Of a DNA stretch of 57,404 nucleotides, positions 1 through 57,404 are shown piece by piece; position 1 is the first letter of the stretch; each line of letters opens with the position of its first letter. A program made the position numbers and the translations under genes. Source of the DNA: Deferrivibrio essentukiensis. Its GTDB lineage: Bacteria > Chrysiogenota > Deferribacteres > Deferribacterales > Deferrivibrionaceae. The stretch spans positions 1 through 57,404 of the forward strand of contig NZ_JAJAFU010000016.1 of the NCBI RefSeq assembly GCF_020480685.1, read 5' to 3'. The notes under the pieces were generated by a model. That model searched no databases and was not told the origin of the DNA. It was given only the letters and a program-made list of their open reading frames with translations.

Positions 1-581
1 ACAATTAATAAATTAGACAAATTGACCGACCCTGTAACGTTATTTGTGTAAATCCCTATTTTGTTTTATGATATTAACTCTATATAAGCCTGTTAATCCC
101 TTCTTGAAAAGTAAATATTAAGTTACAGTTAAATTTTTGACATTTTTTTAATTTATCTTTGACAGTCAAATAAAGTAATTTAAATAATGAGCACTAAATA
201 TGCAATGCACCTCAATTTTTAGTAATCCTTTTTGCAGTTTGCTACTCTAATGTTCTCATATCTATTAGTATAAATAGAAACTGAATTATATGTTTATTCT
301 ACACATGGATAATCTGTTTGCTATTTTCTTTATTACAATTTCTTGGAGCTATTTATACTATTGCACTATAATTTGGCTTTATTTTCCAATTTAGTTCTTT
401 GTTGATATAAACATATACTTCAAATTTCATATTTATCTATGGTAATATTTTTAGAAGCATAATGGAGTCTTTGTTATAAATCTTCATATCTTTTTTAGTT
501 TAAGTAGAATTTTTGAAAAAAATATAATATGATTATACTAAGTTCGATTATAGAAAAAGTTAGATTTTAAGAGGACCCAAT
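1..581. other. AT-rich region without a recognised gene
   Basis: No convincing reading frame, RNA gene or hairpin terminator was seen here. The stretch is very AT-rich with many stops in every frame. A 19-nt segment at 548-566, just upstream of the first small gene, recurs as a perfect inverted copy at 3402-3420 in the flank of the CRISPR array; its meaning is unknown. Confidence 0.5.
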
Positions 582-800
582 ATGATAACATTAGAACCAT
601 ATTTTAAAGGTAAGTTAATATCATCAATACTAATTATTATTTCAGTTATTTATGGTGTAGCCTTTATGATCAAACCATTTGATAATGTTTTATTAAAAAT
701 TATCTTTTTTATAGCTAATTTTATTGTATATTCTTTTGCATTATCTAATGCAGCCATACGACTTAAACAAGCAATAGAATACTTTAAAATCAATAATTGA
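582..800 (+). CDS. Small two-helix membrane protein, unknown function
   Basis: A 72-residue protein of unknown function. It has two hydrophobic segments (roughly residues 12-31 and 37-56), so a small inner-membrane hairpin protein is likely, with a short charged C-terminal tail (RLKQAIEYFKINN). The ATG follows AGAGGACCCAAT, an acceptable ribosome binding site, which is the main support that it is real. It stands alone, facing the minus-strand pair at 898-2107. I recognise no family. It could still be a chance frame in AT-rich DNA, although two well-spaced membrane helices plus a binding site make this less likely. Confidence 0.45.
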   Translation: MITLEPYFKGKLISSILIIISVIYGVAFMIKPFDNVLLKIIFFIANFIVYSFALSNAAIRLKQAIEYFKINN

Positions 801-897
801 AAAAGAAATATTCAAATATTATGTTGATGAATAATCAATATAGAATTTAATGGTTTATTGATCAACAAGCTATTAATGGTATTAATTCTTTAAAAGC

Positions 898-1146
898 TTA
901 ATCAAACATTTTCTTTATATTTTTTTCATGATGTTTTAATAATTCATTGAGTTTTCTATTTTCCTCTTCTAGTTGATATATCCTGGAGTACAAATTAGAA
1001 ATTTCCGCTTCTTTCTCAGCTAATTGAGCTTCTAAATAATCGATTTTTTCTTTAGCCGATTTATATTTTTTGTAAGTATCACAACCATTGAACAAAAAAA
1101 GTGATAAAACAATTAATAGAGACAATAATAACTTTTTATGAACCAT
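898..1146 (-). CDS. Small coiled-coil lipoprotein
   Basis: An 82-residue predicted lipoprotein. The N terminus (MVHKKLLLSLLIVLSLFLFN) is a signal peptide ending in a lipobox-like FNGC, so cleavage and lipidation before the Cys is expected. The mature part is almost entirely heptad-like and rich in Glu, Lys and Leu, typical of a coiled coil. I chose the ATG at 1146 because GAGGAG lies 6-7 nt upstream; the longer frame from 1161 would translate that binding site. The start lies inside the end of the upstream membrane-protein gene, so the two are probably translationally coupled and may work together. The function is unknown; such proteins often act as spacers or partners at the envelope. Confidence 0.65.
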   Translation of the reverse strand: MVHKKLLLSLLIVLSLFLFNGCDTYKKYKSAKEKIDYLEAQLAEKEAEISNLYSRIYQLEEENRKLNELLKHHEKNIKKMFD

Positions 1147-2107
1147 TTTTACTCTCCTCAACTTTTATTTTATTTGACACTTTTTTATGAATTTTACTTA
1201 TTTGTACTAAGAATCCTACCAATTTAGAAAAAAGTTGCACTACAAATAAAGCTACTCTATGTAATCCTTTAACAATTAAAACTAAACCCATGGAAAAACT
1301 GAAATATTTTATAAAATCTAAAATAAAAATAACTACCACTAAGAAACTAGATCTTAGCTGCTCTCTTTCAAAAAAAGCATCTATTATTGTAAAGCTAATT
1401 GCTTGTTTGAAATAATCCAATAAAATAAAAATGTTGAACATTTTTCTTGATATGTTATTAGCTTCAGCTTTAGGTATAGCGTTTTTAAGAGCATGATCAG
1501 AAAAATTATTTAAATTAACATCATTAATAAAAAACAGATTATAATCATGGTAAGTATATATTACAGTTAATATTATATTTGTTATAAAAGTAAATAAAAA
1601 CACCTCTAATAGGGTGATAACATAATCGGCAAGTTGCCCAGCTAAATTATCATCAATCATCTTCGTTCTTCTTCTAAATCTATAAAGAATATTTATTACA
1701 GCAATAGAAATAGATGTAGAAAAGATAAAGAGTAAGGGGTTTTCCTTAATCATTAGTGCTGCAATACCATATGTTGTAATTGCTAAAACTATAGACGCAA
1801 AAATAGCTAATAAAACCACTAAAAATGATTTTTTATTGAAAAATCTATTTAAAAAGCTTCCTTCCCTAAAATATATACTTAGAAGCCTTCTTGAATTTGT
1901 ATATATCTGAACAAATTGATATAAAATTAGTAATGCTGTTATCAATATAAAACCAAAAGCTCCTATATCACTAAAATTTATAGACACATAACCAAAAAGA
2001 AGTAAAACTAAGAAAAATAAAATATATCCTAATACTCTTAAAATGCTTATCAATGGCTTAATTAATATATCGTAAAACTTAGGCAGTATTTTACCCTTTA
2101 TTGACAT
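1136..2107 (-). CDS. Polytopic inner-membrane protein, unknown function
   Basis: A 323-residue protein with about seven hydrophobic segments: near residues 20-43, 47-70, 94-120, 126-145, 168-192, 222-250 and 255-285. A basic patch (YRFRRRTKMIDD) lies near the middle and the C terminus is charged (KIHKKVSNKIKVEESKNGS). No catalytic or transport motif that I recognise is visible. It is first in a two-gene unit, and its 3' end overlaps the start of the coiled-coil lipoprotein gene by 11 nt, which suggests one transcript and perhaps one complex. No function is assigned. Confidence 0.65.
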   Translation of the reverse strand: MSIKGKILPKFYDILIKPLISILRVLGYILFFLVLLLFGYVSINFSDIGAFGFILITALLILYQFVQIYTNSRRLLSIYFREGSFLNRFFNKKSFLVVLLAIFASIVLAITTYGIAALMIKENPLLFIFSTSISIAVINILYRFRRRTKMIDDNLAGQLADYVITLLEVFLFTFITNIILTVIYTYHDYNLFFINDVNLNNFSDHALKNAIPKAEANNISRKMFNIFILLDYFKQAISFTIIDAFFEREQLRSSFLVVVIFILDFIKYFSFSMGLVLIVKGLHRVALFVVQLFSKLVGFLVQISKIHKKVSNKIKVEESKNGS

Positions 2108-2631
2108 AAATTACCTATAAAGAATCTAATCAGCATATAATAAATAGTTTTTAATCCATTAACATACTTTTTTAGTAAAAAACACATATTCAAATTCCTT
2201 TTCAATTTTAAATTTTTAGGCATAACATAGCCCACATATTAGTATCACAAAAAAAATTAAACACTCTTACATTCTATAACTAATATTCTTATGCACCATT
2301 GTTAATCCTAAGATAATTTTACCATGGTTTTTTAATCTGTCAATAAAACCATCTTTATCCCCAACGTTTAGATGTAATTATTTAACTATCAGGTTCTTAA
2401 AGGTCAAAATTAAGTGTTGAGTGATAAGCTCAATATTACAAAAATGTAAAACAAATAATTCATCATTCTACATTTCAAAATTTAACATTATTTATACAAA
2501 GTCCTGATGTTTCTATTCCAAGCTTGCTGGAAGTCAGGTCAGAAAATAGCGTTAAGTATTAAGTACTAAGTCTCTAAAACCTTTATAAAAAAATTCATAA
2601 TTCATAATCCATACTTCAACATTCAAAATTA
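2108..2631. other. Intergenic region with dispersed-repeat modules
   Basis: No gene was seen. Bases 2550-2630, read on the minus strand, carry modules also found at 15.3-15.5 kb and 26.9-27.1 kb (AAAGGTTTTAGAGACTTAGT then TACTTAATACTTAAC). Bases 2411-2428 carry one arm of an 18-bp inverted repeat whose other arm is at 3519-3536. Bases 2531-2541 hold an 11-nt match to the inside of the CRISPR repeat, a possible relic. Confidence 0.5.
2411..2428 (+). repeat. Left arm of an inverted repeat bracketing the CRISPR array
   Basis: The sequence TAAGTGTTGAGTGATAAG is a perfect reverse complement of 3519-3536. The two arms enclose the whole array and its presumed leader. The sequence resembles the TAAGTGTTAAGTATTAAG modules of the dispersed repeat family in this window, so it may be a repeat-family piece and not an insertion end. 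Confidence 0.6.
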
Positions 2632-3256
2632 AATCCCTTCAAGTCAGGTCAATGATTCCAATTCCCTTACTGAATTATACAAGTCAGCGGGCTATAAAGT
2701 GTCGTAATCCCTTCAAGTCAGGTCAATGATTCCAATCTGTTAGAATAAAAAATATAATTTATAGGAGGTTATTATGTCGTAATCCCTTCAAGTCAGGTCA
2801 ATGATTCCAATTAATGTTCAAGCTGGGATTGAAATGTTAAAGAGTAATGGGTCGTAATCCCTTCAAGTCAGGTCAATGATTCCAATAGTGTGATGCTCCC
2901 GATGAAGTATGGACTTTGAAGGAGGTGTCGTAATCCCTTCAAGTCAGGTCAATGATTCCAATTAAATAGAATGGAGGTAGTTATGGTAGTTATTAATTTG
3001 TCGTAATCCCTTCAAGTCAGGTCAATGATTCCAATCCCTCAGATGGAGAAACTCTGTGGTAAAATAGTAACCAGTCGTAATCCCTTCAAGTCAGGTCAAT
3101 GATTCCAATAAGATTACCGGGACTGGGAGCCCGGTAAAGATGCAAAGTCGTAATCCCTTCAAGTCAGGTCAATGATTCCAATGAGCCCGGTAAAGATGCA
3201 AACGGCGGTTGCTACGCCAAGTCGTAATCCCTTCAAGTCAGGTCAATGATTCCAAT
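2632..3256 (-). CRISPR. CRISPR array 1: nine 36-nt repeats, eight spacers
   Basis: The plus-strand repeat starts GTCGTAATCCCTTCAAG and ends GGTCAATGATTCCAAT. Copies lie at 2632-2662 (lacking the first five bases), 2701-2736, 2776-2811, 2851-2886, 2927-2962, 3000-3035, 3074-3109, 3147-3182 and 3221-3256. All full copies are identical. Spacers are 37-40 nt. The truncated repeat at 2632 looks like the old, distal end, so the leader should lie at the high-coordinate side with transcription leftwards on the minus strand; in that sense the repeat ends AAGGGATTACGAC. The spacers at 3110-3146 and 3183-3220 share 20 nt. No cas gene is in the window, so the effector acts in trans or the array is an orphan. 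The subtype cannot be fixed from the repeat alone. Confidence 0.97.
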
Positions 3257-3518
3257 AGCACCCCTTTTTAATACCATATTTTCAGATACTTGCAAGGCTA
3301 AATTTAAAGAAGGGGGGGTATCAATTTTTCTACTTTGTAAATTTTGATACCCTATTTTATAACCTATTGATAAATAAGAACTAAAAAATTCGTGTTCTAT
3401 TAATCTAACTTTTTCTATAACTTACTGATACTTAACAACAACCATTAAAAATTGCAAAAATCCAAAATCAACTTGAATTTTTGAAATTTTAATAAAACAA
3501 TCTCTGCAATATGTTTTA
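3257..3518 (-). promoter_or_regulatory. Presumed CRISPR leader, array 1
   Basis: An AT-rich, gene-free stretch abutting the last intact repeat, on the side opposite the degenerate one. It contains homopurine and homopyrimidine runs (GAAGGGGGGG near 3308). The leader assignment is inferred from repeat decay polarity and not from a known motif. It includes an inverted copy (3402-3420) of the sequence at 548-566. Confidence 0.4.
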
Positions 3519-3536
3519 CTTATCACTCAACACTTA
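3519..3536 (-). repeat. Right arm of the inverted repeat bracketing the CRISPR array
   Basis: The sequence CTTATCACTCAACACTTA is the exact reverse complement of 2411-2428. It lies between the presumed leader and the 3' end of sbcC. Confidence 0.6.
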
Positions 3537-3621
3537 TTCAGTTTTCAAACAGCAAAATTTATCATGAAAATTATAACATACTCGTTACCCAATTTTCTAC
3601 ACAATTTATGTTTTTTTATAA

Positions 3622-6600
3622 TTACACAGCTCCTAATTTACTGCATCCAGGCCCAGATATCTTGCTTCTGCCACCAGTTAAAGGTGTTACTTGAATCTGT
3701 GTACTAATTCGCTCTTTTAATGCCTGCACATGTGAAATGACACCTATTATTTTGCCTTCTTGCTGCAAACCGGCAAGAGTCTCAAGAGCAATATCAAGAG
3801 CTTCTTCATCTAAAGCACCAAAACCCTCATCTAAAAATAAAGAATCTACTCTGACATTTTTACTGGCCATATTTGAAAGTCCAAGTGCTAAGGCAAGACT
3901 GACTATAAAACTTTCTCCACCTGACAGATTTTTTGTGGAGCGAATCTCCCCTGCCTGATAATTATCAACTACATTTAGCTCTAAAGGTTGCGCATCATTT
4001 CGAGTTAATAAATATCGGTCAGTCATTTTTTGCAATTGCTTATTGGCATGGGTAATCATAATCTCAAAGGTCAAACCCTGTGCAAAATTACGATACTTTT
4101 TACCATCTGCAGAGCCAATTAGTAGATGTAAATTTTCCCAACGAATACATTCTTTTTTCTGAGCATCTATAGCTGCCTGTTTTTCCTTCACACGGATTTT
4201 TGCAGCTTTATTTTCATTTAATTGATGTTTTATAGCGGCAATAATATTCCGTATCTCTTTTAAAGATTCTTCTTGCTCTTTAAATTGTAGCTCAAGTTCT
4301 TCCAAAGGCTTATCAGTAATTTTTCGTTTAATTTCTTGAGAAAGTCTATCTTGCCTGTCTTTTTGTTTTGTCTTTATTTCCGTTTGACGTTCATTTAGCT
4401 CTTTTGCTTTAGCAGATAATTCATCCCTAACTTCATATGGCAGCATAGCTGCTAATAGTTCTTCCTCATTTAAAAATCCCTCAGATTTAATTGCCTCAAA
4501 AAATTCTGTTTCAAGCTTTCCTAATTCAGGCTCTCGTTGCGCAATATTTTTCTTAAGAGAATCTATGTGAGATTTTGTAGTGTTTAATTTTTGTAAGAGA
4601 GTACTATACTCCTCTCTCATCTGTTTTTCTGTGCTTTCCGCATCTGCAATAGCTTTATTTAAAAACTGCTCTTCATCATCAGGATTTTTATCGCCATAAA
4701 GACTATTACGCTCTTCTCTAATAGAAGTAAGGTCTTTTTTTAATGCTTCCAGACGTCCAAGTTTTTCGCTCAACTCTTCATTTTGAGTTTTTATAACAGC
4801 ATCAAGCTGCTTTATTTCACTATCAATATTGGAAATTTGCTTTTCTATGTCTGTTTTTTTATTGACCTGAGTTTGCCACTCGCTAAGACGTTTTTTGAGG
4901 TTTTTTATCAAAGAAGAGATGTCAGCATCATTAATATCAGCAATACCAAGGGGCTGTAATTTACTAACGATATCTTGTCTTCGTTTATCAAAATCTGCTC
5001 TGAGTTTTAATAATTCTTCTTGTGCTATTTTAAATGTTTTTTCTGCGACGTTCTTTTCATTAACGGCTGATAATTCAAGTTTTTCAGCTTCTGTCATATT
5101 TTGGCGTGCAATACTCTCAGCCTCTTCAAGCTTTTTTATAGAAGTTTCAAGAGCCTCAGCTTTTTCAATCAGAATATCTAATTCTTGAATCTTCTTTTCT
5201 GTTTCATCAGGGACAGGAATATTGCCTTTTGCAAAGGGATGTTCTGTGGCACCACAAAGAGGACATGGCTTACCATCTTCCAGTTTCAAACGGTAACTTT
5301 CCAATTCTTCAATTTTTTTCAAATATGCTACTTCCCTAAGAAGAGCTTCTTTCTCAGCACGATACTCTCTCAATAACCTACCATCCAATAATTTGTTCAA
5401 CGCATCTCTCTTTTGCTTAAGCTGATTTTGGGCGTTTTCTAATTCTTTCTTACAAGTATTGGATTTTTTCTGACAATCGACAAATGATTTTGTTGCTACT
5501 TCAAAAACATTTTTAGCCGTTTTTTTATCTTTCTCTTTTATAGCTATTTCATTTTGTTTGGATAACAGGCCTTTCAGTTGCTCTTCTACACCGGCAAACC
5601 CACCTATCAACCATTCGTCATGTGCATGTTCTTTAAGGTAATTGTCTACAATGTCCAGTTCCTTATGAGCCTTAGACTTTTCTTCCTGTAATTTAATAAG
5701 TTTTTTTCTCGCTGTATCAATACTGTTAGCAGTCTTTTTACATCCTTTATCTTCTTCCAATACAGCTTTATTCAGGTCAGTAATTTTCTGGTCAAGGATA
5801 CGAACTTTCTGTAATATAGGTAAGGTAGCCTTAAGATTTTCCCTCGCTTTTGCAGTTTTTTGTTCTGCCAATTGCAATACTTCTGCCTGTTTTTTGGTAG
5901 AGACTTCCAGCTCAGGTAGAGAAAGTTCTTCATTTTTCAATGCTGTTTTGTCATTTTCCTGCTGTTTGCGAGTAGCTGTTAGAGTTGCATATTTACCGTC
6001 AAATTTAGCAGCTTTTAAAGCTCTATCCAATCTTTCATTGTCCGGTTTAAATGCCTCAATACCTGCCTGCAGTTTACTTGCTTCTTCTGCTAAAATTGAA
6101 ATTTCTTTTTTCAGCCCATTAATGTTAGTAAGCCAGGTTATAGCTTTCCCGGTATCAGCATATTTACTTACAAGCTCAGTTTCTTCCTTTTGTCTTTTTT
6201 CAAGAGTTTGTCGGATTTCCTCTTCCTCTTCCGGTTCAAGAATCTTAATTCCTGCTGTTTCAGCCTGAAGTAAGTTTAGCTTTTCCCTTTCTTCTTTCTG
6301 ACGTTCATGGACAAGGATAGATATACGACTATAAATCTCTGTACCTGTTATCTGTTCTAAAATAGGTGCACGCTCATCCGGTGCCGCTTGTAGGAATGCA
6401 GCAAATCCTCCCTGAGCAAGTAACATTGAACGAGTAAATTGGTAAAAGTCCATACCTGTAACTGATTCTATCTGTTCGGCTACATTTTTAATCTTTGATT
6501 CAACGACTTTGCCTGTGTCTGCATCTACAATTTCATGTTTCGGAGCCTGAAGTTCACCATCAGGTTTTTTGTACCCACGGTGTTGGCTCCAGTGACAACG

Positions 6601-6876
6601 GTATCGGCCAGCTTGAGTTTCAAAAGTCACTTCGGCAAAGCATTCGCCTGTCAGACGAGACATAATTTCATTGCTACTTTTAGTGATTTTGTTTAATCGA
6701 GGAGTCCGCCCATAAAGTGCAAGGCATATAGCATCAAGGATAGTAGTCTTACCTGCACCAGTAGGCCCGGTAATTGCAAAAATACCATCAGAAGTATAAG
6801 AAGGATGTGTCAAATCTATTTTCCATTCACCTACTAATGAGTTTAAATTTTTAAATCTTATCTGCTGTATTATCAT
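3622..6876 (-). CDS. sbcC: Exonuclease SbcC, ATPase subunit
   Basis: This is the large, SMC/Rad50-like subunit of the SbcCD nuclease, which cuts DNA hairpins and protein-blocked ends during replication and repair in the cytoplasm. The N terminus has the Walker A motif GPTGAGKT at residues 37-44. A long coiled coil is broken near residue 538 by the zinc hook CPLC, through which two molecules dimerise. The C terminus has the ABC signature LSGGES (about 985) and Walker B LFLDEGFG (about 1015). The length, 1084 residues, is normal for the family. It lies 11 nt downstream of sbcD and must be co-transcribed with it. The frame is intact. SbcCD is often found beside repeat-rich DNA, but this closeness to the CRISPR array may be chance. 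Confidence 0.96.
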   Translation of the reverse strand: MIIQQIRFKNLNSLVGEWKIDLTHPSYTSDGIFAITGPTGAGKTTILDAICLALYGRTPRLNKITKSSNEIMSRLTGECFAEVTFETQAGRYRCHWSQHRGYKKPDGELQAPKHEIVDADTGKVVESKIKNVAEQIESVTGMDFYQFTRSMLLAQGGFAAFLQAAPDERAPILEQITGTEIYSRISILVHERQKEEREKLNLLQAETAGIKILEPEEEEEIRQTLEKRQKEETELVSKYADTGKAITWLTNINGLKKEISILAEEASKLQAGIEAFKPDNERLDRALKAAKFDGKYATLTATRKQQENDKTALKNEELSLPELEVSTKKQAEVLQLAEQKTAKARENLKATLPILQKVRILDQKITDLNKAVLEEDKGCKKTANSIDTARKKLIKLQEEKSKAHKELDIVDNYLKEHAHDEWLIGGFAGVEEQLKGLLSKQNEIAIKEKDKKTAKNVFEVATKSFVDCQKKSNTCKKELENAQNQLKQKRDALNKLLDGRLLREYRAEKEALLREVAYLKKIEELESYRLKLEDGKPCPLCGATEHPFAKGNIPVPDETEKKIQELDILIEKAEALETSIKKLEEAESIARQNMTEAEKLELSAVNEKNVAEKTFKIAQEELLKLRADFDKRRQDIVSKLQPLGIADINDADISSLIKNLKKRLSEWQTQVNKKTDIEKQISNIDSEIKQLDAVIKTQNEELSEKLGRLEALKKDLTSIREERNSLYGDKNPDDEEQFLNKAIADAESTEKQMREEYSTLLQKLNTTKSHIDSLKKNIAQREPELGKLETEFFEAIKSEGFLNEEELLAAMLPYEVRDELSAKAKELNERQTEIKTKQKDRQDRLSQEIKRKITDKPLEELELQFKEQEESLKEIRNIIAAIKHQLNENKAAKIRVKEKQAAIDAQKKECIRWENLHLLIGSADGKKYRNFAQGLTFEIMITHANKQLQKMTDRYLLTRNDAQPLELNVVDNYQAGEIRSTKNLSGGESFIVSLALALGLSNMASKNVRVDSLFLDEGFGALDEEALDIALETLAGLQQEGKIIGVISHVQALKERISTQIQVTPLTGGRSKISGPGCSKLGAV

Positions 6877-6887
6877 TGATAATCTCC

Positions 6888-8117
6888 TTATTCTGCTTGA
6901 ACGTCATCTTCGTAGAGAGATAATAGTATTTCTTGATAAGCATTAGTTAGCTCAGGTCGCTGTTCTTCAGGTATATTATGGGCATCAAGGCAGCGCTGGA
7001 AAACTTCATATACGTTCAACTCTTCAAGGGTTTCTTCTTCATTCATTTGTCTCAGCATTCTATCGGCAATTTTATTATTTTTTATTCTGAGAATTTCTAT
7101 TTCAGTATCAGAAATAAAAGATTCCATTCGCTCCCGCAGGTCAGAAATAACCTCATCACCCTCATAAATCACCTCTAACCAGGCATTAGAGTTAATTGCT
7201 GACAACTCAAGTATTCGTTCTTTAATTTCTTTCCAATCTCCCCTCACCTGCTCAAGCTTTTGAAAAACAGGCACTTTTATAAGTTTTACAGATGCATCTG
7301 TGGTTGTAAATTCTACCTGGCAAATACTTTTCTGCTGCTTTGACTCTCCAAAGCCCATTGGAAGAGGAGAACCGCTATATCTCATAAATTCATTATTATT
7401 AACCTTTTGTGGGACATGGAGATGTCCAAGAGCAAGATAGTTAAAACAAGATGGAAAAATTTCAGCTTTAACATGTGCAAGAGAGCCAATATAAAGCTCT
7501 CGCACTCCATCACCATCAACGGTTTGCCCGCCTGCAGTAAACAAATGTCCCATGCCAATAATTGGAATATTTGCACCAATTTCCTTACGTCTCTGCTCTG
7601 CTAAGTCAGCAACTGCTGCGTAATGATTACGAATACCTTCAATTAATTTCCGCTCTTTATCCTCTATACTTTCTCCTGCTTCAGCTACCCTAATATCTCT
7701 GTCACGGAGATAAGGTACGGCACAAACAATTAATTCAGGATTATTTTGATCATCTTTGAGCACTAATACTTGTTCCTCTAATGATTCTGTAGTGCTCCCT
7801 ATTACATAAATATTAAGTGCTTTGAGTAGTTCCTTTGGGGCATTAAGAAATGATGGCGAATCATGATTACCAGCGACAATAACAACATGTCTGCAAGATG
7901 AGGCAACTACCCGACATAAAAATCGATAATACAACTCCTGTGCGCGGTTACTTGGAGTACTGGTATCAAAAACATCCCCTGCCACAAGTAACACATCTAT
8001 TTTATTTTGCTGAATCACATCAGATAACCAATTCAAAAAAGCCTCAAACTCTTCATATCTTTTTTTACCATAAAGAGTGCGGCCTATGTGCCAATCAGAT
8101 GTATGAAGGATTCTCAT
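6888..8117 (-). CDS. sbcD: Exonuclease SbcD, nuclease subunit
   Basis: This is the Mre11-like metallophosphoesterase subunit that supplies the nuclease active site of SbcCD. Metal-binding motifs are in the expected order: DWHIG (residues 8-12), GDVFD (47-51), GNHD (83-86), MGHLF (about 189) and GHLHVPQ (about 229). The C-terminal third carries the capping and SbcC-binding region. The length, 409 residues, is standard. It is the first gene of the sbcDC unit, with sbcC following after 11 nt. The upstream 390 bp are gene-free and should hold the promoter. Confidence 0.96.
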   Translation of the reverse strand: MRILHTSDWHIGRTLYGKKRYEEFEAFLNWLSDVIQQNKIDVLLVAGDVFDTSTPSNRAQELYYRFLCRVVASSCRHVVIVAGNHDSPSFLNAPKELLKALNIYVIGSTTESLEEQVLVLKDDQNNPELIVCAVPYLRDRDIRVAEAGESIEDKERKLIEGIRNHYAAVADLAEQRRKEIGANIPIIGMGHLFTAGGQTVDGDGVRELYIGSLAHVKAEIFPSCFNYLALGHLHVPQKVNNNEFMRYSGSPLPMGFGESKQQKSICQVEFTTTDASVKLIKVPVFQKLEQVRGDWKEIKERILELSAINSNAWLEVIYEGDEVISDLRERMESFISDTEIEILRIKNNKIADRMLRQMNEEETLEELNVYEVFQRCLDAHNIPEEQRPELTNAYQEILLSLYEDDVQAE

Positions 8118-8509
8118 ATTATAAAATCTCCTTTTTTGACGATATTATATCATTAAAAGTCAAATTTTTATGAATTTGTTAACCTAATTATACCTTACTT
8201 CTTTTCAATTTCATTAAAAATTCTTTTATTTTTTTGTCTACTTTTACGGACAATTAATACATCATGTTTCTGACATTATTTTATATTAAACATATACTTA
8301 TTAAATTTAGGATAACTCCCTCCCGCCAATTATCGTGAAAATTTACAATATTCTAAATGATGGTTTATAGTGTTAATGACAATACGAAATTGGAGCCTTA
8401 CCCTATCTCAATCATATATATTTTTTGAGGGAAGGTTCGGCAAATATTTAAACATGTATTAAAGTATTCAAAGGTAACTAAAATGACACGAAATTATGAA
8501 TACTACTTT
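8118..8509. other. Intergenic region, nothing recognised
   Basis: These 392 bases between the sbcD start and the 3' end of the next minus-strand gene show no supportable frame, RNA or terminator. The sbcD promoter presumably lies in the first 100 bases. Confidence 0.5.
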
Positions 8510-9232
8510 TTATGTACCGGTATTTATTTCAATAATAAAAGGAACGTGATCGCTTAGTTTAGTCCACTCGTTTGCTTCTCCAATAGATAAATCAAATCCT
8601 CTATTAATTATTTCTTCTGAAGCAAAACAATAGTCAATATGGTATCTCTTTTCAGTTTTATGATGCATATAAAAAGTGGGATGAATTTCATCACCATGTT
8701 CTATCCCTGTTTTTTTATGATATAAACTGTAAATGTTTTTCTCTTTTAGTTTATTCACAACATCTGTATGGTTTCCAACTCTAGGCTTACTGTCCCATTT
8801 TTTATTACTGTTAAAATCCCCTATCAAGATTATATTTTTATTTGATAAAAGGTTTTCATAGTAATTAATTGCAAGCCATATCTGCCCAATATAACTTTCT
8901 CTTTTATTTTCTTTATTATTCATTGCCCAGATTGCAAATAGAATAAAAGAAGTATTTTTACCAGTTACTTTCAGTGGGATTATATATTTATATTTAGGAT
9001 TAAATTCTTTAATTAATTCAAAATTATAGTCAGAATATGAAAAAATGCCAACCCCTTTGTTTGGATTGTCACCATACCAGAAAAAGTCATTTGGTTTAGG
9101 TGTTAATTTACCGAATTTCAGTTTTTCTCCGTTTTCACACTCTGGAACAACTAAAATATCTGGGGCTAATGAAAGTATTTTCTTATTTTTATTTCTAAAT
9201 GCTCCCCTACAATTCCATTCAATTATTTTCAT
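8510..9232 (-). CDS. Endonuclease/exonuclease/phosphatase family protein
   Basis: A 240-residue member of the DNase I-like (EEP) fold family, probably a metal-dependent nuclease or phosphatase. Motifs in order: WNCRGAF near residue 6 (the Asn of the family), PECE near 30 (the metal-binding Glu), LIGDFNS near 140 (the catalytic Asp and Asn) and SDHVPF near 230 (the Asp-His pair). It is somewhat close to exonuclease III and to EEP proteins found next to restriction and mobile genes. It has no signal peptide, so it is cytoplasmic. It stands alone between sbcDC and the small unknown pair, and the ribosome binding site is weak. DNA substrate versus another phosphoester cannot be told from sequence. 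Confidence 0.8.
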   Translation of the reverse strand: MKIIEWNCRGAFRNKNKKILSLAPDILVVPECENGEKLKFGKLTPKPNDFFWYGDNPNKGVGIFSYSDYNFELIKEFNPKYKYIIPLKVTGKNTSFILFAIWAMNNKENKRESYIGQIWLAINYYENLLSNKNIILIGDFNSNKKWDSKPRVGNHTDVVNKLKEKNIYSLYHKKTGIEHGDEIHPTFYMHHKTEKRYHIDYCFASEEIINRGFDLSIGEANEWTKLSDHVPFIIEINTGT

Positions 9233-9265
9233 TGCTATCGCTCTTTAAATATATTATATTTTTGC

Positions 9266-9382
9266 TTATTCTATTTCATTTAGTGGCTTATGCTCTACCC
9301 TTGCCCTAATGACTACTTCGTCATCCTTACAATAATCATCTTGTACTATGCTATAATATCCATTTTTAGTAAATAACCACAT
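9266..9382 (-). CDS. 38-residue protein, likely fragment of a small conserved family
   Basis: A short frame of 38 codons whose product begins MWLFTKNGYYSIVQDD and contains VVIRARVE. I recognise this as resembling the start of a widespread small uncharacterised protein family whose members begin M-W-(I/L)-F-T-K and continue with V-R-A-R; those I recall are about twice as long, so this copy looks truncated at its C terminus. Its ATG lies one base after the stop of the 150-residue gene upstream, so the pair is almost certainly translated together. No function is known to me. It could be a degraded remnant. Confidence 0.5.
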   Translation of the reverse strand: MWLFTKNGYYSIVQDDYCKDDEVVIRARVEHKPLNEIE

Positions 9383-9383
9383 A

Positions 9384-9836
9384 TTACAGCCTCTTATCAA
9401 AATCTTTTAAATAAGCTGGGCGATAACTACTTATTAACTCCTTCTCACGTAGTTTATCATATAAAACACGAAACTCATCAGAATTTTCAGGTAAACCATA
9501 TTTAGTGAAGTTCACAAGCATATGTACAAAAAACCACGTATAAGCTTTTGTCCAATCCACCCCACTATAATCTGCTTCACCTTCTACCATTTTACCACCA
9601 AACCCCTTTAAATAGAATGGCACATAAATTTGATTTAATGGCTCTTTAAAACCATAAATCTTAAACAGCTTTACAAGTCTGTTTTTAAACCATTCTGGGT
9701 ATGGTACTTCTTTTAATTTCACTAATCTCCATAGCTTAATTTCACTATCATTATCATTTGCCATTAAACTATATTTCTCAGTACTTAACCAGAAAGGAAA
9801 TAATGGCTCATCTGTTACTGCTGTTTTCTCTAACAT
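9384..9836 (-). CDS. Hypothetical protein, 150 residues
   Basis: An unrecognised soluble protein rich in aromatic residues (many Trp, Tyr and Phe, for example TKAYTWFFVHMLVNFTKYGL). No membrane segment, signal peptide or known motif is seen. The ATG follows AAGGGGCAT-like sequence, a reasonable binding site. It is coupled to the 38-residue gene that begins one base after its stop. It sits in a DNA stretch with a tRNA 3'-end fragment upstream and a nuclease gene downstream, which suggests accessory or transferred DNA. The function is unknown. Confidence 0.6.
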   Translation of the reverse strand: MLEKTAVTDEPLFPFWLSTEKYSLMANDNDSEIKLWRLVKLKEVPYPEWFKNRLVKLFKIYGFKEPLNQIYVPFYLKGFGGKMVEGEADYSGVDWTKAYTWFFVHMLVNFTKYGLPENSDEFRVLYDKLREKELISSYRPAYLKDFDKRL

Positions 9837-10031
9837 TAATGCCCCTTTAATTTTAGTCTTATTATATCATATGGAAAAACAAAAAAATTCTGACAGTTTT
9901 CTGACAATTTTCTGCAAAATTTATTTATTTTTATCAATTTAAATTAATTCTAATAACTTTATAATTTATTAATTATCAATGAATTATATGCTATATAAAC
10001 ATATTTAAATTGACACAAAAACATGCTAAAA

Positions 10032-10056
10032 ATTGGTTCAAATCCAGTCGCCCCGA
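10032..10056 (+). mobile_element. tRNA 3'-end fragment, candidate attachment-site scar
   Basis: The 25 bases form a complete T-arm (stem ATTGG/CCAGT around the loop TTCAAAT) followed by a 7-nt 3' acceptor strand CGCCCCG and discriminator A. No matching 5' acceptor strand, D-arm or anticodon arm precedes it, so this is not a whole tRNA. A CGGGGCG/CGCCCCG acceptor is typical of tRNA-Pro. Site-specific integrases commonly leave such 3'-end duplicates at the far border of an integrated element, so this is a plausible att site. The intact tRNA is not in the window. Confidence 0.6.
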
Positions 10057-10274
10057 TTATTATTACTTAATACCAATTAATTATTATTTTTATATGTTTC
10101 AGCTCTTACAATTTTCAGACAAATCAAATCACTATTGATTAATTTAAATAAACCATAAAAGCTAAGATGTTTTTTAGCATTATGCAGTCAGCATCTATTG
10201 ATTTAGATAATAATATAGACACTTAAATTGTCAAAAAATGTCAAAGTGATGACTGGTCTGTTGTTTGACAGTAA

Positions 10275-10364
10275 TTTGTAACTCGTGATTCGAGTTTCGG
10301 TTTACGTTTTAAAGTTGTAACGTTCTAACGTAGAACGTTGAACATAGAACGTAGAACATACCAT
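10275..10364 (-). repeat. Modular repeat block after the AAA-ATPase gene
   Basis: Read on the minus strand from the stop codon, the block contains several short modules of the form ACGTTCTA/ATGTTCAACGTTCTA, then CTCGAATCACGAGTTAC. The GTTGAAC modules also occur in the repeat elements at 33.7 kb and 52.3 kb. It starts immediately at the 3' end of the gene. Confidence 0.6.
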
Positions 10365-11897
10365 TTATACCCTTTCCCACTCAAAATTTATTACATTCTT
10401 TTGTTCAGAGCTAAATTCGATGCCAATAAGATAGATTTGTTTGCCTTCATTTAAATATTTTTCGGCATAATTTCTTTCTTTGATTTGCCTTAAAGCTTCA
10501 CCTTGTTGCCCGTCAACCTTAAACTCTAAGATATAAATCTTATCCCCCACAAAAAGTGTCAAATCTATTCTGCCCTTATTTGTAATATCTTCACCGATTA
10601 TATTTATCCCAAGGGATGCAAGATATGCATAAATCACGCTGGCATAAAAACCTTCGTATAAATTAAGGTTATTTTTTGTAAAATTATTGTAAGGGATTGA
10701 GGCAAACAGTGAAGTCAACGCTACTTTAAAATCTTCTAACTTTTCATAATAAAGAGACTTGATTAGGGGACTTTTTAGTCTATTATCACCTTTAAACAGA
10801 TAATTTATAATATAATCATTCAACGATATTTGGACTTCAAGGTTTGGTATCTTTAGCTTGTACTCTATTGAGCTAAGCAATTCATCTTCTATCATCTTCT
10901 CAATCGTCAAATAACCCGACTGATACAAAATCACTTCCAAATCAATATTTTCTATATCAAAGCTGGAAAGTATTTTTTTATCTAATATCAGATTAGTTAA
11001 ACTCGGTAAAAAATAATTTCTCTCTTTTATGAGTTTAATCAAAAAAGATGGTGTGCCGCTTTCAAACCAATAATTATCAAATACAAATTCATTACTGATA
11101 AATTGCAAAATATCAAACGGATTATACACATTATCTTTTAAAAAATTATATCCATTATACCATTTTTTTACCTTCTCCAAATCCACATCTTTAAAATAAG
11201 GTAAAAATGAGGTTTCTATATCTTTTTGGGTATAGCCGCAGATATTGCCATACTTCGGATTGAGGGAGATATCCGTGAGCATATTGAGCCCGCTAAAAAT
11301 AGATGCCTTGGAAAATTTGCTCACGCCTGTCAAAAATGCAAATTTGATATAGGCATCGTTATCTTTGATTATAGAATACAAACCCTTGATAAACTCTCTA
11401 TTTATCTTAGCCTGTTCAATATTTTCTATCACATCAAGAATAGGTTTGTCATATTCGTCTATTAAAATTACTACCTTTTGGTTATATTTTTTGTATGCTC
11501 TATGGATTAAATCTCTAAAGCAGCTTGCAGGATCGTTTACATTATCACAGATGACGCCTAAACTCTCTTGATTTGTTTTAAACACATCAAAAGCAACTTG
11601 CTTTAAACCTTCAAGCGTTTGGAAATTACCAGCCCAGCTTATCTTTATTACCGGGTATTTTTCATTCCAATTCCACTTGTCATAAATATACAGACCTTCA
11701 AAAAGCTTTTTGTTCCCTTCAAATAATTCTTTTAATGTATCAAGAAATAATGACTTACCAAATCTGCGGGGGCGGGATAGAAATACATATTTGTATTCTT
11801 GAATTAGCTTATAAGCTTCTTCAGTCTTATCGATATAAACGTAGTTTCCTTCAATTATTTCACTGAATGTTTGTATTCCGATTGGGAGCTTTTTCAT
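10365..11897 (-). CDS. AAA-ATPase-like / PD-(D/E)XK nuclease domain protein
   Basis: A 510-residue two-domain protein of the common AAA-ATPase_like (DUF1703-associated) family. The N terminus has the family hallmark FSEIIEGNYVYIDKTE followed by SRPRRFGKSLFLDTL, a Walker A-like loop near residue 43, and VVILIDEYDKP as Walker B near 145. The C terminus has a PD-(D/E)XK nuclease signature: GRIDLTLFVGDK then ILEFKV, and QIKERNYAEKY, all intact near residues 445-490. Members are multi-copy in many anaerobes; their role is unproven, and mobile or defence associations have been proposed. The ribosome binding site GGAGACGATT precedes the ATG. It stands alone, with repeat modules directly after its stop. 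Confidence 0.88.
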   Translation of the reverse strand: MKKLPIGIQTFSEIIEGNYVYIDKTEEAYKLIQEYKYVFLSRPRRFGKSLFLDTLKELFEGNKKLFEGLYIYDKWNWNEKYPVIKISWAGNFQTLEGLKQVAFDVFKTNQESLGVICDNVNDPASCFRDLIHRAYKKYNQKVVILIDEYDKPILDVIENIEQAKINREFIKGLYSIIKDNDAYIKFAFLTGVSKFSKASIFSGLNMLTDISLNPKYGNICGYTQKDIETSFLPYFKDVDLEKVKKWYNGYNFLKDNVYNPFDILQFISNEFVFDNYWFESGTPSFLIKLIKERNYFLPSLTNLILDKKILSSFDIENIDLEVILYQSGYLTIEKMIEDELLSSIEYKLKIPNLEVQISLNDYIINYLFKGDNRLKSPLIKSLYYEKLEDFKVALTSLFASIPYNNFTKNNLNLYEGFYASVIYAYLASLGINIIGEDITNKGRIDLTLFVGDKIYILEFKVDGQQGEALRQIKERNYAEKYLNEGKQIYLIGIEFSSEQKNVINFEWERV

Positions 11898-12171
11898 AAT
11901 CGTCTCCGAAACATTTATGGCAATATAATCTTTTTACAAATATAAGATAAATTATAACTTTTAGCAAGTGGGGTTTACCCGACATCAAACTGTTTTTGGT
12001 ATCTTTTAGATTTAGGCAAGCTTTTTTATTTTCTAATTTGCTCTAATATAATGTTTGCTATTTAAACAAAATTTTAATCCTCTATTTTTGCATTAAGTAT
12101 TAACAAATATTGTATAACAGGAAATAGCAAGCAATTTTCTATAACAAATATTTTAATCTGGTTAACAGTAC

Positions 12172-12894
12172 TTAATTTTTACCACAGCACTTTTTGTATT
12201 TTTTACCACTGCCGCAGGGGCATAAATCATTACGCCCAATTTTTTCTTTTTTATTTTGAGTTTTATTTAAATTTTCTTTAAACTTTTTCTTTCTTTCATC
12301 CAAAAACATTTCCCCGACTGCTTTTATACCTTCAACAGCACTTGGTATTATTTTATAAATCAATTTTTTGTCAACATTATCTTCTTGTACTAAATATTCA
12401 TTTAAAGTGTCAGGGTAAGCTGCACTAAATATAATCCCCAAAAAATAGGTATAAAGTTCTTTTTCTTTTGAAGGTTTTTTAAGGTCTTCAGGGTTAGGAA
12501 ACCATATTTCAGGTCTCATTTTAAATGCAGAAAAAAGACCCTTTGCCCAATCTGAAATTTCAGCCATATATTCATCAGTTAAATCTTCATCTTTTATTAC
12601 GTCGACAAGTATCTTAAACTTTTGATTTTCTGCAGCATAAATATAAGCATTATAAGCTTTCATAAGATTATCTACAAAAAGGCTCATTTCTTCTTGAGAT
12701 TCAAATATCGGTTCTTCGTTTCCAAATATTTCAGGCATATATTCACTTAGAAATATAACATCAGGCGTTAATGCAATACCGAAAAGAAACCCTTCAAGCT
12801 CAGCGACATTCATCGCTCCATCTACTTTTTCAAGAATCTTTTTAAAAACCTCTTTTTGCTTTTTGTTAAGAATATCTACCATAAACGCCGGCAT
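12172..12894 (-). CDS. UPF0149/YecA-like protein with C-terminal SEC-C zinc motif
   Basis: A 240-residue cytoplasmic protein. The N-terminal 170 residues match the UPF0149 (YgfB/YecA) helical fold in layout ([15 protein letters not shown] near the start). The last 22 residues are a SEC-C motif, [18 protein letters not shown], a zinc-binding tail like that of SecA, which can recognise ribosomes or other partners. TAGGAG lies 8 nt before the first ATG, so I keep that start over the second Met at residue 5. It has no close operon partner. The function is unknown; SEC-C adaptors have been linked to protein quality control. Confidence 0.85.
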
Positions 12895-13285
12895 TTCAAC
12901 ATCTCCTACAACATATTTGGCAGTGCTTAAGGATATTTACTATAAATTTAAGTATTTGTCGAGTATTCAAAGGCGACCGTCAGCTATTTTTTATACATCT
13001 AAACTACAATTAAACTTTTCCTCATTTATTCAAATAACAGAGAGCAAGAATAAGCACAGATTTAACTTTATATCTTATGCAAATTTATTTTCAAAACTTT
13101 TTAGATAGGCCATAAAAATCTTGGTTTACATTTACTTTACTAAAATCAAAAAACACGTTAAAATTTATATAGTGTGTTGTGCCTGCCTATATTTATTGTA
13201 TTTTACAATAAATTTGTGCGGGGTGATTATTGTAATACACCTTATATTTTAATTTTTAGCAATATTATTATTCAGAGGTTTGATG
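12895..13285. other. Intergenic region with a perfect inverted repeat
   Basis: Divergent spacer between the SEC-C gene and the restriction relic. Bases 13191-13213 form a 10-bp perfect inverted repeat (ATTTATTGTA, 3-nt loop, TACAATAAAT) without a following T-run, so it is more like an operator than a terminator. No believable gene; a chance plus-strand frame at 12863-13108 starts inside the SEC-C gene. Confidence 0.5.
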
Positions 13286-15114
13286 ATGTCTGAAAAAGAA
13301 GCTAAGGCAAGAATAAAAATAAACAAGCTCCTCGAAGAAGCCGGCTGGAGATTTTTCGATACAGCAGATGGTAAAGCAAATATTTTACTGGAAAATAATG
13401 TTAAAATAACTGAGAAAAAGCTAAATGAGTTTGGTGAAAATTTCGAACATACAAAAAATGGATTTATTGACTTTTTGCTCCTTGACGAAAAAGGCTTTCC
13501 ATTGGTTGTTTTAGAAGCAAAAGCTGAAACCAAAAACCCGCTTTTTGGCAAAGAGCAAGCCAGAAAATACGCACAATCTCAAAATTGTCGCTTTGTTATC
13601 CTTTCCAATGGAAATATCCACTATTTCTGGGATATAGAAAGGGGGAATCCTCAATTAATAAGCAAATTCCCCTCTCAAGAAACTCTAAAAGGGTATGAAA
13701 ATTTCAAGCCAGATAAAAATAGACTCGTAGAAGAGATAGTTAAGGAAGATTATATTGTTTTAACACAATACCCTGATTATAAAAATGATCCTTCATACAA
13801 AGATGAAAAAATCAGGAACAAATTTATAACTGAAAATAAATTGCGTTTCTTAAGAAAATATCAATTATTGGCCATAAAATCTATACAAAGTGCTGTTAAA
13901 AAAGGGAAGGATAGATTTCTTTTTGAAATGGCAACAGGCACGGGGAAAACTCTCGTCTCAGCAGCAGTAATTAAATTATTCCTACGCACTGGCAATGCCC
14001 GTCGGGTATTGTTTTTGGTGGATAGACTTGAGCTTGAAAATCAGGCATACAAAGCCTTTAGAGACTATCTTAAAAATGATTATACTACTGTTATTTATAA
14101 AGAAAATAGGGATGATTGGCGAAAAGCAGAAATTGTTGTTTCCACTATTCAAACTTTTCTTTCTAAAAATAGATATAAAAGAATCTTTTCTCCTGATGAC
14201 TTTGACCTTGTGATTTCTGATGAAGCTCACAGAAGTATAGGCGGTAATAGCAGAGCTGTATTTGATTATTTTATAGGTTACAAACTTGGGCTTACTGCCA
14301 CCCCAAAAAACTACTTAAAAAATATAAATATTTCAAAACTTGGTGAAAATGACCCTCGACAATTGGAAAAAAGATTGCTTCTTGATACCTATAAAACTTT
14401 TGGTTGTGAAGATGGTGAGAGCCAACATATAGGTACTCTCTTATTGATGGTGTCAAAGACGGTTTTCTCGTAAATCCTATTGTTATAGATGCCCGCACTG
14501 AAGTAACTACCCAATTAATTTCAGATGAAGGTTATGCTGTAACTGTTAAAAATGAAGAAGGAAATGAGGCAGAAGAAACTTTTATTCACAAAGACTTTGA
14601 AAAAAAATTCTTTTCTGAAAATACAAATAGAGCTTTTTGCAAAGCATTTTTAGAAAATGCACTTTTTGATCCAATTAGTGGGGAGATAGGAAAAGCTATC
14701 GTATTCTGTGTCTCTCAAAATCATGCAGCAAAAATTTCTCAAATCCTAAATGAAATGGCACATCAAATGTTTCCTGAAAAATATAATTCAGACTTTGCTA
14801 TTCAGGTGACATCAAATATTCACGATGCCCAACAGTTCACTATTAATTTTACAAATAACAATCTTTCAGGCTCAGGAAACTTTGATTCCGCCTATAAAAC
14901 AAGTAAGACAAGGGTATGTGTCACGGTGGGTATGATGACTACCGGATACGATTGTCCTGACATTTTAAATATTTGTCTAATAAGACCAATCTTTTCTCCA
15001 ACAGAATTTATCCAGATAAAGGGGAGAGGGACGAGAAAACATAATTTTGTAAATGACCTTACTGATATTAGAGGAAAGTTTATCGGAAATTTCCCGATAG
15101 TATATTGGTTCTGA
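13286..15114 (+). pseudogene. Type I restriction R subunit (HsdR-like), frameshifted and truncated
   Basis: A broken restriction-translocase gene. The first frame (13286 to about 14421) has the N-terminal nuclease region (GFIDFLLLDEKG then VVLEAKAE, a PD-ExK pattern), Walker A ATGTGKT near residue 220, ISDEAHRS and LTATP. At about 14420 reading moves by two bases in GGTGAGAGCCA; removing one GA restores a family-like continuation GE-PTYRYSLIDGVKDGFLVNP that runs to 15114 and includes TVGMMTTGYDCPD and IKGRGTRKHNF. After that the protein loses homology and ends, so the C-terminal third is missing. A fragment of a specificity region follows directly. I use the ATG at 13286 because AGAGG sits 7 nt upstream. 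No intact hsdM or hsdS is nearby. Confidence 0.88.
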
Positions 15115-15279
15115 GGCATATGAAAGTAGAATTTGAGATCCCTTCCTCCCCTTGAAGTCCAGCAGCGTATTGTCGATAAAATCAAATCCGAGCAGAAGAT
15201 AATCGACGGCCTGAAGGAGATGGTGAAAAACTATGAGGAGAAGATAAATCGGGTGATTGATAAGGTGTGGGGGGAGTGA
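15099..15279 (+). pseudogene. Type I specificity-domain C-terminal tail (HsdS or HsdM-S remnant)
   Basis: A remnant of the end of a type I DNA-specificity gene. The frame ending at the TGA at 15277 reads LPPLEVQQRIVDKI, then KIIDGLKEMVKNYEEKINRVIDKVWGE, the conserved end of a target-recognition half-repeat, as found in HsdS or methylase-specificity fusions. The preceding residues MKVEFEIP lie in the neighbouring frame, so one base is missing near 15142. The stretch is more G+C-rich than its surroundings. It joins the HsdR remnant directly, so a deletion has removed the methylase and most of the specificity gene. Confidence 0.8.
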
Positions 15280-15283
15280 AACT

Positions 15284-15505
15284 CTGTGCCCTCTGTGGTT
15301 AAAAAACTGTGAACAGTTAAAAGTAAATGGTGAATGGTGAATAGTGAATAGTGAACTGTGAGTCTTGGACAAAAAATAAATTGTGTAAGTTAATATGAGG
15401 TGTAAAGGTTGTAAAGGGTATGAAGGTGTAAAGGTTATAAAAGGTGTAAAGGTTTTAGAGACTAAAACATAATACTTAATACTAAATTCTAACCTCTGCG
15501 TCCTC
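15284..15505 (+). repeat. Dispersed modular repeat, copy C
   Basis: Modules in order: CTCTGTGGTTAAAAAACTGTG, GTGAATAGTGAA steps, a core (GTCTTGGACAAAAAATAAAT, TGTGTAAGTTAATATGAG at 15362-15399), GTAAAGGTTGTAAAGG steps, TACTTAATACTAAATTC, and an end AACCTCTGCGTCCTCTATTG. It begins directly after the stop of the specificity-tail remnant and reads in the same sense. The core is identical over about 38 nt to copy D at 27.0 kb. Confidence 0.85.
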
Positions 15506-15786
15506 TATTGCAAAAACTATCTCTCTCAACAAATAATATGCATTAAACTTAAACTTTTGCTCGAAACCTATATATTATTCATAAATTATAATATATAAAT
15601 ATTTGCATAACATGTTGATAATAAAGTATTTTAAAAATATAAAAAACATTATAAAAAATAAAATTTTAAAAAAATTATATATAATAGATATGAGATGTGT
15701 TGTTTAATTTTATTTAAACTACAGTAAAATACAGGCAAGCATTAATTTAAAACCTAGTTCTCTTTTATATTAAGTCTAAACAAATA

Positions 15787-15814
15787 TTGCATTTGTTTTT
15801 TTTTGTTTTATAAA
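15787..15814 (+). promoter_or_regulatory. Candidate promoter of the Mo-reductase operon
   Basis: TTGCAT at 15787-15792 and TATAAA at 15809-15814 are separated by 16 bases and lie about 45 bases before the ATG of the catalytic subunit. AGGAGG at 15849-15854 is its ribosome binding site. The surrounding T-run makes a chance match possible. Confidence 0.4.
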
Positions 15815-15858
15815 TAGTTACCGGCAACATTAACATAATTTTTTATTAGGAGGTTAGT

Positions 15859-18369
15859 ATGCCTTGTTTAAACAGGAGGAACTTCTTAAAGCTAAGTGCA
15901 GGGGCTGCACTGTCAGGAAGTTTACTTTCTCTAAAAGAGTCGCACGCAAAGGTTACACCTTTGGATTTTGGTGTAGAAAAAAAAGTACCTGTTTTGTGTA
16001 GGATGTGTGCCCAATTCTGCCCAATGATAGCAGTAGTTAGAGACTCGAGAGTAATAAGAATAGAGTCAAATAAAAACACACCACATTCAGGTATTTGTGC
16101 CAGAGGGAGGGCAGCAACAGCTGCGTTGTACAACCCAAACAGGATTAAACAGCCTTTAATCAGAGTAGGTAAAAGGGGAGAAGGAAAGTTCAAACCGATT
16201 TCTTGGGATGATGCTTTAAAAATTATTTCAGATAAACTTATCAACTTAAAAAATAACGGTGAAGAGCACCTGGTTGCTTTTTTACCAAGATTTAATAGTG
16301 CACCAGGAATGGATAAAGAATTTTTTACTATTTACGGCACCCCAAATATTGTAGGATACGGGGATACCTGTTTTGGCAACTCATTAATTGTAAGCTATGG
16401 TTCAATTATGGGTGGTAAGGAAGATAAAGGTGTACCTGGGGGCGGAACGGGCGCATTAAGTCCTGATTATGAAAATGCTAAATACGGGATTCTTATCGGC
16501 AGAAATCCAGGTGGCGGACTTGTAACTTTCCCTTGGGGAATTATGTATGGAAAAGGTAGAAGAAATGGTTTAAAAGTTACAGTTATTGATCCAAGAAAGC
16601 CATCAGAGGCAGGGGAAAGTCTTACCGAATGGCTACCGATAAGCCCCGGTACAGATTTAGCCCTTTTACTTGCTATAGCAAACACAATTTTGACCTCCGG
16701 AAAATTTAACAAAGAATATCTTAAAAAGCATACAAACGCACCTATGCTTATAGACAGCGAAGGGAAACCTGTCCATTTTGAAAACATAGATGACAAACAT
16801 ATAGATTTTCTTGTATATGACGAAGACGATAAACAATTTAAGCTTTCTAAAGATGCATCAAACCCTTCATTGACGGGAGAATTCGAATATAATGGAGTTA
16901 AAGTTACTACTGCTTTGACTGCATTAATAAACTCCTCAAAGCAATTTACACCTGAATGGGCGGAAAAAGTTACAAGTGTGCCTGCCAATAAAATTAAAAA
17001 TGTCGCAGAAAATCTAATTAACAATGCACCTCAAGTGTTTATAGAAAGAGGATACAGGTCTACAAGATATGATAATTCAATGGAAGAGAAAAGGGTAATT
17101 CTGATTATAAACACTCTATTAGGAAGTATAGGCACAAAAGGGGGGATGATTATTCAAAGAGGTGTAAAGACTGGCAGCTTTATAAAAGCACCTAAACCGG
17201 AACAAAAGCCTATCTCACACTATTACCGAAAATTCAGTGAATACTCGTTAATAAATACTAAAGATTACAGAAGATTTTTTATAAAGTCACTCCTTGAAGA
17301 AAAACCATACAAGTGCAAAGTGGCAGTGTTTTGGGGTCAGAATATAATTGGCGGCTCTACAGGTAGTGAAGAAATTATTCAAGCATTGGAAAAGCTTGAA
17401 ACAATAGTCGCTATTTCCCCCTATTTCAATGAAACAGTACTTTATGCTGATATAATAATTCCTGATGCAATGTTTTTGGAAAGGGATGAAGCCATTCGTA
17501 CAAAATTTAAAGCACCTTACCCTACCATTGCTGTCCACAAAAAGGCTGTTGAGCCTCTTTTTGGTGCAAAAGAGGGTTACTGGATAGTTAATGAGCTTGC
17601 AAAAAGAGTTTTGGACTCAGAAACATATAATACATACTTTAGTCATTACAACGAAAAAGGGATTAATGCTATTTTAGATAAGCAACTTTCCAAAGTAGAA
17701 GGATTATCAGAAGATGAGCTACAAACATTTTCGCCAGACTCACTATTTGAAAAAGGGGTATGGACTGGAAATATAAAATACGGGGTAAAGGCAAAAACAA
17801 AGTCTAAAAAAATCGAAATATACAGTACTTTCTTTTTGGAAAAACATTTTGAACTAAAAGCGGCAAATGAAAAGTTGGCAAGTATATTAGACCCTGGCTT
17901 TAAATATCAGCCCCCATACTGGAAAACAGAAAAAGAAACATTAGACAAAGATGAGTTTATACCGGTAACAGGCTTTAACCCATTAAGCTCATTTACAGGC
18001 GCACAAACAAAAGATAACCCTATTTTAAACTTCCTTGGTGGCATGGTAGATTGGGATGCAATATATATCAACAAATCAAAAGGGGAAAAAATTGGGCTTA
18101 AAGATGGGGATATTGTTGAAGTTTTTAATATTCAAAAGCCCCATCTTGTTACTAAAACCAAAATAAAACTTGTAGAATATGTACACCCTGACGCCTTATT
18201 TTCATATTATGGAGTAGGTGCTGGATATTATAACAATCTTACAAACTTTTTAACCAATGCGCCAAAATATGGATTTAATCCTAATCATATAGGAAACTTT
18301 ACCTTTGCCGCACTTGATGGCGGGCAACTGGCTCAAGACTTTATTGTTAAAATCAGGAGGGCAAAATGA
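15859..18369 (+). CDS. phsA: Thiosulfate/polysulfide reductase catalytic subunit, molybdopterin
   Basis: An 836-residue molybdopterin oxidoreductase exported by the Tat system: NRRNFLK at residues 5-11, a hydrophobic stretch and a likely cleavage site near Ala30. A [4Fe-4S] site is formed by Cys47, Cys50, Cys54 and Cys80 (CRMCAQFC ... GIC). Cys171 in GDTCFGN sits where the molybdenum-ligating Cys of PsrA/PhsA-type enzymes lies. The C terminus has the dinucleotide-binding barrel (LKDGDIVEVFN near 755). With the four-cluster subunit and the cytochrome b encoded next, this is a periplasm-facing respiratory reductase. The three-gene make-up fits PhsABC (thiosulfate) better than NrfD-type PsrABC; tetrathionate or another sulfur or oxyanion substrate is not excluded. 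The symbol is a family-level guess. Confidence 0.85.
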   Translation: MPCLNRRNFLKLSAGAALSGSLLSLKESHAKVTPLDFGVEKKVPVLCRMCAQFCPMIAVVRDSRVIRIESNKNTPHSGICARGRAATAALYNPNRIKQPLIRVGKRGEGKFKPISWDDALKIISDKLINLKNNGEEHLVAFLPRFNSAPGMDKEFFTIYGTPNIVGYGDTCFGNSLIVSYGSIMGGKEDKGVPGGGTGALSPDYENAKYGILIGRNPGGGLVTFPWGIMYGKGRRNGLKVTVIDPRKPSEAGESLTEWLPISPGTDLALLLAIANTILTSGKFNKEYLKKHTNAPMLIDSEGKPVHFENIDDKHIDFLVYDEDDKQFKLSKDASNPSLTGEFEYNGVKVTTALTALINSSKQFTPEWAEKVTSVPANKIKNVAENLINNAPQVFIERGYRSTRYDNSMEEKRVILIINTLLGSIGTKGGMIIQRGVKTGSFIKAPKPEQKPISHYYRKFSEYSLINTKDYRRFFIKSLLEEKPYKCKVAVFWGQNIIGGSTGSEEIIQALEKLETIVAISPYFNETVLYADIIIPDAMFLERDEAIRTKFKAPYPTIAVHKKAVEPLFGAKEGYWIVNELAKRVLDSETYNTYFSHYNEKGINAILDKQLSKVEGLSEDELQTFSPDSLFEKGVWTGNIKYGVKAKTKSKKIEIYSTFFLEKHFELKAANEKLASILDPGFKYQPPYWKTEKETLDKDEFIPVTGFNPLSSFTGAQTKDNPILNFLGGMVDWDAIYINKSKGEKIGLKDGDIVEVFNIQKPHLVTKTKIKLVEYVHPDALFSYYGVGAGYYNNLTNFLTNAPKYGFNPNHIGNFTFAALDGGQLAQDFIVKIRRAK

Positions 18370-19175
18370 GTAAAAATATAATTTGCTATGACTCAATGTC
18401 ATGTATCAGGTGCTATGCTTGTATGACAAATTGTGCTATAGAAAATAGTACAAGGCAATTCAGAGATAAAGGGTATAAGTACGAAGCATCAGTAAATGAG
18501 CCAAAAGAAAGTAAATTTTACCTTACCCCTTTAACTTATGAATATGGAAAATACCCTGAAGCACAAAAAATAACAAAATTTCATCATTGCAATCATTGTG
18601 AAAACGCTCCTTGTAAGCAAATTTGCCCTGCAGGAGCAATAGAGCAAAGAAAAAGTGGCGCAGTTGTAATTCATGAAGATGTGTGTGTCGGTTGTCGTTC
18701 GTGTATAGATGCTTGTCCTTATAATGTGCCTAAGTATAGCAAAGAGACCAACAAAACCTCAAAATGTATCTTGTGTTACGACCGCATCGAAAACGGTTTA
18801 AAGCAGGCTTGTGTGGAAGGTTGTCCTACTGGAGCGCTATTTTCTGGAACAATTCAAGAAGTAGAGCAAGAGATAGCTAAAAGGATTGCAATTTACAAAG
18901 ATACCTACAATGAAGAATTTGTTGCTTATGGTCTTGATAAAATTAACAATTATGTAGGGAAATTAGGCTGGGTAACTATTATCCCCAAAAAAGAGATGAA
19001 TTTGTACAAATTACCTGAAAATCCTCGCAGCAACGCAATAGCACTTAGAAACTTTGCCAAAGCAAGTGCACCATTTTTAATTGGTGGCGCATTAGCTGCA
19101 ACAGCCGGACATTTTATATATTGGCTGGCAAAAAGAAAAGAAGTAGTTGCAGAAAAAGAGCACAAGGAGGAGTAA
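18366..19175 (+). CDS. phsB: Four-cluster iron-sulfur subunit with C-terminal anchor (PhsB/PsrB-like)
   Basis: A 269-residue electron-transfer subunit. Four ferredoxin-like Cys groups are visible: CIRCYACMTNC, CNHCENAPCKQIC, CVGCRSCIDAC and CILCYDR with ACVEGC. These supply four [4Fe-4S] clusters between the membrane cytochrome and the catalytic subunit. Unlike short PhsB proteins it has a C-terminal hydrophobic helix (SAPFLIGGALAATAGHFIYW, about 234-253) that should anchor it in the membrane, as in FdnH/HybA-type subunits. It has no Tat signal and is probably carried out with the catalytic subunit. Its ATG overlaps the catalytic gene's stop (ATGA), so translation is coupled. Confidence 0.87.
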   Translation: MSKNIICYDSMSCIRCYACMTNCAIENSTRQFRDKGYKYEASVNEPKESKFYLTPLTYEYGKYPEAQKITKFHHCNHCENAPCKQICPAGAIEQRKSGAVVIHEDVCVGCRSCIDACPYNVPKYSKETNKTSKCILCYDRIENGLKQACVEGCPTGALFSGTIQEVEQEIAKRIAIYKDTYNEEFVAYGLDKINNYVGKLGWVTIIPKKEMNLYKLPENPRSNAIALRNFAKASAPFLIGGALAATAGHFIYWLAKRKEVVAEKEHKEE

Positions 19176-19176
19176 T

Positions 19177-19881
19177 ATGACTCATAATACCAATCAAAAA
19201 ATAGAAGTATTCAACCAAATAATTATTTGGTATCACAAACATATCATTCATTTTATGTTATTTTTCATAATTACGGGCTTGCCGATCTTATCAAACAAGT
19301 TTAGCATTTTAGCTTACATATTTGGCATACCTGTTAGCTTGTTTGCCGGTGCCAATACTTCCGCAGAAATACTAAGTATTGGTATTCAGGTTGCAAGAAT
19401 ATTCCATAGGGTAACGGCATTATTTTTCCTACTTACAACAATACCGTTTGTAATTGTTATGCTCAAGGATATAAGTTCATGGCAAATATGGCCTGAAAAA
19501 TGGGGTATTAAAGCATTTTTCCAGGGATTTTCAGATTTGTATAAAACATATATAAAATTTGAGCACCCTGAGATAGGAAAATACAACATGGGACAAAAAC
19601 TATTCGCATGGTTTATAATATTTTCAATGGTAGTTATGACTATCACAGGGCTAATGCTGACATTTAGAGATTCTTACACCTTAGAGGCTTTACAATGGGC
19701 GAAAAGCCTGCACGGTACATTTTTTATACTTATAATATTTTTTCTAATTATTCACATGTATATTGGGACTCATCCAATTAACAGATGTGGCTTAAAAGCA
19801 ATTTTTAGGACAGGTGAAGCTGACTTGGAACATATCAAAGAAAAACACCCAAAATGGTATAAAAAAATAGTAAAAAGTTAA
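19177..19881 (+). CDS. phsC: Membrane cytochrome b subunit (PhsC/FdnI-like)
   Basis: A 234-residue cytochrome b of the formate-dehydrogenase-gamma/Ni-hydrogenase family. It has four or five membrane helices, with histidines placed for heme b ligation: WYHKHIIHF near residue 18, RIFHRV near 74 and KSLHGTFF and LIIHMYIG near 182-198. It should oxidise menaquinol and pass electrons to the iron-sulfur subunit. I start at 19177 because AAGGAGG lies 7 nt upstream; the longer frame from 19147 reads through that site. It is the third gene of the operon, only 1 nt after the previous stop, and a strong terminator follows. Confidence 0.85.
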   Translation: MTHNTNQKIEVFNQIIIWYHKHIIHFMLFFIITGLPILSNKFSILAYIFGIPVSLFAGANTSAEILSIGIQVARIFHRVTALFFLLTTIPFVIVMLKDISSWQIWPEKWGIKAFFQGFSDLYKTYIKFEHPEIGKYNMGQKLFAWFIIFSMVVMTITGLMLTFRDSYTLEALQWAKSLHGTFFILIIFFLIIHMYIGTHPINRCGLKAIFRTGEADLEHIKEKHPKWYKKIVKS

Positions 19882-19882
19882 G

Positions 19883-19908
19883 AAAAGGGGCATTTAGCCC
19901 CTTTTTTA
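19883..19908 (+). terminator. Rho-independent terminator of the Mo-reductase operon
   Basis: The stem AAAAGGGGC/GCCCCTTTT with an ATTTA loop is followed by a T-run. It lies between converging genes and may also act weakly on the opposite strand. Confidence 0.88.
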
Positions 19909-19932
19909 ACTATTGATATTTATGCGAAATAG

Positions 19933-21819
19933 TCACTTAAATTTCTTAATCTCTTTTAAAAACATATTTAGTTTTTTATAATTTACATGCTTATTACGAT
20001 ACTTCATCCTGTAAAATTCCTCTACAAACAGATTTGCCTTATTTCTTAAGTCGTCATTCTCTATTTTTCTTATATTTTGTAATAAGCTTAGGTTTTGGTC
20101 TGCCTCTACCCCATGATTTTTTAATATCTTATAAAATTTATTTAAATAATAGTTAGTTTTCTGTCTTTTTCGTTTATAAGATACAAAATAAAAACTTATA
20201 ACTATAATTGTTATAGCAAAAGCTGTAATAATGAAGACTTTCTTAGATACATTAATATTCATCTTCTTAAAAGAAGATGAAACATTTTTAAATAAGCTAA
20301 TCTGTTTTTGAAAATCGTAATTTATTACAAACTTAGTCCAGTAATACGAAATATAGTCAAAATATAGCCTAATTTTTAAGCTCAAAGGTAATATGTTTTT
20401 ATTTGTAAATTGCTCAATAGCTGCCGGAGTGGGGTCAAACCTTACCCAATATCCTTCAAGATATGCCTCTACCCACACATGAGCGTTTTTATTAGCAACT
20501 GCATAATATCCACCGTTTTCATTGTAGTAGCCCCCCTTAAACCCGCCTACAAGCCTTGCCGGAATATTATTAGCTCTTAATAACACGGCCATACTTGAAG
20601 CGAAAAATTCACAATTACCTTTTTTTACGTTGAATAAAAAATCTTCTATGGAGTTTTCCCCTGTTGGTAAATCTTGCAGTGAATAAGATATATTAGACTT
20701 CAGATAATTTATAATTGCATTTGCTGTTTCAATATTGTTTTCCCTTTTAAAACTTTCAGCAAATTTTAAAACTTTTTCCGTCACATTTGAAACATCTGTG
20801 TAAAACTTCACTTCTATCTCATCTTTGAATTTATCTACTAAATAAGATACCCCTTTGTATTTAATCTTTTTATTAATCAATTTTTTATCTTTTACCTCAA
20901 GCTTATCTGTAAAAAATATTCCACTTTTGCCAGCATCTACTTGTAATGGATAATCAAGGGTTATGAGAAAATTTTCAAAATGAGGCTCTAAATAAATCTC
21001 ATATTCTACCCTTTCACCCTGTAATCTTTTTGGTCTGCTTACCCTCTTTGAAACGGAAGATTTCCATCTATTTTCCTCAAAAACATCAAAAACAACCCCC
21101 CTAAAATAAAGAGGCCTGTTTACCTTCTTCATCACTGCTCTAAAAGCAATGCTGTTATCTTCCTGAATTGAATTAACATCTCCAAGCCCTATTTCACTGC
21201 TAAAGCCTGACTTTGAAATATTTGAATACCCTATAGAGCTAAAAAGCGGGTAATCTGTTCTCGGCAGCACAATAAAAATAACTGCAGCCAGAGGGACTGC
21301 AAATAGCACTATCCCGGAGCCTTTAAAAAGCAATTGTTTAAAACTTTTGCTTTCAAGCTCAATATCACCCTTAAAATTAACAAAAGTGATAAAAATTGCC
21401 GCAATATTGGCAACAAATACTGAAACTACAATATATACCAAATAAATCATACTTAGACTAAAAAGCCCGGAAGCAGTTGTCAGAAAAATGGTCAATATAA
21501 TCAACTGCATATAATCTCTATAACCCTTTTCCTCAAGTAGCTTAATACAGATAAATATTATGATAATGTGGCAAAGTGATAACAAAAGTGTATTTACATT
21601 TGTGTTAACAAGAGTAAGCCCTGAAAATAAAAAGGCAAAAGCGGTAAGCAATTTTCTGTTTAATTTTAGAAATTTAAATTTTTCATTAAGCAAAAATATT
21701 AAGAGGACAAAAACTAAGGCAGCAGAATATATGACATTTACATACTTTACTACACTAAAAAGTGCGAGAATTACCAAAAAACTTATAAGGTAATTTACGA
21801 AATCTCTAATCTTTACCAT
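19933..21819 (-). CDS. TgpA-like membrane transglutaminase-fold protein
   Basis: A 628-residue membrane protein of the DUF3488/transglutaminase-like family. About six hydrophobic segments fill residues 10-190, an extracytoplasmic domain follows, and a transglutaminase core holds the triad Cys (GNCEFFAS, about 403), His (AHVWVEAY, about 448) and Asp (FDPTP, about 464). One more helix lies near 545, with a cytoplasmic tail after it. These proteins probably act as peptidases or crosslinkers at the cell envelope; the substrate is unknown. It is last in a three-gene unit with a DUF58 protein and a MoxR ATPase, the standard arrangement for this family, overlapping DUF58 by 14 nt. Confidence 0.88.
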   Translation of the reverse strand: MVKIRDFVNYLISFLVILALFSVVKYVNVIYSAALVFVLLIFLLNEKFKFLKLNRKLLTAFAFLFSGLTLVNTNVNTLLLSLCHIIIIFICIKLLEEKGYRDYMQLIILTIFLTTASGLFSLSMIYLVYIVVSVFVANIAAIFITFVNFKGDIELESKSFKQLLFKGSGIVLFAVPLAAVIFIVLPRTDYPLFSSIGYSNISKSGFSSEIGLGDVNSIQEDNSIAFRAVMKKVNRPLYFRGVVFDVFEENRWKSSVSKRVSRPKRLQGERVEYEIYLEPHFENFLITLDYPLQVDAGKSGIFFTDKLEVKDKKLINKKIKYKGVSYLVDKFKDEIEVKFYTDVSNVTEKVLKFAESFKRENNIETANAIINYLKSNISYSLQDLPTGENSIEDFLFNVKKGNCEFFASSMAVLLRANNIPARLVGGFKGGYYNENGGYYAVANKNAHVWVEAYLEGYWVRFDPTPAAIEQFTNKNILPLSLKIRLYFDYISYYWTKFVINYDFQKQISLFKNVSSSFKKMNINVSKKVFIITAFAITIIVISFYFVSYKRKRQKTNYYLNKFYKILKNHGVEADQNLSLLQNIRKIENDDLRNKANLFVEEFYRMKYRNKHVNYKKLNMFLKEIKKFK

Positions 21820-22684
21820 ATATCGCCAGCCTTTTTAAGACTTCCCTTTTTTCGTATATATTGCCGATATTAAATTCCTTATTGCCAACCTGAAACAGCA
21901 ACGGTTGCTTTTTTATACTTGCTTCATAAATAATTGTTGTCGCAATACTTATCCCTTTTTCTAAAGCATAATCCTTAATTAAATCTTCAAAGATGAGATA
22001 CATATAGCTCATCTTTTCTGAAGTAAATTCTTTGGTATAAAGATTTTCGTTTTTTGCGTAGTGTTTCCAGAATATTTTACTCATCGGGTCGTTATTATAG
22101 CTTCTAATATTGCTAAGCTCTTCTTGACCATGTATTACAGGTAGCACTGGAAAATCGTTAACCATATCACCATCTTCAGATGAATTAGGAATAAAAGAAT
22201 TGTCAATTAGTCTTGGAAATATCACTAATTCTTCATTTACTGCATATACTTTTGCTCTGATAAAAAAATTAAACGGATAAATAGATGTGACAATGACTTT
22301 ATCTATCTTCACAAACCCTCTTTCGGTAAAAGTCTTAGTAAAATATATAGATGCCGATTGTTTTGGTTTTAGAAAAATGACCTTTTCTTCATCATCTAAA
22401 ATGTTAATATTGAGAAGAGCGGAAAATATCGCCGATTTATTATTTATAACGTTGACTTTAATCTTTGTTTTTCGTGATGCATAAATCTCCTCTTCAAATG
22501 AAAATTCAAATGAGAGATTTTCAATATTTGATTTACCAAAAAAGCCCGATATCCCCATCACCGCAAGCATCAAAGATACTGTAATAAAGACAAGGTTATT
22601 ATTTGTGTTGATAGCAGAAAACCCCATCATTATTGTGAGTATAATATACAGCCATCCGGCTTTTGTAAATTTAATCGGAGACAA
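21806..22684 (-). CDS. DUF58 domain protein
   Basis: A 292-residue protein with two N-terminal hydrophobic segments (residues 10-28 and 30-48) and then a beta-rich part leading into the DUF58 hallmark, IRSYNNDPMSKIFWKHYAK near residue 193, which marks a von Willebrand-A-like fold. DUF58 proteins are regular partners of MoxR ATPases, which are thought to remodel or insert metal into vWA-domain clients. Here it lies between moxR (8 nt upstream) and the transglutaminase gene (overlapping). Confidence 0.88.
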   Translation of the reverse strand: MSPIKFTKAGWLYIILTIMMGFSAINTNNNLVFITVSLMLAVMGISGFFGKSNIENLSFEFSFEEEIYASRKTKIKVNVINNKSAIFSALLNINILDDEEKVIFLKPKQSASIYFTKTFTERGFVKIDKVIVTSIYPFNFFIRAKVYAVNEELVIFPRLIDNSFIPNSSEDGDMVNDFPVLPVIHGQEELSNIRSYNNDPMSKIFWKHYAKNENLYTKEFTSEKMSYMYLIFEDLIKDYALEKGISIATTIIYEASIKKQPLLFQVGNKEFNIGNIYEKREVLKRLAIYGKD

Positions 22685-22692
22685 TCTTCCCC

Positions 22693-23625
22693 CTAATAAG
22701 GCAGTTTTACTGACTTAATTATATCCTCTAAAATCTCTATCTTTTCACTGCCGGAAAACATACCTTTGAATATTATTCTGTGAGGCATGGTGTAAGTATA
22801 ATAATCAAGTACATCCTCAGGGATTACATAATCCCTTTTGTTAATTATTGCTGAAGCTTTAGCCACATTTACCAAAGATAGCGCTGCTCTGGTAGAAAGC
22901 CCTGTGGATATTTTACTGTGATTTCTCGTTTTATTAACTATTTCAATAAGATATTCAAGTATTGAATCATCTATTTTTACCCCCTCTCTTACAAAACGGA
23001 TTAATTCCAAAGCATCATTTTTACTTATGGCAGGCTTTGACTCGTAAATTTTTCCCCGTGAGCTTCCACCTTTTAATATTTCAAACTCTTCTTCCTTAGA
23101 CGGGTAGCCAAGATTTATCTTCATTAAAAATCTATCAAGCTGGGACTCAGGAAGGGGGAAAGCGCCATAAGACTCCGCTGAGTTTTGTGTTGCGATTACG
23201 AAGAAAGGCTGATTAAGTTTGTATGTTTTACCTTCCACCGTCACCTGCTTTTCCCCCATAGCTTCAAGAAGTGCACTTTGTGTTTTTGGGGTAGCTCTAT
23301 TTATCTCATCTACAAGTAAAATATTGTTAAAAACAGGCCCCTCTTTAAACTCAAATTCCCCTTTTTCTTTGTTAAATATATTAAGCCCCGTGACATCTGT
23401 GGGCAATAAGTCATTGGTGCACTGAACCCTGCCAAAATCGACACCCATCGACTTAGCTATTGCTATTGCAAGAGTTGTTTTTCCAAGCCCTGGACTATCT
23501 TCAATGAGAATATGCCCTCTGCTTATAAATGCCAAAAGTGCAAGCTTAATCCCTTTTTCCTTGCCGTGAAGATACTTTCCATAATATTCAAATAGTCTTT
23601 CAATCATAACAATATATTTTTCCAT
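22693..23625 (-). CDS. MoxR-family AAA+ ATPase
   Basis: A 310-residue AAA+ chaperone-like ATPase. The Walker A is DSPGLGKT at residues 43-50, the Walker B is ILLVDEINRA near 105, sensor 1 is FFVIATQN near 145, and an arginine-finger region LPESQLDRF follows. Such proteins act on vWA/DUF58 partners, which here follow in the same unit. GGGGG precedes the ATG by 5 nt, so I keep the first Met over Met7. It is the promoter-proximal gene of the moxR-DUF58-transglutaminase unit; the 280 bp upstream are gene-free. Confidence 0.92.
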   Translation of the reverse strand: MEKYIVMIERLFEYYGKYLHGKEKGIKLALLAFISRGHILIEDSPGLGKTTLAIAIAKSMGVDFGRVQCTNDLLPTDVTGLNIFNKEKGEFEFKEGPVFNNILLVDEINRATPKTQSALLEAMGEKQVTVEGKTYKLNQPFFVIATQNSAESYGAFPLPESQLDRFLMKINLGYPSKEEEFEILKGGSSRGKIYESKPAISKNDALELIRFVREGVKIDDSILEYLIEIVNKTRNHSKISTGLSTRAALSLVNVAKASAIINKRDYVIPEDVLDYYTYTMPHRIIFKGMFSGSEKIEILEDIIKSVKLPY

Positions 23626-23905
23626 TTGGCCCCCAAAATTTTTTTAACTATTTTAACACAATTAAAGAGTTTTATCTCAATTTAGACATGAAAAGATTTT
23701 TTGAAAGGGGGAATGTAAAAAAACGGTAATTGATTAAAATTTAATCACATCCGCTATGTCTCATAGAATATTAAATATCCTATGTGGATAAATTGTAAAG
23801 AACTACAAAGTATAATATTTATATATATTTATGAATAAGTTAGCATAAACAAATCAATTTCTACTGATATTTATTAACAAAATAATACACAATAAATAAT
23901 AATAC

Positions 23906-24310
23906 TTATTTTTTACATCTGCTACAAATGCCATGAAATGTTGCATTTACAGATAGAGTCTGAAAATCATCAAAATTATTCAATATTTTATCAAGATTTA
24001 TATTTTTGCAATAATAATCTCCACATTTGTCACACACCAAATGAACATGGCTTTTCCCTTCCCCTTTACCAAAACAGTACATATACTCGCCATTTTCACT
24101 CAAAAATTTAAAAATTAACCCTTTTTCGCAAAGTTCATCCATTATTCTATAAACAGTCGATTTGTTTAAGCTGCTCTCTTTGGAAAAATTACCAATTATT
24201 TCAACCGCAGTCACGGGACAATTTTTATTAATCAAATACCCAAGCAATTTAATTTTATTTTTAGTTACCCTTATCTTCTTGTCAGTTAGCAGTTTTTTTA
24301 TACCAAACAT
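23906..24310 (-). CDS. Fur-family metalloregulator (Zur-like)
   Basis: A 134-residue Fur-family repressor. An N-terminal winged helix (KNKIKLLGYLINKNCPVTA, then NKSTVYRIMDEL) is followed by the dimerisation and metal part with HVHLVCDKCG and the closing CSRC, the two CxxC pairs that hold structural zinc. Its position as the last gene of a znuACB-like operon, overlapping znuB by 29 nt, points to zinc (or another divalent metal) as the effector and to autoregulation. The ATG has no clear binding site, consistent with coupling. Mn- or peroxide-sensing subtypes are less likely. Confidence 0.85.
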   Translation of the reverse strand: MFGIKKLLTDKKIRVTKNKIKLLGYLINKNCPVTAVEIIGNFSKESSLNKSTVYRIMDELCEKGLIFKFLSENGEYMYCFGKGEGKSHVHLVCDKCGDYYCKNINLDKILNNFDDFQTLSVNATFHGICSRCKK

Positions 24311-25106
24311 TTTTCAAAACCGTTAAAATTTTTTCAATTATAAACCAGACTGATGCCACTAATATTATAGATGCGCCGGAAGTAGTATTAAAATAATAGG
24401 AAAATAAAAGTCCGATAAGTCCAAATAATAATGTATAACCGGTAGACATAATAATCATTTGAAAAAGATTGTTTGACTTATTTTCAGACAAATGTTGAGG
24501 TATAGTAAGAAGTGCAATCACTAAAATTAAACCCACAACTTTAATTAAAATTACTATAGAAATTGACGCCAACACAATTATAAGCGTATGAATAGCACTT
24601 ATATTTATCCCTTTTACATACGCAAACTCCTTATCAAAAGAAAAAAGAACAAGTTTTTGATAAAAAGCTACTAAAAATAAGATTGCAATCACATCAAGAA
24701 TAAAAATCATATTGATATCACTTTGTGAAACTGCAATCAGACTGCCAAAAAGATAACTCATCAAATCAGCCTTGTAGCCGGGCGTAAAGTCGATAAGAAT
24801 AATCCCAAGCGCCATTCCAAGTGCCCAAAAAATACCTATAATGCTATCTACCCTATAAGTTTTATTGGCAGTATACACCCCTAACGCGGATGAGCTTAAC
24901 AGTGAAAAGACCAAAGTAGTAGGCAAAACAGGCAAACCGAAAAAAAATGCAAGCCCTACCCCGCCATAAGCGGCATGAGCAACGGCACCAGTGAGAAATA
25001 CCATTTGATTGACAACAATCAATGCACCGGCAATCCCGCAAACTATACTTGCCAACAAAACGGTATATATGGCATTTAAAAAAAAGTCATACTGAAATAT
25101 TTCCAA
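24282..25106 (-). CDS. znuB: Metal ABC transporter permease (ZnuB-like)
   Basis: A 274-residue inner-membrane permease of the ABC-3 family, with about eight or nine hydrophobic helices and family motifs such as MVFLTGAVAHAAYGGVGLAF near residue 32 and VKVVGLILVIALLTIPQH near 190. It forms the channel for zinc or manganese with the ATPase encoded 21 nt upstream. The next gene, the Fur-family regulator, starts inside its 3' end. The metal cannot be told from the permease alone; the neighbouring regulator and His-rich binding protein favour zinc. Confidence 0.9.
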   Translation of the reverse strand: MEIFQYDFFLNAIYTVLLASIVCGIAGALIVVNQMVFLTGAVAHAAYGGVGLAFFFGLPVLPTTLVFSLLSSSALGVYTANKTYRVDSIIGIFWALGMALGIILIDFTPGYKADLMSYLFGSLIAVSQSDINMIFILDVIAILFLVAFYQKLVLFSFDKEFAYVKGINISAIHTLIIVLASISIVILIKVVGLILVIALLTIPQHLSENKSNNLFQMIIMSTGYTLLFGLIGLLFSYYFNTTSGASIILVASVWFIIEKILTVLKNVWYKKTAN

Positions 25107-25127
25107 TTTTTGCTCCCAATACCAAAC

Positions 25128-25934
25128 CTATTTAACGCTGTTAAAAGTATTCATACACTTATCCCTATGCTCACACTTTGTAAGGTGGTCTATCTCTTCG
25201 CTGACATAAGCACCAATTGAGCATGTATGCTCATCATGAATACCATACATTATTTCCATCATCTCTTTTGTAAGCTCAGGCTTGTCATTGTAAAGCAGAT
25301 ATCTGTTAACGCATGCCACACTATTAATTTTGGTAGCAAGCAAATTCAGATTATGAGTCACCATAATTATAGTCTTATCGGCATTTATCTTTTCCAAAAG
25401 GCTAAAAAAACAAAAGCTTCCATAGGGGTCAATATTTGAAGTAGGCTCATCTAAAATCAGCAGCTCAGGGTTAGAGATAAGTGCTCTTGCAAGGTAAACC
25501 CGCTGCACTTGCCCGCCAGACAGCTCGGTCATTTTTTTATCCTTAAGCTCTAACATCTCAAGCTGCTCAAGCACATCTTCAGCCTTTTTTGTTTCACTTT
25601 TTGAATAACCAAATCTAAAAAATCTACTCTGCAAACCAAGGAGTGTACATTCCAAGACGCTTAACGGGATTTCATTTTTGTTATTTGTCTTTTGGGGCAC
25701 ATATCCAATCCTGTCAAGCACGCTTGAAGGTGACTCACCAAATATCTTTATTTCACCCTTTGTAGGTTTTAAAATACCTAACAAAAGTTTGACAAGGGTA
25801 GTTTTCCCACCGCCATTAGGCCCAACCACCATTAAAAAATCTTTTTCCCTAACGTTTAAGTTTACATTTTCAAGTGCATATGAGCCATTGTATGCAAAAT
25901 ACACATTTTCTACATTTACAATATAGTTACTCAT
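25128..25934 (-). CDS. znuC: Metal ABC transporter ATP-binding protein (ZnuC-like)
   Basis: A 268-residue ABC ATPase. The Walker A is GPNGGGKTT near residue 40, the signature is LSGGQVQR near 140, the Walker B is LLILDEPTS near 160, and the H-loop is VTHN. The last 40 residues contain extra Cys and His (HTCSIGAY, KCEHRDKC), which could sense or bind metal. I start at 25934 because AGGGGG precedes that ATG by 4 nt; the longer frame from 25964 lies inside znuA. Its start overlaps the end of znuA by 8 nt, so the genes are coupled. Confidence 0.9.
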   Translation of the reverse strand: MSNYIVNVENVYFAYNGSYALENVNLNVREKDFLMVVGPNGGGKTTLVKLLLGILKPTKGEIKIFGESPSSVLDRIGYVPQKTNNKNEIPLSVLECTLLGLQSRFFRFGYSKSETKKAEDVLEQLEMLELKDKKMTELSGGQVQRVYLARALISNPELLILDEPTSNIDPYGSFCFFSLLEKINADKTIIMVTHNLNLLATKINSVACVNRYLLYNDKPELTKEMMEIMYGIHDEHTCSIGAYVSEEIDHLTKCEHRDKCMNTFNSVK

Positions 25935-26799
25935 TTTCCCCCTTACACTTTTTTTCAAAAGCATTTTTAATCAATTCAAGTTCGCCAATATAGTTGTAAC
26001 TTAAAGGATTAACTTTTATTATTTCAATATTAAGCTGCTTTGCAAGCGTATTTGTAATTCTACTGTCAATTTGCGGCTGGACAAAGAGGAATTTTACATC
26101 CTCTTTTCTGGCAAAATCAACAATTTCTCTTATATGACTCATTGAAGGCTCAATCCCTTCAGCCTCAATTGCCACTTGCTTCAATCCGAAATCTTTTGCA
26201 AAATATCCCCAAGAAGGGTGAAAAACAAGGATATTTTTACTTTCACACCTGTCAAAAGTTTTTTTGAAATTTATCACAAGCTCGTCCATACTCTTTACAA
26301 GTTTTTGATAATTAGATTCATAAAGTGGAAGGTTATCTTTGTCTGCTTCAGCCATAAAATCTAAAATATTTTTTGCCATAATTTTAACATTATTAGGACT
26401 TAGCCAAATATGAGGATCATAAAAATTGTTATCTCCCTCATTTTCATGCTTTTCATCATGACTGTGCTTTTCAAGCCTCTGTTTTGTAATATCCTTATCT
26501 ATATAAACTACTTTTACCCCCTTATTTACCGAATATAATTTTTCAAGCCATACATGATCAAATGTATCCCCTATTGAAAAATAATATTTTGCCTTTGACA
26601 GCTCTCTCATCTCCTTAGGCCTTGGCTCAAAAAGATGAGGGTTAAAATTTTCCGGGACAAGCGCTTTTACCTGATATTTCCCCCCCACAATATTATCTGC
26701 AATATATTTTACAGGTGAAATACTTACAAAAATAATATCCGCAGAATAAGATAAGTGACTGAATAAAAGTATAATTACGCATAAAAACCACTTTTTCAT
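25927..26799 (-). CDS. znuA: Metal ABC transporter substrate-binding protein (ZnuA-like)
   Basis: A 290-residue periplasmic binding protein. A signal peptide (MKKWFLCVIILLFSHLSYSA) is followed by a cluster A-I fold with metal-ligand histidines: NPHLFEP, DPHIWLSP and FHPSWGYF. Between the first two is an acidic, His-rich loop (KHSHDEKHENEGDN), a feature of zinc-specific family members. I start at 26799 (ATG, with CAGGAG 7 nt upstream), not at the TTG at 26826, which lies in the palindromic element. It is the first gene of the znuA-znuC-znuB-regulator operon. Confidence 0.9.
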   Translation of the reverse strand: MKKWFLCVIILLFSHLSYSADIIFVSISPVKYIADNIVGGKYQVKALVPENFNPHLFEPRPKEMRELSKAKYYFSIGDTFDHVWLEKLYSVNKGVKVVYIDKDITKQRLEKHSHDEKHENEGDNNFYDPHIWLSPNNVKIMAKNILDFMAEADKDNLPLYESNYQKLVKSMDELVINFKKTFDRCESKNILVFHPSWGYFAKDFGLKQVAIEAEGIEPSMSHIREIVDFARKEDVKFLFVQPQIDSRITNTLAKQLNIEIIKVNPLSYNYIGELELIKNAFEKKCKGENE

Positions 26800-26810
26800 A
26801 CCATTGCTCC

Positions 26811-26825
26811 TGCAACTCAGTTGCA
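26811..26825. promoter_or_regulatory. Palindromic candidate Zur/Fur operator
   Basis: TGCAACT-C-AGTTGCA is a perfect 7-bp dyad just before the znuA ribosome binding site. On the minus strand TTGCCT and TATAAA, 15 bases apart, lie immediately upstream, so the dyad would cover the start of transcription. The operon encodes its own Fur-family regulator, so an autorepressor site is the natural reading; binding is inferred. Confidence 0.55.
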
Positions 26826-26826
26826 A

Positions 26827-27150
26827 ATACTTTATAACTATTTGGCTAAAAAGGCAATAATTTTGTTACCTCAGCGATATTTTTTGTATCTCTATAATTC
26901 AATGCTAAAAATGTTCAAGGTTCTAAGTATTAAGTATTAAGTGTTAAGTTTTAGCCTCTAAAACCTTTACAACTTTTATAACCTTTTCAACTCATATTAA
27001 CTTACACAATTTATTTTTTGTCCAAGACTCACTGTTCACAATTCACTTTTCACTATTCACAAATCTTGTACCCTTCAATGTTCTTTCGTAGCACATTATT
27101 TTTTTAACCACAGATGATTAGATTGCATACTTTTTAAGAGGATATTTTAA
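26827..27150. other. Intergenic region: znuA promoter and repeat element D
   Basis: The right edge is the 3' end of the C-GCAxxG-C-C gene and the left edge the znuA promoter. Repeat element D fills most of it. No gene was seen. Confidence 0.6.
26910..27116 (-). repeat. Dispersed modular repeat, copy D
   Basis: Read on the minus strand: CTGTGGTTAAAAAAATA, GTGAATAGTGAAAAGTGAAT, the core GTCTTGGACAAAAAATAAAT with TGTGTAAGTTAATATGAG (26991-27031), AAGGTTATAAAAGTTGTAAA, TTTTAGAGGCTAAAACTTAA and CTTAATACTTAGAACCTTGA. It starts about 35 bases past the stop of the gene ending at 27151 and runs in that gene's sense. Confidence 0.85.
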
Positions 27151-27606
27151 TTAGTCTATTAGATTTTCATCAATCAATATGTCAATAAGAAGCTGTGCAC
27201 AAAAGCTCGAAATTTGCGGACAATGCTTGTATTTACCAATACCAAAAATCAACTCGCTCCTTTTTGTCAAAGACTTGCAACAGGTAGTTTTAAACTTTTC
27301 TTTAAACCGCTCCATAAAAATCTTCCCTAACTTTTGGGAAAGTCTTTTGTCCTCATTGGGACTTTTTCTTCCGGTCAGACTCCCCGCTATCATTACGGAA
27401 GATGATACTGCACCGCATACGCAACCTGAAGCACCAATCCCCTCACCCAAAATGGTCATAGACCTTTTAAAATCATCGGAAAAAAATATTCCTGTTACAT
27501 CTTCAAAAGCTTTTAAAACTGCCTCCGAGCAGTAGTACCCCTCATTGAAATACTTCTCTGCCAGTGTTTTTACTTTGTCTATTTTAATGCTTTTAGTATC
27601 ACTCAT
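27151..27606 (-). CDS. C-GCAxxG-C-C family protein
   Basis: A 151-residue small cytoplasmic protein of the putative redox-active C_GCAxxG_C_C family. The defining cysteines are YYCSEAV (about residue 21), GASGCVCGA (the GCAxxG-like motif, about 57-59), TTCCKSLT (about 110) and HCPQISSFCAQLL near the C terminus. The family is common in anaerobes and is thought to handle electrons or metal through these Cys; the reaction is unproven. It overlaps the thioesterase-like gene upstream by 4 nt and ends the seven-gene minus-strand run that starts at 31067. Confidence 0.85.
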   Translation of the reverse strand: MSDTKSIKIDKVKTLAEKYFNEGYYCSEAVLKAFEDVTGIFFSDDFKRSMTILGEGIGASGCVCGAVSSSVMIAGSLTGRKSPNEDKRLSQKLGKIFMERFKEKFKTTCCKSLTKRSELIFGIGKYKHCPQISSFCAQLLIDILIDENLID

Positions 27607-27995
27607 TTATTCACTTCCTCAAACTTTTCTTTAAGCATTTGTGGCACTTCACAGCTTTTCCCTTTACTTGCATCAAAACATGCAAGAGTAGTTTTTGCCT
27701 CGGCATATACAAGACCGCTTCCATTGTGCAAAATATATTTCCCTTCAAACCGTGTCCTTGAAATCTGATAAAATTCCATGTCTATTATTAACTTATCACC
27801 CAAAGACACGGGACGCTTGTATGAACACTCTACATCAGTTATTAACAAAAAGATATTATCCTCTTTCAGTTTTAAAAAGTCATCCAAAAATAGCTCTGTC
27901 CTTGCCGCTTCCATCAATGTAAAATATTTGGCATGATTTAAATGCCCATACATATCCATATCGGAAAACCTTAGTTCAATCTCCTTTGAAAACAT
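27603..27995 (-). CDS. Acyl-CoA thioesterase, YbgC/4HBT hot-dog family
   Basis: A 130-residue hot-dog fold protein. The active-site region reads RFSDMDMYGHLNHAKYFTLMEAARTEL (residues 9-35), with the family Asp, His and Asn in the usual places. It probably hydrolyses acyl-CoA or acyl-ACP thioesters in the cytoplasm; the substrate is not predictable. It lies 8 nt after the DUF554 gene and overlaps the C-GCAxxG-C-C gene. Confidence 0.87.
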   Translation of the reverse strand: MFSKEIELRFSDMDMYGHLNHAKYFTLMEAARTELFLDDFLKLKEDNIFLLITDVECSYKRPVSLGDKLIIDMEFYQISRTRFEGKYILHNGSGLVYAEAKTTLACFDASKGKSCEVPQMLKEKFEEVNK

Positions 27996-28003
27996 CTATC
28001 ACC

Positions 28004-28696
28004 TCAAAAATATGTTATTTTTATAAAGTCATATAAAGGGATTATAAAAAGTGCAGGCAGCATGTTTGCCGTTTTTATTTTGACAATATTAAGCATATTA
28101 AGCCCAATCCCAACAATGATAATCCCGCCCACAACGGATATACCGTTTACATAAATTTCATTTTCCAGCAAAAACACTGCACTTGAGGCAAGAAGACTTA
28201 GCCCGCCCTGATAAATTAAAATTACTATTGCAGAAAACAATACACCTATCCCAAGAGTGGATGTCAATATAACCGAAGAAACACCATCCAACATGCTTTT
28301 AACATACAAAACGGAAGGGTCATTGTTTAAACCGTCTTTTATCGCACCGATTATTGTCATTGAGCCCACACAAAACAACACGCTTGCAGTAACAAACCCA
28401 AGCACAAATGTATTTGAAGTGCTTCTCGTCTTATTTTGAATATATGAGCCAACTTTATCGAGTTTATCCTCGATATCAATAATTTCACCAATTATAGTGC
28501 CAACTACCAAAGAAATTAATGCAGCTAAAAAATCATGCTCCTCAAAAGCCATCTTCGCCCCTAAAACAATTACAGCAAGCCCCAAAGCTTTTAAGACTGA
28601 CTCTTTTAGCTCACCTTTTATTCTTTTACCAAAAAAAAGCCCTATAACTGTCCCCACAGTTACTGCAGCAGCATTAACAATCGTCCCTAAAACCAT
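28004..28696 (-). CDS. DUF554 family membrane protein
   Basis: A 230-residue membrane protein with about seven hydrophobic segments and the DUF554 start MVLGTIVNAAAVTVGTVIGL, then GAKMAFE and GEIIDIEDKLDK. The family is described as possible transporters of unknown substrate. The ATG directly follows the stop of the phospholipase D-like gene, which indicates coupling. Confidence 0.87.
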   Translation of the reverse strand: MVLGTIVNAAAVTVGTVIGLFFGKRIKGELKESVLKALGLAVIVLGAKMAFEEHDFLAALISLVVGTIIGEIIDIEDKLDKVGSYIQNKTRSTSNTFVLGFVTASVLFCVGSMTIIGAIKDGLNNDPSVLYVKSMLDGVSSVILTSTLGIGVLFSAIVILIYQGGLSLLASSAVFLLENEIYVNGISVVGGIIIVGIGLNMLNIVKIKTANMLPALFIIPLYDFIKITYF

Positions 28697-29266
28697 CTAC
28701 CTAACCAACCTTTTGATATATTTTACTGCATCACTTGCTAACCCTTCGGAAACTATTCTCACAGTAGTTTCATTATTATATTTAAACGCACTGTCAGTAT
28801 AATTGTGACTACCAACATAAGTTATCTTTTCATCGATAACCATTAGCTTTGCATGTGTACGCACATCTTTTGAATCAAACACAACCGTTGCGCCCGCTTT
28901 TAACAGTTCTTCGGCAGTTTCTTTGTTAATATCGGTAGTAATGTCATTCCCTTTCCCTAAATCCATAACGACAAAGACCTTTACACCTTTTTTCAAAGCA
29001 CTAATCAATGCTTCCTCCAAAAGGGTGCTCATTTGATGCCTATCATCAGTCGTCTTAAACATATAAATAGCTATAAAAATATTTTTTTGAGCATCCGTAA
29101 CATCTTTTATCATAGAATCCAAAAGATATCTGTTAGGCAGAAATGTAACCTTGGCGTCATATGCCTCAGGTCTTGCATAAATGTTTGTAATAGAAACATA
29201 AATTATAAAAAAAACAGCAAAGATGTATTTAATATAACGTTTTGTTAATCTTTTCCCAAGCCTCAT
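28697..29266 (-). CDS. Secreted phospholipase D-like (Nuc-type) protein
   Basis: A 189-residue protein with an N-terminal signal or anchor (residues 11-31) and one HKD motif, HAKLMVIDEK, followed by SHNYTDSAF. Single-motif members such as the Nuc endonuclease dimerise to build the active site, so a periplasmic phosphodiesterase acting on nucleic acid or phospholipid is expected. The start overlaps the end of engB by 38 nt, and AGGGG lies 6 nt before the ATG. Confidence 0.83.
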   Translation of the reverse strand: MRLGKRLTKRYIKYIFAVFFIIYVSITNIYARPEAYDAKVTFLPNRYLLDSMIKDVTDAQKNIFIAIYMFKTTDDRHQMSTLLEEALISALKKGVKVFVVMDLGKGNDITTDINKETAEELLKAGATVVFDSKDVRTHAKLMVIDEKITYVGSHNYTDSAFKYNNETTVRIVSEGLASDAVKYIKRLVR

Positions 29267-29801
29267 CAGTACCCCTTTTCTTTGTAGCTGAAAATATTAC
29301 AAAATTTTCCTTAATTAAACCCAATTTATCGGAAATCACCTTCGCCTGCTTAGCTATTTCATTTCCAGATAGTTTGTCAGACTTGTTCAAAATAAACAAG
29401 ACGTCACGGTCAAGTTCATAAAGCATATTAATAACACTAATATCATCTTCCGTCGGCACCCGCCTGATATCAAGTATCAAAACGCATAATTTAAGCTGAT
29501 TTCTCGAAGAGATATAAGCATAAATATTTTTAGACCAGCTCTCTTTCTCTTTCTTTGATACTTTAGCGTATCCGTATCCCGGCAAGTCTACAAAAACCAT
29601 CTTATTGTCAATATTAAAAAAGTTTATGAGTCTTGTCTTCCCCGGTGTTTTACCTACTTTGACAAGACTTTTTCTACCAAGCAACACATTTATTACACTG
29701 GATTTACCCACATTACTCCTGCCCAAAAAAGCGACTTCACTTAAATCATGAGCCGGATAATCTTTTGGCAAAAGAGCCGATTTTATAAATTCCGCATTCA
29801 A
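29229..29801 (-). CDS. engB: Ribosome biogenesis GTP-binding protein EngB (YihA/YsxC)
   Basis: A 190-residue small GTPase needed for large-subunit assembly and cell division in many bacteria. G motifs are GRSNVGKSS (G1), KTPGKT (G2), DLPGYGYAKVS (G3), NKSDKLSG (G4) and SATKKRG (G5). The most likely start is the TTG at 29801, which overlaps the TGA of the preceding DHH gene (TTGA) and has GGGGTG upstream; the frame is also open from a TTG at 29816. It is flanked by the DHH phosphoesterase and phospholipase D-like genes in the same run. Confidence 0.95.
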   Translation of the reverse strand: MNAEFIKSALLPKDYPAHDLSEVAFLGRSNVGKSSVINVLLGRKSLVKVGKTPGKTRLINFFNIDNKMVFVDLPGYGYAKVSKKEKESWSKNIYAYISSRNQLKLCVLILDIRRVPTEDDISVINMLYELDRDVLFILNKSDKLSGNEIAKQAKVISDKLGLIKENFVIFSATKKRGTDEAWEKINKTLY

Positions 29802-30643
29802 GGCAGCACCCCACAATTAGTTAGAAAAGTTTTTAAGCAAAAATCGAAGTCCGTAGAAAATCCAGCAGCATTTTTATGTCCACCACCGCCATTATTAACG
29901 GCAATTTTACTTACATCTATATCATTTTGGGAGCGTAGAGAAATCTTCTTTTTCTGAGCATTGATAATTACCGCATACTGAGCTTCAGTATTATTTATTA
30001 TGTGATGACCAAGCTCAGAATTATACCTTTCCGCAAAAATTACCGCAAATTTTCTCCCTTCAACATCCTCGAAAAATGTAAGATTTTTTAATGCATTATC
30101 AAGATATTTACTCTTTGACTCCTCTTCAATCTCAAGCAGCATCTTTTCATACTTGTCAAATTTCGTGGAAGGATTTTCCAAAAACCTTTTTACAAATCTA
30201 TCTATCCCCACTAAAGAAAAATACATATTCATTGTTAAACTATCTTCCCGTTTTAAGTGCCACATATCATAATCATTAACACACTCTGCAAACTCTCTGT
30301 AATCTTCCACATCACAGCCAATCTCTTTAAGCCACATAAGCGTCAATAAAGTAGCCGATTTTGATATATCATGATAAGAATCTATTAACTTGCTAAGTCC
30401 TTCTGAAGTTTTATGATGATCTATAAAGAATAATTCGACATAGTTTGTCAAAAACTTAGCAGTTTCAATGGTAGGTGAAAGGTCTGTAATTATAATTTTA
30501 TTGAAGTTATTGTAATTTTTAATAAGGTAATTATCTATTTCATCATAATTGAGGTAAACCGTATCAGCCACATCAAGATACTTTTTTATCAATACGCCAC
30601 ATCCGGCACCATCAAGATCGTTATGTGTAACATGCAAAATCAT
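29798..30643 (-). CDS. DHH/DHHA1 family phosphoesterase
   Basis: A 281-residue cytoplasmic phosphoesterase. Manganese-ligand motifs are THNDLDG (residues 6-12), TDLSP (about 54) and FIDHHKT (about 73), with NNGGGGHKNAAGF as the DHHA1 substrate-binding loop near 255. This layout fits enzymes that degrade short oligonucleotides or cyclic dinucleotide products (NrnA-like), and it is smaller than RecJ. The exact substrate is not decided. It begins 4 nt after yjbQ and its stop overlaps the start of engB. Confidence 0.85.
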   Translation of the reverse strand: MILHVTHNDLDGAGCGVLIKKYLDVADTVYLNYDEIDNYLIKNYNNFNKIIITDLSPTIETAKFLTNYVELFFIDHHKTSEGLSKLIDSYHDISKSATLLTLMWLKEIGCDVEDYREFAECVNDYDMWHLKREDSLTMNMYFSLVGIDRFVKRFLENPSTKFDKYEKMLLEIEEESKSKYLDNALKNLTFFEDVEGRKFAVIFAERYNSELGHHIINNTEAQYAVIINAQKKKISLRSQNDIDVSKIAVNNGGGGHKNAAGFSTDFDFCLKTFLTNCGVLP

Positions 30644-30647
30644 AAAT

Positions 30648-31067
30648 TTATTCTCCGATTATTTTAATAAGTACTCTTTTACGTCTTCTTCCATCAAATT
30701 CCCCGTAAAATATCTGCTCCCAGGGTCCAAAATCAAGCCTACCGTTTGTAACGGCTACAACTACTTCCCTTCCCATAATCTGCCTTTTAAGGTGAGCATC
30801 CCCATTATCTTCCCCGGTTAAGTTATGTTTGTAAAGACTTAGCGGCTCGTGCGGAGCAAGCTCCTCAAGCCACCTTTTATAGTCACTGTGCAAACCTGAT
30901 TCGTGGTCATTTATAAACACTGAAGCAGTTATATGCATTGCATTAACAAGGCAAAGTCCTTCTTTTATCCCACTTTCGTTTACAGCCTGCTGCACCTCAG
31001 ATGTAATATTTATAAATTCGACCCTTTCTTTTGTATTAAACCATAATTCTTTTCTGAAAGATTTCAT
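30648..31067 (-). CDS. YjbQ/UPF0047 family protein
   Basis: A 139-residue protein of the YjbQ family, recognised by [20 protein letters not shown] and the C-terminal [20 protein letters not shown]. Conserved His and Glu suggest a metal site. Members show thiamine-phosphate synthase-like side activity, but the native role is unclear. It is the first gene of the minus-strand run 31067-27151, divergent from the RCK/antiporter pair with a 69-bp shared promoter region. Confidence 0.9.
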
Positions 31068-31136
31068 TTTACACCTCTTTAATTGAGTGCTATATTATTA
31101 ACAAAATAATTCTTAATAGTAAACAAGGGAAAGTAT

Positions 31137-32540
31137 ATGATAATAATTTGTGGAATAGGTTATTTTGAAGAGCAACTTATAGCTAACATAAAAGATAGAG
31201 AAGTAATTGCCATTGAATTGGACAAAGAAAAAGCTGCCAAAATTGAATCTCAATATCCACATGTTAAAACAATTGTTGGTGATGCAAGCAGTGTTTTGGT
31301 ATGGAAAAAAATAGACCTGGATAATGTTCAGCACATCATAACTGCCTTCAAAGATGCCGATGTAAGTCTTGAAATTTGTTTTTTTATCAGAAAAACCTTT
31401 AAACTTGACCTTCCAATTTTGGTTATTTCATATTCAGGGGATATTGAAGATAAATTTGCTGAATTTGGTGTCACACTAATAAACCCCCTTGAGATGTCAA
31501 TTAACCTTGTAATAAATAAACTCAATAAAAATTATTCGAAAGCTATCGATATAGGTATAAGAAAAGGTGAGCTGATTGAAATGAATGTCTTATCAAAATC
31601 TCACCTGACAGATAGAAAATTAAAAAATATTAAGCCTTCAAACTGGCATGTAGCAGCTATCTACAGAAATAATGAAATCGTTATCCCCACTGGCAATGTT
31701 AAAATAGAGGTAGGGGATAAAGTTATTATATTTGGTGAACCTAAGGTTTTGGAAAACCTTGCAAATATATTCTTAAAAGGTATCCCTCAATTCCCCCTTC
31801 AATATGGTAAAATTATGTCATTGTATATCTTCTCTGACAAAGATTTACTCTCATTAGGAGGAAGTGTCCATCTATTTAAACATATAAGGTCGCAACGGCT
31901 TGAAATAATTGCTGTGGATACTGTTGTCGGAGAAGAAAAGATTATTTCACTATTTGAGAAAAACGAAATAACAAAAGATTTTGGTATAATTTCCACCCAA
32001 ACTTTTTTTGAAAATCTAAACAGACCTGATAATGGAATAAATGTATTCATACAAAGAAAATCTACATTCTTGAAAAAACTTAAAATAAAGCAAATCTTGA
32101 AAGAAACATTAAAGCCTACAGCTCTTATGAAAAACGGCTCTGATTTTTCAAAAATAATGGTAAGCCTTAATAGCCCTGACATGACACACATTCTTGAAAT
32201 TGCAGTGGAGCTTGCAAGATTATTTAAAGTGGAAGTAGAAGCGGTATACACTACACTTCCAAAGGCTTTGCGAAATGAGGAGGATGCTGAGCTCTTGCAA
32301 GAATCTTACACAATAGTTAATGATTTTAAATCTATATACAAAATAAACATTAACTATACAGTAATTGAGGGTAATCCCGTTAGGGAAACTTTAAGATTTT
32401 TATCAAAGGAAGATAGTTTGTTATTCGTCATAGGTTATGAGCGATTTAATCCAGGCTCGTTTTTCAAACCATCCGTTGCATATCATCTCGCGACAAAAAC
32501 AACATTTTCAACGATATTAATACCTCAGAGTGTAGATTAA
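31137..32540 (+). CDS. RCK (TrkA-N/C) and USP-like regulator of cation transport
   Basis: A 467-residue cytoplasmic protein. Residues 1-130 are a TrkA-N/RCK-type Rossmann fold (IIICGIGYFEEQLI, then GDASSVLVWKKIDLD), residues about 140-215 a TrkA-C domain (VGDKVIIFGEP), and the rest holds a divergent middle region and a universal-stress-like C-terminal domain (FVIGYERF, FSTILIPQ). The glycine pattern GIGYF departs from GxGxxG, so nucleotide binding may be altered. It lies 2 nt before the CPA2 antiporter gene, so it is most likely its gating subunit, a split form of KefC-type systems. The ligand is unknown. Confidence 0.78.
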   Translation: MIIICGIGYFEEQLIANIKDREVIAIELDKEKAAKIESQYPHVKTIVGDASSVLVWKKIDLDNVQHIITAFKDADVSLEICFFIRKTFKLDLPILVISYSGDIEDKFAEFGVTLINPLEMSINLVINKLNKNYSKAIDIGIRKGELIEMNVLSKSHLTDRKLKNIKPSNWHVAAIYRNNEIVIPTGNVKIEVGDKVIIFGEPKVLENLANIFLKGIPQFPLQYGKIMSLYIFSDKDLLSLGGSVHLFKHIRSQRLEIIAVDTVVGEEKIISLFEKNEITKDFGIISTQTFFENLNRPDNGINVFIQRKSTFLKKLKIKQILKETLKPTALMKNGSDFSKIMVSLNSPDMTHILEIAVELARLFKVEVEAVYTTLPKALRNEEDAELLQESYTIVNDFKSIYKININYTVIEGNPVRETLRFLSKEDSLLFVIGYERFNPGSFFKPSVAYHLATKTTFSTILIPQSVD

Positions 32541-32542
32541 GT

Positions 32543-33703
32543 ATGTCAGCACATGAAGCTTTACTTTTATTTTTAATGGCAGCCATCGCTTTTATATCCC
32601 CATACCTTGGCAAAAAGCTCCGTCTACCAATACCTGTAATTGAAATTTTATTAGGTATATTGATAGGCACATTTATCAACATTGATAAACATGCATTTAC
32701 TATCATAAAATTTATATCTGAATTTGGTTTTTTGGTACTTATGTATTTAGCAGGGCTTGAGCTTGACATAGAAGATTTGAAAAAGACTCCGAAAAAAGAC
32801 TTTTTAATATATGTGCTATACTACCTTATAGTAATAGGTGTGCTTTTTGCCACTGCCATCTTATTTAACCTACCAATACCTTTGGTCCTCTTGGTATCTA
32901 TGTCGGCAATCGGGCTTTTATACCCAATCCTTTCAGCAAGTAATGCATTGAATACAAATATCGGAAGGACACTCTTAATCATTGGTAGTGTAGGAGAAAT
33001 AATAAGTCTTATAATCATAACTGCAACAACAATATATTACAGTTACGGCTTCAGCATTAAGTCTGTTTACCATATTTCGGAAATTTTATTTTTCTGTATT
33101 TTTGCCTATCTGGCGTTAAAGAGCTTGAAACTCTTCTCATGGTGGTATCCAAGCACGCTGCTTAAAATTGTCAGCAGTGACAACTCTGCAGAGACAGGAA
33201 TGCGTACTAACTTTTTAAATATGCTTGTATTTGTCGCCCTTGCCGCATATTTGAACATTGAAATCATTATTGGAAGCTTTATTGGCGGAATGCTTTATGC
33301 AACAATTTTAAAAGACAACGAAGATATAAGAGAAGGTTTTGAAATGTTTGGCAACGGTTTTTTGATACCTATCTTTTTTATTTATGTTGGTCTGGCATTT
33401 GATATTAACAGCCTTACCAATATTACAACAATAATATATGCGGTTTCTCTTTCCATAGGGATATTTGTGGTAAGACTTCTGGCAAGTCTTGTTTTTGTAT
33501 TTGCTGACATAAACTTAAAAAGTATAATTGCAATACCTTTAAGCACCTCTTTCCCGTTAACACTTTTAGTAGCATTTGCAGAGATAGGAAAAGCTACAAA
33601 CATATTAAGTGTTGAAATGGCAAGTGCAGCAATCTTGACATCCATACTGACAGCTATTATCTATCCACCTATTCTAAAAGTGGCAATGAGATTTGCAAGA
33701 TAA
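32543..33703 (+). CDS. CPA2-family cation:proton antiporter
   Basis: A 386-residue membrane protein with about 12 hydrophobic helices and Na+/H+ exchanger (CPA2) features: PYLGKKLRLPIPVIEILLGI near the start, VLMYLAGLELD near residue 70, and VGLAFDIN near 285. It ends at the membrane domain, lacking the C-terminal RCK of KefB/KefC; the upstream gene supplies that part in trans. It should exchange K+ or Na+ for H+ and help pH or osmotic balance. The repeat element E follows its stop. Confidence 0.88.
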   Translation: MSAHEALLLFLMAAIAFISPYLGKKLRLPIPVIEILLGILIGTFINIDKHAFTIIKFISEFGFLVLMYLAGLELDIEDLKKTPKKDFLIYVLYYLIVIGVLFATAILFNLPIPLVLLVSMSAIGLLYPILSASNALNTNIGRTLLIIGSVGEIISLIIITATTIYYSYGFSIKSVYHISEILFFCIFAYLALKSLKLFSWWYPSTLLKIVSSDNSAETGMRTNFLNMLVFVALAAYLNIEIIIGSFIGGMLYATILKDNEDIREGFEMFGNGFLIPIFFIYVGLAFDINSLTNITTIIYAVSLSIGIFVVRLLASLVFVFADINLKSIIAIPLSTSFPLTLLVAFAEIGKATNILSVEMASAAILTSILTAIIYPPILKVAMRFAR

Positions 33704-33726
33704 GCTTATTTATCGCTGCGCCCTAT

Positions 33727-33885
33727 GCAGTTATAAAACTGTAAACGGTGAAAAGTGAATCGTGAACAGAGATTTTGTGGACAAGCGATAAATTGTGTAA
33801 GCTAATATGAGTTATAAAGGTTGTAAAGGCTTAACACTTAACAGTTAATACTTAACACTAATAGTGAACGTTGAATAAAACGGGT
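33727..33885 (+). repeat. Dispersed modular repeat, copy E
   Basis: Modules: CAGTTATAAAACTGTAAACG, GTGAAAAGTGAATCGTGAAC, GATTTTGTGGACAAGCGATA, the core AAATTGTGTAAGCTAATATG, GTTATAAAGGTTGTAAAGG, TTAACACTTAACAGTTAATA and AACGTTGAAT. It lies between converging genes, starts about 25 bases after the antiporter stop and has the sense of that gene. It shares the core with copies C, D and F. Confidence 0.85.
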
Positions 33886-33893
33886 GACGGTGG

Positions 33894-35783
33894 TTAAGGG
33901 TGCCCTTTAAAATATTTCAAGCTGTTATTTAAATATTTTGTTATTGTGTTTAAAGCATTTTTAAGCCTGTTTTGGTTGTAAGTGGACAAACTTTCAGGAT
34001 TTATATATTTATTAACTTTTTCACCCTTCTTTGCCGACTTTATTTGATTTCTAAGTACTATATCAACTACAACTTCATAAGCCTTAGACACTTTCCCTAC
34101 AGTCTCATCCGAAAGTATATGCTTTCTTTCAAGATGCTTTAGTCTTTCCATTGTATTCAAGCTGCTCAGCTTCTTTGCAAGCGTATAAGCCCTTGTAACA
34201 TCAACGACTATAGAAAGAGCATAAGGTTTTAGATTAAGCTTGTCCTTATTTTCCCCTTCTTTTTCAACTATAAACTTTCCAAACAATGATACAGGTGATT
34301 TAAAGTTAGTATCATTTTCTAAAAACTGAATAAGAAAAATCGGCTTTTCTGCTATAATGTCGAAAATAAACTCTTTTAACTCCCAGACAAGACTATCGTG
34401 ACCGCAAAATGTATCCATATCAAACACGATGGAAGACCTTAAAAATCCACCACCGCTTGAAGGATCATTGACAATTTCAGCTATGCTTTTTTTCCACTCC
34501 CTCAATGTCTTGGACATATTAGGGTTGGTTACCATAACATTGCCAGGACATTTCTTATAGCCGACATAATCAAGATTCTCGACAAGTTTTTTACCAAAAT
34601 CCTTCAGGATACTTTTCTCAGTTTGTGTTATATCATCATCAAAAATAAATCCATTATCTTGGTCAGGGTCAAGCATCATCTCCTTTCTCGCACCGCTCCC
34701 CATTATTATCAATGCGTGCTTGATATCACATACATTTATTCCTGACTTTTTATAAAATTCTTGGGTGGTAATTTTATGTACCTGTTTTTGAATTGCCAGA
34801 TGGACTGATGATATTATCGGCAAGACATCTGCGGTCATTCTGCTTGACTCTATCAGCTCATCAGCGACCTTATAGAGATTAAGGTAAGAGTTTCTAAGCT
34901 CATCAAGACTTTCAGAAGATTCAATATGTGAGGTGTATATATTGATACTATTATACAAAATCTTAAGAATATCCTTATTTGAAATTATCCCTATAGGCTT
35001 TTCATTTTTGACAATTACACCATATTCTTTATTTCTGGCCTGCATCTCTGCCAAAACTTCCACCAAAGGATATTCTTTGGGCACCTTTACAATATCTTTG
35101 TCGACAAAATCGCATATTTTGGCATTCAAACCATATCTGTCAGCATTTGGCAAAAAGTTGTGTACCAAAGACTTAGCTGTTAGTATCCCAGATACGTTTT
35201 CATTATCCGTGACAATCAAACTTCCTACCTTATTTGAAGACATAATTTTACTTGCTTCAATAATCGGTATATCTTTCTCAACAGTGATTACAGGAAATGT
35301 CATATAATTTCCCACAGGCTTATAAGTAAAACTTTTTGAAAAACTGTTGTCTTTATTTTGAAAAAGATGAAGCCTGTCATTAACTACTGAATAAAAATAC
35401 TTACTAAAAGCCTCACTTTCATTTATTAACTTATATATTGTTATCTCGGGTATAAATAATAGCGTCGATTGACCGACTGAAACCCCCGTCACCACATAAC
35501 TTGACTTTCCAAGAAATGTGGTAAGCCCAGCCAAGCCGCCTTTTCCCAAAATCTCCAGAATTTTTCCTGCTTCATCAATCAGTCTTATTTCGCCATTAAT
35601 TATAAGGTAGATACCCTTATGGTAGCTTTCCGCCTTATTAAAAAGTATCTCACCTTCCGTCAAGTTAATATAGTTGGCACTGTCTGCAATACTTTTTAAG
35701 AGCTTTTCCCCTAACTCATTAAGTATTTTTATGTCTTTTACAGTATCCAAAAAATCTGAAAAATTTATTTCACTTTTAAGCAT
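33894..35783 (-). CDS. cNMP-binding, CBS and DUF294 nucleotidyltransferase-like protein
   Basis: A 629-residue soluble protein with four parts: an N-terminal cyclic-nucleotide-binding fold (residues about 15-135, GEIRLIDEAGKILEILGKGG), a CBS pair (about 155-285), a DUF294 nucleotidyltransferase-like domain (GSGARKEMMLDPDQDNGFIF near 370, with the G-S...DxD metal pattern) and a DUF294 C-terminal helical domain. Such proteins are usually seen as sensors or signal transferases. Its start overlaps the end of the MscS gene by 8 nt, so it is translated with the channel, a pairing that hints at control of the channel or a joint response to osmotic or energy state. Confidence 0.88.
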   Translation of the reverse strand: MLKSEINFSDFLDTVKDIKILNELGEKLLKSIADSANYINLTEGEILFNKAESYHKGIYLIINGEIRLIDEAGKILEILGKGGLAGLTTFLGKSSYVVTGVSVGQSTLLFIPEITIYKLINESEAFSKYFYSVVNDRLHLFQNKDNSFSKSFTYKPVGNYMTFPVITVEKDIPIIEASKIMSSNKVGSLIVTDNENVSGILTAKSLVHNFLPNADRYGLNAKICDFVDKDIVKVPKEYPLVEVLAEMQARNKEYGVIVKNEKPIGIISNKDILKILYNSINIYTSHIESSESLDELRNSYLNLYKVADELIESSRMTADVLPIISSVHLAIQKQVHKITTQEFYKKSGINVCDIKHALIIMGSGARKEMMLDPDQDNGFIFDDDITQTEKSILKDFGKKLVENLDYVGYKKCPGNVMVTNPNMSKTLREWKKSIAEIVNDPSSGGGFLRSSIVFDMDTFCGHDSLVWELKEFIFDIIAEKPIFLIQFLENDTNFKSPVSLFGKFIVEKEGENKDKLNLKPYALSIVVDVTRAYTLAKKLSSLNTMERLKHLERKHILSDETVGKVSKAYEVVVDIVLRNQIKSAKKGEKVNKYINPESLSTYNQNRLKNALNTITKYLNNSLKYFKGHP

Positions 35784-36588
35784 TTTCCACTCTTTTAATG
35801 CTTATATCCATCTGAGGGTATGGGATACTAATACCGTTTTTATCAAATTCTTCCTTAATTTTTTCAAGAATATCGCATTTTAAAGTGAAATAATCACCAT
35901 TATTCACCCACACTCTAAGCCCAATATCAATACCACTTTCGCCAAGATTTAAGACACCTATAAAAATAGCGGGCTCTTTCAACACCCTTGCATCGCTTTC
36001 GGCAATCTTTTTCAAAATATCTTTGGCAAGCTTAATATCATCCTCATACCCAATCCCCACAACTATATCAAGTCGCCTATTTTCTTCAGCCGAATAGTTT
36101 ATTATTTCTGACCCTGTTATCTTTGCATTAGGCATGTAAACTACTTTATTGTCAGGTGTCTTAAGTCTTGTATTAAAAATTGACACTTTATCAACCATAC
36201 CCGTTATCCCGCCAATTTCAACAGTATCGGAAACTTTAAAAGGCTTTGTCATCAAAATCATTACACCTGAGCCCAAATTTGAAAGATTATTCTGCAAAGA
36301 CAAACCGATTGCAAGAGTAGCAGCACCAATTACTGCAGCAATAGATGTAGTCCTCATGCCAAGCGTGTTTAATGCTACAACAATGGAAATAATAAAAAGT
36401 GCGTAATAGATAAGGTCGCCCAAAAATTTTCCAACCATCTCATCAACTTTTGCCCTCTCCATAGCCTTTCGGCTAACTTTCTTTACCTTGTTGGCAATAA
36501 ACTTTCCGGCTAATATAATTAAAATTGCAATGGCAAGCTTAGTCCCATACTTAATCAACAAATCAACGTAAACATCTAATCTTCCCAT
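35776..36588 (-). CDS. Small mechanosensitive channel, MscS family
   Basis: A 270-residue MscS-type channel. Three membrane helices fill residues 10-115; the pore helix reads IGAATLAIGLSLQNNLSNLG, and the beta domain has PFKVSDTVEIGGITGMVDKV. It opens under membrane tension to release solutes. The start is the ATG at 36588, with AAGGAGG 5-6 nt upstream; the longer TTG frame reads through that site. The cNMP-CBS-DUF294 gene overlaps its 3' end. It is divergent from the SspB-like gene across 92 bp. Confidence 0.93.
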   Translation of the reverse strand: MGRLDVYVDLLIKYGTKLAIAILIILAGKFIANKVKKVSRKAMERAKVDEMVGKFLGDLIYYALFIISIVVALNTLGMRTTSIAAVIGAATLAIGLSLQNNLSNLGSGVMILMTKPFKVSDTVEIGGITGMVDKVSIFNTRLKTPDNKVVYMPNAKITGSEIINYSAEENRRLDIVVGIGYEDDIKLAKDILKKIAESDARVLKEPAIFIGVLNLGESGIDIGLRVWVNNGDYFTLKCDILEKIKEEFDKNGISIPYPQMDISIKRVENA

Positions 36589-36680
36589 AGAATCCTCCTT
36601 TTCAACCAATAAATTATAGCATAAAATATTAAAATAAAACCATACTTTTAAATTTTATAATTATATGCTACTATTATATC

Positions 36681-37106
36681 ATGAATACAAGCACAAAATT
36701 AAATATACTTAAAGAAATACTTTATTCCTCTGAAAAAGTGTATCTCCATATAATGGTGCATCCTGAGCTCTTTATAGGTAAAAGAGGATTAATAGGCAAA
36801 GAGAATGAAGAAGGTATTGTTTTGGTATTTGGGCCACAATCTTATAAAAACCTTGAGTTTGAAGAAGACGTTATATATGTAGAAATGAGATTTGCGGGAA
36901 AATGGGAAAGTTTGGTGATACCTGTATCTGCCATTACGACAGTGTTCGACTCTCCGGTAGCTCCTACATTTGTATTCAACTTTAATGTACCTGACATAGA
37001 ACGCAAAAGTAAGGAATCCCAAAAAACTATTACTACAGATAATAAAAGTGCAAAAAAGCAAAGTCCAAAAGGCAAAGTAATAAAAATTGATTTTAAAAAG
37101 GAATAA
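36681..37106 (+). CDS. sspB: SspB-like ClpXP adaptor
   Basis: A 141-residue protein that I place in the SspB family (ClpXP specificity-enhancing factor). Residues about 20-90 match the SspB fold in order: VYLHIMVHPE, then GIVLVFGPQSYKNLEF, then VEMRFAGKWESLVIPVSAI. A charged, flexible linker (about 105-130) leads to a short tail, KGKVIKIDFKKE, in the position where SspB proteins carry the ClpX-binding peptide. It would deliver ssrA-tagged or other substrates to ClpXP. The ribosome binding site is weak. It lies just before a second MscS gene, probably in one transcript. The family match is by pattern, without an alignment. Confidence 0.72.
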   Translation: MNTSTKLNILKEILYSSEKVYLHIMVHPELFIGKRGLIGKENEEGIVLVFGPQSYKNLEFEEDVIYVEMRFAGKWESLVIPVSAITTVFDSPVAPTFVFNFNVPDIERKSKESQKTITTDNKSAKKQSPKGKVIKIDFKKE

Positions 37107-37107
37107 T

Positions 37108-38196
37108 ATGGAACTTTATAATGATTTAAAAGAACTCCTCGAATATACCATACTGGATGTAAAGCTAAAACAGCTGCTCATATTTTTTGGGATAATATTT
37201 TTGGCACTATTTTTTAAGCAAATTATTACAAAAATTATTCTAAATCACTTAAAAAAGATTGCTTCTAAAACCAAGACAGACGCTGACGATGAGCTGATAG
37301 ATGCCTTGGAGCAACCGTTAAAACTATCCGTAGTAATTGCTGGATTTTACATTGCTTTTTCAACTCTTTACTTGCCAGCAAACGCAAAAACTCTTGTAAA
37401 CCATATTATGAATTCATTATTTATATATGCAATATTTTGGGGGATTTATCGATGCGAAACCCTGTTAGAAAGAATTATTGAAAAATTCCTAAAAAATAGA
37501 GATTTTGAGCTTGTATCAAGTTTTCTTCCATTTATAAGTAAATTTATTAAAACAACAATAATAATTTTTGGCGTTATATTCATTGTTCAAGAATGGGGCT
37601 ACAATGTGGGAGCTCTCATTACAGGGCTTGGTATTGGTGGTGTTGCCGTTGCTTTGGCTGCAAAGGATACGCTGGCTAATCTTTTTGGAAGTATAATGAT
37701 TTTAATAGACAGACCTTTTAAAATAGGTGATTGGGTAGTCATTAATGACATTGAAGGTATAGTGGAAGATATAGGTTTTAGAAGCACACGTATCAGGACA
37801 TTTGCAAAGGCTCTTGTCAGCGTCCCAAACTCAGTAGTAGCGACAACTGCCATAACAAACTGGTCAATGAGGGACAGAAGAAGGATAAATTTTAATATCG
37901 GCGTCACTTATTCGACACCAAGACACTTACTTGAAAAAGCAGTCAAAGAGATAGATGAAATGTTACGATTACACCCGCAAATTCATAAAGACCCTTTGAT
38001 GGTATATTTTACAGATTTTCAGGCAAGTAGCCTTGATATTTTTATCTACTGCTTTGCAACAACCGCAGATTGGGCTAAATATCTTGAGATTAAACAGGAT
38101 GTTAATTTGAAAATTATGGAAATATTAGAAAATCTCGGAATAGATTTTGCATTTAACTCTATGTCTGTTTATATTGAGAAAACACCTGAAAAATAG
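37108..38196 (+). CDS. Mechanosensitive ion channel, MscS family (longer form)
   Basis: A 362-residue MscS-family protein with about five membrane helices (residues 18-40, 66-90, 97-120, 140-160 and 165-185). The pore region is GLGIGGVAVALAAKDTLANLFGS, then RPFKIGDWVVINDIEGIVEDIG, then VPNSVV. It differs clearly from the shorter MscS encoded divergently. I start at 37108, one nt after the SspB-like stop, where AAAAAGGAAT serves as binding site; the longer frame begins with TTG inside that gene. It is co-directional with the SspB-like gene. Confidence 0.92.
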   Translation: MELYNDLKELLEYTILDVKLKQLLIFFGIIFLALFFKQIITKIILNHLKKIASKTKTDADDELIDALEQPLKLSVVIAGFYIAFSTLYLPANAKTLVNHIMNSLFIYAIFWGIYRCETLLERIIEKFLKNRDFELVSSFLPFISKFIKTTIIIFGVIFIVQEWGYNVGALITGLGIGGVAVALAAKDTLANLFGSIMILIDRPFKIGDWVVINDIEGIVEDIGFRSTRIRTFAKALVSVPNSVVATTAITNWSMRDRRRINFNIGVTYSTPRHLLEKAVKEIDEMLRLHPQIHKDPLMVYFTDFQASSLDIFIYCFATTADWAKYLEIKQDVNLKIMEILENLGIDFAFNSMSVYIEKTPEK

Positions 38197-38219
38197 ATTA
38201 TGATTAAAATAAATTAGTA

Positions 38220-39008
38220 TTAATCTAAGAAAAAACTTAACTCAGGCACACTCTTTATTTCACCAATTTCGTTAGCAAGTCTGTAAAATTCTTTTAATCC
38301 TGCAATATGGGTATCTGTCAGGCTGTAATCTATTGTTTCCCAATAATCTATAATCTGGTATGAAGTCAGCCCTTTAAAATAATAATGGTCAATTAATGAA
38401 GAGAGATTTTGCTTGCTGTCCTCTTTTATTTTTAATAAAAGTTTCTTAAACTCAATCATTTCATCCCTTTTGGTATTGACGGCCTCTTTTGTAACAAGCC
38501 ACAGAGCATACACAAACGGAAGTCCGGTAAAATTATTCCACTGCTCCCCCAAGTCGTAAACATACTTAAACCCTTTTTTATAATATTGAAAAAGGGCTTT
38601 ATCACCGATATACAGATAAGCATCGGCATTATTCTCATCAATTGTAAAATTAGCCTTCATTTGGTAAAATTTTTTAAAAAGTATCTTCAAAAGCACAACG
38701 CTTGTCCCCGACTCAGAGGTCAGAAAAATATTTTTATGGCTCAGATAACCGATGTCATAGTTTGAAAACAGACACACACTTTTTACCTTAATTTTGCTGC
38801 TGATGGAAATATTTGGAATTATAAGGTAGTTATTACTATTTCTTGCGTACTCGATACTGCTGCATGGGGTAACATCGACCCCACCTTCCCTGACAGCCCT
38901 GTTTAAAAAAGAAGGGAATGCAGAGATAAATTTTAACCCTTCATACCTCTTTAACATATTGAAGATGGGGAACACATTAGCATAACTGATTTCGCCGATA
39001 TTAAGCAT
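38220..39008 (-). CDS. mqnA: Chorismate dehydratase MqnA, menaquinone futalosine pathway
   Basis: A 262-residue enzyme of the MqnA/MqnD periplasmic-binding-like fold, catalysing the first step from chorismate to 3-[(1-carboxyvinyl)oxy]benzoate. Family marks are the start IGEISYANVFPIF, VDVTPCSSIEYA near residue 46, SESGTSVVLLKILF near 102 and GLPFVYALWLV near 160. It supports futalosine-route menaquinone synthesis, matching the menaquinol-linked reductase in the window. It follows mntP directly (stop and start adjoin) and closes the run that begins at 43906. Confidence 0.9.
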   Translation of the reverse strand: MLNIGEISYANVFPIFNMLKRYEGLKFISAFPSFLNRAVREGGVDVTPCSSIEYARNSNNYLIIPNISISSKIKVKSVCLFSNYDIGYLSHKNIFLTSESGTSVVLLKILFKKFYQMKANFTIDENNADAYLYIGDKALFQYYKKGFKYVYDLGEQWNNFTGLPFVYALWLVTKEAVNTKRDEMIEFKKLLLKIKEDSKQNLSSLIDHYYFKGLTSYQIIDYWETIDYSLTDTHIAGLKEFYRLANEIGEIKSVPELSFFLD

Positions 39009-39548
39009 TTATATCACCAAAAATTTTATTCCGATTGTTACAAGCACAAGTGCACCAACTTTTTCGGCAAAGCCACCAAAAAAGTTTTTACTTTTACTGC
39101 CAAAATATACACCTGCCAAAGACATAATTAGACAAACAACACCGATAATCCCCGCATTCAAAAATATACTCCCTTTCAGAAGAGGAAGTGCTATCCCTAC
39201 ACCCAAAGCATCCATGCTTGTGGCAACAGATAAGATTATAAGAGAAAACCCTTTTGTAGGGTCTTTTATATAACACTTTTCTTCAGTTGACTTCATAGAT
39301 TCTTTAAACATATTATAAGCTATAAAAAAGAGTATTAATGCTGCAATAATATTTAATCTATTGGAAAATTGATAGAGCTCTTTACCGATGAATGCCCCTA
39401 TCAGAGGCATAAAAAACTGAAAAAGTCCGAAATGCCAGGCAAGTCTGAAGTAATGCCTGTAGCTGTTATACTTACATCCCACTCCAAATGAAACGCTAAA
39501 AGCATCTATACTCATTGCAAATGCAATCATAAATATTTCTATATCCAA
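39009..39548 (-). CDS. mntP: Manganese efflux pump MntP
   Basis: A 179-residue six-helix membrane protein of the MntP (DUF204) family, in two similar halves. Conserved acidic motifs lie in helix 1 (AFAMSIDAFSVSFGVG) and in the second half (LSVATSMDALGVGIALP). It exports Mn2+. No yybP-type riboswitch leader is possible here, since the upstream gene ends 8 nt away. A DtxR-family regulator at the head of the same gene run could be its controller. Confidence 0.93.
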   Translation of the reverse strand: MDIEIFMIAFAMSIDAFSVSFGVGCKYNSYRHYFRLAWHFGLFQFFMPLIGAFIGKELYQFSNRLNIIAALILFFIAYNMFKESMKSTEEKCYIKDPTKGFSLIILSVATSMDALGVGIALPLLKGSIFLNAGIIGVVCLIMSLAGVYFGSKSKNFFGGFAEKVGALVLVTIGIKFLVI

Positions 39549-39556
39549 AATTTACC

Positions 39557-41131
39557 TCAAAGCTTTATAAGGATTTGTGATAACAACATAGTTAAAATAA
39601 GAGAAAAAGGGTACACCGCAGCATAACTCACTGCAGGATAATCTGACTTTAAAATATTAGAAGACATTGTCAGCGAGGGGGTTGAAGTCATCCCGCCTGA
39701 AATAAGCCCCAAAATTTCAACCATATTCATTTTTAATACAAATCTTAAAATGCAAGTAAAGACTGTCAGTGAAACAATCAATGCAAACAGCGCCAAAAAT
39801 ATTGGTGTTAATCCATTTGTTTTTATGGCTTCCACCAAATATTTACCTGCACTCGTCCCGATGGTCGCCATATATATAAGCTGCCCAAAGGTTTTTAACA
39901 ATGTTGTAGAGTGTGGCGAAAGTTGCCAAACGACAGGGCCGGTCCTGCCAATCCTTCCCAAAATAAGAGAAGTTATTAGTATACCACCGATAAAACTTAA
40001 TTTAAACTTGCCAAGAAAAGGCAAACTCAAAGGGATAAAACCTACCAAAATCCCAATAACTATCCCGACGGAAATTGGCAAAAAATCTGCAGCAGGAAAA
40101 GCCATTAAATTATCACCTATAAGCTTTGTTACCTGCTCTTCATACTTTTGAGGAACAGTAATGTAGAGCTTATCACCTAATAAAAGTGTTGTCTGAGGTT
40201 TTGCATCAAAATCTATCCCTGAACGTCTTACTTTTGTAATCGTAACTCTCATTGCAAACAACTCTTTAATTTCACTAATCTTTTTTCCAACAATATTTTT
40301 ATTTGAAACTAACAGTCTTAACACTTTCATATTGTCATGAAAATCAACATAACTGTCTATCTCTTCTCCAAGGATAATATTCATATTATCCACATGCTCT
40401 TTTCTTCCTGTCACTCTGACAATATCACCAAAATGTATTTGAGGGTCAACTTCATCTGCTTCAAATTCCGTTTCTATACGTTCAATTATGACATTGGACA
40501 TATCTTCCAACTGAGATTTTCTTATGATTTTATTATTAAAATTTTCATTAGTGATTCTAAAGTTTTTAGATACAATTTTTGGATAATCCTTTTCTTTACT
40601 TAGCCTGTATCTTTCAACTTCCTTTTCCGCATCAGACTTTAATAAAATCGGAATCATTCTGACCAAAAGCACCGCAACTATTGTCCCAAAAGGGTAGACT
40701 ATACCAAATATTACCGAAGTAACATGAGAATTACTTATTTCTACCGTAGCTGCAAGGGCAGGAGCACTCGACATAATACCTGTAAATATACCTGCTATAA
40801 CATTATTATCATATTTCAATATCTTGCCAATAATAAAAATTATCAAAAATATTGATGTAACAAGGCAAAAAGCATATAGATTTAGTACCAGTCCATTCTT
40901 TTTTATATTTTCAAAAAATCCAGGCCCTGATTGCAAACCAACAGCATATATAAAAAACGCAAGACCAAGATATTTAAACTCTGAAGGGAAACTTACTCCA
41001 AAATGTCCGGCAATTAATGCTATTATTAAAATAGCCGAAATATCAAGGTAAAAACCTTTAACTTTGAGATTTCCAATAAAATATCCCAATGAAATTATTA
41101 TAAAAAGATAGAGTACTGTGTATAATTCCAT
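39557..41131 (-). CDS. AspT/YidE-type transporter with two TrkA-C domains
   Basis: A 524-residue membrane protein of the aspartate:alanine exchanger (YidE/YbjL duplication) family. N-terminal helices fill residues 1-165 and C-terminal helices 350-524, with two RCK-C-like domains between (about 205-345: FGDIVRVTGRKE, LLLGDKLYITVP). The duplicated repeats contain GLQSGPGFF and GTSAGKYLVEA. The substrate is unknown; an amino or organic acid antiporter is likely. It starts one base after the TetR gene's stop, so the TetR protein may control it. Confidence 0.88.
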   Translation of the reverse strand: MELYTVLYLFIIISLGYFIGNLKVKGFYLDISAILIIALIAGHFGVSFPSEFKYLGLAFFIYAVGLQSGPGFFENIKKNGLVLNLYAFCLVTSIFLIIFIIGKILKYDNNVIAGIFTGIMSSAPALAATVEISNSHVTSVIFGIVYPFGTIVAVLLVRMIPILLKSDAEKEVERYRLSKEKDYPKIVSKNFRITNENFNNKIIRKSQLEDMSNVIIERIETEFEADEVDPQIHFGDIVRVTGRKEHVDNMNIILGEEIDSYVDFHDNMKVLRLLVSNKNIVGKKISEIKELFAMRVTITKVRRSGIDFDAKPQTTLLLGDKLYITVPQKYEEQVTKLIGDNLMAFPAADFLPISVGIVIGILVGFIPLSLPFLGKFKLSFIGGILITSLILGRIGRTGPVVWQLSPHSTTLLKTFGQLIYMATIGTSAGKYLVEAIKTNGLTPIFLALFALIVSLTVFTCILRFVLKMNMVEILGLISGGMTSTPSLTMSSNILKSDYPAVSYAAVYPFSLILTMLLSQILIKL

Positions 41132-41132
41132 A

Positions 41133-41714
41133 CTACTTAAAAGCTTTCAAAAATATTGGGAATAACTTTTCAGATGTTTCCTGCAAGTCCCATTCTCCAC
41201 CTTTAAATATCCAAGTAGAAACAATTTCATCCAATGTCCCAAAATATATTTCTCTTGCAAGATAAACATCTAATTTCTTATTAAACACACCTTTTTGAAT
41301 ACCTTCCTCAATAACCTGCTCAATTAATCTAAAGTAATTTTTTAGATGACGCCTTACTTTTATCCTCAAATCCTTAATAGGCTGCCTTAGCTCAATCTGT
41401 AATACATTAGCCAGATAAGGGGTCTCAGTCATAACTTTAAAATGATACTTTAACAATGTCTTAAGCTTTTCTTCGGGGTTATCAATACCTGCAATCTCTT
41501 CTTTAGCCATGTTGACATACTCTTCAAGCTTTACCTTAAAGATAGTGACAAGTATATCTTCTTTATTGTTAAAGTAGTTGTATATTGTCCCGTCCGCTAC
41601 TCCTGCGTCATTGGCAATATCTTTTACCTTTGCACCGTGAAAACCTTTCTGACCAATAATTTTAATGGATGAGTCTAATATTTTGTCAAACTTATTAGCC
41701 TTATTATTTTCCAT
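41133..41714 (-). CDS. TetR-family transcriptional regulator
   Basis: A 193-residue repressor with the TetR helix-turn-helix near residues 25-50 (GAKVKDIANDAGVADGTIYN, YFNNKED) and a C-terminal ligand domain of the FadR/YsiA-like kind. The start is the ATG at 41714, with GGGAGGA 3-4 nt upstream, inside the end of proC. It is coupled to the transporter gene one base downstream, the usual place for its target. Confidence 0.9.
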   Translation of the reverse strand: MENNKANKFDKILDSSIKIIGQKGFHGAKVKDIANDAGVADGTIYNYFNNKEDILVTIFKVKLEEYVNMAKEEIAGIDNPEEKLKTLLKYHFKVMTETPYLANVLQIELRQPIKDLRIKVRRHLKNYFRLIEQVIEEGIQKGVFNKKLDVYLAREIYFGTLDEIVSTWIFKGGEWDLQETSEKLFPIFLKAFK

Positions 41715-42531
41715 TCTTCCTCCCAAGCTCTATCGATCTCATTGTAGCTGATTCCACTGCATTTATTAGAGTAGTTCTAAGACCACCTTGTTCGAGGGTA
41801 TGAATACCTGCTATTGCTGTTCCACCCGGAGAAGTAACCATATCTTTTAATCTGCCGGGGTGCATGTCTGTTTCAATCTGAAGTTTTGCTGCTCCCATAA
41901 CAGTCTGAGCTGCAAGCTTCATGGCAACGCTTCTGGATAACCCCATTTTTACACCGGCATCACTTAATGCTTCAATAATCATAAAAATATATGCCGGCCC
42001 GCTACCGGAAAGGCCTGTGACTGCATCCATCTGACTCTCATCAACAACAGCGACTTTACCAACTGCATCAAAAATTTTATATGCTATCCTCAAATCATCT
42101 TCCGCAACATGTGCACCAGGCGCAATAGCTGTCGCACCTTCCAAAATAAGAGCAGGGGTATTTGGCATAGCCCTTACAATTTTTAAATCCTTTTCCACAA
42201 TATTTTCTATATATTCAGTACTAATACCGGCAGCAATTGAAATAATTAATTTTGATTTATCAAGCTTTGGAGCTATTTCCTTTAATATCTTTTCAAAAAT
42301 CTGAGGTTTTATCGCCAGAACTATAATATCGGATTCAGTTACGAGTTTTTCATTATCCTTAAACACTACATTTATACCATATTCACTTTTTAGAGAATCC
42401 AGTTTTTCAATATCCACATCACTTGCACTGACAAAATCGCTCGGTACAAGATTTGCCTTCAAAATCCCTTTTATAAGTGCCGTTGCCATATTTCCAGCAC
42501 CTATAAACCCTATCCTCTTATTCTCAAACAT
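41704..42531 (-). CDS. proC: Pyrroline-5-carboxylate reductase ProC
   Basis: A 275-residue enzyme that reduces pyrroline-5-carboxylate to proline. The Rossmann motif IGFIGAGNMATALIKG is at residues 6-21, and the C-terminal signature is GLSGSGPAYIF then MVTSPGGTAIAGI. The start is the ATG at 42531, which shares a base with the stop of the hydrolase gene (TGATG); GGGGGTAA serves as its binding site. It sits in the run from the DtxR gene to mqnA. Confidence 0.95.
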   Translation of the reverse strand: MFENKRIGFIGAGNMATALIKGILKANLVPSDFVSASDVDIEKLDSLKSEYGINVVFKDNEKLVTESDIIVLAIKPQIFEKILKEIAPKLDKSKLIISIAAGISTEYIENIVEKDLKIVRAMPNTPALILEGATAIAPGAHVAEDDLRIAYKIFDAVGKVAVVDESQMDAVTGLSGSGPAYIFMIIEALSDAGVKMGLSRSVAMKLAAQTVMGAAKLQIETDMHPGRLKDMVTSPGGTAIAGIHTLEQGGLRTTLINAVESATMRSIELGRKNGK

Positions 42532-43475
42532 CACATTACCCCCAATATCCACTCATAAATCTTAGAAAACAGATTATCCATTAATGGATTTTCATCTGTC
42601 GTAAGAATATGTTTTACTCTATTATCATCCAAAATATCAATAGTTTTTCTTTCTGTTCCAATTTGTTTGAAGTAGTATTCAGTATAACCTGAATCAATAA
42701 TATCATCGTATTTTGACTGCACCACGTAGACAGGGATTTTCATCTCAGGCAATAAAGGGATAAGATGCCTTGAAAGCTTTGTAAGCTGATAAATTCCTTC
42801 AACAGGTCTAACATTGTAATAATGGTCTGCAAACCTGTCTTCAAAATTTTCTTTTTTGCTAAATTTTATAAATTTTCTTAAAAACGGCACAAAAATAACC
42901 TTATTGCTTTTTATTTTAAAAGCCGGGGAAAGCATTATTAAGCCGTCTACTTTATTAAATATGGCAACCTCAGCTGCCAAAAGTCCACCCATAGACTGAC
43001 CTATAACAAATACCTTTTTATTAGTATTTTTCAGCACGTAATAACCATATTTTAACCCCTCATACATATCCATAAAAGTAAGTTTATTAATATTTTCAGG
43101 GGAAGATGCGTGTCCCGGAAGCCTTGCACCGTAAACAGAAAAACCTTTTTCATTCAGATACTCACCCAAGGCTTTCATTTCAAAAGGTGAAGCGGTAAAG
43201 CCATGAATCAACAAGATACCTACATCATTTGACCCTTTAAGATAAAAAGGCATATTGTCTTTATTTTCTACACCTTCAGATATTGCTCTTTTAGTATCAA
43301 GAATAAAAAGCTCTTCAGGGTTTACCTGGGAAAGGTCAACATATGGCTTAATAATATTCTTATCTGGCGTCTTCATACTGTCGTACAAATAACCCCCCAA
43401 TACTCCAAAAATTAACCATGGGATTATAAACCATTTTACAATTGAGCCGAGTATATTTCTGTCGCCTACTTTCAA
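42531..43475 (-). CDS. Alpha/beta hydrolase (esterase/monoacylglycerol lipase-like), membrane-anchored
   Basis: A 314-residue hydrolase with an N-terminal hydrophobic helix (WFIIPWLIFGVLGGYLY, residues 14-30) that should anchor it or act as an uncleaved signal. The fold has LLIHGFTASPFEM as the oxyanion region, GQSMGG as the nucleophile elbow, a likely acid in KYDDIID and the His in VKHILTTD. Carboxylesterase or lysophospholipase activity is expected; the substrate is unknown. It overlaps the DtxR gene by 4 nt and proC by one base. Confidence 0.85.
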   Translation of the reverse strand: MKVGDRNILGSIVKWFIIPWLIFGVLGGYLYDSMKTPDKNIIKPYVDLSQVNPEELFILDTKRAISEGVENKDNMPFYLKGSNDVGILLIHGFTASPFEMKALGEYLNEKGFSVYGARLPGHASSPENINKLTFMDMYEGLKYGYYVLKNTNKKVFVIGQSMGGLLAAEVAIFNKVDGLIMLSPAFKIKSNKVIFVPFLRKFIKFSKKENFEDRFADHYYNVRPVEGIYQLTKLSRHLIPLLPEMKIPVYVVQSKYDDIIDSGYTEYYFKQIGTERKTIDILDDNRVKHILTTDENPLMDNLFSKIYEWILGVM

Positions 43476-43906
43476 TTTTCATCACACTTTGATTTAAACT
43501 TGTCTATATTTACGCATTTTGTATCGCTTTCAAGGATAAAGTCAAGGAAACAGGACAATTTGTGAAAAATATCTTCATCAATCACATGCTCAATACGGCA
43601 GGCATTCTCTTCCGCTTCTTTTTCTTCAACATTTAAAATTTTAATCAAAAATTCTTTTATCCTTTTATGTCTGTGATATATCTGCTTTGCATATTCCAAA
43701 CCTTCTTTCGTAAGTGTTATCCCTTTATATCTATTGTAGTTTACATAACCTTTTTCAGCTAAATACTTTAATGCACTTGTAACAGACGGCTTTTTAACGT
43801 TTAGCATTTCAGAAATATCTGTAGACCTTGCAACTTCATGTTTGCTTTCAAGGATAAGTATAGCCTCAAGATAGTCTTCCATATTTTTCGTTAATTTATC
43901 GTCCAC
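43472..43906 (-). CDS. DtxR/MntR-family metalloregulator
   Basis: A 144-residue iron- or manganese-dependent repressor. The winged helix covers residues 5-65 (MEDYLEAILILE, VKKPSVTSALKYL, KGYVNYNRYKGITLT), and the dimerisation and metal part contains IYHRHKRIKEFL and ENACRIEHVIDEDIFHKL, with Cys, Glu and His typical of the metal sites. There is no SH3-like C-terminal domain, as in MntR. It heads the run of seven genes that ends with mntP and mqnA, so Mn sensing is plausible. Confidence 0.88.
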   Translation of the reverse strand: MDDKLTKNMEDYLEAILILESKHEVARSTDISEMLNVKKPSVTSALKYLAEKGYVNYNRYKGITLTKEGLEYAKQIYHRHKRIKEFLIKILNVEEKEAEENACRIEHVIDEDIFHKLSCFLDFILESDTKCVNIDKFKSKCDEN

Positions 43907-43947
43907 TTCTCACCTCGTGCGGATTATTACACACTTAGCAATAAATT

Positions 43948-44931
43948 TCAAATTACTTTTTTATCTATCCCTTCGTATAACACTTTAAAGAAAATATTCT
44001 TTTCCATTTCATATTTTGGAGCAAAATGAAAAAAATGGACAAATTTGCTGTTTGACAGTTTAAATATTTCTTTTGATAGCTCTAACGTTAAATGTTTCTT
44101 TTTTATAGCGTGCATAACATCTTTTTTCAAAAACATTGCCTCTATCATAAGTATATGGCTATCTTTTGCGAAATTAACGGCTTTCTTGAAATTTTCGTAA
44201 GTTGGTGCAAGGTCAGTAATATATGTAATATCCTGTGGAGGTGCGTATAAAATAAGCTCATTTTCAAGGTCAATTACACTCTTTTTAACCATCTCCCCTT
44301 CCATTTCTACTTCAAAAAAACCGTTCTTGTCAAAACATCTCAATTTTGCTTTAAGCTCGGCAATCCAAGGCCCCTTTTTGTATCCAAATTGTTCTAGTGC
44401 ATCCTTTTTCACACTTACATGGATATCTTCTCTGATTCTAAACCCCAAAGTAACAATACCATGGTCAAAAAATTCATAATCAAGAGTAAATCCATCACCT
44501 AAGCTAATTAATGTTCTTTCTTTTTCATACTCCTGTGGCACAAACCCTTCGCAAGCCTTAAACACTGCACCTTTTATTTTATCCTCATGAAGCTCAATCG
44601 CTTCAATTACAAGAGTATAATTTTTTATGAGATTCCAGGTATAGCCTGCAAGCTTACCTTTTACATTATTTATAAAACCAGGCGGGCCAAAAAATCTTAA
44701 TCTACTGTCAGCACGGATAAACCCTCTCAACAAGCGGTCAAATCCGTAAAAATGGTCAATGTGAGTATGACTTACAAATACATCTGTAATGCTTAATACT
44801 TCGGAATTTGTTATGTTTCCTATTCTTCCACAATCAAGCAAAAATGCCGTCTTTTTGTAGATATTCCTGACAAAAAATGCCGAATCTTCAAAAGGGGAAT
44901 TTATCTTTTTTATTATAAAGTTATTTCTCAT
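43948..44931 (-). CDS. Metallo-beta-lactamase fold protein, RNase Z-like
   Basis: A 327-residue hydrolase with the motif SHTHIDHFYGFDRL near residue 54, a second metal Asp in ITDLAP near 235 and a late HFFHFAPKYEM as His ligand. The overall order resembles tRNase Z-type enzymes, but it is divergent and lacks an evident flexible arm, so another phosphodiester or ester substrate is possible. Its start overlaps the kinase gene upstream by 11 nt. Confidence 0.78.
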   Translation of the reverse strand: MRNNFIIKKINSPFEDSAFFVRNIYKKTAFLLDCGRIGNITNSEVLSITDVFVSHTHIDHFYGFDRLLRGFIRADSRLRFFGPPGFINNVKGKLAGYTWNLIKNYTLVIEAIELHEDKIKGAVFKACEGFVPQEYEKERTLISLGDGFTLDYEFFDHGIVTLGFRIREDIHVSVKKDALEQFGYKKGPWIAELKAKLRCFDKNGFFEVEMEGEMVKKSVIDLENELILYAPPQDITYITDLAPTYENFKKAVNFAKDSHILMIEAMFLKKDVMHAIKKKHLTLELSKEIFKLSNSKFVHFFHFAPKYEMEKNIFFKVLYEGIDKKVI

Positions 44932-46465
44932 TACTTATCAAAAATTTTATAGTTTTTTCAATATTTTCTTCTACCCCGCTTGTCGTATCAATCAAAAAGT
45001 CACAACCAATATCTTCAAAAGATTCCTTTTGTTTAAAATAGAGTTCAGGTCGCCCGTCAGTGGCAATTTTTTTATCTTTTCTATCAGCAAGCCTTTTTAA
45101 AATCGTATTATCATCCGCTTCACATTTTATTTTCAAAGGCTTTATATTAATATTTTCTTGAAATTGTCTCAAATATTCCTTTTTAGAAAAACTGCCGTCC
45201 ACAATTGTCATCCTGTTAATTTTTAATTTTTCGTCCGCAAGTTTTCCTAACTCTTTGTAGATAGTTAGAGAATTTTCATATGAATATATCCCTTTATTAA
45301 AATCTTCATTTACCTTTTCAACTTTGTCTATGTTGAAATATTCTTTTCTAAATTCATCCGTATTAACTCTAAAAGATGGGAGTTTTTGATTTAACATTTT
45401 TGAATTCTTGCTCTTGCCTGAGCCCATAAGACCGTAATAAATTACAAGTTTAGGCTCAATCATATTTAAAGCGTATGTCAGACTCAAATCAAGAAGCCTT
45501 TTTAACTTATCTAATTCCTCAAGATATTTTTCACTGCCTTCCTCAAGTCCGTTTAACATAAAACAAGCTATCTTAACCCTTACATACGCTCTGTAACATT
45601 TATAAAAATTTAAAAGTCTTAATGTATCGCTGTCATTATAAACTGTTAGAAATCCTTTAAGACATGCATCAGAAAGCCCTATCTCTCCGGTCTGGTCAAG
45701 CTCCATTAAAAGAAATCCAAAGTCAGAAATCACATCATTATATCTAAATCTTTTATTAAATTCTATACAGTCTACAAGGCCAATACCGTTTTCATCTTCG
45801 TAAATATGCTCTAACCGTAAATCTCCATGACCGTCAATAATATAACCGTCAGAAAGCCTTCTTTCAAAAAGCTCTTTATTTCCTTCAAGAAAACCTAATG
45901 TTTTGTCCTTAATAAACTCATAAATGCCATTATCTATAAATTTACCTACAAAAGGTTCTGTTTGTTCGAAATTCTCCTGACAGTTTTTTAATATTACTTC
46001 AAAGCTTCCATTCTCTTTAGCATTTTCGTAATTTGTATTGATACTTTTAAAAAGTGTCCCGATATGTTTACCTATCTCAAAAATATATTTTTCATCAACT
46101 TGGCTATTTTTTATTTTAGTCGATAAAAAATTATTATCATCAATACGTTTCATCTTAAGGACATAATCAACCGTTACCAAAGTATTGTGAAAAGGGACAA
46201 GTACAAACTCTTTACCTCGTCTTGCTATCTTCAAAACCTCTTCATAAATCCCCTTTGAAAACCTTTCATTAAGCTCTTTTTCCAAGATACAATATATTTT
46301 TCTCTGAGTTGAAAGCTTAAAGTCCAGAAAACCAAAATCCACAGCTTTTTTCAACTTGTATACATAGTCCTTTGTAAGCATTACATAAGATATATGGGTT
46401 TCGATTATTTTTTCAGGCTTAACCAGCTCTTTTAAAATAAGTGCAGAGGGAGAGAGTTCGCTCAT
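44921..46465 (-). CDS. Two-domain phosphotransferase: APH-like N terminus and P-loop kinase
   Basis: A 514-residue fusion. The N-terminal 330 residues are aminoglycoside-phosphotransferase-like, with the catalytic loop GHGDLRLEHIY and VDCIEFNKRFRYNDVISDFGFL as the metal region. The C-terminal part has Walker A YYGLMGSGKSKNSKML near residue 345 and resembles small-molecule kinases of the AAA_33 type. The combination is known as an uncharacterised COG2187-type protein; the substrates are unknown and antibiotic resistance is not implied. It overlaps the cysteine-hydrolase gene by 4 nt. Confidence 0.8.
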   Translation of the reverse strand: MSELSPSALILKELVKPEKIIETHISYVMLTKDYVYKLKKAVDFGFLDFKLSTQRKIYCILEKELNERFSKGIYEEVLKIARRGKEFVLVPFHNTLVTVDYVLKMKRIDDNNFLSTKIKNSQVDEKYIFEIGKHIGTLFKSINTNYENAKENGSFEVILKNCQENFEQTEPFVGKFIDNGIYEFIKDKTLGFLEGNKELFERRLSDGYIIDGHGDLRLEHIYEDENGIGLVDCIEFNKRFRYNDVISDFGFLLMELDQTGEIGLSDACLKGFLTVYNDSDTLRLLNFYKCYRAYVRVKIACFMLNGLEEGSEKYLEELDKLKRLLDLSLTYALNMIEPKLVIYYGLMGSGKSKNSKMLNQKLPSFRVNTDEFRKEYFNIDKVEKVNEDFNKGIYSYENSLTIYKELGKLADEKLKINRMTIVDGSFSKKEYLRQFQENINIKPLKIKCEADDNTILKRLADRKDKKIATDGRPELYFKQKESFEDIGCDFLIDTTSGVEENIEKTIKFLISNEK

Positions 46466-46977
46466 ATTATTTCACCATTATGTACATTTTTTATCTGATA
46501 AAGACCGACTTCGTGACCATAATCATCAAGACCTATCACACAGTCTTTAGGAACAATTACTTTATAATTACGACTAACTGCGTCAGCTACCGTATATAGT
46601 ACGCAAATATTTGTCACAAGCCCTGTAACGATGAGCGTATCAATACCGTGCTTTTTCAAAATTTCATCTAAATTTGTGTTGTAAAACCCCGAATATCTCG
46701 TTTTAGGAACAATTATATCTTCACTTTCTGGAGCAAGCTCTTTGACTACCTTTGCCCCGTCAGTCCCTTCAACGCAGTGTTTAGGCCAAATCTCAAACTC
46801 TTTATCGTTGGCGTCATGATTATCACACACATAAATAACGGGATAATTTTCTTTTTTGGCAATTTCTATCTGTTTCTTTATTGAGGGAATAATCTTTTCA
46901 GCACCTTTCACCTGCAAAGGAGCCCCTTCTAACACAAAATCATTAAGCATATCAACAATTATAAGAGCCTTTTTCAT
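46462..46977 (-). CDS. Nicotinamidase-like cysteine hydrolase (isochorismatase family)
   Basis: A 171-residue cytoplasmic hydrolase with the PncA catalytic triad Asp9 (IVDMLNDF), Lys92 and Cys125 (VTGLVTNICVLYT), and metal-site residues near 52-67 (CDNHDAND, WPKHCVEGT). It most likely turns nicotinamide into nicotinate for NAD recycling, though other amidase substrates are possible. It overlaps nfo and the kinase gene by 4 nt each. Confidence 0.88.
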   Translation of the reverse strand: MKKALIIVDMLNDFVLEGAPLQVKGAEKIIPSIKKQIEIAKKENYPVIYVCDNHDANDKEFEIWPKHCVEGTDGAKVVKELAPESEDIIVPKTRYSGFYNTNLDEILKKHGIDTLIVTGLVTNICVLYTVADAVSRNYKVIVPKDCVIGLDDYGHEVGLYQIKNVHNGEII

Positions 46978-47807
46978 ATGTCACCCCTCAAGCTCTTTAA
47001 GATTTCAATTTCACCTTTGTAAGTCTCCCCTTCTTTTACGGGAGTCTCTAAAATACCCAATACATTTTCAAATCTTCTATCGTTTACAACTCTTTTGAAA
47101 AAATCAATACCTATGGTCCCTTTCCCTAAAAGCTCATGTCTGTCAAGCTTTGAAGAGAAGTCTTTTTTAGAATCATTTAAGTGAAATACCTTTATTTTAT
47201 CCCCAAATTTTGCAAAAAGCTCATCAAAAACTTTGTCATATTGGTTTACTATGTCAAATCCGGCCGAATACATATGACATGAGTCAAGACATATATTGAG
47301 TTTATGAGAGTATTTTGACATATTAAAAATTTTTTCAAAATGCTCAAGCTTATAACCAAGATTTGTCCCCTGCCCTGCAGTAATCTCCAAAAGTATAGAG
47401 GCTTCAAAACCATTTTCATCGTATGCTTTATCAATCATTTGGGCAACAAGTTTGAGTCCTTCATCTTCACCCACTCCAAGATGTGAGCCCGGATGGATTA
47501 CATAATATTTTATATTTAACTGGTCACACCTTTTAAGCTCATCCACCATACTTAAATATGATTTTTCTTTAATATCCGGTTTAATAGAAGCCATATTAAT
47601 GAGATAGCTACTGTGACAACAAACCGGTAAGCTATATTTATCATGAAGCTCAAAATATTTTTTTATGTCTTTGTCGCTAAGTGGTTTTGCTACCCAACGG
47701 TTTGAGTTTTTAACAAAGACCTGTATGCACTCGCAACCGTCAGCTGCTCCCCTTTCAAAAGCCTTGTAAATACCACCGCTAATTGACTCGTGAGCACCTA
47801 AAAACAT
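46974..47807 (-). CDS. nfo: Endonuclease IV
   Basis: A 277-residue AP endonuclease for base-excision repair. Family marks are the start LGAHESISGGI, HPGSHLG near residue 105, LEITAGQGTNLG near 140, LDSCHMYSAGFD near 175 and HLNDSKKDFSSKLDRHELLG near 212, covering the three-zinc site. It lies 6 nt downstream of fbp and overlaps the next gene by 4 nt. Confidence 0.95.
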   Translation of the reverse strand: MFLGAHESISGGIYKAFERGAADGCECIQVFVKNSNRWVAKPLSDKDIKKYFELHDKYSLPVCCHSSYLINMASIKPDIKEKSYLSMVDELKRCDQLNIKYYVIHPGSHLGVGEDEGLKLVAQMIDKAYDENGFEASILLEITAGQGTNLGYKLEHFEKIFNMSKYSHKLNICLDSCHMYSAGFDIVNQYDKVFDELFAKFGDKIKVFHLNDSKKDFSSKLDRHELLGKGTIGIDFFKRVVNDRRFENVLGILETPVKEGETYKGEIEILKSLRGDI

Positions 47808-47813
47808 ATCGAT

Positions 47814-48806
47814 TTATTTACCCATAAACTCTAAATACTTCTTTACTTCAAACTCCGAGCCTATAATTAGCGGAGTTTTTTGGTGTAGACTTTCAGGCAC
47901 AATATCAAGGATATCTCTTTCTCCGTCAGTTGCCATCCCACCTGCTTGTTTGATTATAAATGCAAGTGGGTTAGCTTCATAGAGAAGTCTTAATTTACCT
48001 TTAGGATTTTTTGAATCACCCGGATAGAGAAAAATTCCACCTTTTAAAAGGTTTCTATGAAAATCAGCCACAAGTGAGCCAATATATCTTGTAGTGTAAC
48101 TTCTTTCTTTATAATTCTTTATAAATTCAACAAAATTTCTTATTCTGTCATCCCACTTATGGTAATTTGCCTCATTGATACTATAAATTTTCCCTTCTTT
48201 CGGCACCTTCATATCAGGATGTGAAAGTATAAATTCACCAACTGATGGGTCTAATGTAAAGCCGTTGACTCCATTTCCTGTCGTATAAACAAACATTGTA
48301 CTTGAGCCGTAAATCACATAACCGCTCGCTACCAAATCGCGCCCAGGCTGTAAAAAATCTTCTTCACAGCCGTCAACAGAGCTGTCCGATTTTCTTTTAT
48401 AAATACCAAATATTGTCCCGATACTTATGTTCACGTCTATGTTACTTGAGCCGTCAAGAGGGTCAAATACTACAAGATATTTCCCTTTAGGGTATTTACT
48501 CGGTATACGTATTACCTCATCTACCTCTTCACTTGCCATTCCACAAATCTGTCCTGTATGGTCAAGCGCTTGAATCATCTTTTCATTGGCATATACATCA
48601 AGTTTTTGCTGCTCCTCACCGTGATAATTTGTGCTGTCGGTTTTGCCGATAATATTTACAAGACCAGCTTTATTTACTTCTCTGCTGATTATCTTTGCTG
48701 CAAAAGCAATCTGCTCTAAAATTAAAGTAAAATCTCCTGTTGCAGTTGGAAATTTTCTCTGTTCTTCAAGCAAAAATCTACTCAAATTTGTAAGCCCTTT
48801 ACTCAT
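47814..48806 (-). CDS. fbp: Fructose-1,6-bisphosphatase, class I
   Basis: A 330-residue gluconeogenic phosphatase. The metal site FDPLDGSSNIDVNISIGTIF is near residue 110, the sugar-binding RYIGSLVADFHRNLLKGGIF near 238, and EANPLAFIIKQAGG near 280. It acts in the cytoplasm. It starts 82 nt after the epimerase gene's stop and leads the nfo-pncA-like run. Confidence 0.96.
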   Translation of the reverse strand: MSKGLTNLSRFLLEEQRKFPTATGDFTLILEQIAFAAKIISREVNKAGLVNIIGKTDSTNYHGEEQQKLDVYANEKMIQALDHTGQICGMASEEVDEVIRIPSKYPKGKYLVVFDPLDGSSNIDVNISIGTIFGIYKRKSDSSVDGCEEDFLQPGRDLVASGYVIYGSSTMFVYTTGNGVNGFTLDPSVGEFILSHPDMKVPKEGKIYSINEANYHKWDDRIRNFVEFIKNYKERSYTTRYIGSLVADFHRNLLKGGIFLYPGDSKNPKGKLRLLYEANPLAFIIKQAGGMATDGERDILDIVPESLHQKTPLIIGSEFEVKKYLEFMGK

Positions 48807-48888
48807 ATCTCACCCCGAAAGTAAATTTTATAAATTTCTAACAAATTATAATTCATAAATAAAGCAAAAATACCCGTTATTAAAATAA

Positions 48889-49860
48889 CTAATCCACTAA
48901 CGGAATTTTTGAAGCAAATTCGTAATTATCTTTATACCATTTTATAGTATTTTCTATCCCTTCTTCCAAAGAAACTTGAGGCTGCCACCCTAATATATTT
49001 TTTGCTTTTGACACTTCCGCCCATGTGGCAAGCATATCTGCCTTGTGAAATGGCTTATAATCATACTCCACTTTTTTATTTAGATATTTTGATATTAATT
49101 CTATGGCATATGATAGTTTGTGAGGGTTATTGTTACCAAGATTAATTATTTCATAGCCAACATTTTTAAGTGCTTTTACCGTTCCGTCAGCAATATCCGT
49201 AACATATGTAAAATCTCTTGACTGACTGCCATCACCATACAAGGTAATAGGCACATTTTTATCTATAAGGCTTATAAACTTAAAAATACTCATATCAGGT
49301 CTGCCCGCAGGACCATACACAGTAAAGTATCTCACTATTGTAACATCTATTCCGTATAAGTAATTGTAAGTATAACATGACACTTCAGCACTTTTTTTAG
49401 ATGCAGCATAAGGGGAAATCGGCGTATTGACAGGCTTGTCCTCGCTAAAAGGGGTTTCAAGCCCTGCATAAAGACTTGAGGTTGATGCAAGCACAAATTT
49501 TTTGACACCATAATCTTTGCAAAGCTCAAGCAGATTAACTGTCCCTGTCGAATTTGTATCATAATAAACAAATGGATTTACAAGGCTGTATCTTACCCCC
49601 GCCCTTGCAGCCAAATTAATTACGGCATCTATTTTAAATGTCTGAAACAGTACACTCATCGCCTCAAAATCTGAAATATCGGCTTTAATAAATTTAAAAT
49701 TTTTATTACTTTCAAATTGCTTGAGTCTATACTCTTTAAGCTCCGGGCTGTAATAATCATTGAGATTATCAACTCCCACCACAAAGTGCCCTTCATCGAG
49801 AAGTTTTTTCAGCGTAAAAGATGCTATAAAACCTGCAACACCGGTCAATAATATATTCAT
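48889..49860 (-). CDS. NAD-dependent sugar-nucleotide epimerase (UDP-glucuronate 4-epimerase-like)
   Basis: A 323-residue short-chain dehydrogenase-type epimerase. The Rossmann start is NILLTGVAGFIASFTLKKLL (the third Gly is replaced: GVAGFIA), the catalytic part is STSSLY and YAASKKSAEV, and RYFTVYGPAGRPDMSIFKFI follows, as in UDP-glucuronate epimerases. It feeds polysaccharide or LPS sugar supply. I start at 49860, with GAGGG 5 nt upstream; the extra residues from 49872 overlap cysS. It follows cysS on the same strand. Confidence 0.88.
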   Translation of the reverse strand: MNILLTGVAGFIASFTLKKLLDEGHFVVGVDNLNDYYSPELKEYRLKQFESNKNFKFIKADISDFEAMSVLFQTFKIDAVINLAARAGVRYSLVNPFVYYDTNSTGTVNLLELCKDYGVKKFVLASTSSLYAGLETPFSEDKPVNTPISPYAASKKSAEVSCYTYNYLYGIDVTIVRYFTVYGPAGRPDMSIFKFISLIDKNVPITLYGDGSQSRDFTYVTDIADGTVKALKNVGYEIINLGNNNPHKLSYAIELISKYLNKKVEYDYKPFHKADMLATWAEVSKAKNILGWQPQVSLEEGIENTIKWYKDNYEFASKIPLVD

Positions 49861-49868
49861 ATTTTCCC

Positions 49869-51299
49869 TCACCTAATTTTTTTAGCTCTAAATTTTGTGC
49901 CTTCCAAAGTATCGAGAAGCTCTACACCCTTCTCTTTAAGGTAATCCCTTATCTCATCCGCCTTGGCAAAATTTTTATTTTTTCTTGCTAAATTTCTTTC
50001 CTCTATCAATTTATTAAGCTCCTCTTCATCTAATGCGAGATTAGCCTTAAACCACTCTTCAGGCTCTTTTTGAATAATACCAAGCACATCAAGGCAAGTT
50101 GACTTAACTTTATCAACTATCTTCAAGAGCAAACTGTAGCTTTGCTCATCAGGTTTATTAGTAAGTATTATATTTAATGCCTTAACAAACTCAAAAAGGT
50201 GTGATAGTGCTGCAGGAGTATTAAAATCATCATCCATTGACTTTGCAAAACCTTCAAAAAATTCATTACCTGCTTTTTCAATTTCAGAAGTCAAATCTTT
50301 TGACTTTTTAGTCGGCTTGTAACTTTTTACTTCATCAAGGGCAGTATAAATTCTATCAAGGGCACGCTCAGCTTCAATTAAATTATCCTGAGAAAAATCC
50401 AGAGGTGACCTGTAATGAGTAGTAAGTAAAAAATATCTTAAAGCTTCCCTGTCAAACTCTTTTAAGATATCTTTTATGGTAAAAAAGTTGCCAAGAGATT
50501 TGGACATCTTTTCTTTGTTTATGTTAACAAAGCCGTTATGCATCCAATACTTTGCAAATGTTTTATCTTCAGATGCCTCAGATTGGGCAATTTCATTTTC
50601 ATGATGAGGAAATACCAAATCTTTACCGCCACCGTGTATATCAAAAGGAATGCCCAATATTTTTGAGCTCATCGCACTACACTCAATATGCCAGCCAGGT
50701 CTACCAACCCCCCAAGGGCTTTTCCACCCGGGCTCATTTTCTTTGCTCCTTTTCCATAAGGCAAAATCAAGCGGGTCTTCTTTAATTTCGTTAATATCTA
50801 CCCTTGCACCAGAAAGCAAATCATCTATGCTTCTGTGTGAAAGCTTACCATAATCTTTAAAAGCCCTGACTCTAAAATATACATCGCCATCCTTTTCGTA
50901 TGCATATCCTTTTTCTATTAGCCTTTCGCAAAGATTAATCATTTCATTTATAAATTCGGTTGCCTTAGGCGTATAATCAGGCCTTTCCACCATAAGGGCA
51001 GCCATATCGTCATCATGTGATTTGATATATCTGTCTGTTAACTCTTTCCAAGAAATACCAAGCTCATTGCTCCTTTTGATAATTTTGTCATCTATGTCGG
51101 TAAAATTTTTGACGAATGTAACCTTAAACCCTTTATATTTTAGATACTTTCTTATTACATCAAATACTACCGAGCTTCTTGCATGCCCAATATGACAATC
51201 ATCATAAACAGTAACACCGCATACATACATTTTTACTTCATTAGCATGTATCGGCTCGAAAGTTTCCTTTTTTAACGTCATAGTATTAAAAATTTCCAT
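49869..51299 (-). CDS. cysS: Cysteinyl-tRNA synthetase
   Basis: A 476-residue class I synthetase. The HIGH motif is CHIGHARS near residue 35, KMSKS is KEKMSKSLGNFF near 265, and zinc-site Cys and His lie at CGVTVY and the GWHIECSAM region. The C-terminal ends with a helical anticodon domain (NFAKADEIRDYLKEKGVELLDT). The length is standard. It lies 9 nt after the peptide-ABC ATPase gene. Confidence 0.97.
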   Translation of the reverse strand: MEIFNTMTLKKETFEPIHANEVKMYVCGVTVYDDCHIGHARSSVVFDVIRKYLKYKGFKVTFVKNFTDIDDKIIKRSNELGISWKELTDRYIKSHDDDMAALMVERPDYTPKATEFINEMINLCERLIEKGYAYEKDGDVYFRVRAFKDYGKLSHRSIDDLLSGARVDINEIKEDPLDFALWKRSKENEPGWKSPWGVGRPGWHIECSAMSSKILGIPFDIHGGGKDLVFPHHENEIAQSEASEDKTFAKYWMHNGFVNINKEKMSKSLGNFFTIKDILKEFDREALRYFLLTTHYRSPLDFSQDNLIEAERALDRIYTALDEVKSYKPTKKSKDLTSEIEKAGNEFFEGFAKSMDDDFNTPAALSHLFEFVKALNIILTNKPDEQSYSLLLKIVDKVKSTCLDVLGIIQKEPEEWFKANLALDEEELNKLIEERNLARKNKNFAKADEIRDYLKEKGVELLDTLEGTKFRAKKIR

Positions 51300-51308
51300 A
51301 GAGACTCC

Positions 51309-52226
51309 TTAAATTTTATTACATCTGTGGTAATGGTTATCATTTATATATTTTTTTTCAAGCTCTTTATTGCAAATTTCTTTGTCAAATGCTGAACATC
51401 TGCCGGCAAAAGGACAGACCGCCTCTACTTTATTTTCAAATTTTACAACATTTAAATTTTTTGAAGAATCAATAAGAGTTTTAGTGTAAGGATGTATGGG
51501 ATTATCTATAATATCTTCCGTTTTACCATACTCTACATCCACCCCTTTATACATTACAACCGTATAGTCGCACAGGAAATTTACCACTGCCAAATCGTGT
51601 GAAATCAGAATAATTGTTTTATTCTCTTTAACTTTAAGCTCTTTAAAAATATTTAAAATTTGAGATTGCACTGAAACATCAAGAGCACTCACAGGCTCAT
51701 CAGCTATAATTACTTCCGGGTCTAAAATTAGTGCTCTTGCTATAGATATTCTCTGCCTCTGCCCACCAGAAAACTCATGAGGATATCTATACAAAAATTC
51801 CTCTTTCAACCCCACTTTGGCAAATGTCTGAATAAACACACCCATATAATCGTTTGATTTAAAATGTGCTTTAAAGCCATCCTTTAACATTGTAATAATT
51901 TTTAATCTTGGGTTAAGACTTGAGTATGGGTCTTGAAAAACTACCTGAACATTCTTTCTATAATCTTTATATGAAGGGCTCTTTGCATTTACCCTTTCCC
52001 CTTTGTAAAGGACTTCCCCTTTGTCAGGCCTTATAATATCAGCAATTATATTGGCAAGCGTGGTCTTTCCACTACCTGATTCACCAACAATACCAAGTGC
52101 CACACCTTTATTTATCTGGAGAGATACATTGTTAACAGCTTTAACTTTTGCAGTAGAAGATGAAAATATCCCTTCCGATATACTAAAAGTTTTAGACACA
52201 TTTCTAACATCAATTATTTCATACAT
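51309..52226 (-). CDS. Oligopeptide/dipeptide ABC transporter ATP-binding protein (DppF/OppF-like)
   Basis: A 305-residue ABC ATPase. The Walker A is GESGSGKTTL near residue 50, the Q-loop VFQDPYSSLNPR near 96, the signature SGGQRQRISIARAL near 153, and the Walker B VIIADEPVSALD. The C-terminal peptide-transporter extension has a Cys group (CPFAGRC, CNKEL, HRC) that may bind an iron-sulfur cluster. No permease, binding protein or second ATPase lies beside it here, unusual for this family. It leads the run into cysS. Confidence 0.88.
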   Translation of the reverse strand: MYEIIDVRNVSKTFSISEGIFSSSTAKVKAVNNVSLQINKGVALGIVGESGSGKTTLANIIADIIRPDKGEVLYKGERVNAKSPSYKDYRKNVQVVFQDPYSSLNPRLKIITMLKDGFKAHFKSNDYMGVFIQTFAKVGLKEEFLYRYPHEFSGGQRQRISIARALILDPEVIIADEPVSALDVSVQSQILNIFKELKVKENKTIILISHDLAVVNFLCDYTVVMYKGVDVEYGKTEDIIDNPIHPYTKTLIDSSKNLNVVKFENKVEAVCPFAGRCSAFDKEICNKELEKKYINDNHYHRCNKI

Positions 52227-52302
52227 ATTTTGGAATCTATCGAAAATTTAATTATTCTGCAAGAATAAAAAAAGCTCCTTTAACCTATTCTTTTTTAATA
52301 AC

Positions 52303-52500
52303 AATGACCGCAGAGAAGCACAAGGTTAATGCTAAGTGTTAAGAATGTTCAAGGTTCAACGTTCGAATTTAGTTCTAAGTGTTAAGCCTATAGAACCTTT
52401 ATAACATTTATAACTCATATTAACTTACACAATTTATTGTTTGCCAACAAAATCACTTTTCACTATTCACCTTTCACCATTCTCAGTTTTGTAACCGAAT
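52303..52500 (-). repeat. Dispersed modular repeat, copy F
   Basis: Read on the minus strand: CGGTTACAAAACTGAGAATG, GTGAAAGGTGAATAGTGAAA, GATTTTGTTGGCAAACAATA, the core AAATTGTGTAAGTTAATATG, GTTATAAATGTTATAAAGG, CTTAACACTTAGAACTAAAT, AACGTTGAACCTTGAAC and an end TTGTGCTTCTCTGCGGTCAT. It starts about 70 bases beyond the receptor stop, after its terminator, and runs in that gene's sense. Confidence 0.85.
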
Positions 52501-52536
52501 AAGGCAGATAGATACATAAAAATGATGTGATGCCAA

Positions 52537-52562
52537 TAAAAAAAGCCGGTCTAAACCGGCTT
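52537..52562 (-). terminator. Rho-independent terminator of the chemotaxis receptor gene
   Basis: An 8-bp perfect stem AAGCCGGT/ACCGGCTT with a 4-nt loop, followed on the minus strand by a T-run. It lies just past the receptor stop at 52569. Confidence 0.9.
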
Positions 52563-52568
52563 GTTGGT

Positions 52569-54587
52569 TTAAATAGTATATTTTTTAATTATCGAATTTA
52601 GTTCTTCGGCTATTTTTTCTATTTCACCAGAAAGTCCCACAATACTTTCGATAATGGCACCATTTTCCTCAGCACTTTTTGAAATATTTGTAATAGAAGA
52701 TGCCACCATACTTATAGCCACATTAAGCTCTTCAGCCATCCTTTGAATAGGCATCATTGAATTTACAGCCACCTCCAAATCATTGGTAGCCAAATTAAAA
52801 CTCTCGCCAACCGCACTTATCTCATCTGAGCCTTTTTCTATATTTCTTATTCCCATATCAACTACATTGACAACTTCATCAACACTTCTTTGAATCACGT
52901 TAACTTTTTCTGATATATCTTTAGTAGAAAACGCTGTCTTCTCTGCCAATTTTCTAACTTCATCGGCTACCACTGCAAATCCACGTCCATGCTCACCTGC
53001 ACGGGCTGCCTCAATCGCGGCGTTAAGTGCAAGGAGGTTTGTCTGGTCAGCAATATCCATTATCAGCTTGATAATATCATTTATCTCATCACTGGATTTT
53101 TTCAAATTCATCAAGCTTGCAGATGCCTCGGAAAATTCACCTACTATCCTTCTTATATTATCAATCGACTCCTGAAGCCCCTTATTACCATTAAGTATTT
53201 CACCTTTAGTAATATTTACATTACTTACACTTTCCTGTATATTCATTTCAATCTCTTCGGATGTACTTGACATCTCTTCGGCTGCAGTTGCTGTCTGATT
53301 TATCTCTTCATTGATATTAATTGTAGACATTTTCATCTCTTCCATACCGTTTAAAGATTGATGACTTACTTCAAGCATAGAGTTTGAAAAAGTTGCTATT
53401 TTTTCAATCATCGTTTTTAAACTGTTTTTCATCTCATTTATAGATTTTGTTAATATTGCAAGCTCATCTTTTTGACTTTCTGACACTTCTAAATCTTCAA
53501 TATTCAATCTGCCATCAATTATATCTTTAGCTACTTTCGTAATTTTTATAACGGGGGAAGAAATCCGATTTGCAGAAACAATCCCTACTACCAACGATAA
53601 AATTATGGCAACTAAAATCGCAATTACAGAAAAATATCTGCTTTTGTCAGAAATTGAGCCAATAGTTGTCAAACTTTTTTCAAAATTTTTCTGGGCTAAA
53701 TCCAATTGCTGCACTACATATTTATCTAAACTTTGTATATTCCCTTCCATTTTCATAGTCATATCATTTAAAGAAAACTGTAGGTTTACTAATCTCATAT
53801 ACTTATTATACATCTCATCAATCAGAGGTTTTAACTCTTCATTAGTTTTTATAATATTTTCAAGTCTTTCCCTATTCTTTACATCGGTCAATCTTTCTGG
53901 AGTTATATCTTGATATTTTTTACCGTCAAGAATTGACTTGGCCTTCAAAACCATAGCTTTAGAATAACTATTCATTGAAAGCTGAGCATCTTCTATCTCA
54001 TACTCATCAGTCTGAGTCAGCATATAATTTGCATAAACTTTAAGCTGTAAGTCATCTTCCATAATAGTGTTAAGAAGACTTAACGTGCCAGTTTTATCTG
54101 TAGGCATAGTCTTTAGTAGAATCTCCACATAACCTTTAATCCTTCTGTAAAGGTCATCTATTTTTAAAGCTACACCATCTACTTCTTTTTTGATTGTAAG
54201 ATATTCCTTCTTACTGTTCACCATTTGCTCTATTGTTTCTTTTAACTGCCTCAGCTCATTCTCCAATCTCAGAGATATTTTGGGATTTGTATTTTTTATA
54301 GATAGTACAAGCTTTCCCAAATTCTGATTTACACTTTTTATATTTTCAAATTCTTTATCAAGCTTTTCAAGGTCACTTTCAGTCAGTATAGCGCTTAATA
54401 TATTTGCAGCCTTTAAAAAACCGATATCAAAGTTTGAAATGTCTGTTAACAGCCTATTGTTAATGGTAATATCTTTATTAATAAAGTTTTTAATCTTAGA
54501 AAAATACCCTAACGTTACCATACCAAAAACAACAATAATTAAAGTAATGATTAAATAAGATAAAACTAACTTGAGTTTAATATTCAT
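52569..54587 (-). CDS. Methyl-accepting chemotaxis protein
   Basis: A 672-residue receptor. The first membrane helix is at residues 8-28, a long helical periplasmic domain runs to about 315, the second helix ([20 protein letters not shown]) lies near 322-341, HAMP follows to about 395, and a cytoplasmic signalling domain has its hairpin tip [21 protein letters not shown] near residue 520, followed by [16 protein letters not shown]. It should pass a ligand signal to CheA/CheW. The ligand is unknown. It is a single-gene unit with its own terminator. Confidence 0.95.
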
Positions 54588-54747
54588 AACACACTCCCAA
54601 CAATAAATTACTCTGCCCTTTACGGATAGTTAAATACACCTTTATATCGTCAATTTCAATACTTTCTTTAAGAAAATATAGAAGTTATTGTTCACTTTAA
54701 AACATAAACTACTTGAATTTATGTTCTTTACAATATACCATTTTGTC

Positions 54748-55368
54748 ATGAAAAATAATTTTAAGCCCAAAAATAAAGTGCTTGCAATAGTTGCAAGCCC
54801 AAGAAAAGGTGGCAACTCTGAAATCATTGCTGATTTATTTATTAAAGGTGTAAGAGCACTAAATCTGGAAGATGAAACCATAAATATCACAGATTTAAAG
54901 TTTTCTTCTTGTGTAGGATGCGAATCATGCAGAAAAGACAACGTATGCAAAAGATTTAATGATGATATGACAAGCATTTACAAAAAGATAATAGATTCTA
55001 AAGGTCTTCTTTTGGTTTCTCCGTTCTATAATTATAATATTACAGCATGGATGAAAGCATTCTTAGACAGACTATACTGCTTTTACGATTTTGAGTTGCC
55101 AAGGCCTGGAAGATGGGGAAGTAAATTATCAAATCAAAACAGGCTTGCTGTAACTGCTTCAGTGTGCGAGCAACTTGATGAGGAAGATATAAACTTTACA
55201 CTAAGTGCAATGGATAAGCCTATGCAAGCTTTAGGCTATAAAGTCGTAAAAAATATAAAAGTATTAGGTTCTTTTGAAAAAAAGAGCATAATAAAAAACA
55301 AAAAAATATTGGATGAAATTGAAGCAGCCGGAAAAGAATTAGCTGAAAAATTGTTAACTAACTATTAG
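54748..55368 (+). CDS. NADPH-dependent FMN reductase / iron-sulfur flavoprotein-like
   Basis: A 206-residue flavodoxin-fold protein. The FMN phosphate loop is VLAIVASPRKGGNSEIIADL, and CVGCESCRKDNVC near residue 52 is a compact Cys group like that of iron-sulfur flavoproteins. SPFYNYNITAWMKAFLDR marks the flavin-binding part. It probably moves electrons from NAD(P)H to quinones or other acceptors. The start is uncertain: the ATG at 54748 gives the usual family start, but no clear binding site precedes it, and the frame is open from 54688. It is first in a unit with tautomerase and nitroreductase genes. Confidence 0.83.
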   Translation: MKNNFKPKNKVLAIVASPRKGGNSEIIADLFIKGVRALNLEDETINITDLKFSSCVGCESCRKDNVCKRFNDDMTSIYKKIIDSKGLLLVSPFYNYNITAWMKAFLDRLYCFYDFELPRPGRWGSKLSNQNRLAVTASVCEQLDEEDINFTLSAMDKPMQALGYKVVKNIKVLGSFEKKSIIKNKKILDEIEAAGKELAEKLLTNY

Positions 55369-55377
55369 GAGTCAAAA

Positions 55378-55776
55378 ATGCCACATCTACAATTTGAATT
55401 TAATTTCAAAATTTCAAAAGATGAAAAGGAATCCTTTTCTAAAAAAATCATGGCAATTTTTTCTGAAGTTATGGACACAGGGACTGGTCATATTGGCATA
55501 ACTATAAGGGAATTTGAAAAGGGCTCACTTTTGATGGGCAGAATGAAAAATATTGATGAAAAGGTTGCTTTTATTAATGCTGATATTAGGGAAGGGAGAA
55601 CCTTTGAGCAAAGAAGGCAACTTGCCTTAAAGTTTATGGATGAAATATACAACACATTTTCCGTGCCAAAAGAAAATATGTATCTTGTATTTACAGAACA
55701 TAAAGGGGATGACTTTAATTTATATGAAAAAACACTGAAAAATTGGAAACCAGAGGAGGACCCTTTAAATGATTGA
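55378..55776 (+). CDS. Tautomerase-superfamily (MIF-like) protein
   Basis: A 132-residue small protein beginning M-P-H-L-Q-F-E-F, with the catalytic Pro exposed after Met removal, as in MIF and CHMI-type tautomerases. The length suits the one-subunit, two-beta-alpha-beta form that makes trimers. It should catalyse keto-enol shifts on an aromatic or hydroxy-acid substrate. TAGGAG precedes the ATG by 7 nt. It lies 9 nt after the flavoprotein gene and overlaps the nitroreductase by 8 nt. Confidence 0.8.
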   Translation: MPHLQFEFNFKISKDEKESFSKKIMAIFSEVMDTGTGHIGITIREFEKGSLLMGRMKNIDEKVAFINADIREGRTFEQRRQLALKFMDEIYNTFSVPKENMYLVFTEHKGDDFNLYEKTLKNWKPEEDPLND

Positions 55777-56290
55777 AATTTTAAGAAAAAGAAGGAGTGT
55801 AAGAAGCTTTTTACCTAAAAATATTGAAGCTGAAAAACTGGAAATTTTAAAAGAGGCCGCACTTAGGGCTCCTACATCAAGAAATATCAACCCAACCGAG
55901 TTTATTATTGTCATAAACAAATCAATTTTGGAAAAATTGAGTAAGGTGAAAGCTCATGGAGCAGAGTTTTTAAGCAAATCTAATGTAGCTTTTGTAGTAA
56001 TTGGCAATACCGACAAATCAGACACCTGCATTGAAGATTGCTCTATCGCTTCCATAATAATTCAACTTACTGCTGAAAGTTTAGGGCTTGGAAGCTGTTG
56101 GGCTCAAATAAGATTACGATATGATGAAAATAAAAACTTAGCTGAGAACAACGTAAGAAAAATATTAAATATTCCTGACAACTATCTTATCGAATCAATT
56201 ATTGGAATTGGGTATCCTGCAAGCAAACCAAAACCGATAGATTACTCAAAGTTACAACAAAGCAGAATTCATGAAGAAAGCTTTAATTAA
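55769..56290 (+). CDS. Nitroreductase-family flavoprotein
   Basis: A 173-residue FMN enzyme. RKRRSVRSFLPKNI at the start and APTSRNINPTEFIIV near residue 33 are the FMN-binding motifs; AESLGLGSCWAQIR near 110 and IIGIGYPASKPKP near 148 complete the fold. It reduces nitro, quinone or flavin-type substrates with NAD(P)H. GAGGAGG lies within the end of the tautomerase gene, 7-8 nt before the ATG, so the two are coupled. Confidence 0.88.
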   Translation: MIEILRKRRSVRSFLPKNIEAEKLEILKEAALRAPTSRNINPTEFIIVINKSILEKLSKVKAHGAEFLSKSNVAFVVIGNTDKSDTCIEDCSIASIIIQLTAESLGLGSCWAQIRLRYDENKNLAENNVRKILNIPDNYLIESIIGIGYPASKPKPIDYSKLQQSRIHEESFN

Positions 56291-56572
56291 ATACAAAATA
56301 TTGTTAGTTTGACATTTTTGGTATCGTCCCGTTTCCACATAAGAATTTAGTATTATGAATAGGAAAAATTAAATAACCTCTGAGTTTGGTAGTTTAAAAG
56401 ATAATTCATCACTGAGCACACGGAGGGACAAGGAGAAAAATATTTAAGCTTTAAAAATAATAAAATAAAAGCTCTTTGCGATACTCTGTATCCTTGGTGA
56501 TTTAAAAAAGACAAAAGTCAAATCATATAGTTCAAAATTACAAAAGACAGGCGACTATAGAATTTTTTTGGT
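56291..56572. other. Intergenic region with an imperfect long inverted repeat
   Basis: No gene was seen. ATCACTGAGCACACGGAG at 56408-56425 pairs imperfectly with CTCTGTATCCTTGGTGAT at 56484-56501. These resemble the CTCTGTGGTT and CTCTGCGTCC end modules of the dispersed repeats, placed here in inverted order about 120 bases after the nitroreductase stop. Confidence 0.5.
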
Positions 56573-56947
56573 TTGACAAAAGTCTATGGTTCTTATAAAT
56601 TAAGAATAAAACCAGAACAAATCCGTTCGATGGAGGAAAGATTTGGCAGAGAAAACCTCGAAAAAATCCTTAGAGAAGCAGACATCACTGGGAAAATCGA
56701 CGGGCTCACAAAAGGACAAGCGGATTACCTTTTGCGGTTCAGTACTATTGACAGACTCAGAAATAGAATATTTAAAGCAAGACCTGAGGATGTCGTACAA
56801 GATATTGGACATATTAGAAAGCAAGCAGACGCAAGATTAAAACTTAATCCGTCAGACATATACCACCCAAAAGACTGGGAATCTTTCGACCCAGAACAGG
56901 CAAGACAGTATCTCGAACAACAAAAAAACAAATTATTTGCCAAATAA
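56573..56947 (+). CDS. Hypothetical protein or remnant, up to 124 residues
   Basis: An open frame coding for a charged, soluble, helical protein (RFGRENLEKILREADITGKI, then DRLRNRIFKARPEDVVQDIG) that I do not recognise. The frame opens at a TTG at 56573; the first in-frame ATG is at 56630. Neither has a clear ribosome binding site, so this may be the end of a truncated gene. Its base composition is less AT-rich than the flanks, and it sits beside a tRNA-Leu gene and a second CRISPR array, a common place for acquired DNA. The function is unknown. Confidence 0.45.
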   Translation: MTKVYGSYKLRIKPEQIRSMEERFGRENLEKILREADITGKIDGLTKGQADYLLRFSTIDRLRNRIFKARPEDVVQDIGHIRKQADARLKLNPSDIYHPKDWESFDPEQARQYLEQQKNKLFAK

Positions 56948-57032
56948 CCAGTGCATTTAGCCCGCTTTTTTCTGCTAACGAATTGCTAACAAAACTTACC
57001 TAAAATTGCTAATTTTTAACTATTTTTAACGG

Positions 57033-57061
57033 TTGACAATTTCAATGAAAAAGTATATAAG
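57033..57061 (+). promoter_or_regulatory. Promoter of tRNA-Leu
   Basis: TTGACA at 57033-57038 and TATAAG at 57056-57061 have a 17-base spacer, close to the vegetative consensus, 30 bases before the tRNA. Confidence 0.75.
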
Positions 57062-57090
57062 CGTCTGAAATTCAAGAGTTTCTTATATTT

Positions 57091-57175
57091 GCCGGAGTGG
57101 CGGAATTGGCAGACGCACCGGACTCAAAATCCGGCGGGCTAATCACCCGTGGGGGTTCGAGTCCCCCCTCCGGCA
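57091..57175 (+). tRNA. tRNA-Leu (CAA anticodon)
   Basis: The 85 nt fold as a class II tRNA: acceptor GCCGGAG/CTCCGGC, anticodon stem CCGGA/TCCGG with loop CTCAAAA (anticodon CAA), long variable arm (CGGGC...CCCG region) and T-arm GGGGGTTCGAGTCCCCC. The discriminator is A, as required for leucine. The 3' CCA is not encoded. Confidence 0.97.
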
Positions 57176-57272
57176 TTTTGTTATGTTCAAAAAAAACTCC
57201 GTGTTCGTAAATTTTCATACAAAATTAACATCTTATTAGAGAATTCTAATTGTTTTTGCCATATAAAGATTG

Positions 57273-57404
57273 GTTTCAATGCCTTAGAGGTAGGGTCGAA
57301 ATAAAAATCCCAAATAATTACAAATACAAAAGAATTATAGTTTCAATGCCTTAGAGGTAGGGTCGAAATTGATTGCAGTCTGACTCAGAAAAAATTCCGT
57401 ATGG
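57273..57404. CRISPR. CRISPR array 2, cut by the window end
   Basis: Two identical 30-nt repeats (start GTTTCAATGCCTTAGAGG, end TAGGGTCGAAAT) at 57273-57302 and 57340-57369 enclose a 37-nt spacer, and a further 35 nt of a second spacer runs to the window edge. The reverse complement ends GGCATTGAAAC, the usual 3' end of type I-B/III-like 30-nt repeats, so transcription is probably on the minus strand and this is the trailer end. The repeat is unrelated to that of array 1. No cas gene is visible before it; they may lie to the right. Confidence 0.88.

What the first reader, a model, noticed from the sequence alone, without database searches (positions are those of the whole stretch)
13286..15279. 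Type I restriction locus caught mid-decay, with HsdR joined to a specificity tail
The R-subunit gene is shifted by two bases in a GAGAG run at about 14420, then loses its last third and runs into the tail of a target-recognition gene that itself lacks one base near 15142. The GAGAG setting makes a dinucleotide gain plausible, so the shift might even be phase-variable in origin, but the later deletion makes the locus non-functional for restriction. The motor and nuclease motifs are still intact, so the inactivation is recent.
Basis: seen in the sequence. Interest (0 to 1): 0.5.

Follow-up and report, generated by a model that had tools for sequence, protein, structure and literature searches.

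The report
Recently dead restriction-system gene in Deferrivibrio
A bacterium of the genus Deferrivibrio carries the wreck of a foreign DNA-cutting defence system that slipped into its chromosome not long ago and has already been broken by one large deletion and two small shifts; this is an ordinary fate for such genes, though the insertion scar is unusually clear.

Summary
hsdR reads open from 13286, shifts by two bases at GAGAG (14417-14421), continues to about 15069, then joins the tail of a specificity gene that is one base short near 15142. Intact relatives show the full form: HsdR of about 850 aa, and HsdM and HsdS fused in one protein. The window keeps about 595 of 847 HsdR residues and the last 46-69 codons of HsdMS; the lost 3.2-3.3 kb (measured on Calditerrivibrio) is nowhere else in this genome. 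Two congeners have an empty site there (18 bases against 2256), so the locus was probably gained in this lineage. The retained HsdR shows little sign of relaxed constraint (1 deviation at 203 conserved positions; median of the set 1), so death is recent. Phase variation is not supported, and no fusion protein is made. The insert's right end is a CTCTGTG repeat that a Spirochaetota MAG also carries directly behind hsdS; the empty site holds a related repeat, and the left end resembles an inverted copy. Integration at a shared repeat is possible but unproven. Verdict: a decayed type I restriction locus, a known kind, of modest interest.

The parts
13035..15290 (+). inserted segment absent from both congeneric genomes G001 and G002 (2256 bases against 18)
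   Evidence: blastn of window against L125 and L126; synteny with G001
13033..13059 (-). left edge of the insert: degenerate inverted copy of the CTCTGTG-type repeat (weak)
   Evidence: local alignment score 29 to the empty-site repeat, reached by 0.085% of 8195 window 41-mers read on the same strand
13286..14416 (+). hsdR first part (377 codons in frame): nuclease PD-ExK, Walker A, DEAH and GLTATP motifs
14417..14421 (+). GAGAG, where the reading frame shifts by two bases relative to the intact relative
   Evidence: alignment with C. nitroreducens hsdR
14422..15069 (+). hsdR second part: helicase C half with TTGYD and QIKGRGTR motifs; its frame runs on to a stop at 15112
15069..15072 (.). approximate deletion junction: about 252 HsdR residues and all but the end of HsdMS are missing
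   Evidence: the S side cannot be placed to the base because target-recognition domains differ between relatives
15072..15279 (+). tail of the S half of an HsdM-HsdS fusion, with a one-base shift near 15142, stop at 15277-15279
15282..15305 (+). right edge of the insert: CTCTGTG tandem repeat running into the recipient sequence
   Evidence: near-identical sequence directly behind the hsdMS stop in L045; the tandem motif occurs once in G000; related repeat in the empty site
12172..12894 (-). left flank gene: UPF0149/SEC-C protein, conserved in both congeners
15859..18369 (+). right flank gene: molybdopterin oxidoreductase (my reading of the sequence, no family search), next to the left flank gene in both congeners

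Best explanation
A type I restriction-modification locus made of EcoAI-like hsdR and an hsdM-hsdS fusion entered this Deferrivibrio lineage by horizontal transfer. It landed between a UPF0149/SEC-C gene and a molybdopterin oxidoreductase gene. It is now dead. An internal deletion (3.2-3.3 kb measured on the C. nitroreducens locus) took the C-terminal 30% of HsdR, the methyltransferase and both target-recognition domains, leaving only the S tail. A two-base shift in hsdR and a one-base shift in the S tail came before or after it. The first shift makes translation leave the HsdR frame after residue 377 and stop at 395, inside the motor, and M and S are gone, so no restriction or methylation is expected. 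Shown: the lesions, the empty sites, the absence of the lost parts from the assembly, the lack of clear relaxed constraint. Inferred: horizontal origin, order of lesions, loss of function.
For: Motifs and profiles in both parts. Intact relatives: C. nitroreducens 88% identity over residues 1-380 with hsdR 851 aa and hsdMS 865 aa; L045 86%, hsdR 847 and hsdMS 878 aa. Lost parts absent from G000. Empty site in 2 of 2 congeners held. Retained HsdR: 1 deviation at 203 positions conserved in at least 97%, median 1 over 67 sequences, the window ranking 40 of 67 with ties. Relatives of at least 66% identity over HsdR part one occur in contigs labelled with many phyla (80 loci kept of 362 found), and 56 of 463 matching plasmid records are 60-80% identical, so the gene moves.
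Against: Reads were not available, so the two small shifts could be errors, though the large deletion could not. The window's own branch is somewhat long at amino-acid sites: terminal dN 0.050 against 0.037 (L045) and 0.035 (C. nitroreducens) in the nearest trio, which leaves room for some relaxed evolution. Synonymous sites are saturated (pS 0.73-0.76 to these two), so age rests on the empty sites and the constraint test, which has little power for very few changes. The donor is unknown, and the stretch upstream of hsdR gave no blastn match in the ten loci searched. Loss from both congeners instead of gain here is not formally excluded.
Confidence: 0.88

Rival explanations
1. The locus arrived already broken: a fragment carrying both ends of the operon but not its middle was integrated, so it never worked in this genome.
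For: No M or S gene of this system was found in G000 apart from the tail; nothing shows that the whole operon was ever present in this lineage; 5' fragments of the same hsdR also lie in two order-level relatives (second site of G003, and G022), so broken copies are left behind elsewhere too. A third short match, G010, ends at its contig end and says nothing.
Against: The HsdR part carries little damage and both operon ends are kept, including the repeat directly behind hsdS, which fits whole-operon arrival followed by one internal deletion at least as well.
Confidence: 0.3
2. Sequencing or assembly error: the gene is intact in the living strain.
For: Draft assembly of 64 contigs; the one-base shift lies in a short run of one base; no reads available.
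Against: The large deletion with an S tail joined on cannot come from base errors; the lost parts are absent from a genome rated 100% complete; of 12 gaps not divisible by three in 34,042 aligned coding bases, ten compensate one another within a gene and two lie about 33 bases from a gene end.
Confidence: 0.05
3. A phase-variable or otherwise switchable hsdR in which the GAGAG run turns expression on and off.
For: A dinucleotide gain in a very short GA run is the first lesion.
Against: The run is too short; the intact relative aligned there has no repeat tract; switching could not bring back the missing parts, which are absent from the genome.
Confidence: 0.01
4. The truncated product of 395 aa (nuclease domain plus first motor lobe) keeps a function of its own, for example as a regulator or decoy.
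For: The reading frame is open to 14470 and its in-frame part is well conserved.
Against: It ends inside the motor, lacks the later helicase motifs, and has no partner subunits of its kind in the genome; conservation is explained as well by recent death.
Confidence: 0.03

Closest known systems
EcoAI/FtnUII family type I HsdR (NCBIfam NF046051; EcoAI is the type IB prototype, passage of PMC3874165)
   Same: Profile match over model positions 1-327 and 330-514 of 768 in the two parts; the six nuclease and motor motifs searched for are present.
   Different: Each part scores far below the family's curated cut-off of 550 bits (163 and 86); C-terminal region absent; two reading frames.
hsdR-hsdMS locus of Calditerrivibrio nitroreducens (G003; named by matching chromosome length 2,157,835 bp)
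   Same: HsdR 88% identical over residues 1-380; S tail DNA 86% over 137 bases.
   Different: Intact, at another chromosomal place, followed by two further genes (669 and 423 aa) where the window has only the S tail and repeat.
Type I system with HsdM fused to HsdS, called 'Type IMS' in PMC3510504 (passages read)
   Same: Relatives of the window's locus have M and S in one frame (48 of 54 loci with a near-complete HsdM).
   Different: That paper made the fusion from EcoKI in the laboratory; here only the S tail survives.
Other decayed type I loci (a known theme by general knowledge; 58 papers hold at least five of six such search terms, listing only)
   Same: Restriction genes broken by frameshifts or deletions.
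   Different: Not read and not compared in sequence.

Membership tests
Type I restriction-modification system (EcoAI-like) | HsdR N-terminal nuclease domain with PD-ExK core | tested here: met
   HSDR_N E = 7.2e-07; motif present as in 66 of 66 intact copies
Type I restriction-modification system (EcoAI-like) | Superfamily 2 motor motifs (Walker A, DEAH, GLTATP, TTGYD, QxKGRGTR) | tested here: met
   all present across the two frames
Type I restriction-modification system (EcoAI-like) | HsdR C-terminal region | tested here: not met
   residues after about 595 of 847 are missing and have 0 matches in G000
Type I restriction-modification system (EcoAI-like) | HsdM methyltransferase of the same system | tested here: not met
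   the L045 HsdMS query finds in G000 the S tail (74%) and two matches of 22-25% identity on contig C9
Type I restriction-modification system (EcoAI-like) | HsdS with two target-recognition domains | tested here: not met
   46-69 codons of tail only
Type I restriction-modification system (EcoAI-like) | DNA cleavage and methylation activity | not testable with these tools
   no methylation data or strain
Phase-variable type I system | Long simple-sequence tract in a coding or promoter region | tested here: not met
   only GAGAG at the shift, not a tract in the intact relative; the promoter region was not searched for tracts separately
Phase-variable type I system | Second hsdS or S fragments of the same system for inversion or shuffling | tested here: not met
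   no second copy of this S tail in G000
Self-mobile element | Transposase, integrase or recombinase inside the insert | tested here: not met
   ORFs of at least 60 aa in the insert are hsdR pieces or frames overlapping hsdR or the S tail; Pfam on the three main pieces finds no such domain
Self-mobile element | Terminal inverted repeats | tested here: inconclusive
   left edge resembles an inverted copy of the right-edge repeat, score reached by under 0.1% of window 41-mers; no target-site duplication seen in the printed junctions

The most novel reading that the evidence does not exclude
The restriction locus moved between phyla by using a shared CTCTGTG-type intergenic repeat as its docking site: a donor-like locus carries the repeat directly behind hsdMS, the recipient already had a relative of that repeat at the empty site, and the finished insert is bounded by what look like inverted copies of it. 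If general, such repeats would be a homology handle by which defence operons move without transposase or integrase. (Lowered from 0.2 on rechecking: the strict tandem motif is rare in the genomes and loci searched.)
Probability: 0.15. Interest if true: 0.5.

Novelty: new member of a known kind. Interest (0 to 1): 0.22.

Why it matters
It gives a clear before-and-after picture of how a restriction system comes and goes: an empty site in two sister species, an insertion in the third, and death while the protein sequence is still almost undamaged. It also shows that relatives of this locus mostly carry a natural HsdM-HsdS fusion, a form that the 2012 EcoKI work (PMC3510504, passages) discussed as an evolutionary intermediate. 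The repeat at the insertion edge is a testable lead on how such loci move. The broken gene itself is ordinary.

Tried and rejected
Split-gene idea (the C-terminal part lies elsewhere): rejected, 0 matches in G000. Phase variation: rejected. Sequencing error as a full explanation: rejected because of the deletion and the low background. Dating by synonymous change: failed, pS saturated. Placing the S side of the deletion to the base: failed, because target-recognition domains differ between relatives; the best matches reach back only to residue 2 (one locus) or 10 of the 69-residue tail query. Finding the donor: no locus seen is closer than 88% in HsdR part one, and L045 and C. nitroreducens are equally distant (dN 0.086 and 0.085). 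Rfam over the window found one tRNA only. A literature search for the repeat by its letters returned unrelated papers (25 of 10,517 listed, none read) and a search for heptamer repeats listed other repeat families (15 of 19 listed, none read), so I can say only that these two searches did not show it. An S-tail array behind hsdMS in L087 looked odd but is a plain 189-base tandem repeat. On rechecking I dropped G010 from the list of hsdR fragments, because its match runs to the contig end.

Full report
What was checked. The window is G000:C16:1-57404, from a 2.36-Mb genome in 64 contigs rated 100% complete. Its genus is taken from G001, listed as same genus and identified below. hsdR opens at 13286 (start codons at 13280, 13283 and 13286) and runs 395 codons to a stop at 14471-14473, the last 18 of them out of the HsdR frame. 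A second open part in another frame carries on from 14422, and from 15072 the sequence reads as the tail of an S subunit. The NCBIfam model for EcoAI/FtnUII HsdR matches the first part at model positions 1-327 (E = 1.1e-47) and the second at 330-514 (E = 1.7e-24) of 768. The two pieces are therefore one gene, almost without a gap. The tail alone is a weak profile match to type I specificity subunits (PADLOC, E = 8.2e-5) but a clear one to relatives (below).

Intact relatives. Of 59 genomes searched, 33 had some match to HsdR part one. Three have long, closely similar copies: G003 (88% identity, 855-aa frame), G004 (69%, 840) and G054 (67%, 862). G003 is Calditerrivibrio nitroreducens by its chromosome length of 2,157,835 bp (passage read, PMC3072091). 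There hsdR (851 aa) is followed by one 865-aa protein that holds HsdM and HsdS in a single frame. A scan of GTDB genome contigs found 362 relatives and kept 80 loci (L045-L124), the best being labelled a Spirochaetota MAG (L045, 86%) and an Ignavibacteriae MAG (L046, 85%); the labels of such bins can be wrong. Of 83 loci examined (these 80 plus G003, G004, G054; many are cut by contig ends), 54 had a near-complete HsdM of this kind, and in 48 of those the same frame also carried S behind it. The window's tail matches the end of these HsdMS proteins at 81% (G003), 77% (L045) and 78% (L046) over 47-50 residues.

The lesions. Against C. nitroreducens the window has two more bases at GAGAG, 14417-14421. 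HsdR similarity ends at about 15069, residue 595 of 847 in L045. The S-like reading begins at about 15072 in a third frame and shifts by one base near 15142. The HsdR frame stops at 15112, before the S tail, so there is no joined protein. In C. nitroreducens the stretch between the two matching ends is about 3.3 kb (L035 positions 8644 to 5348), or about 3.2 kb if the S-like reading from 15072 is counted; in L045 it would be larger, as one more gene lies between hsdR and hsdMS there. The HsdR C-terminus of L045 has 0 matches in G000, and its HsdMS finds in G000 only the tail at 15139-15276 plus two matches of 22-25% identity. The deletion is real and no split gene was found.

Insertion. The flank genes at 12172-12894 and 15859-18369 are neighbours in both other genomes of the genus that the search returned, G001 and G002. 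G001 is Deferrivibrio metallireducens V6Fe1 by its length of 2,358,333 bp (passage read, PMC11896075). Aligned to these, the window matches up to 13034 and again from 15291. The relatives have 18 bases between those points, the window 2256. Flanks are 96-98% identical to G002 and 93-96% to G001. In all, about 36 kb of the window lies in seven matching segments of the 59.7 kb of G001 fetched. The simplest reading is gain in the G000 lineage after it split from these two.

Recent death. In an alignment of the retained HsdR with 66 full-length copies (66 of 83 loci; the other 17 were cut by contig ends or missed by my motif filter), 203 positions were at least 97% conserved. The window deviates at 1; the median over all 67 sequences is 1 and the maximum 7, and the window ranks 40 of 67 with ties. 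The six motifs tested are present. dN to L045 and C. nitroreducens is 0.086 and 0.085, against 0.072 between those two intact copies. In that trio the window's own branch is somewhat longer (0.050 against 0.037 and 0.035), so a short spell of relaxed change is possible. Synonymous sites are saturated and give no date. The damage is therefore young compared with the gene's divergence.

Error background. I took 49 of the 55 long ORFs, leaving out hsdR and five overlapping frames, and aligned what is shared with the G001 stretch. There were 34,042 aligned coding bases and 12 gaps not divisible by three. Ten of them compensate within one gene and two lie about 33 bases from a gene end. Two uncompensated shifts in 2.0 kb stand out against this, though no reads were seen.

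Edges of the insert. In L045 the hsdMS stop is followed at once by AACTCTGTGCTTCTCTGTGCCCTCTGTGGTTAAAA. In the window the S-tail stop is followed by AACTCTGTGCCCTCTGTGGTTAAAA and then by recipient sequence. A tandem pair of this motif occurs 4 times in the 1.2 Mb of window and loci scanned, and two of these are the two places just named. Of eight genomes searched with a slightly looser pattern, G000 has it once, at this place; G001, G002, G003, G010 and G016 have none; G004 has 2 and G031 has 5, with 1 and 2 for the reversed control pattern. So the motif is not common in this order. The empty site in both congeners has a related repeat, 26 of 31 bases identical to L045's. The left edge, read on the other strand, aligns to the same repeat with a score reached by 0.085% of 8195 window 41-mers. 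So the right junction probably arose by exchange within a shared repeat, and the left edge may be an inverted copy. The left claim is weak, and I have no second insertion of this kind to test it.

How it works now. Type I restriction needs R bound to an M2S methyltransferase core (passages of PMC3874165). Here M and both recognition domains are gone and translation of R ends inside its motor, so neither cutting nor methylation is expected. G000 has a separate hsdM and hsdS on contig C9.

Novelty. A broken type I locus is a known kind. The value lies in the clear empty site, the evidence for recent death, the natural HsdMS fusions, and a modest lead about repeats at insertion edges. Of the papers, only listings were seen, and passages; no paper was read whole.

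Noticed in passing
L035, L045, L066, L087, L122 behind hsdMS: A second copy of the S-tail DNA lies downstream of hsdMS in 5 of 45 loci that have the HsdMS end and at least 1 kb downstream. In L035 and L045 it brackets other genes: a 669-aa protein without a Pfam match (Argonaute-like only by my reading) plus a SIR2_2 protein, and a pair of which one is an AIPR protein. L087 is a plain tandem array.
   Followed up: partly
L045-L124, L035, L037, L038: HsdM and HsdS are fused in one frame in 48 of 54 loci with a near-complete HsdM of this family, in contigs labelled with many phyla.
   Followed up: partly
window 15330-15400, 26991-27060, 33741-33811, 52414-52482; G000:C1:224434-224533: A GTGAATGGTGAATAGTGAA-type repeat stretch behind the insert recurs at four other places of the genome, three of them in this window.
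   Followed up: no
window 10365-11897: AAA-ATPase_like plus PDDEXK_9 gene of a family with many copies: 6 matches in G000, 18 in C. nitroreducens, 31 (mostly fragments) in G010. In C. nitroreducens one copy lies directly upstream of this hsdR and another directly upstream of the hsdR fragment.
   Followed up: partly
G003:C2:1919593-1919928, G022:C58:14303-14624: 5' fragments of the same hsdR (112 residues at 79%; two overlapping pieces at 72-78%) in two order-level relatives. In G003 the fragment lies just before a different, 880-aa HsdR-like gene. A match in G010:C48 runs to the contig end and may be a whole gene cut there.
   Followed up: partly
G000:C9:70000-77140 (L039): A separate type I locus with intact hsdM (545 aa) and hsdS (367 aa), with two other genes between them; no hsdR was recognised before the contig ends.
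   Followed up: no
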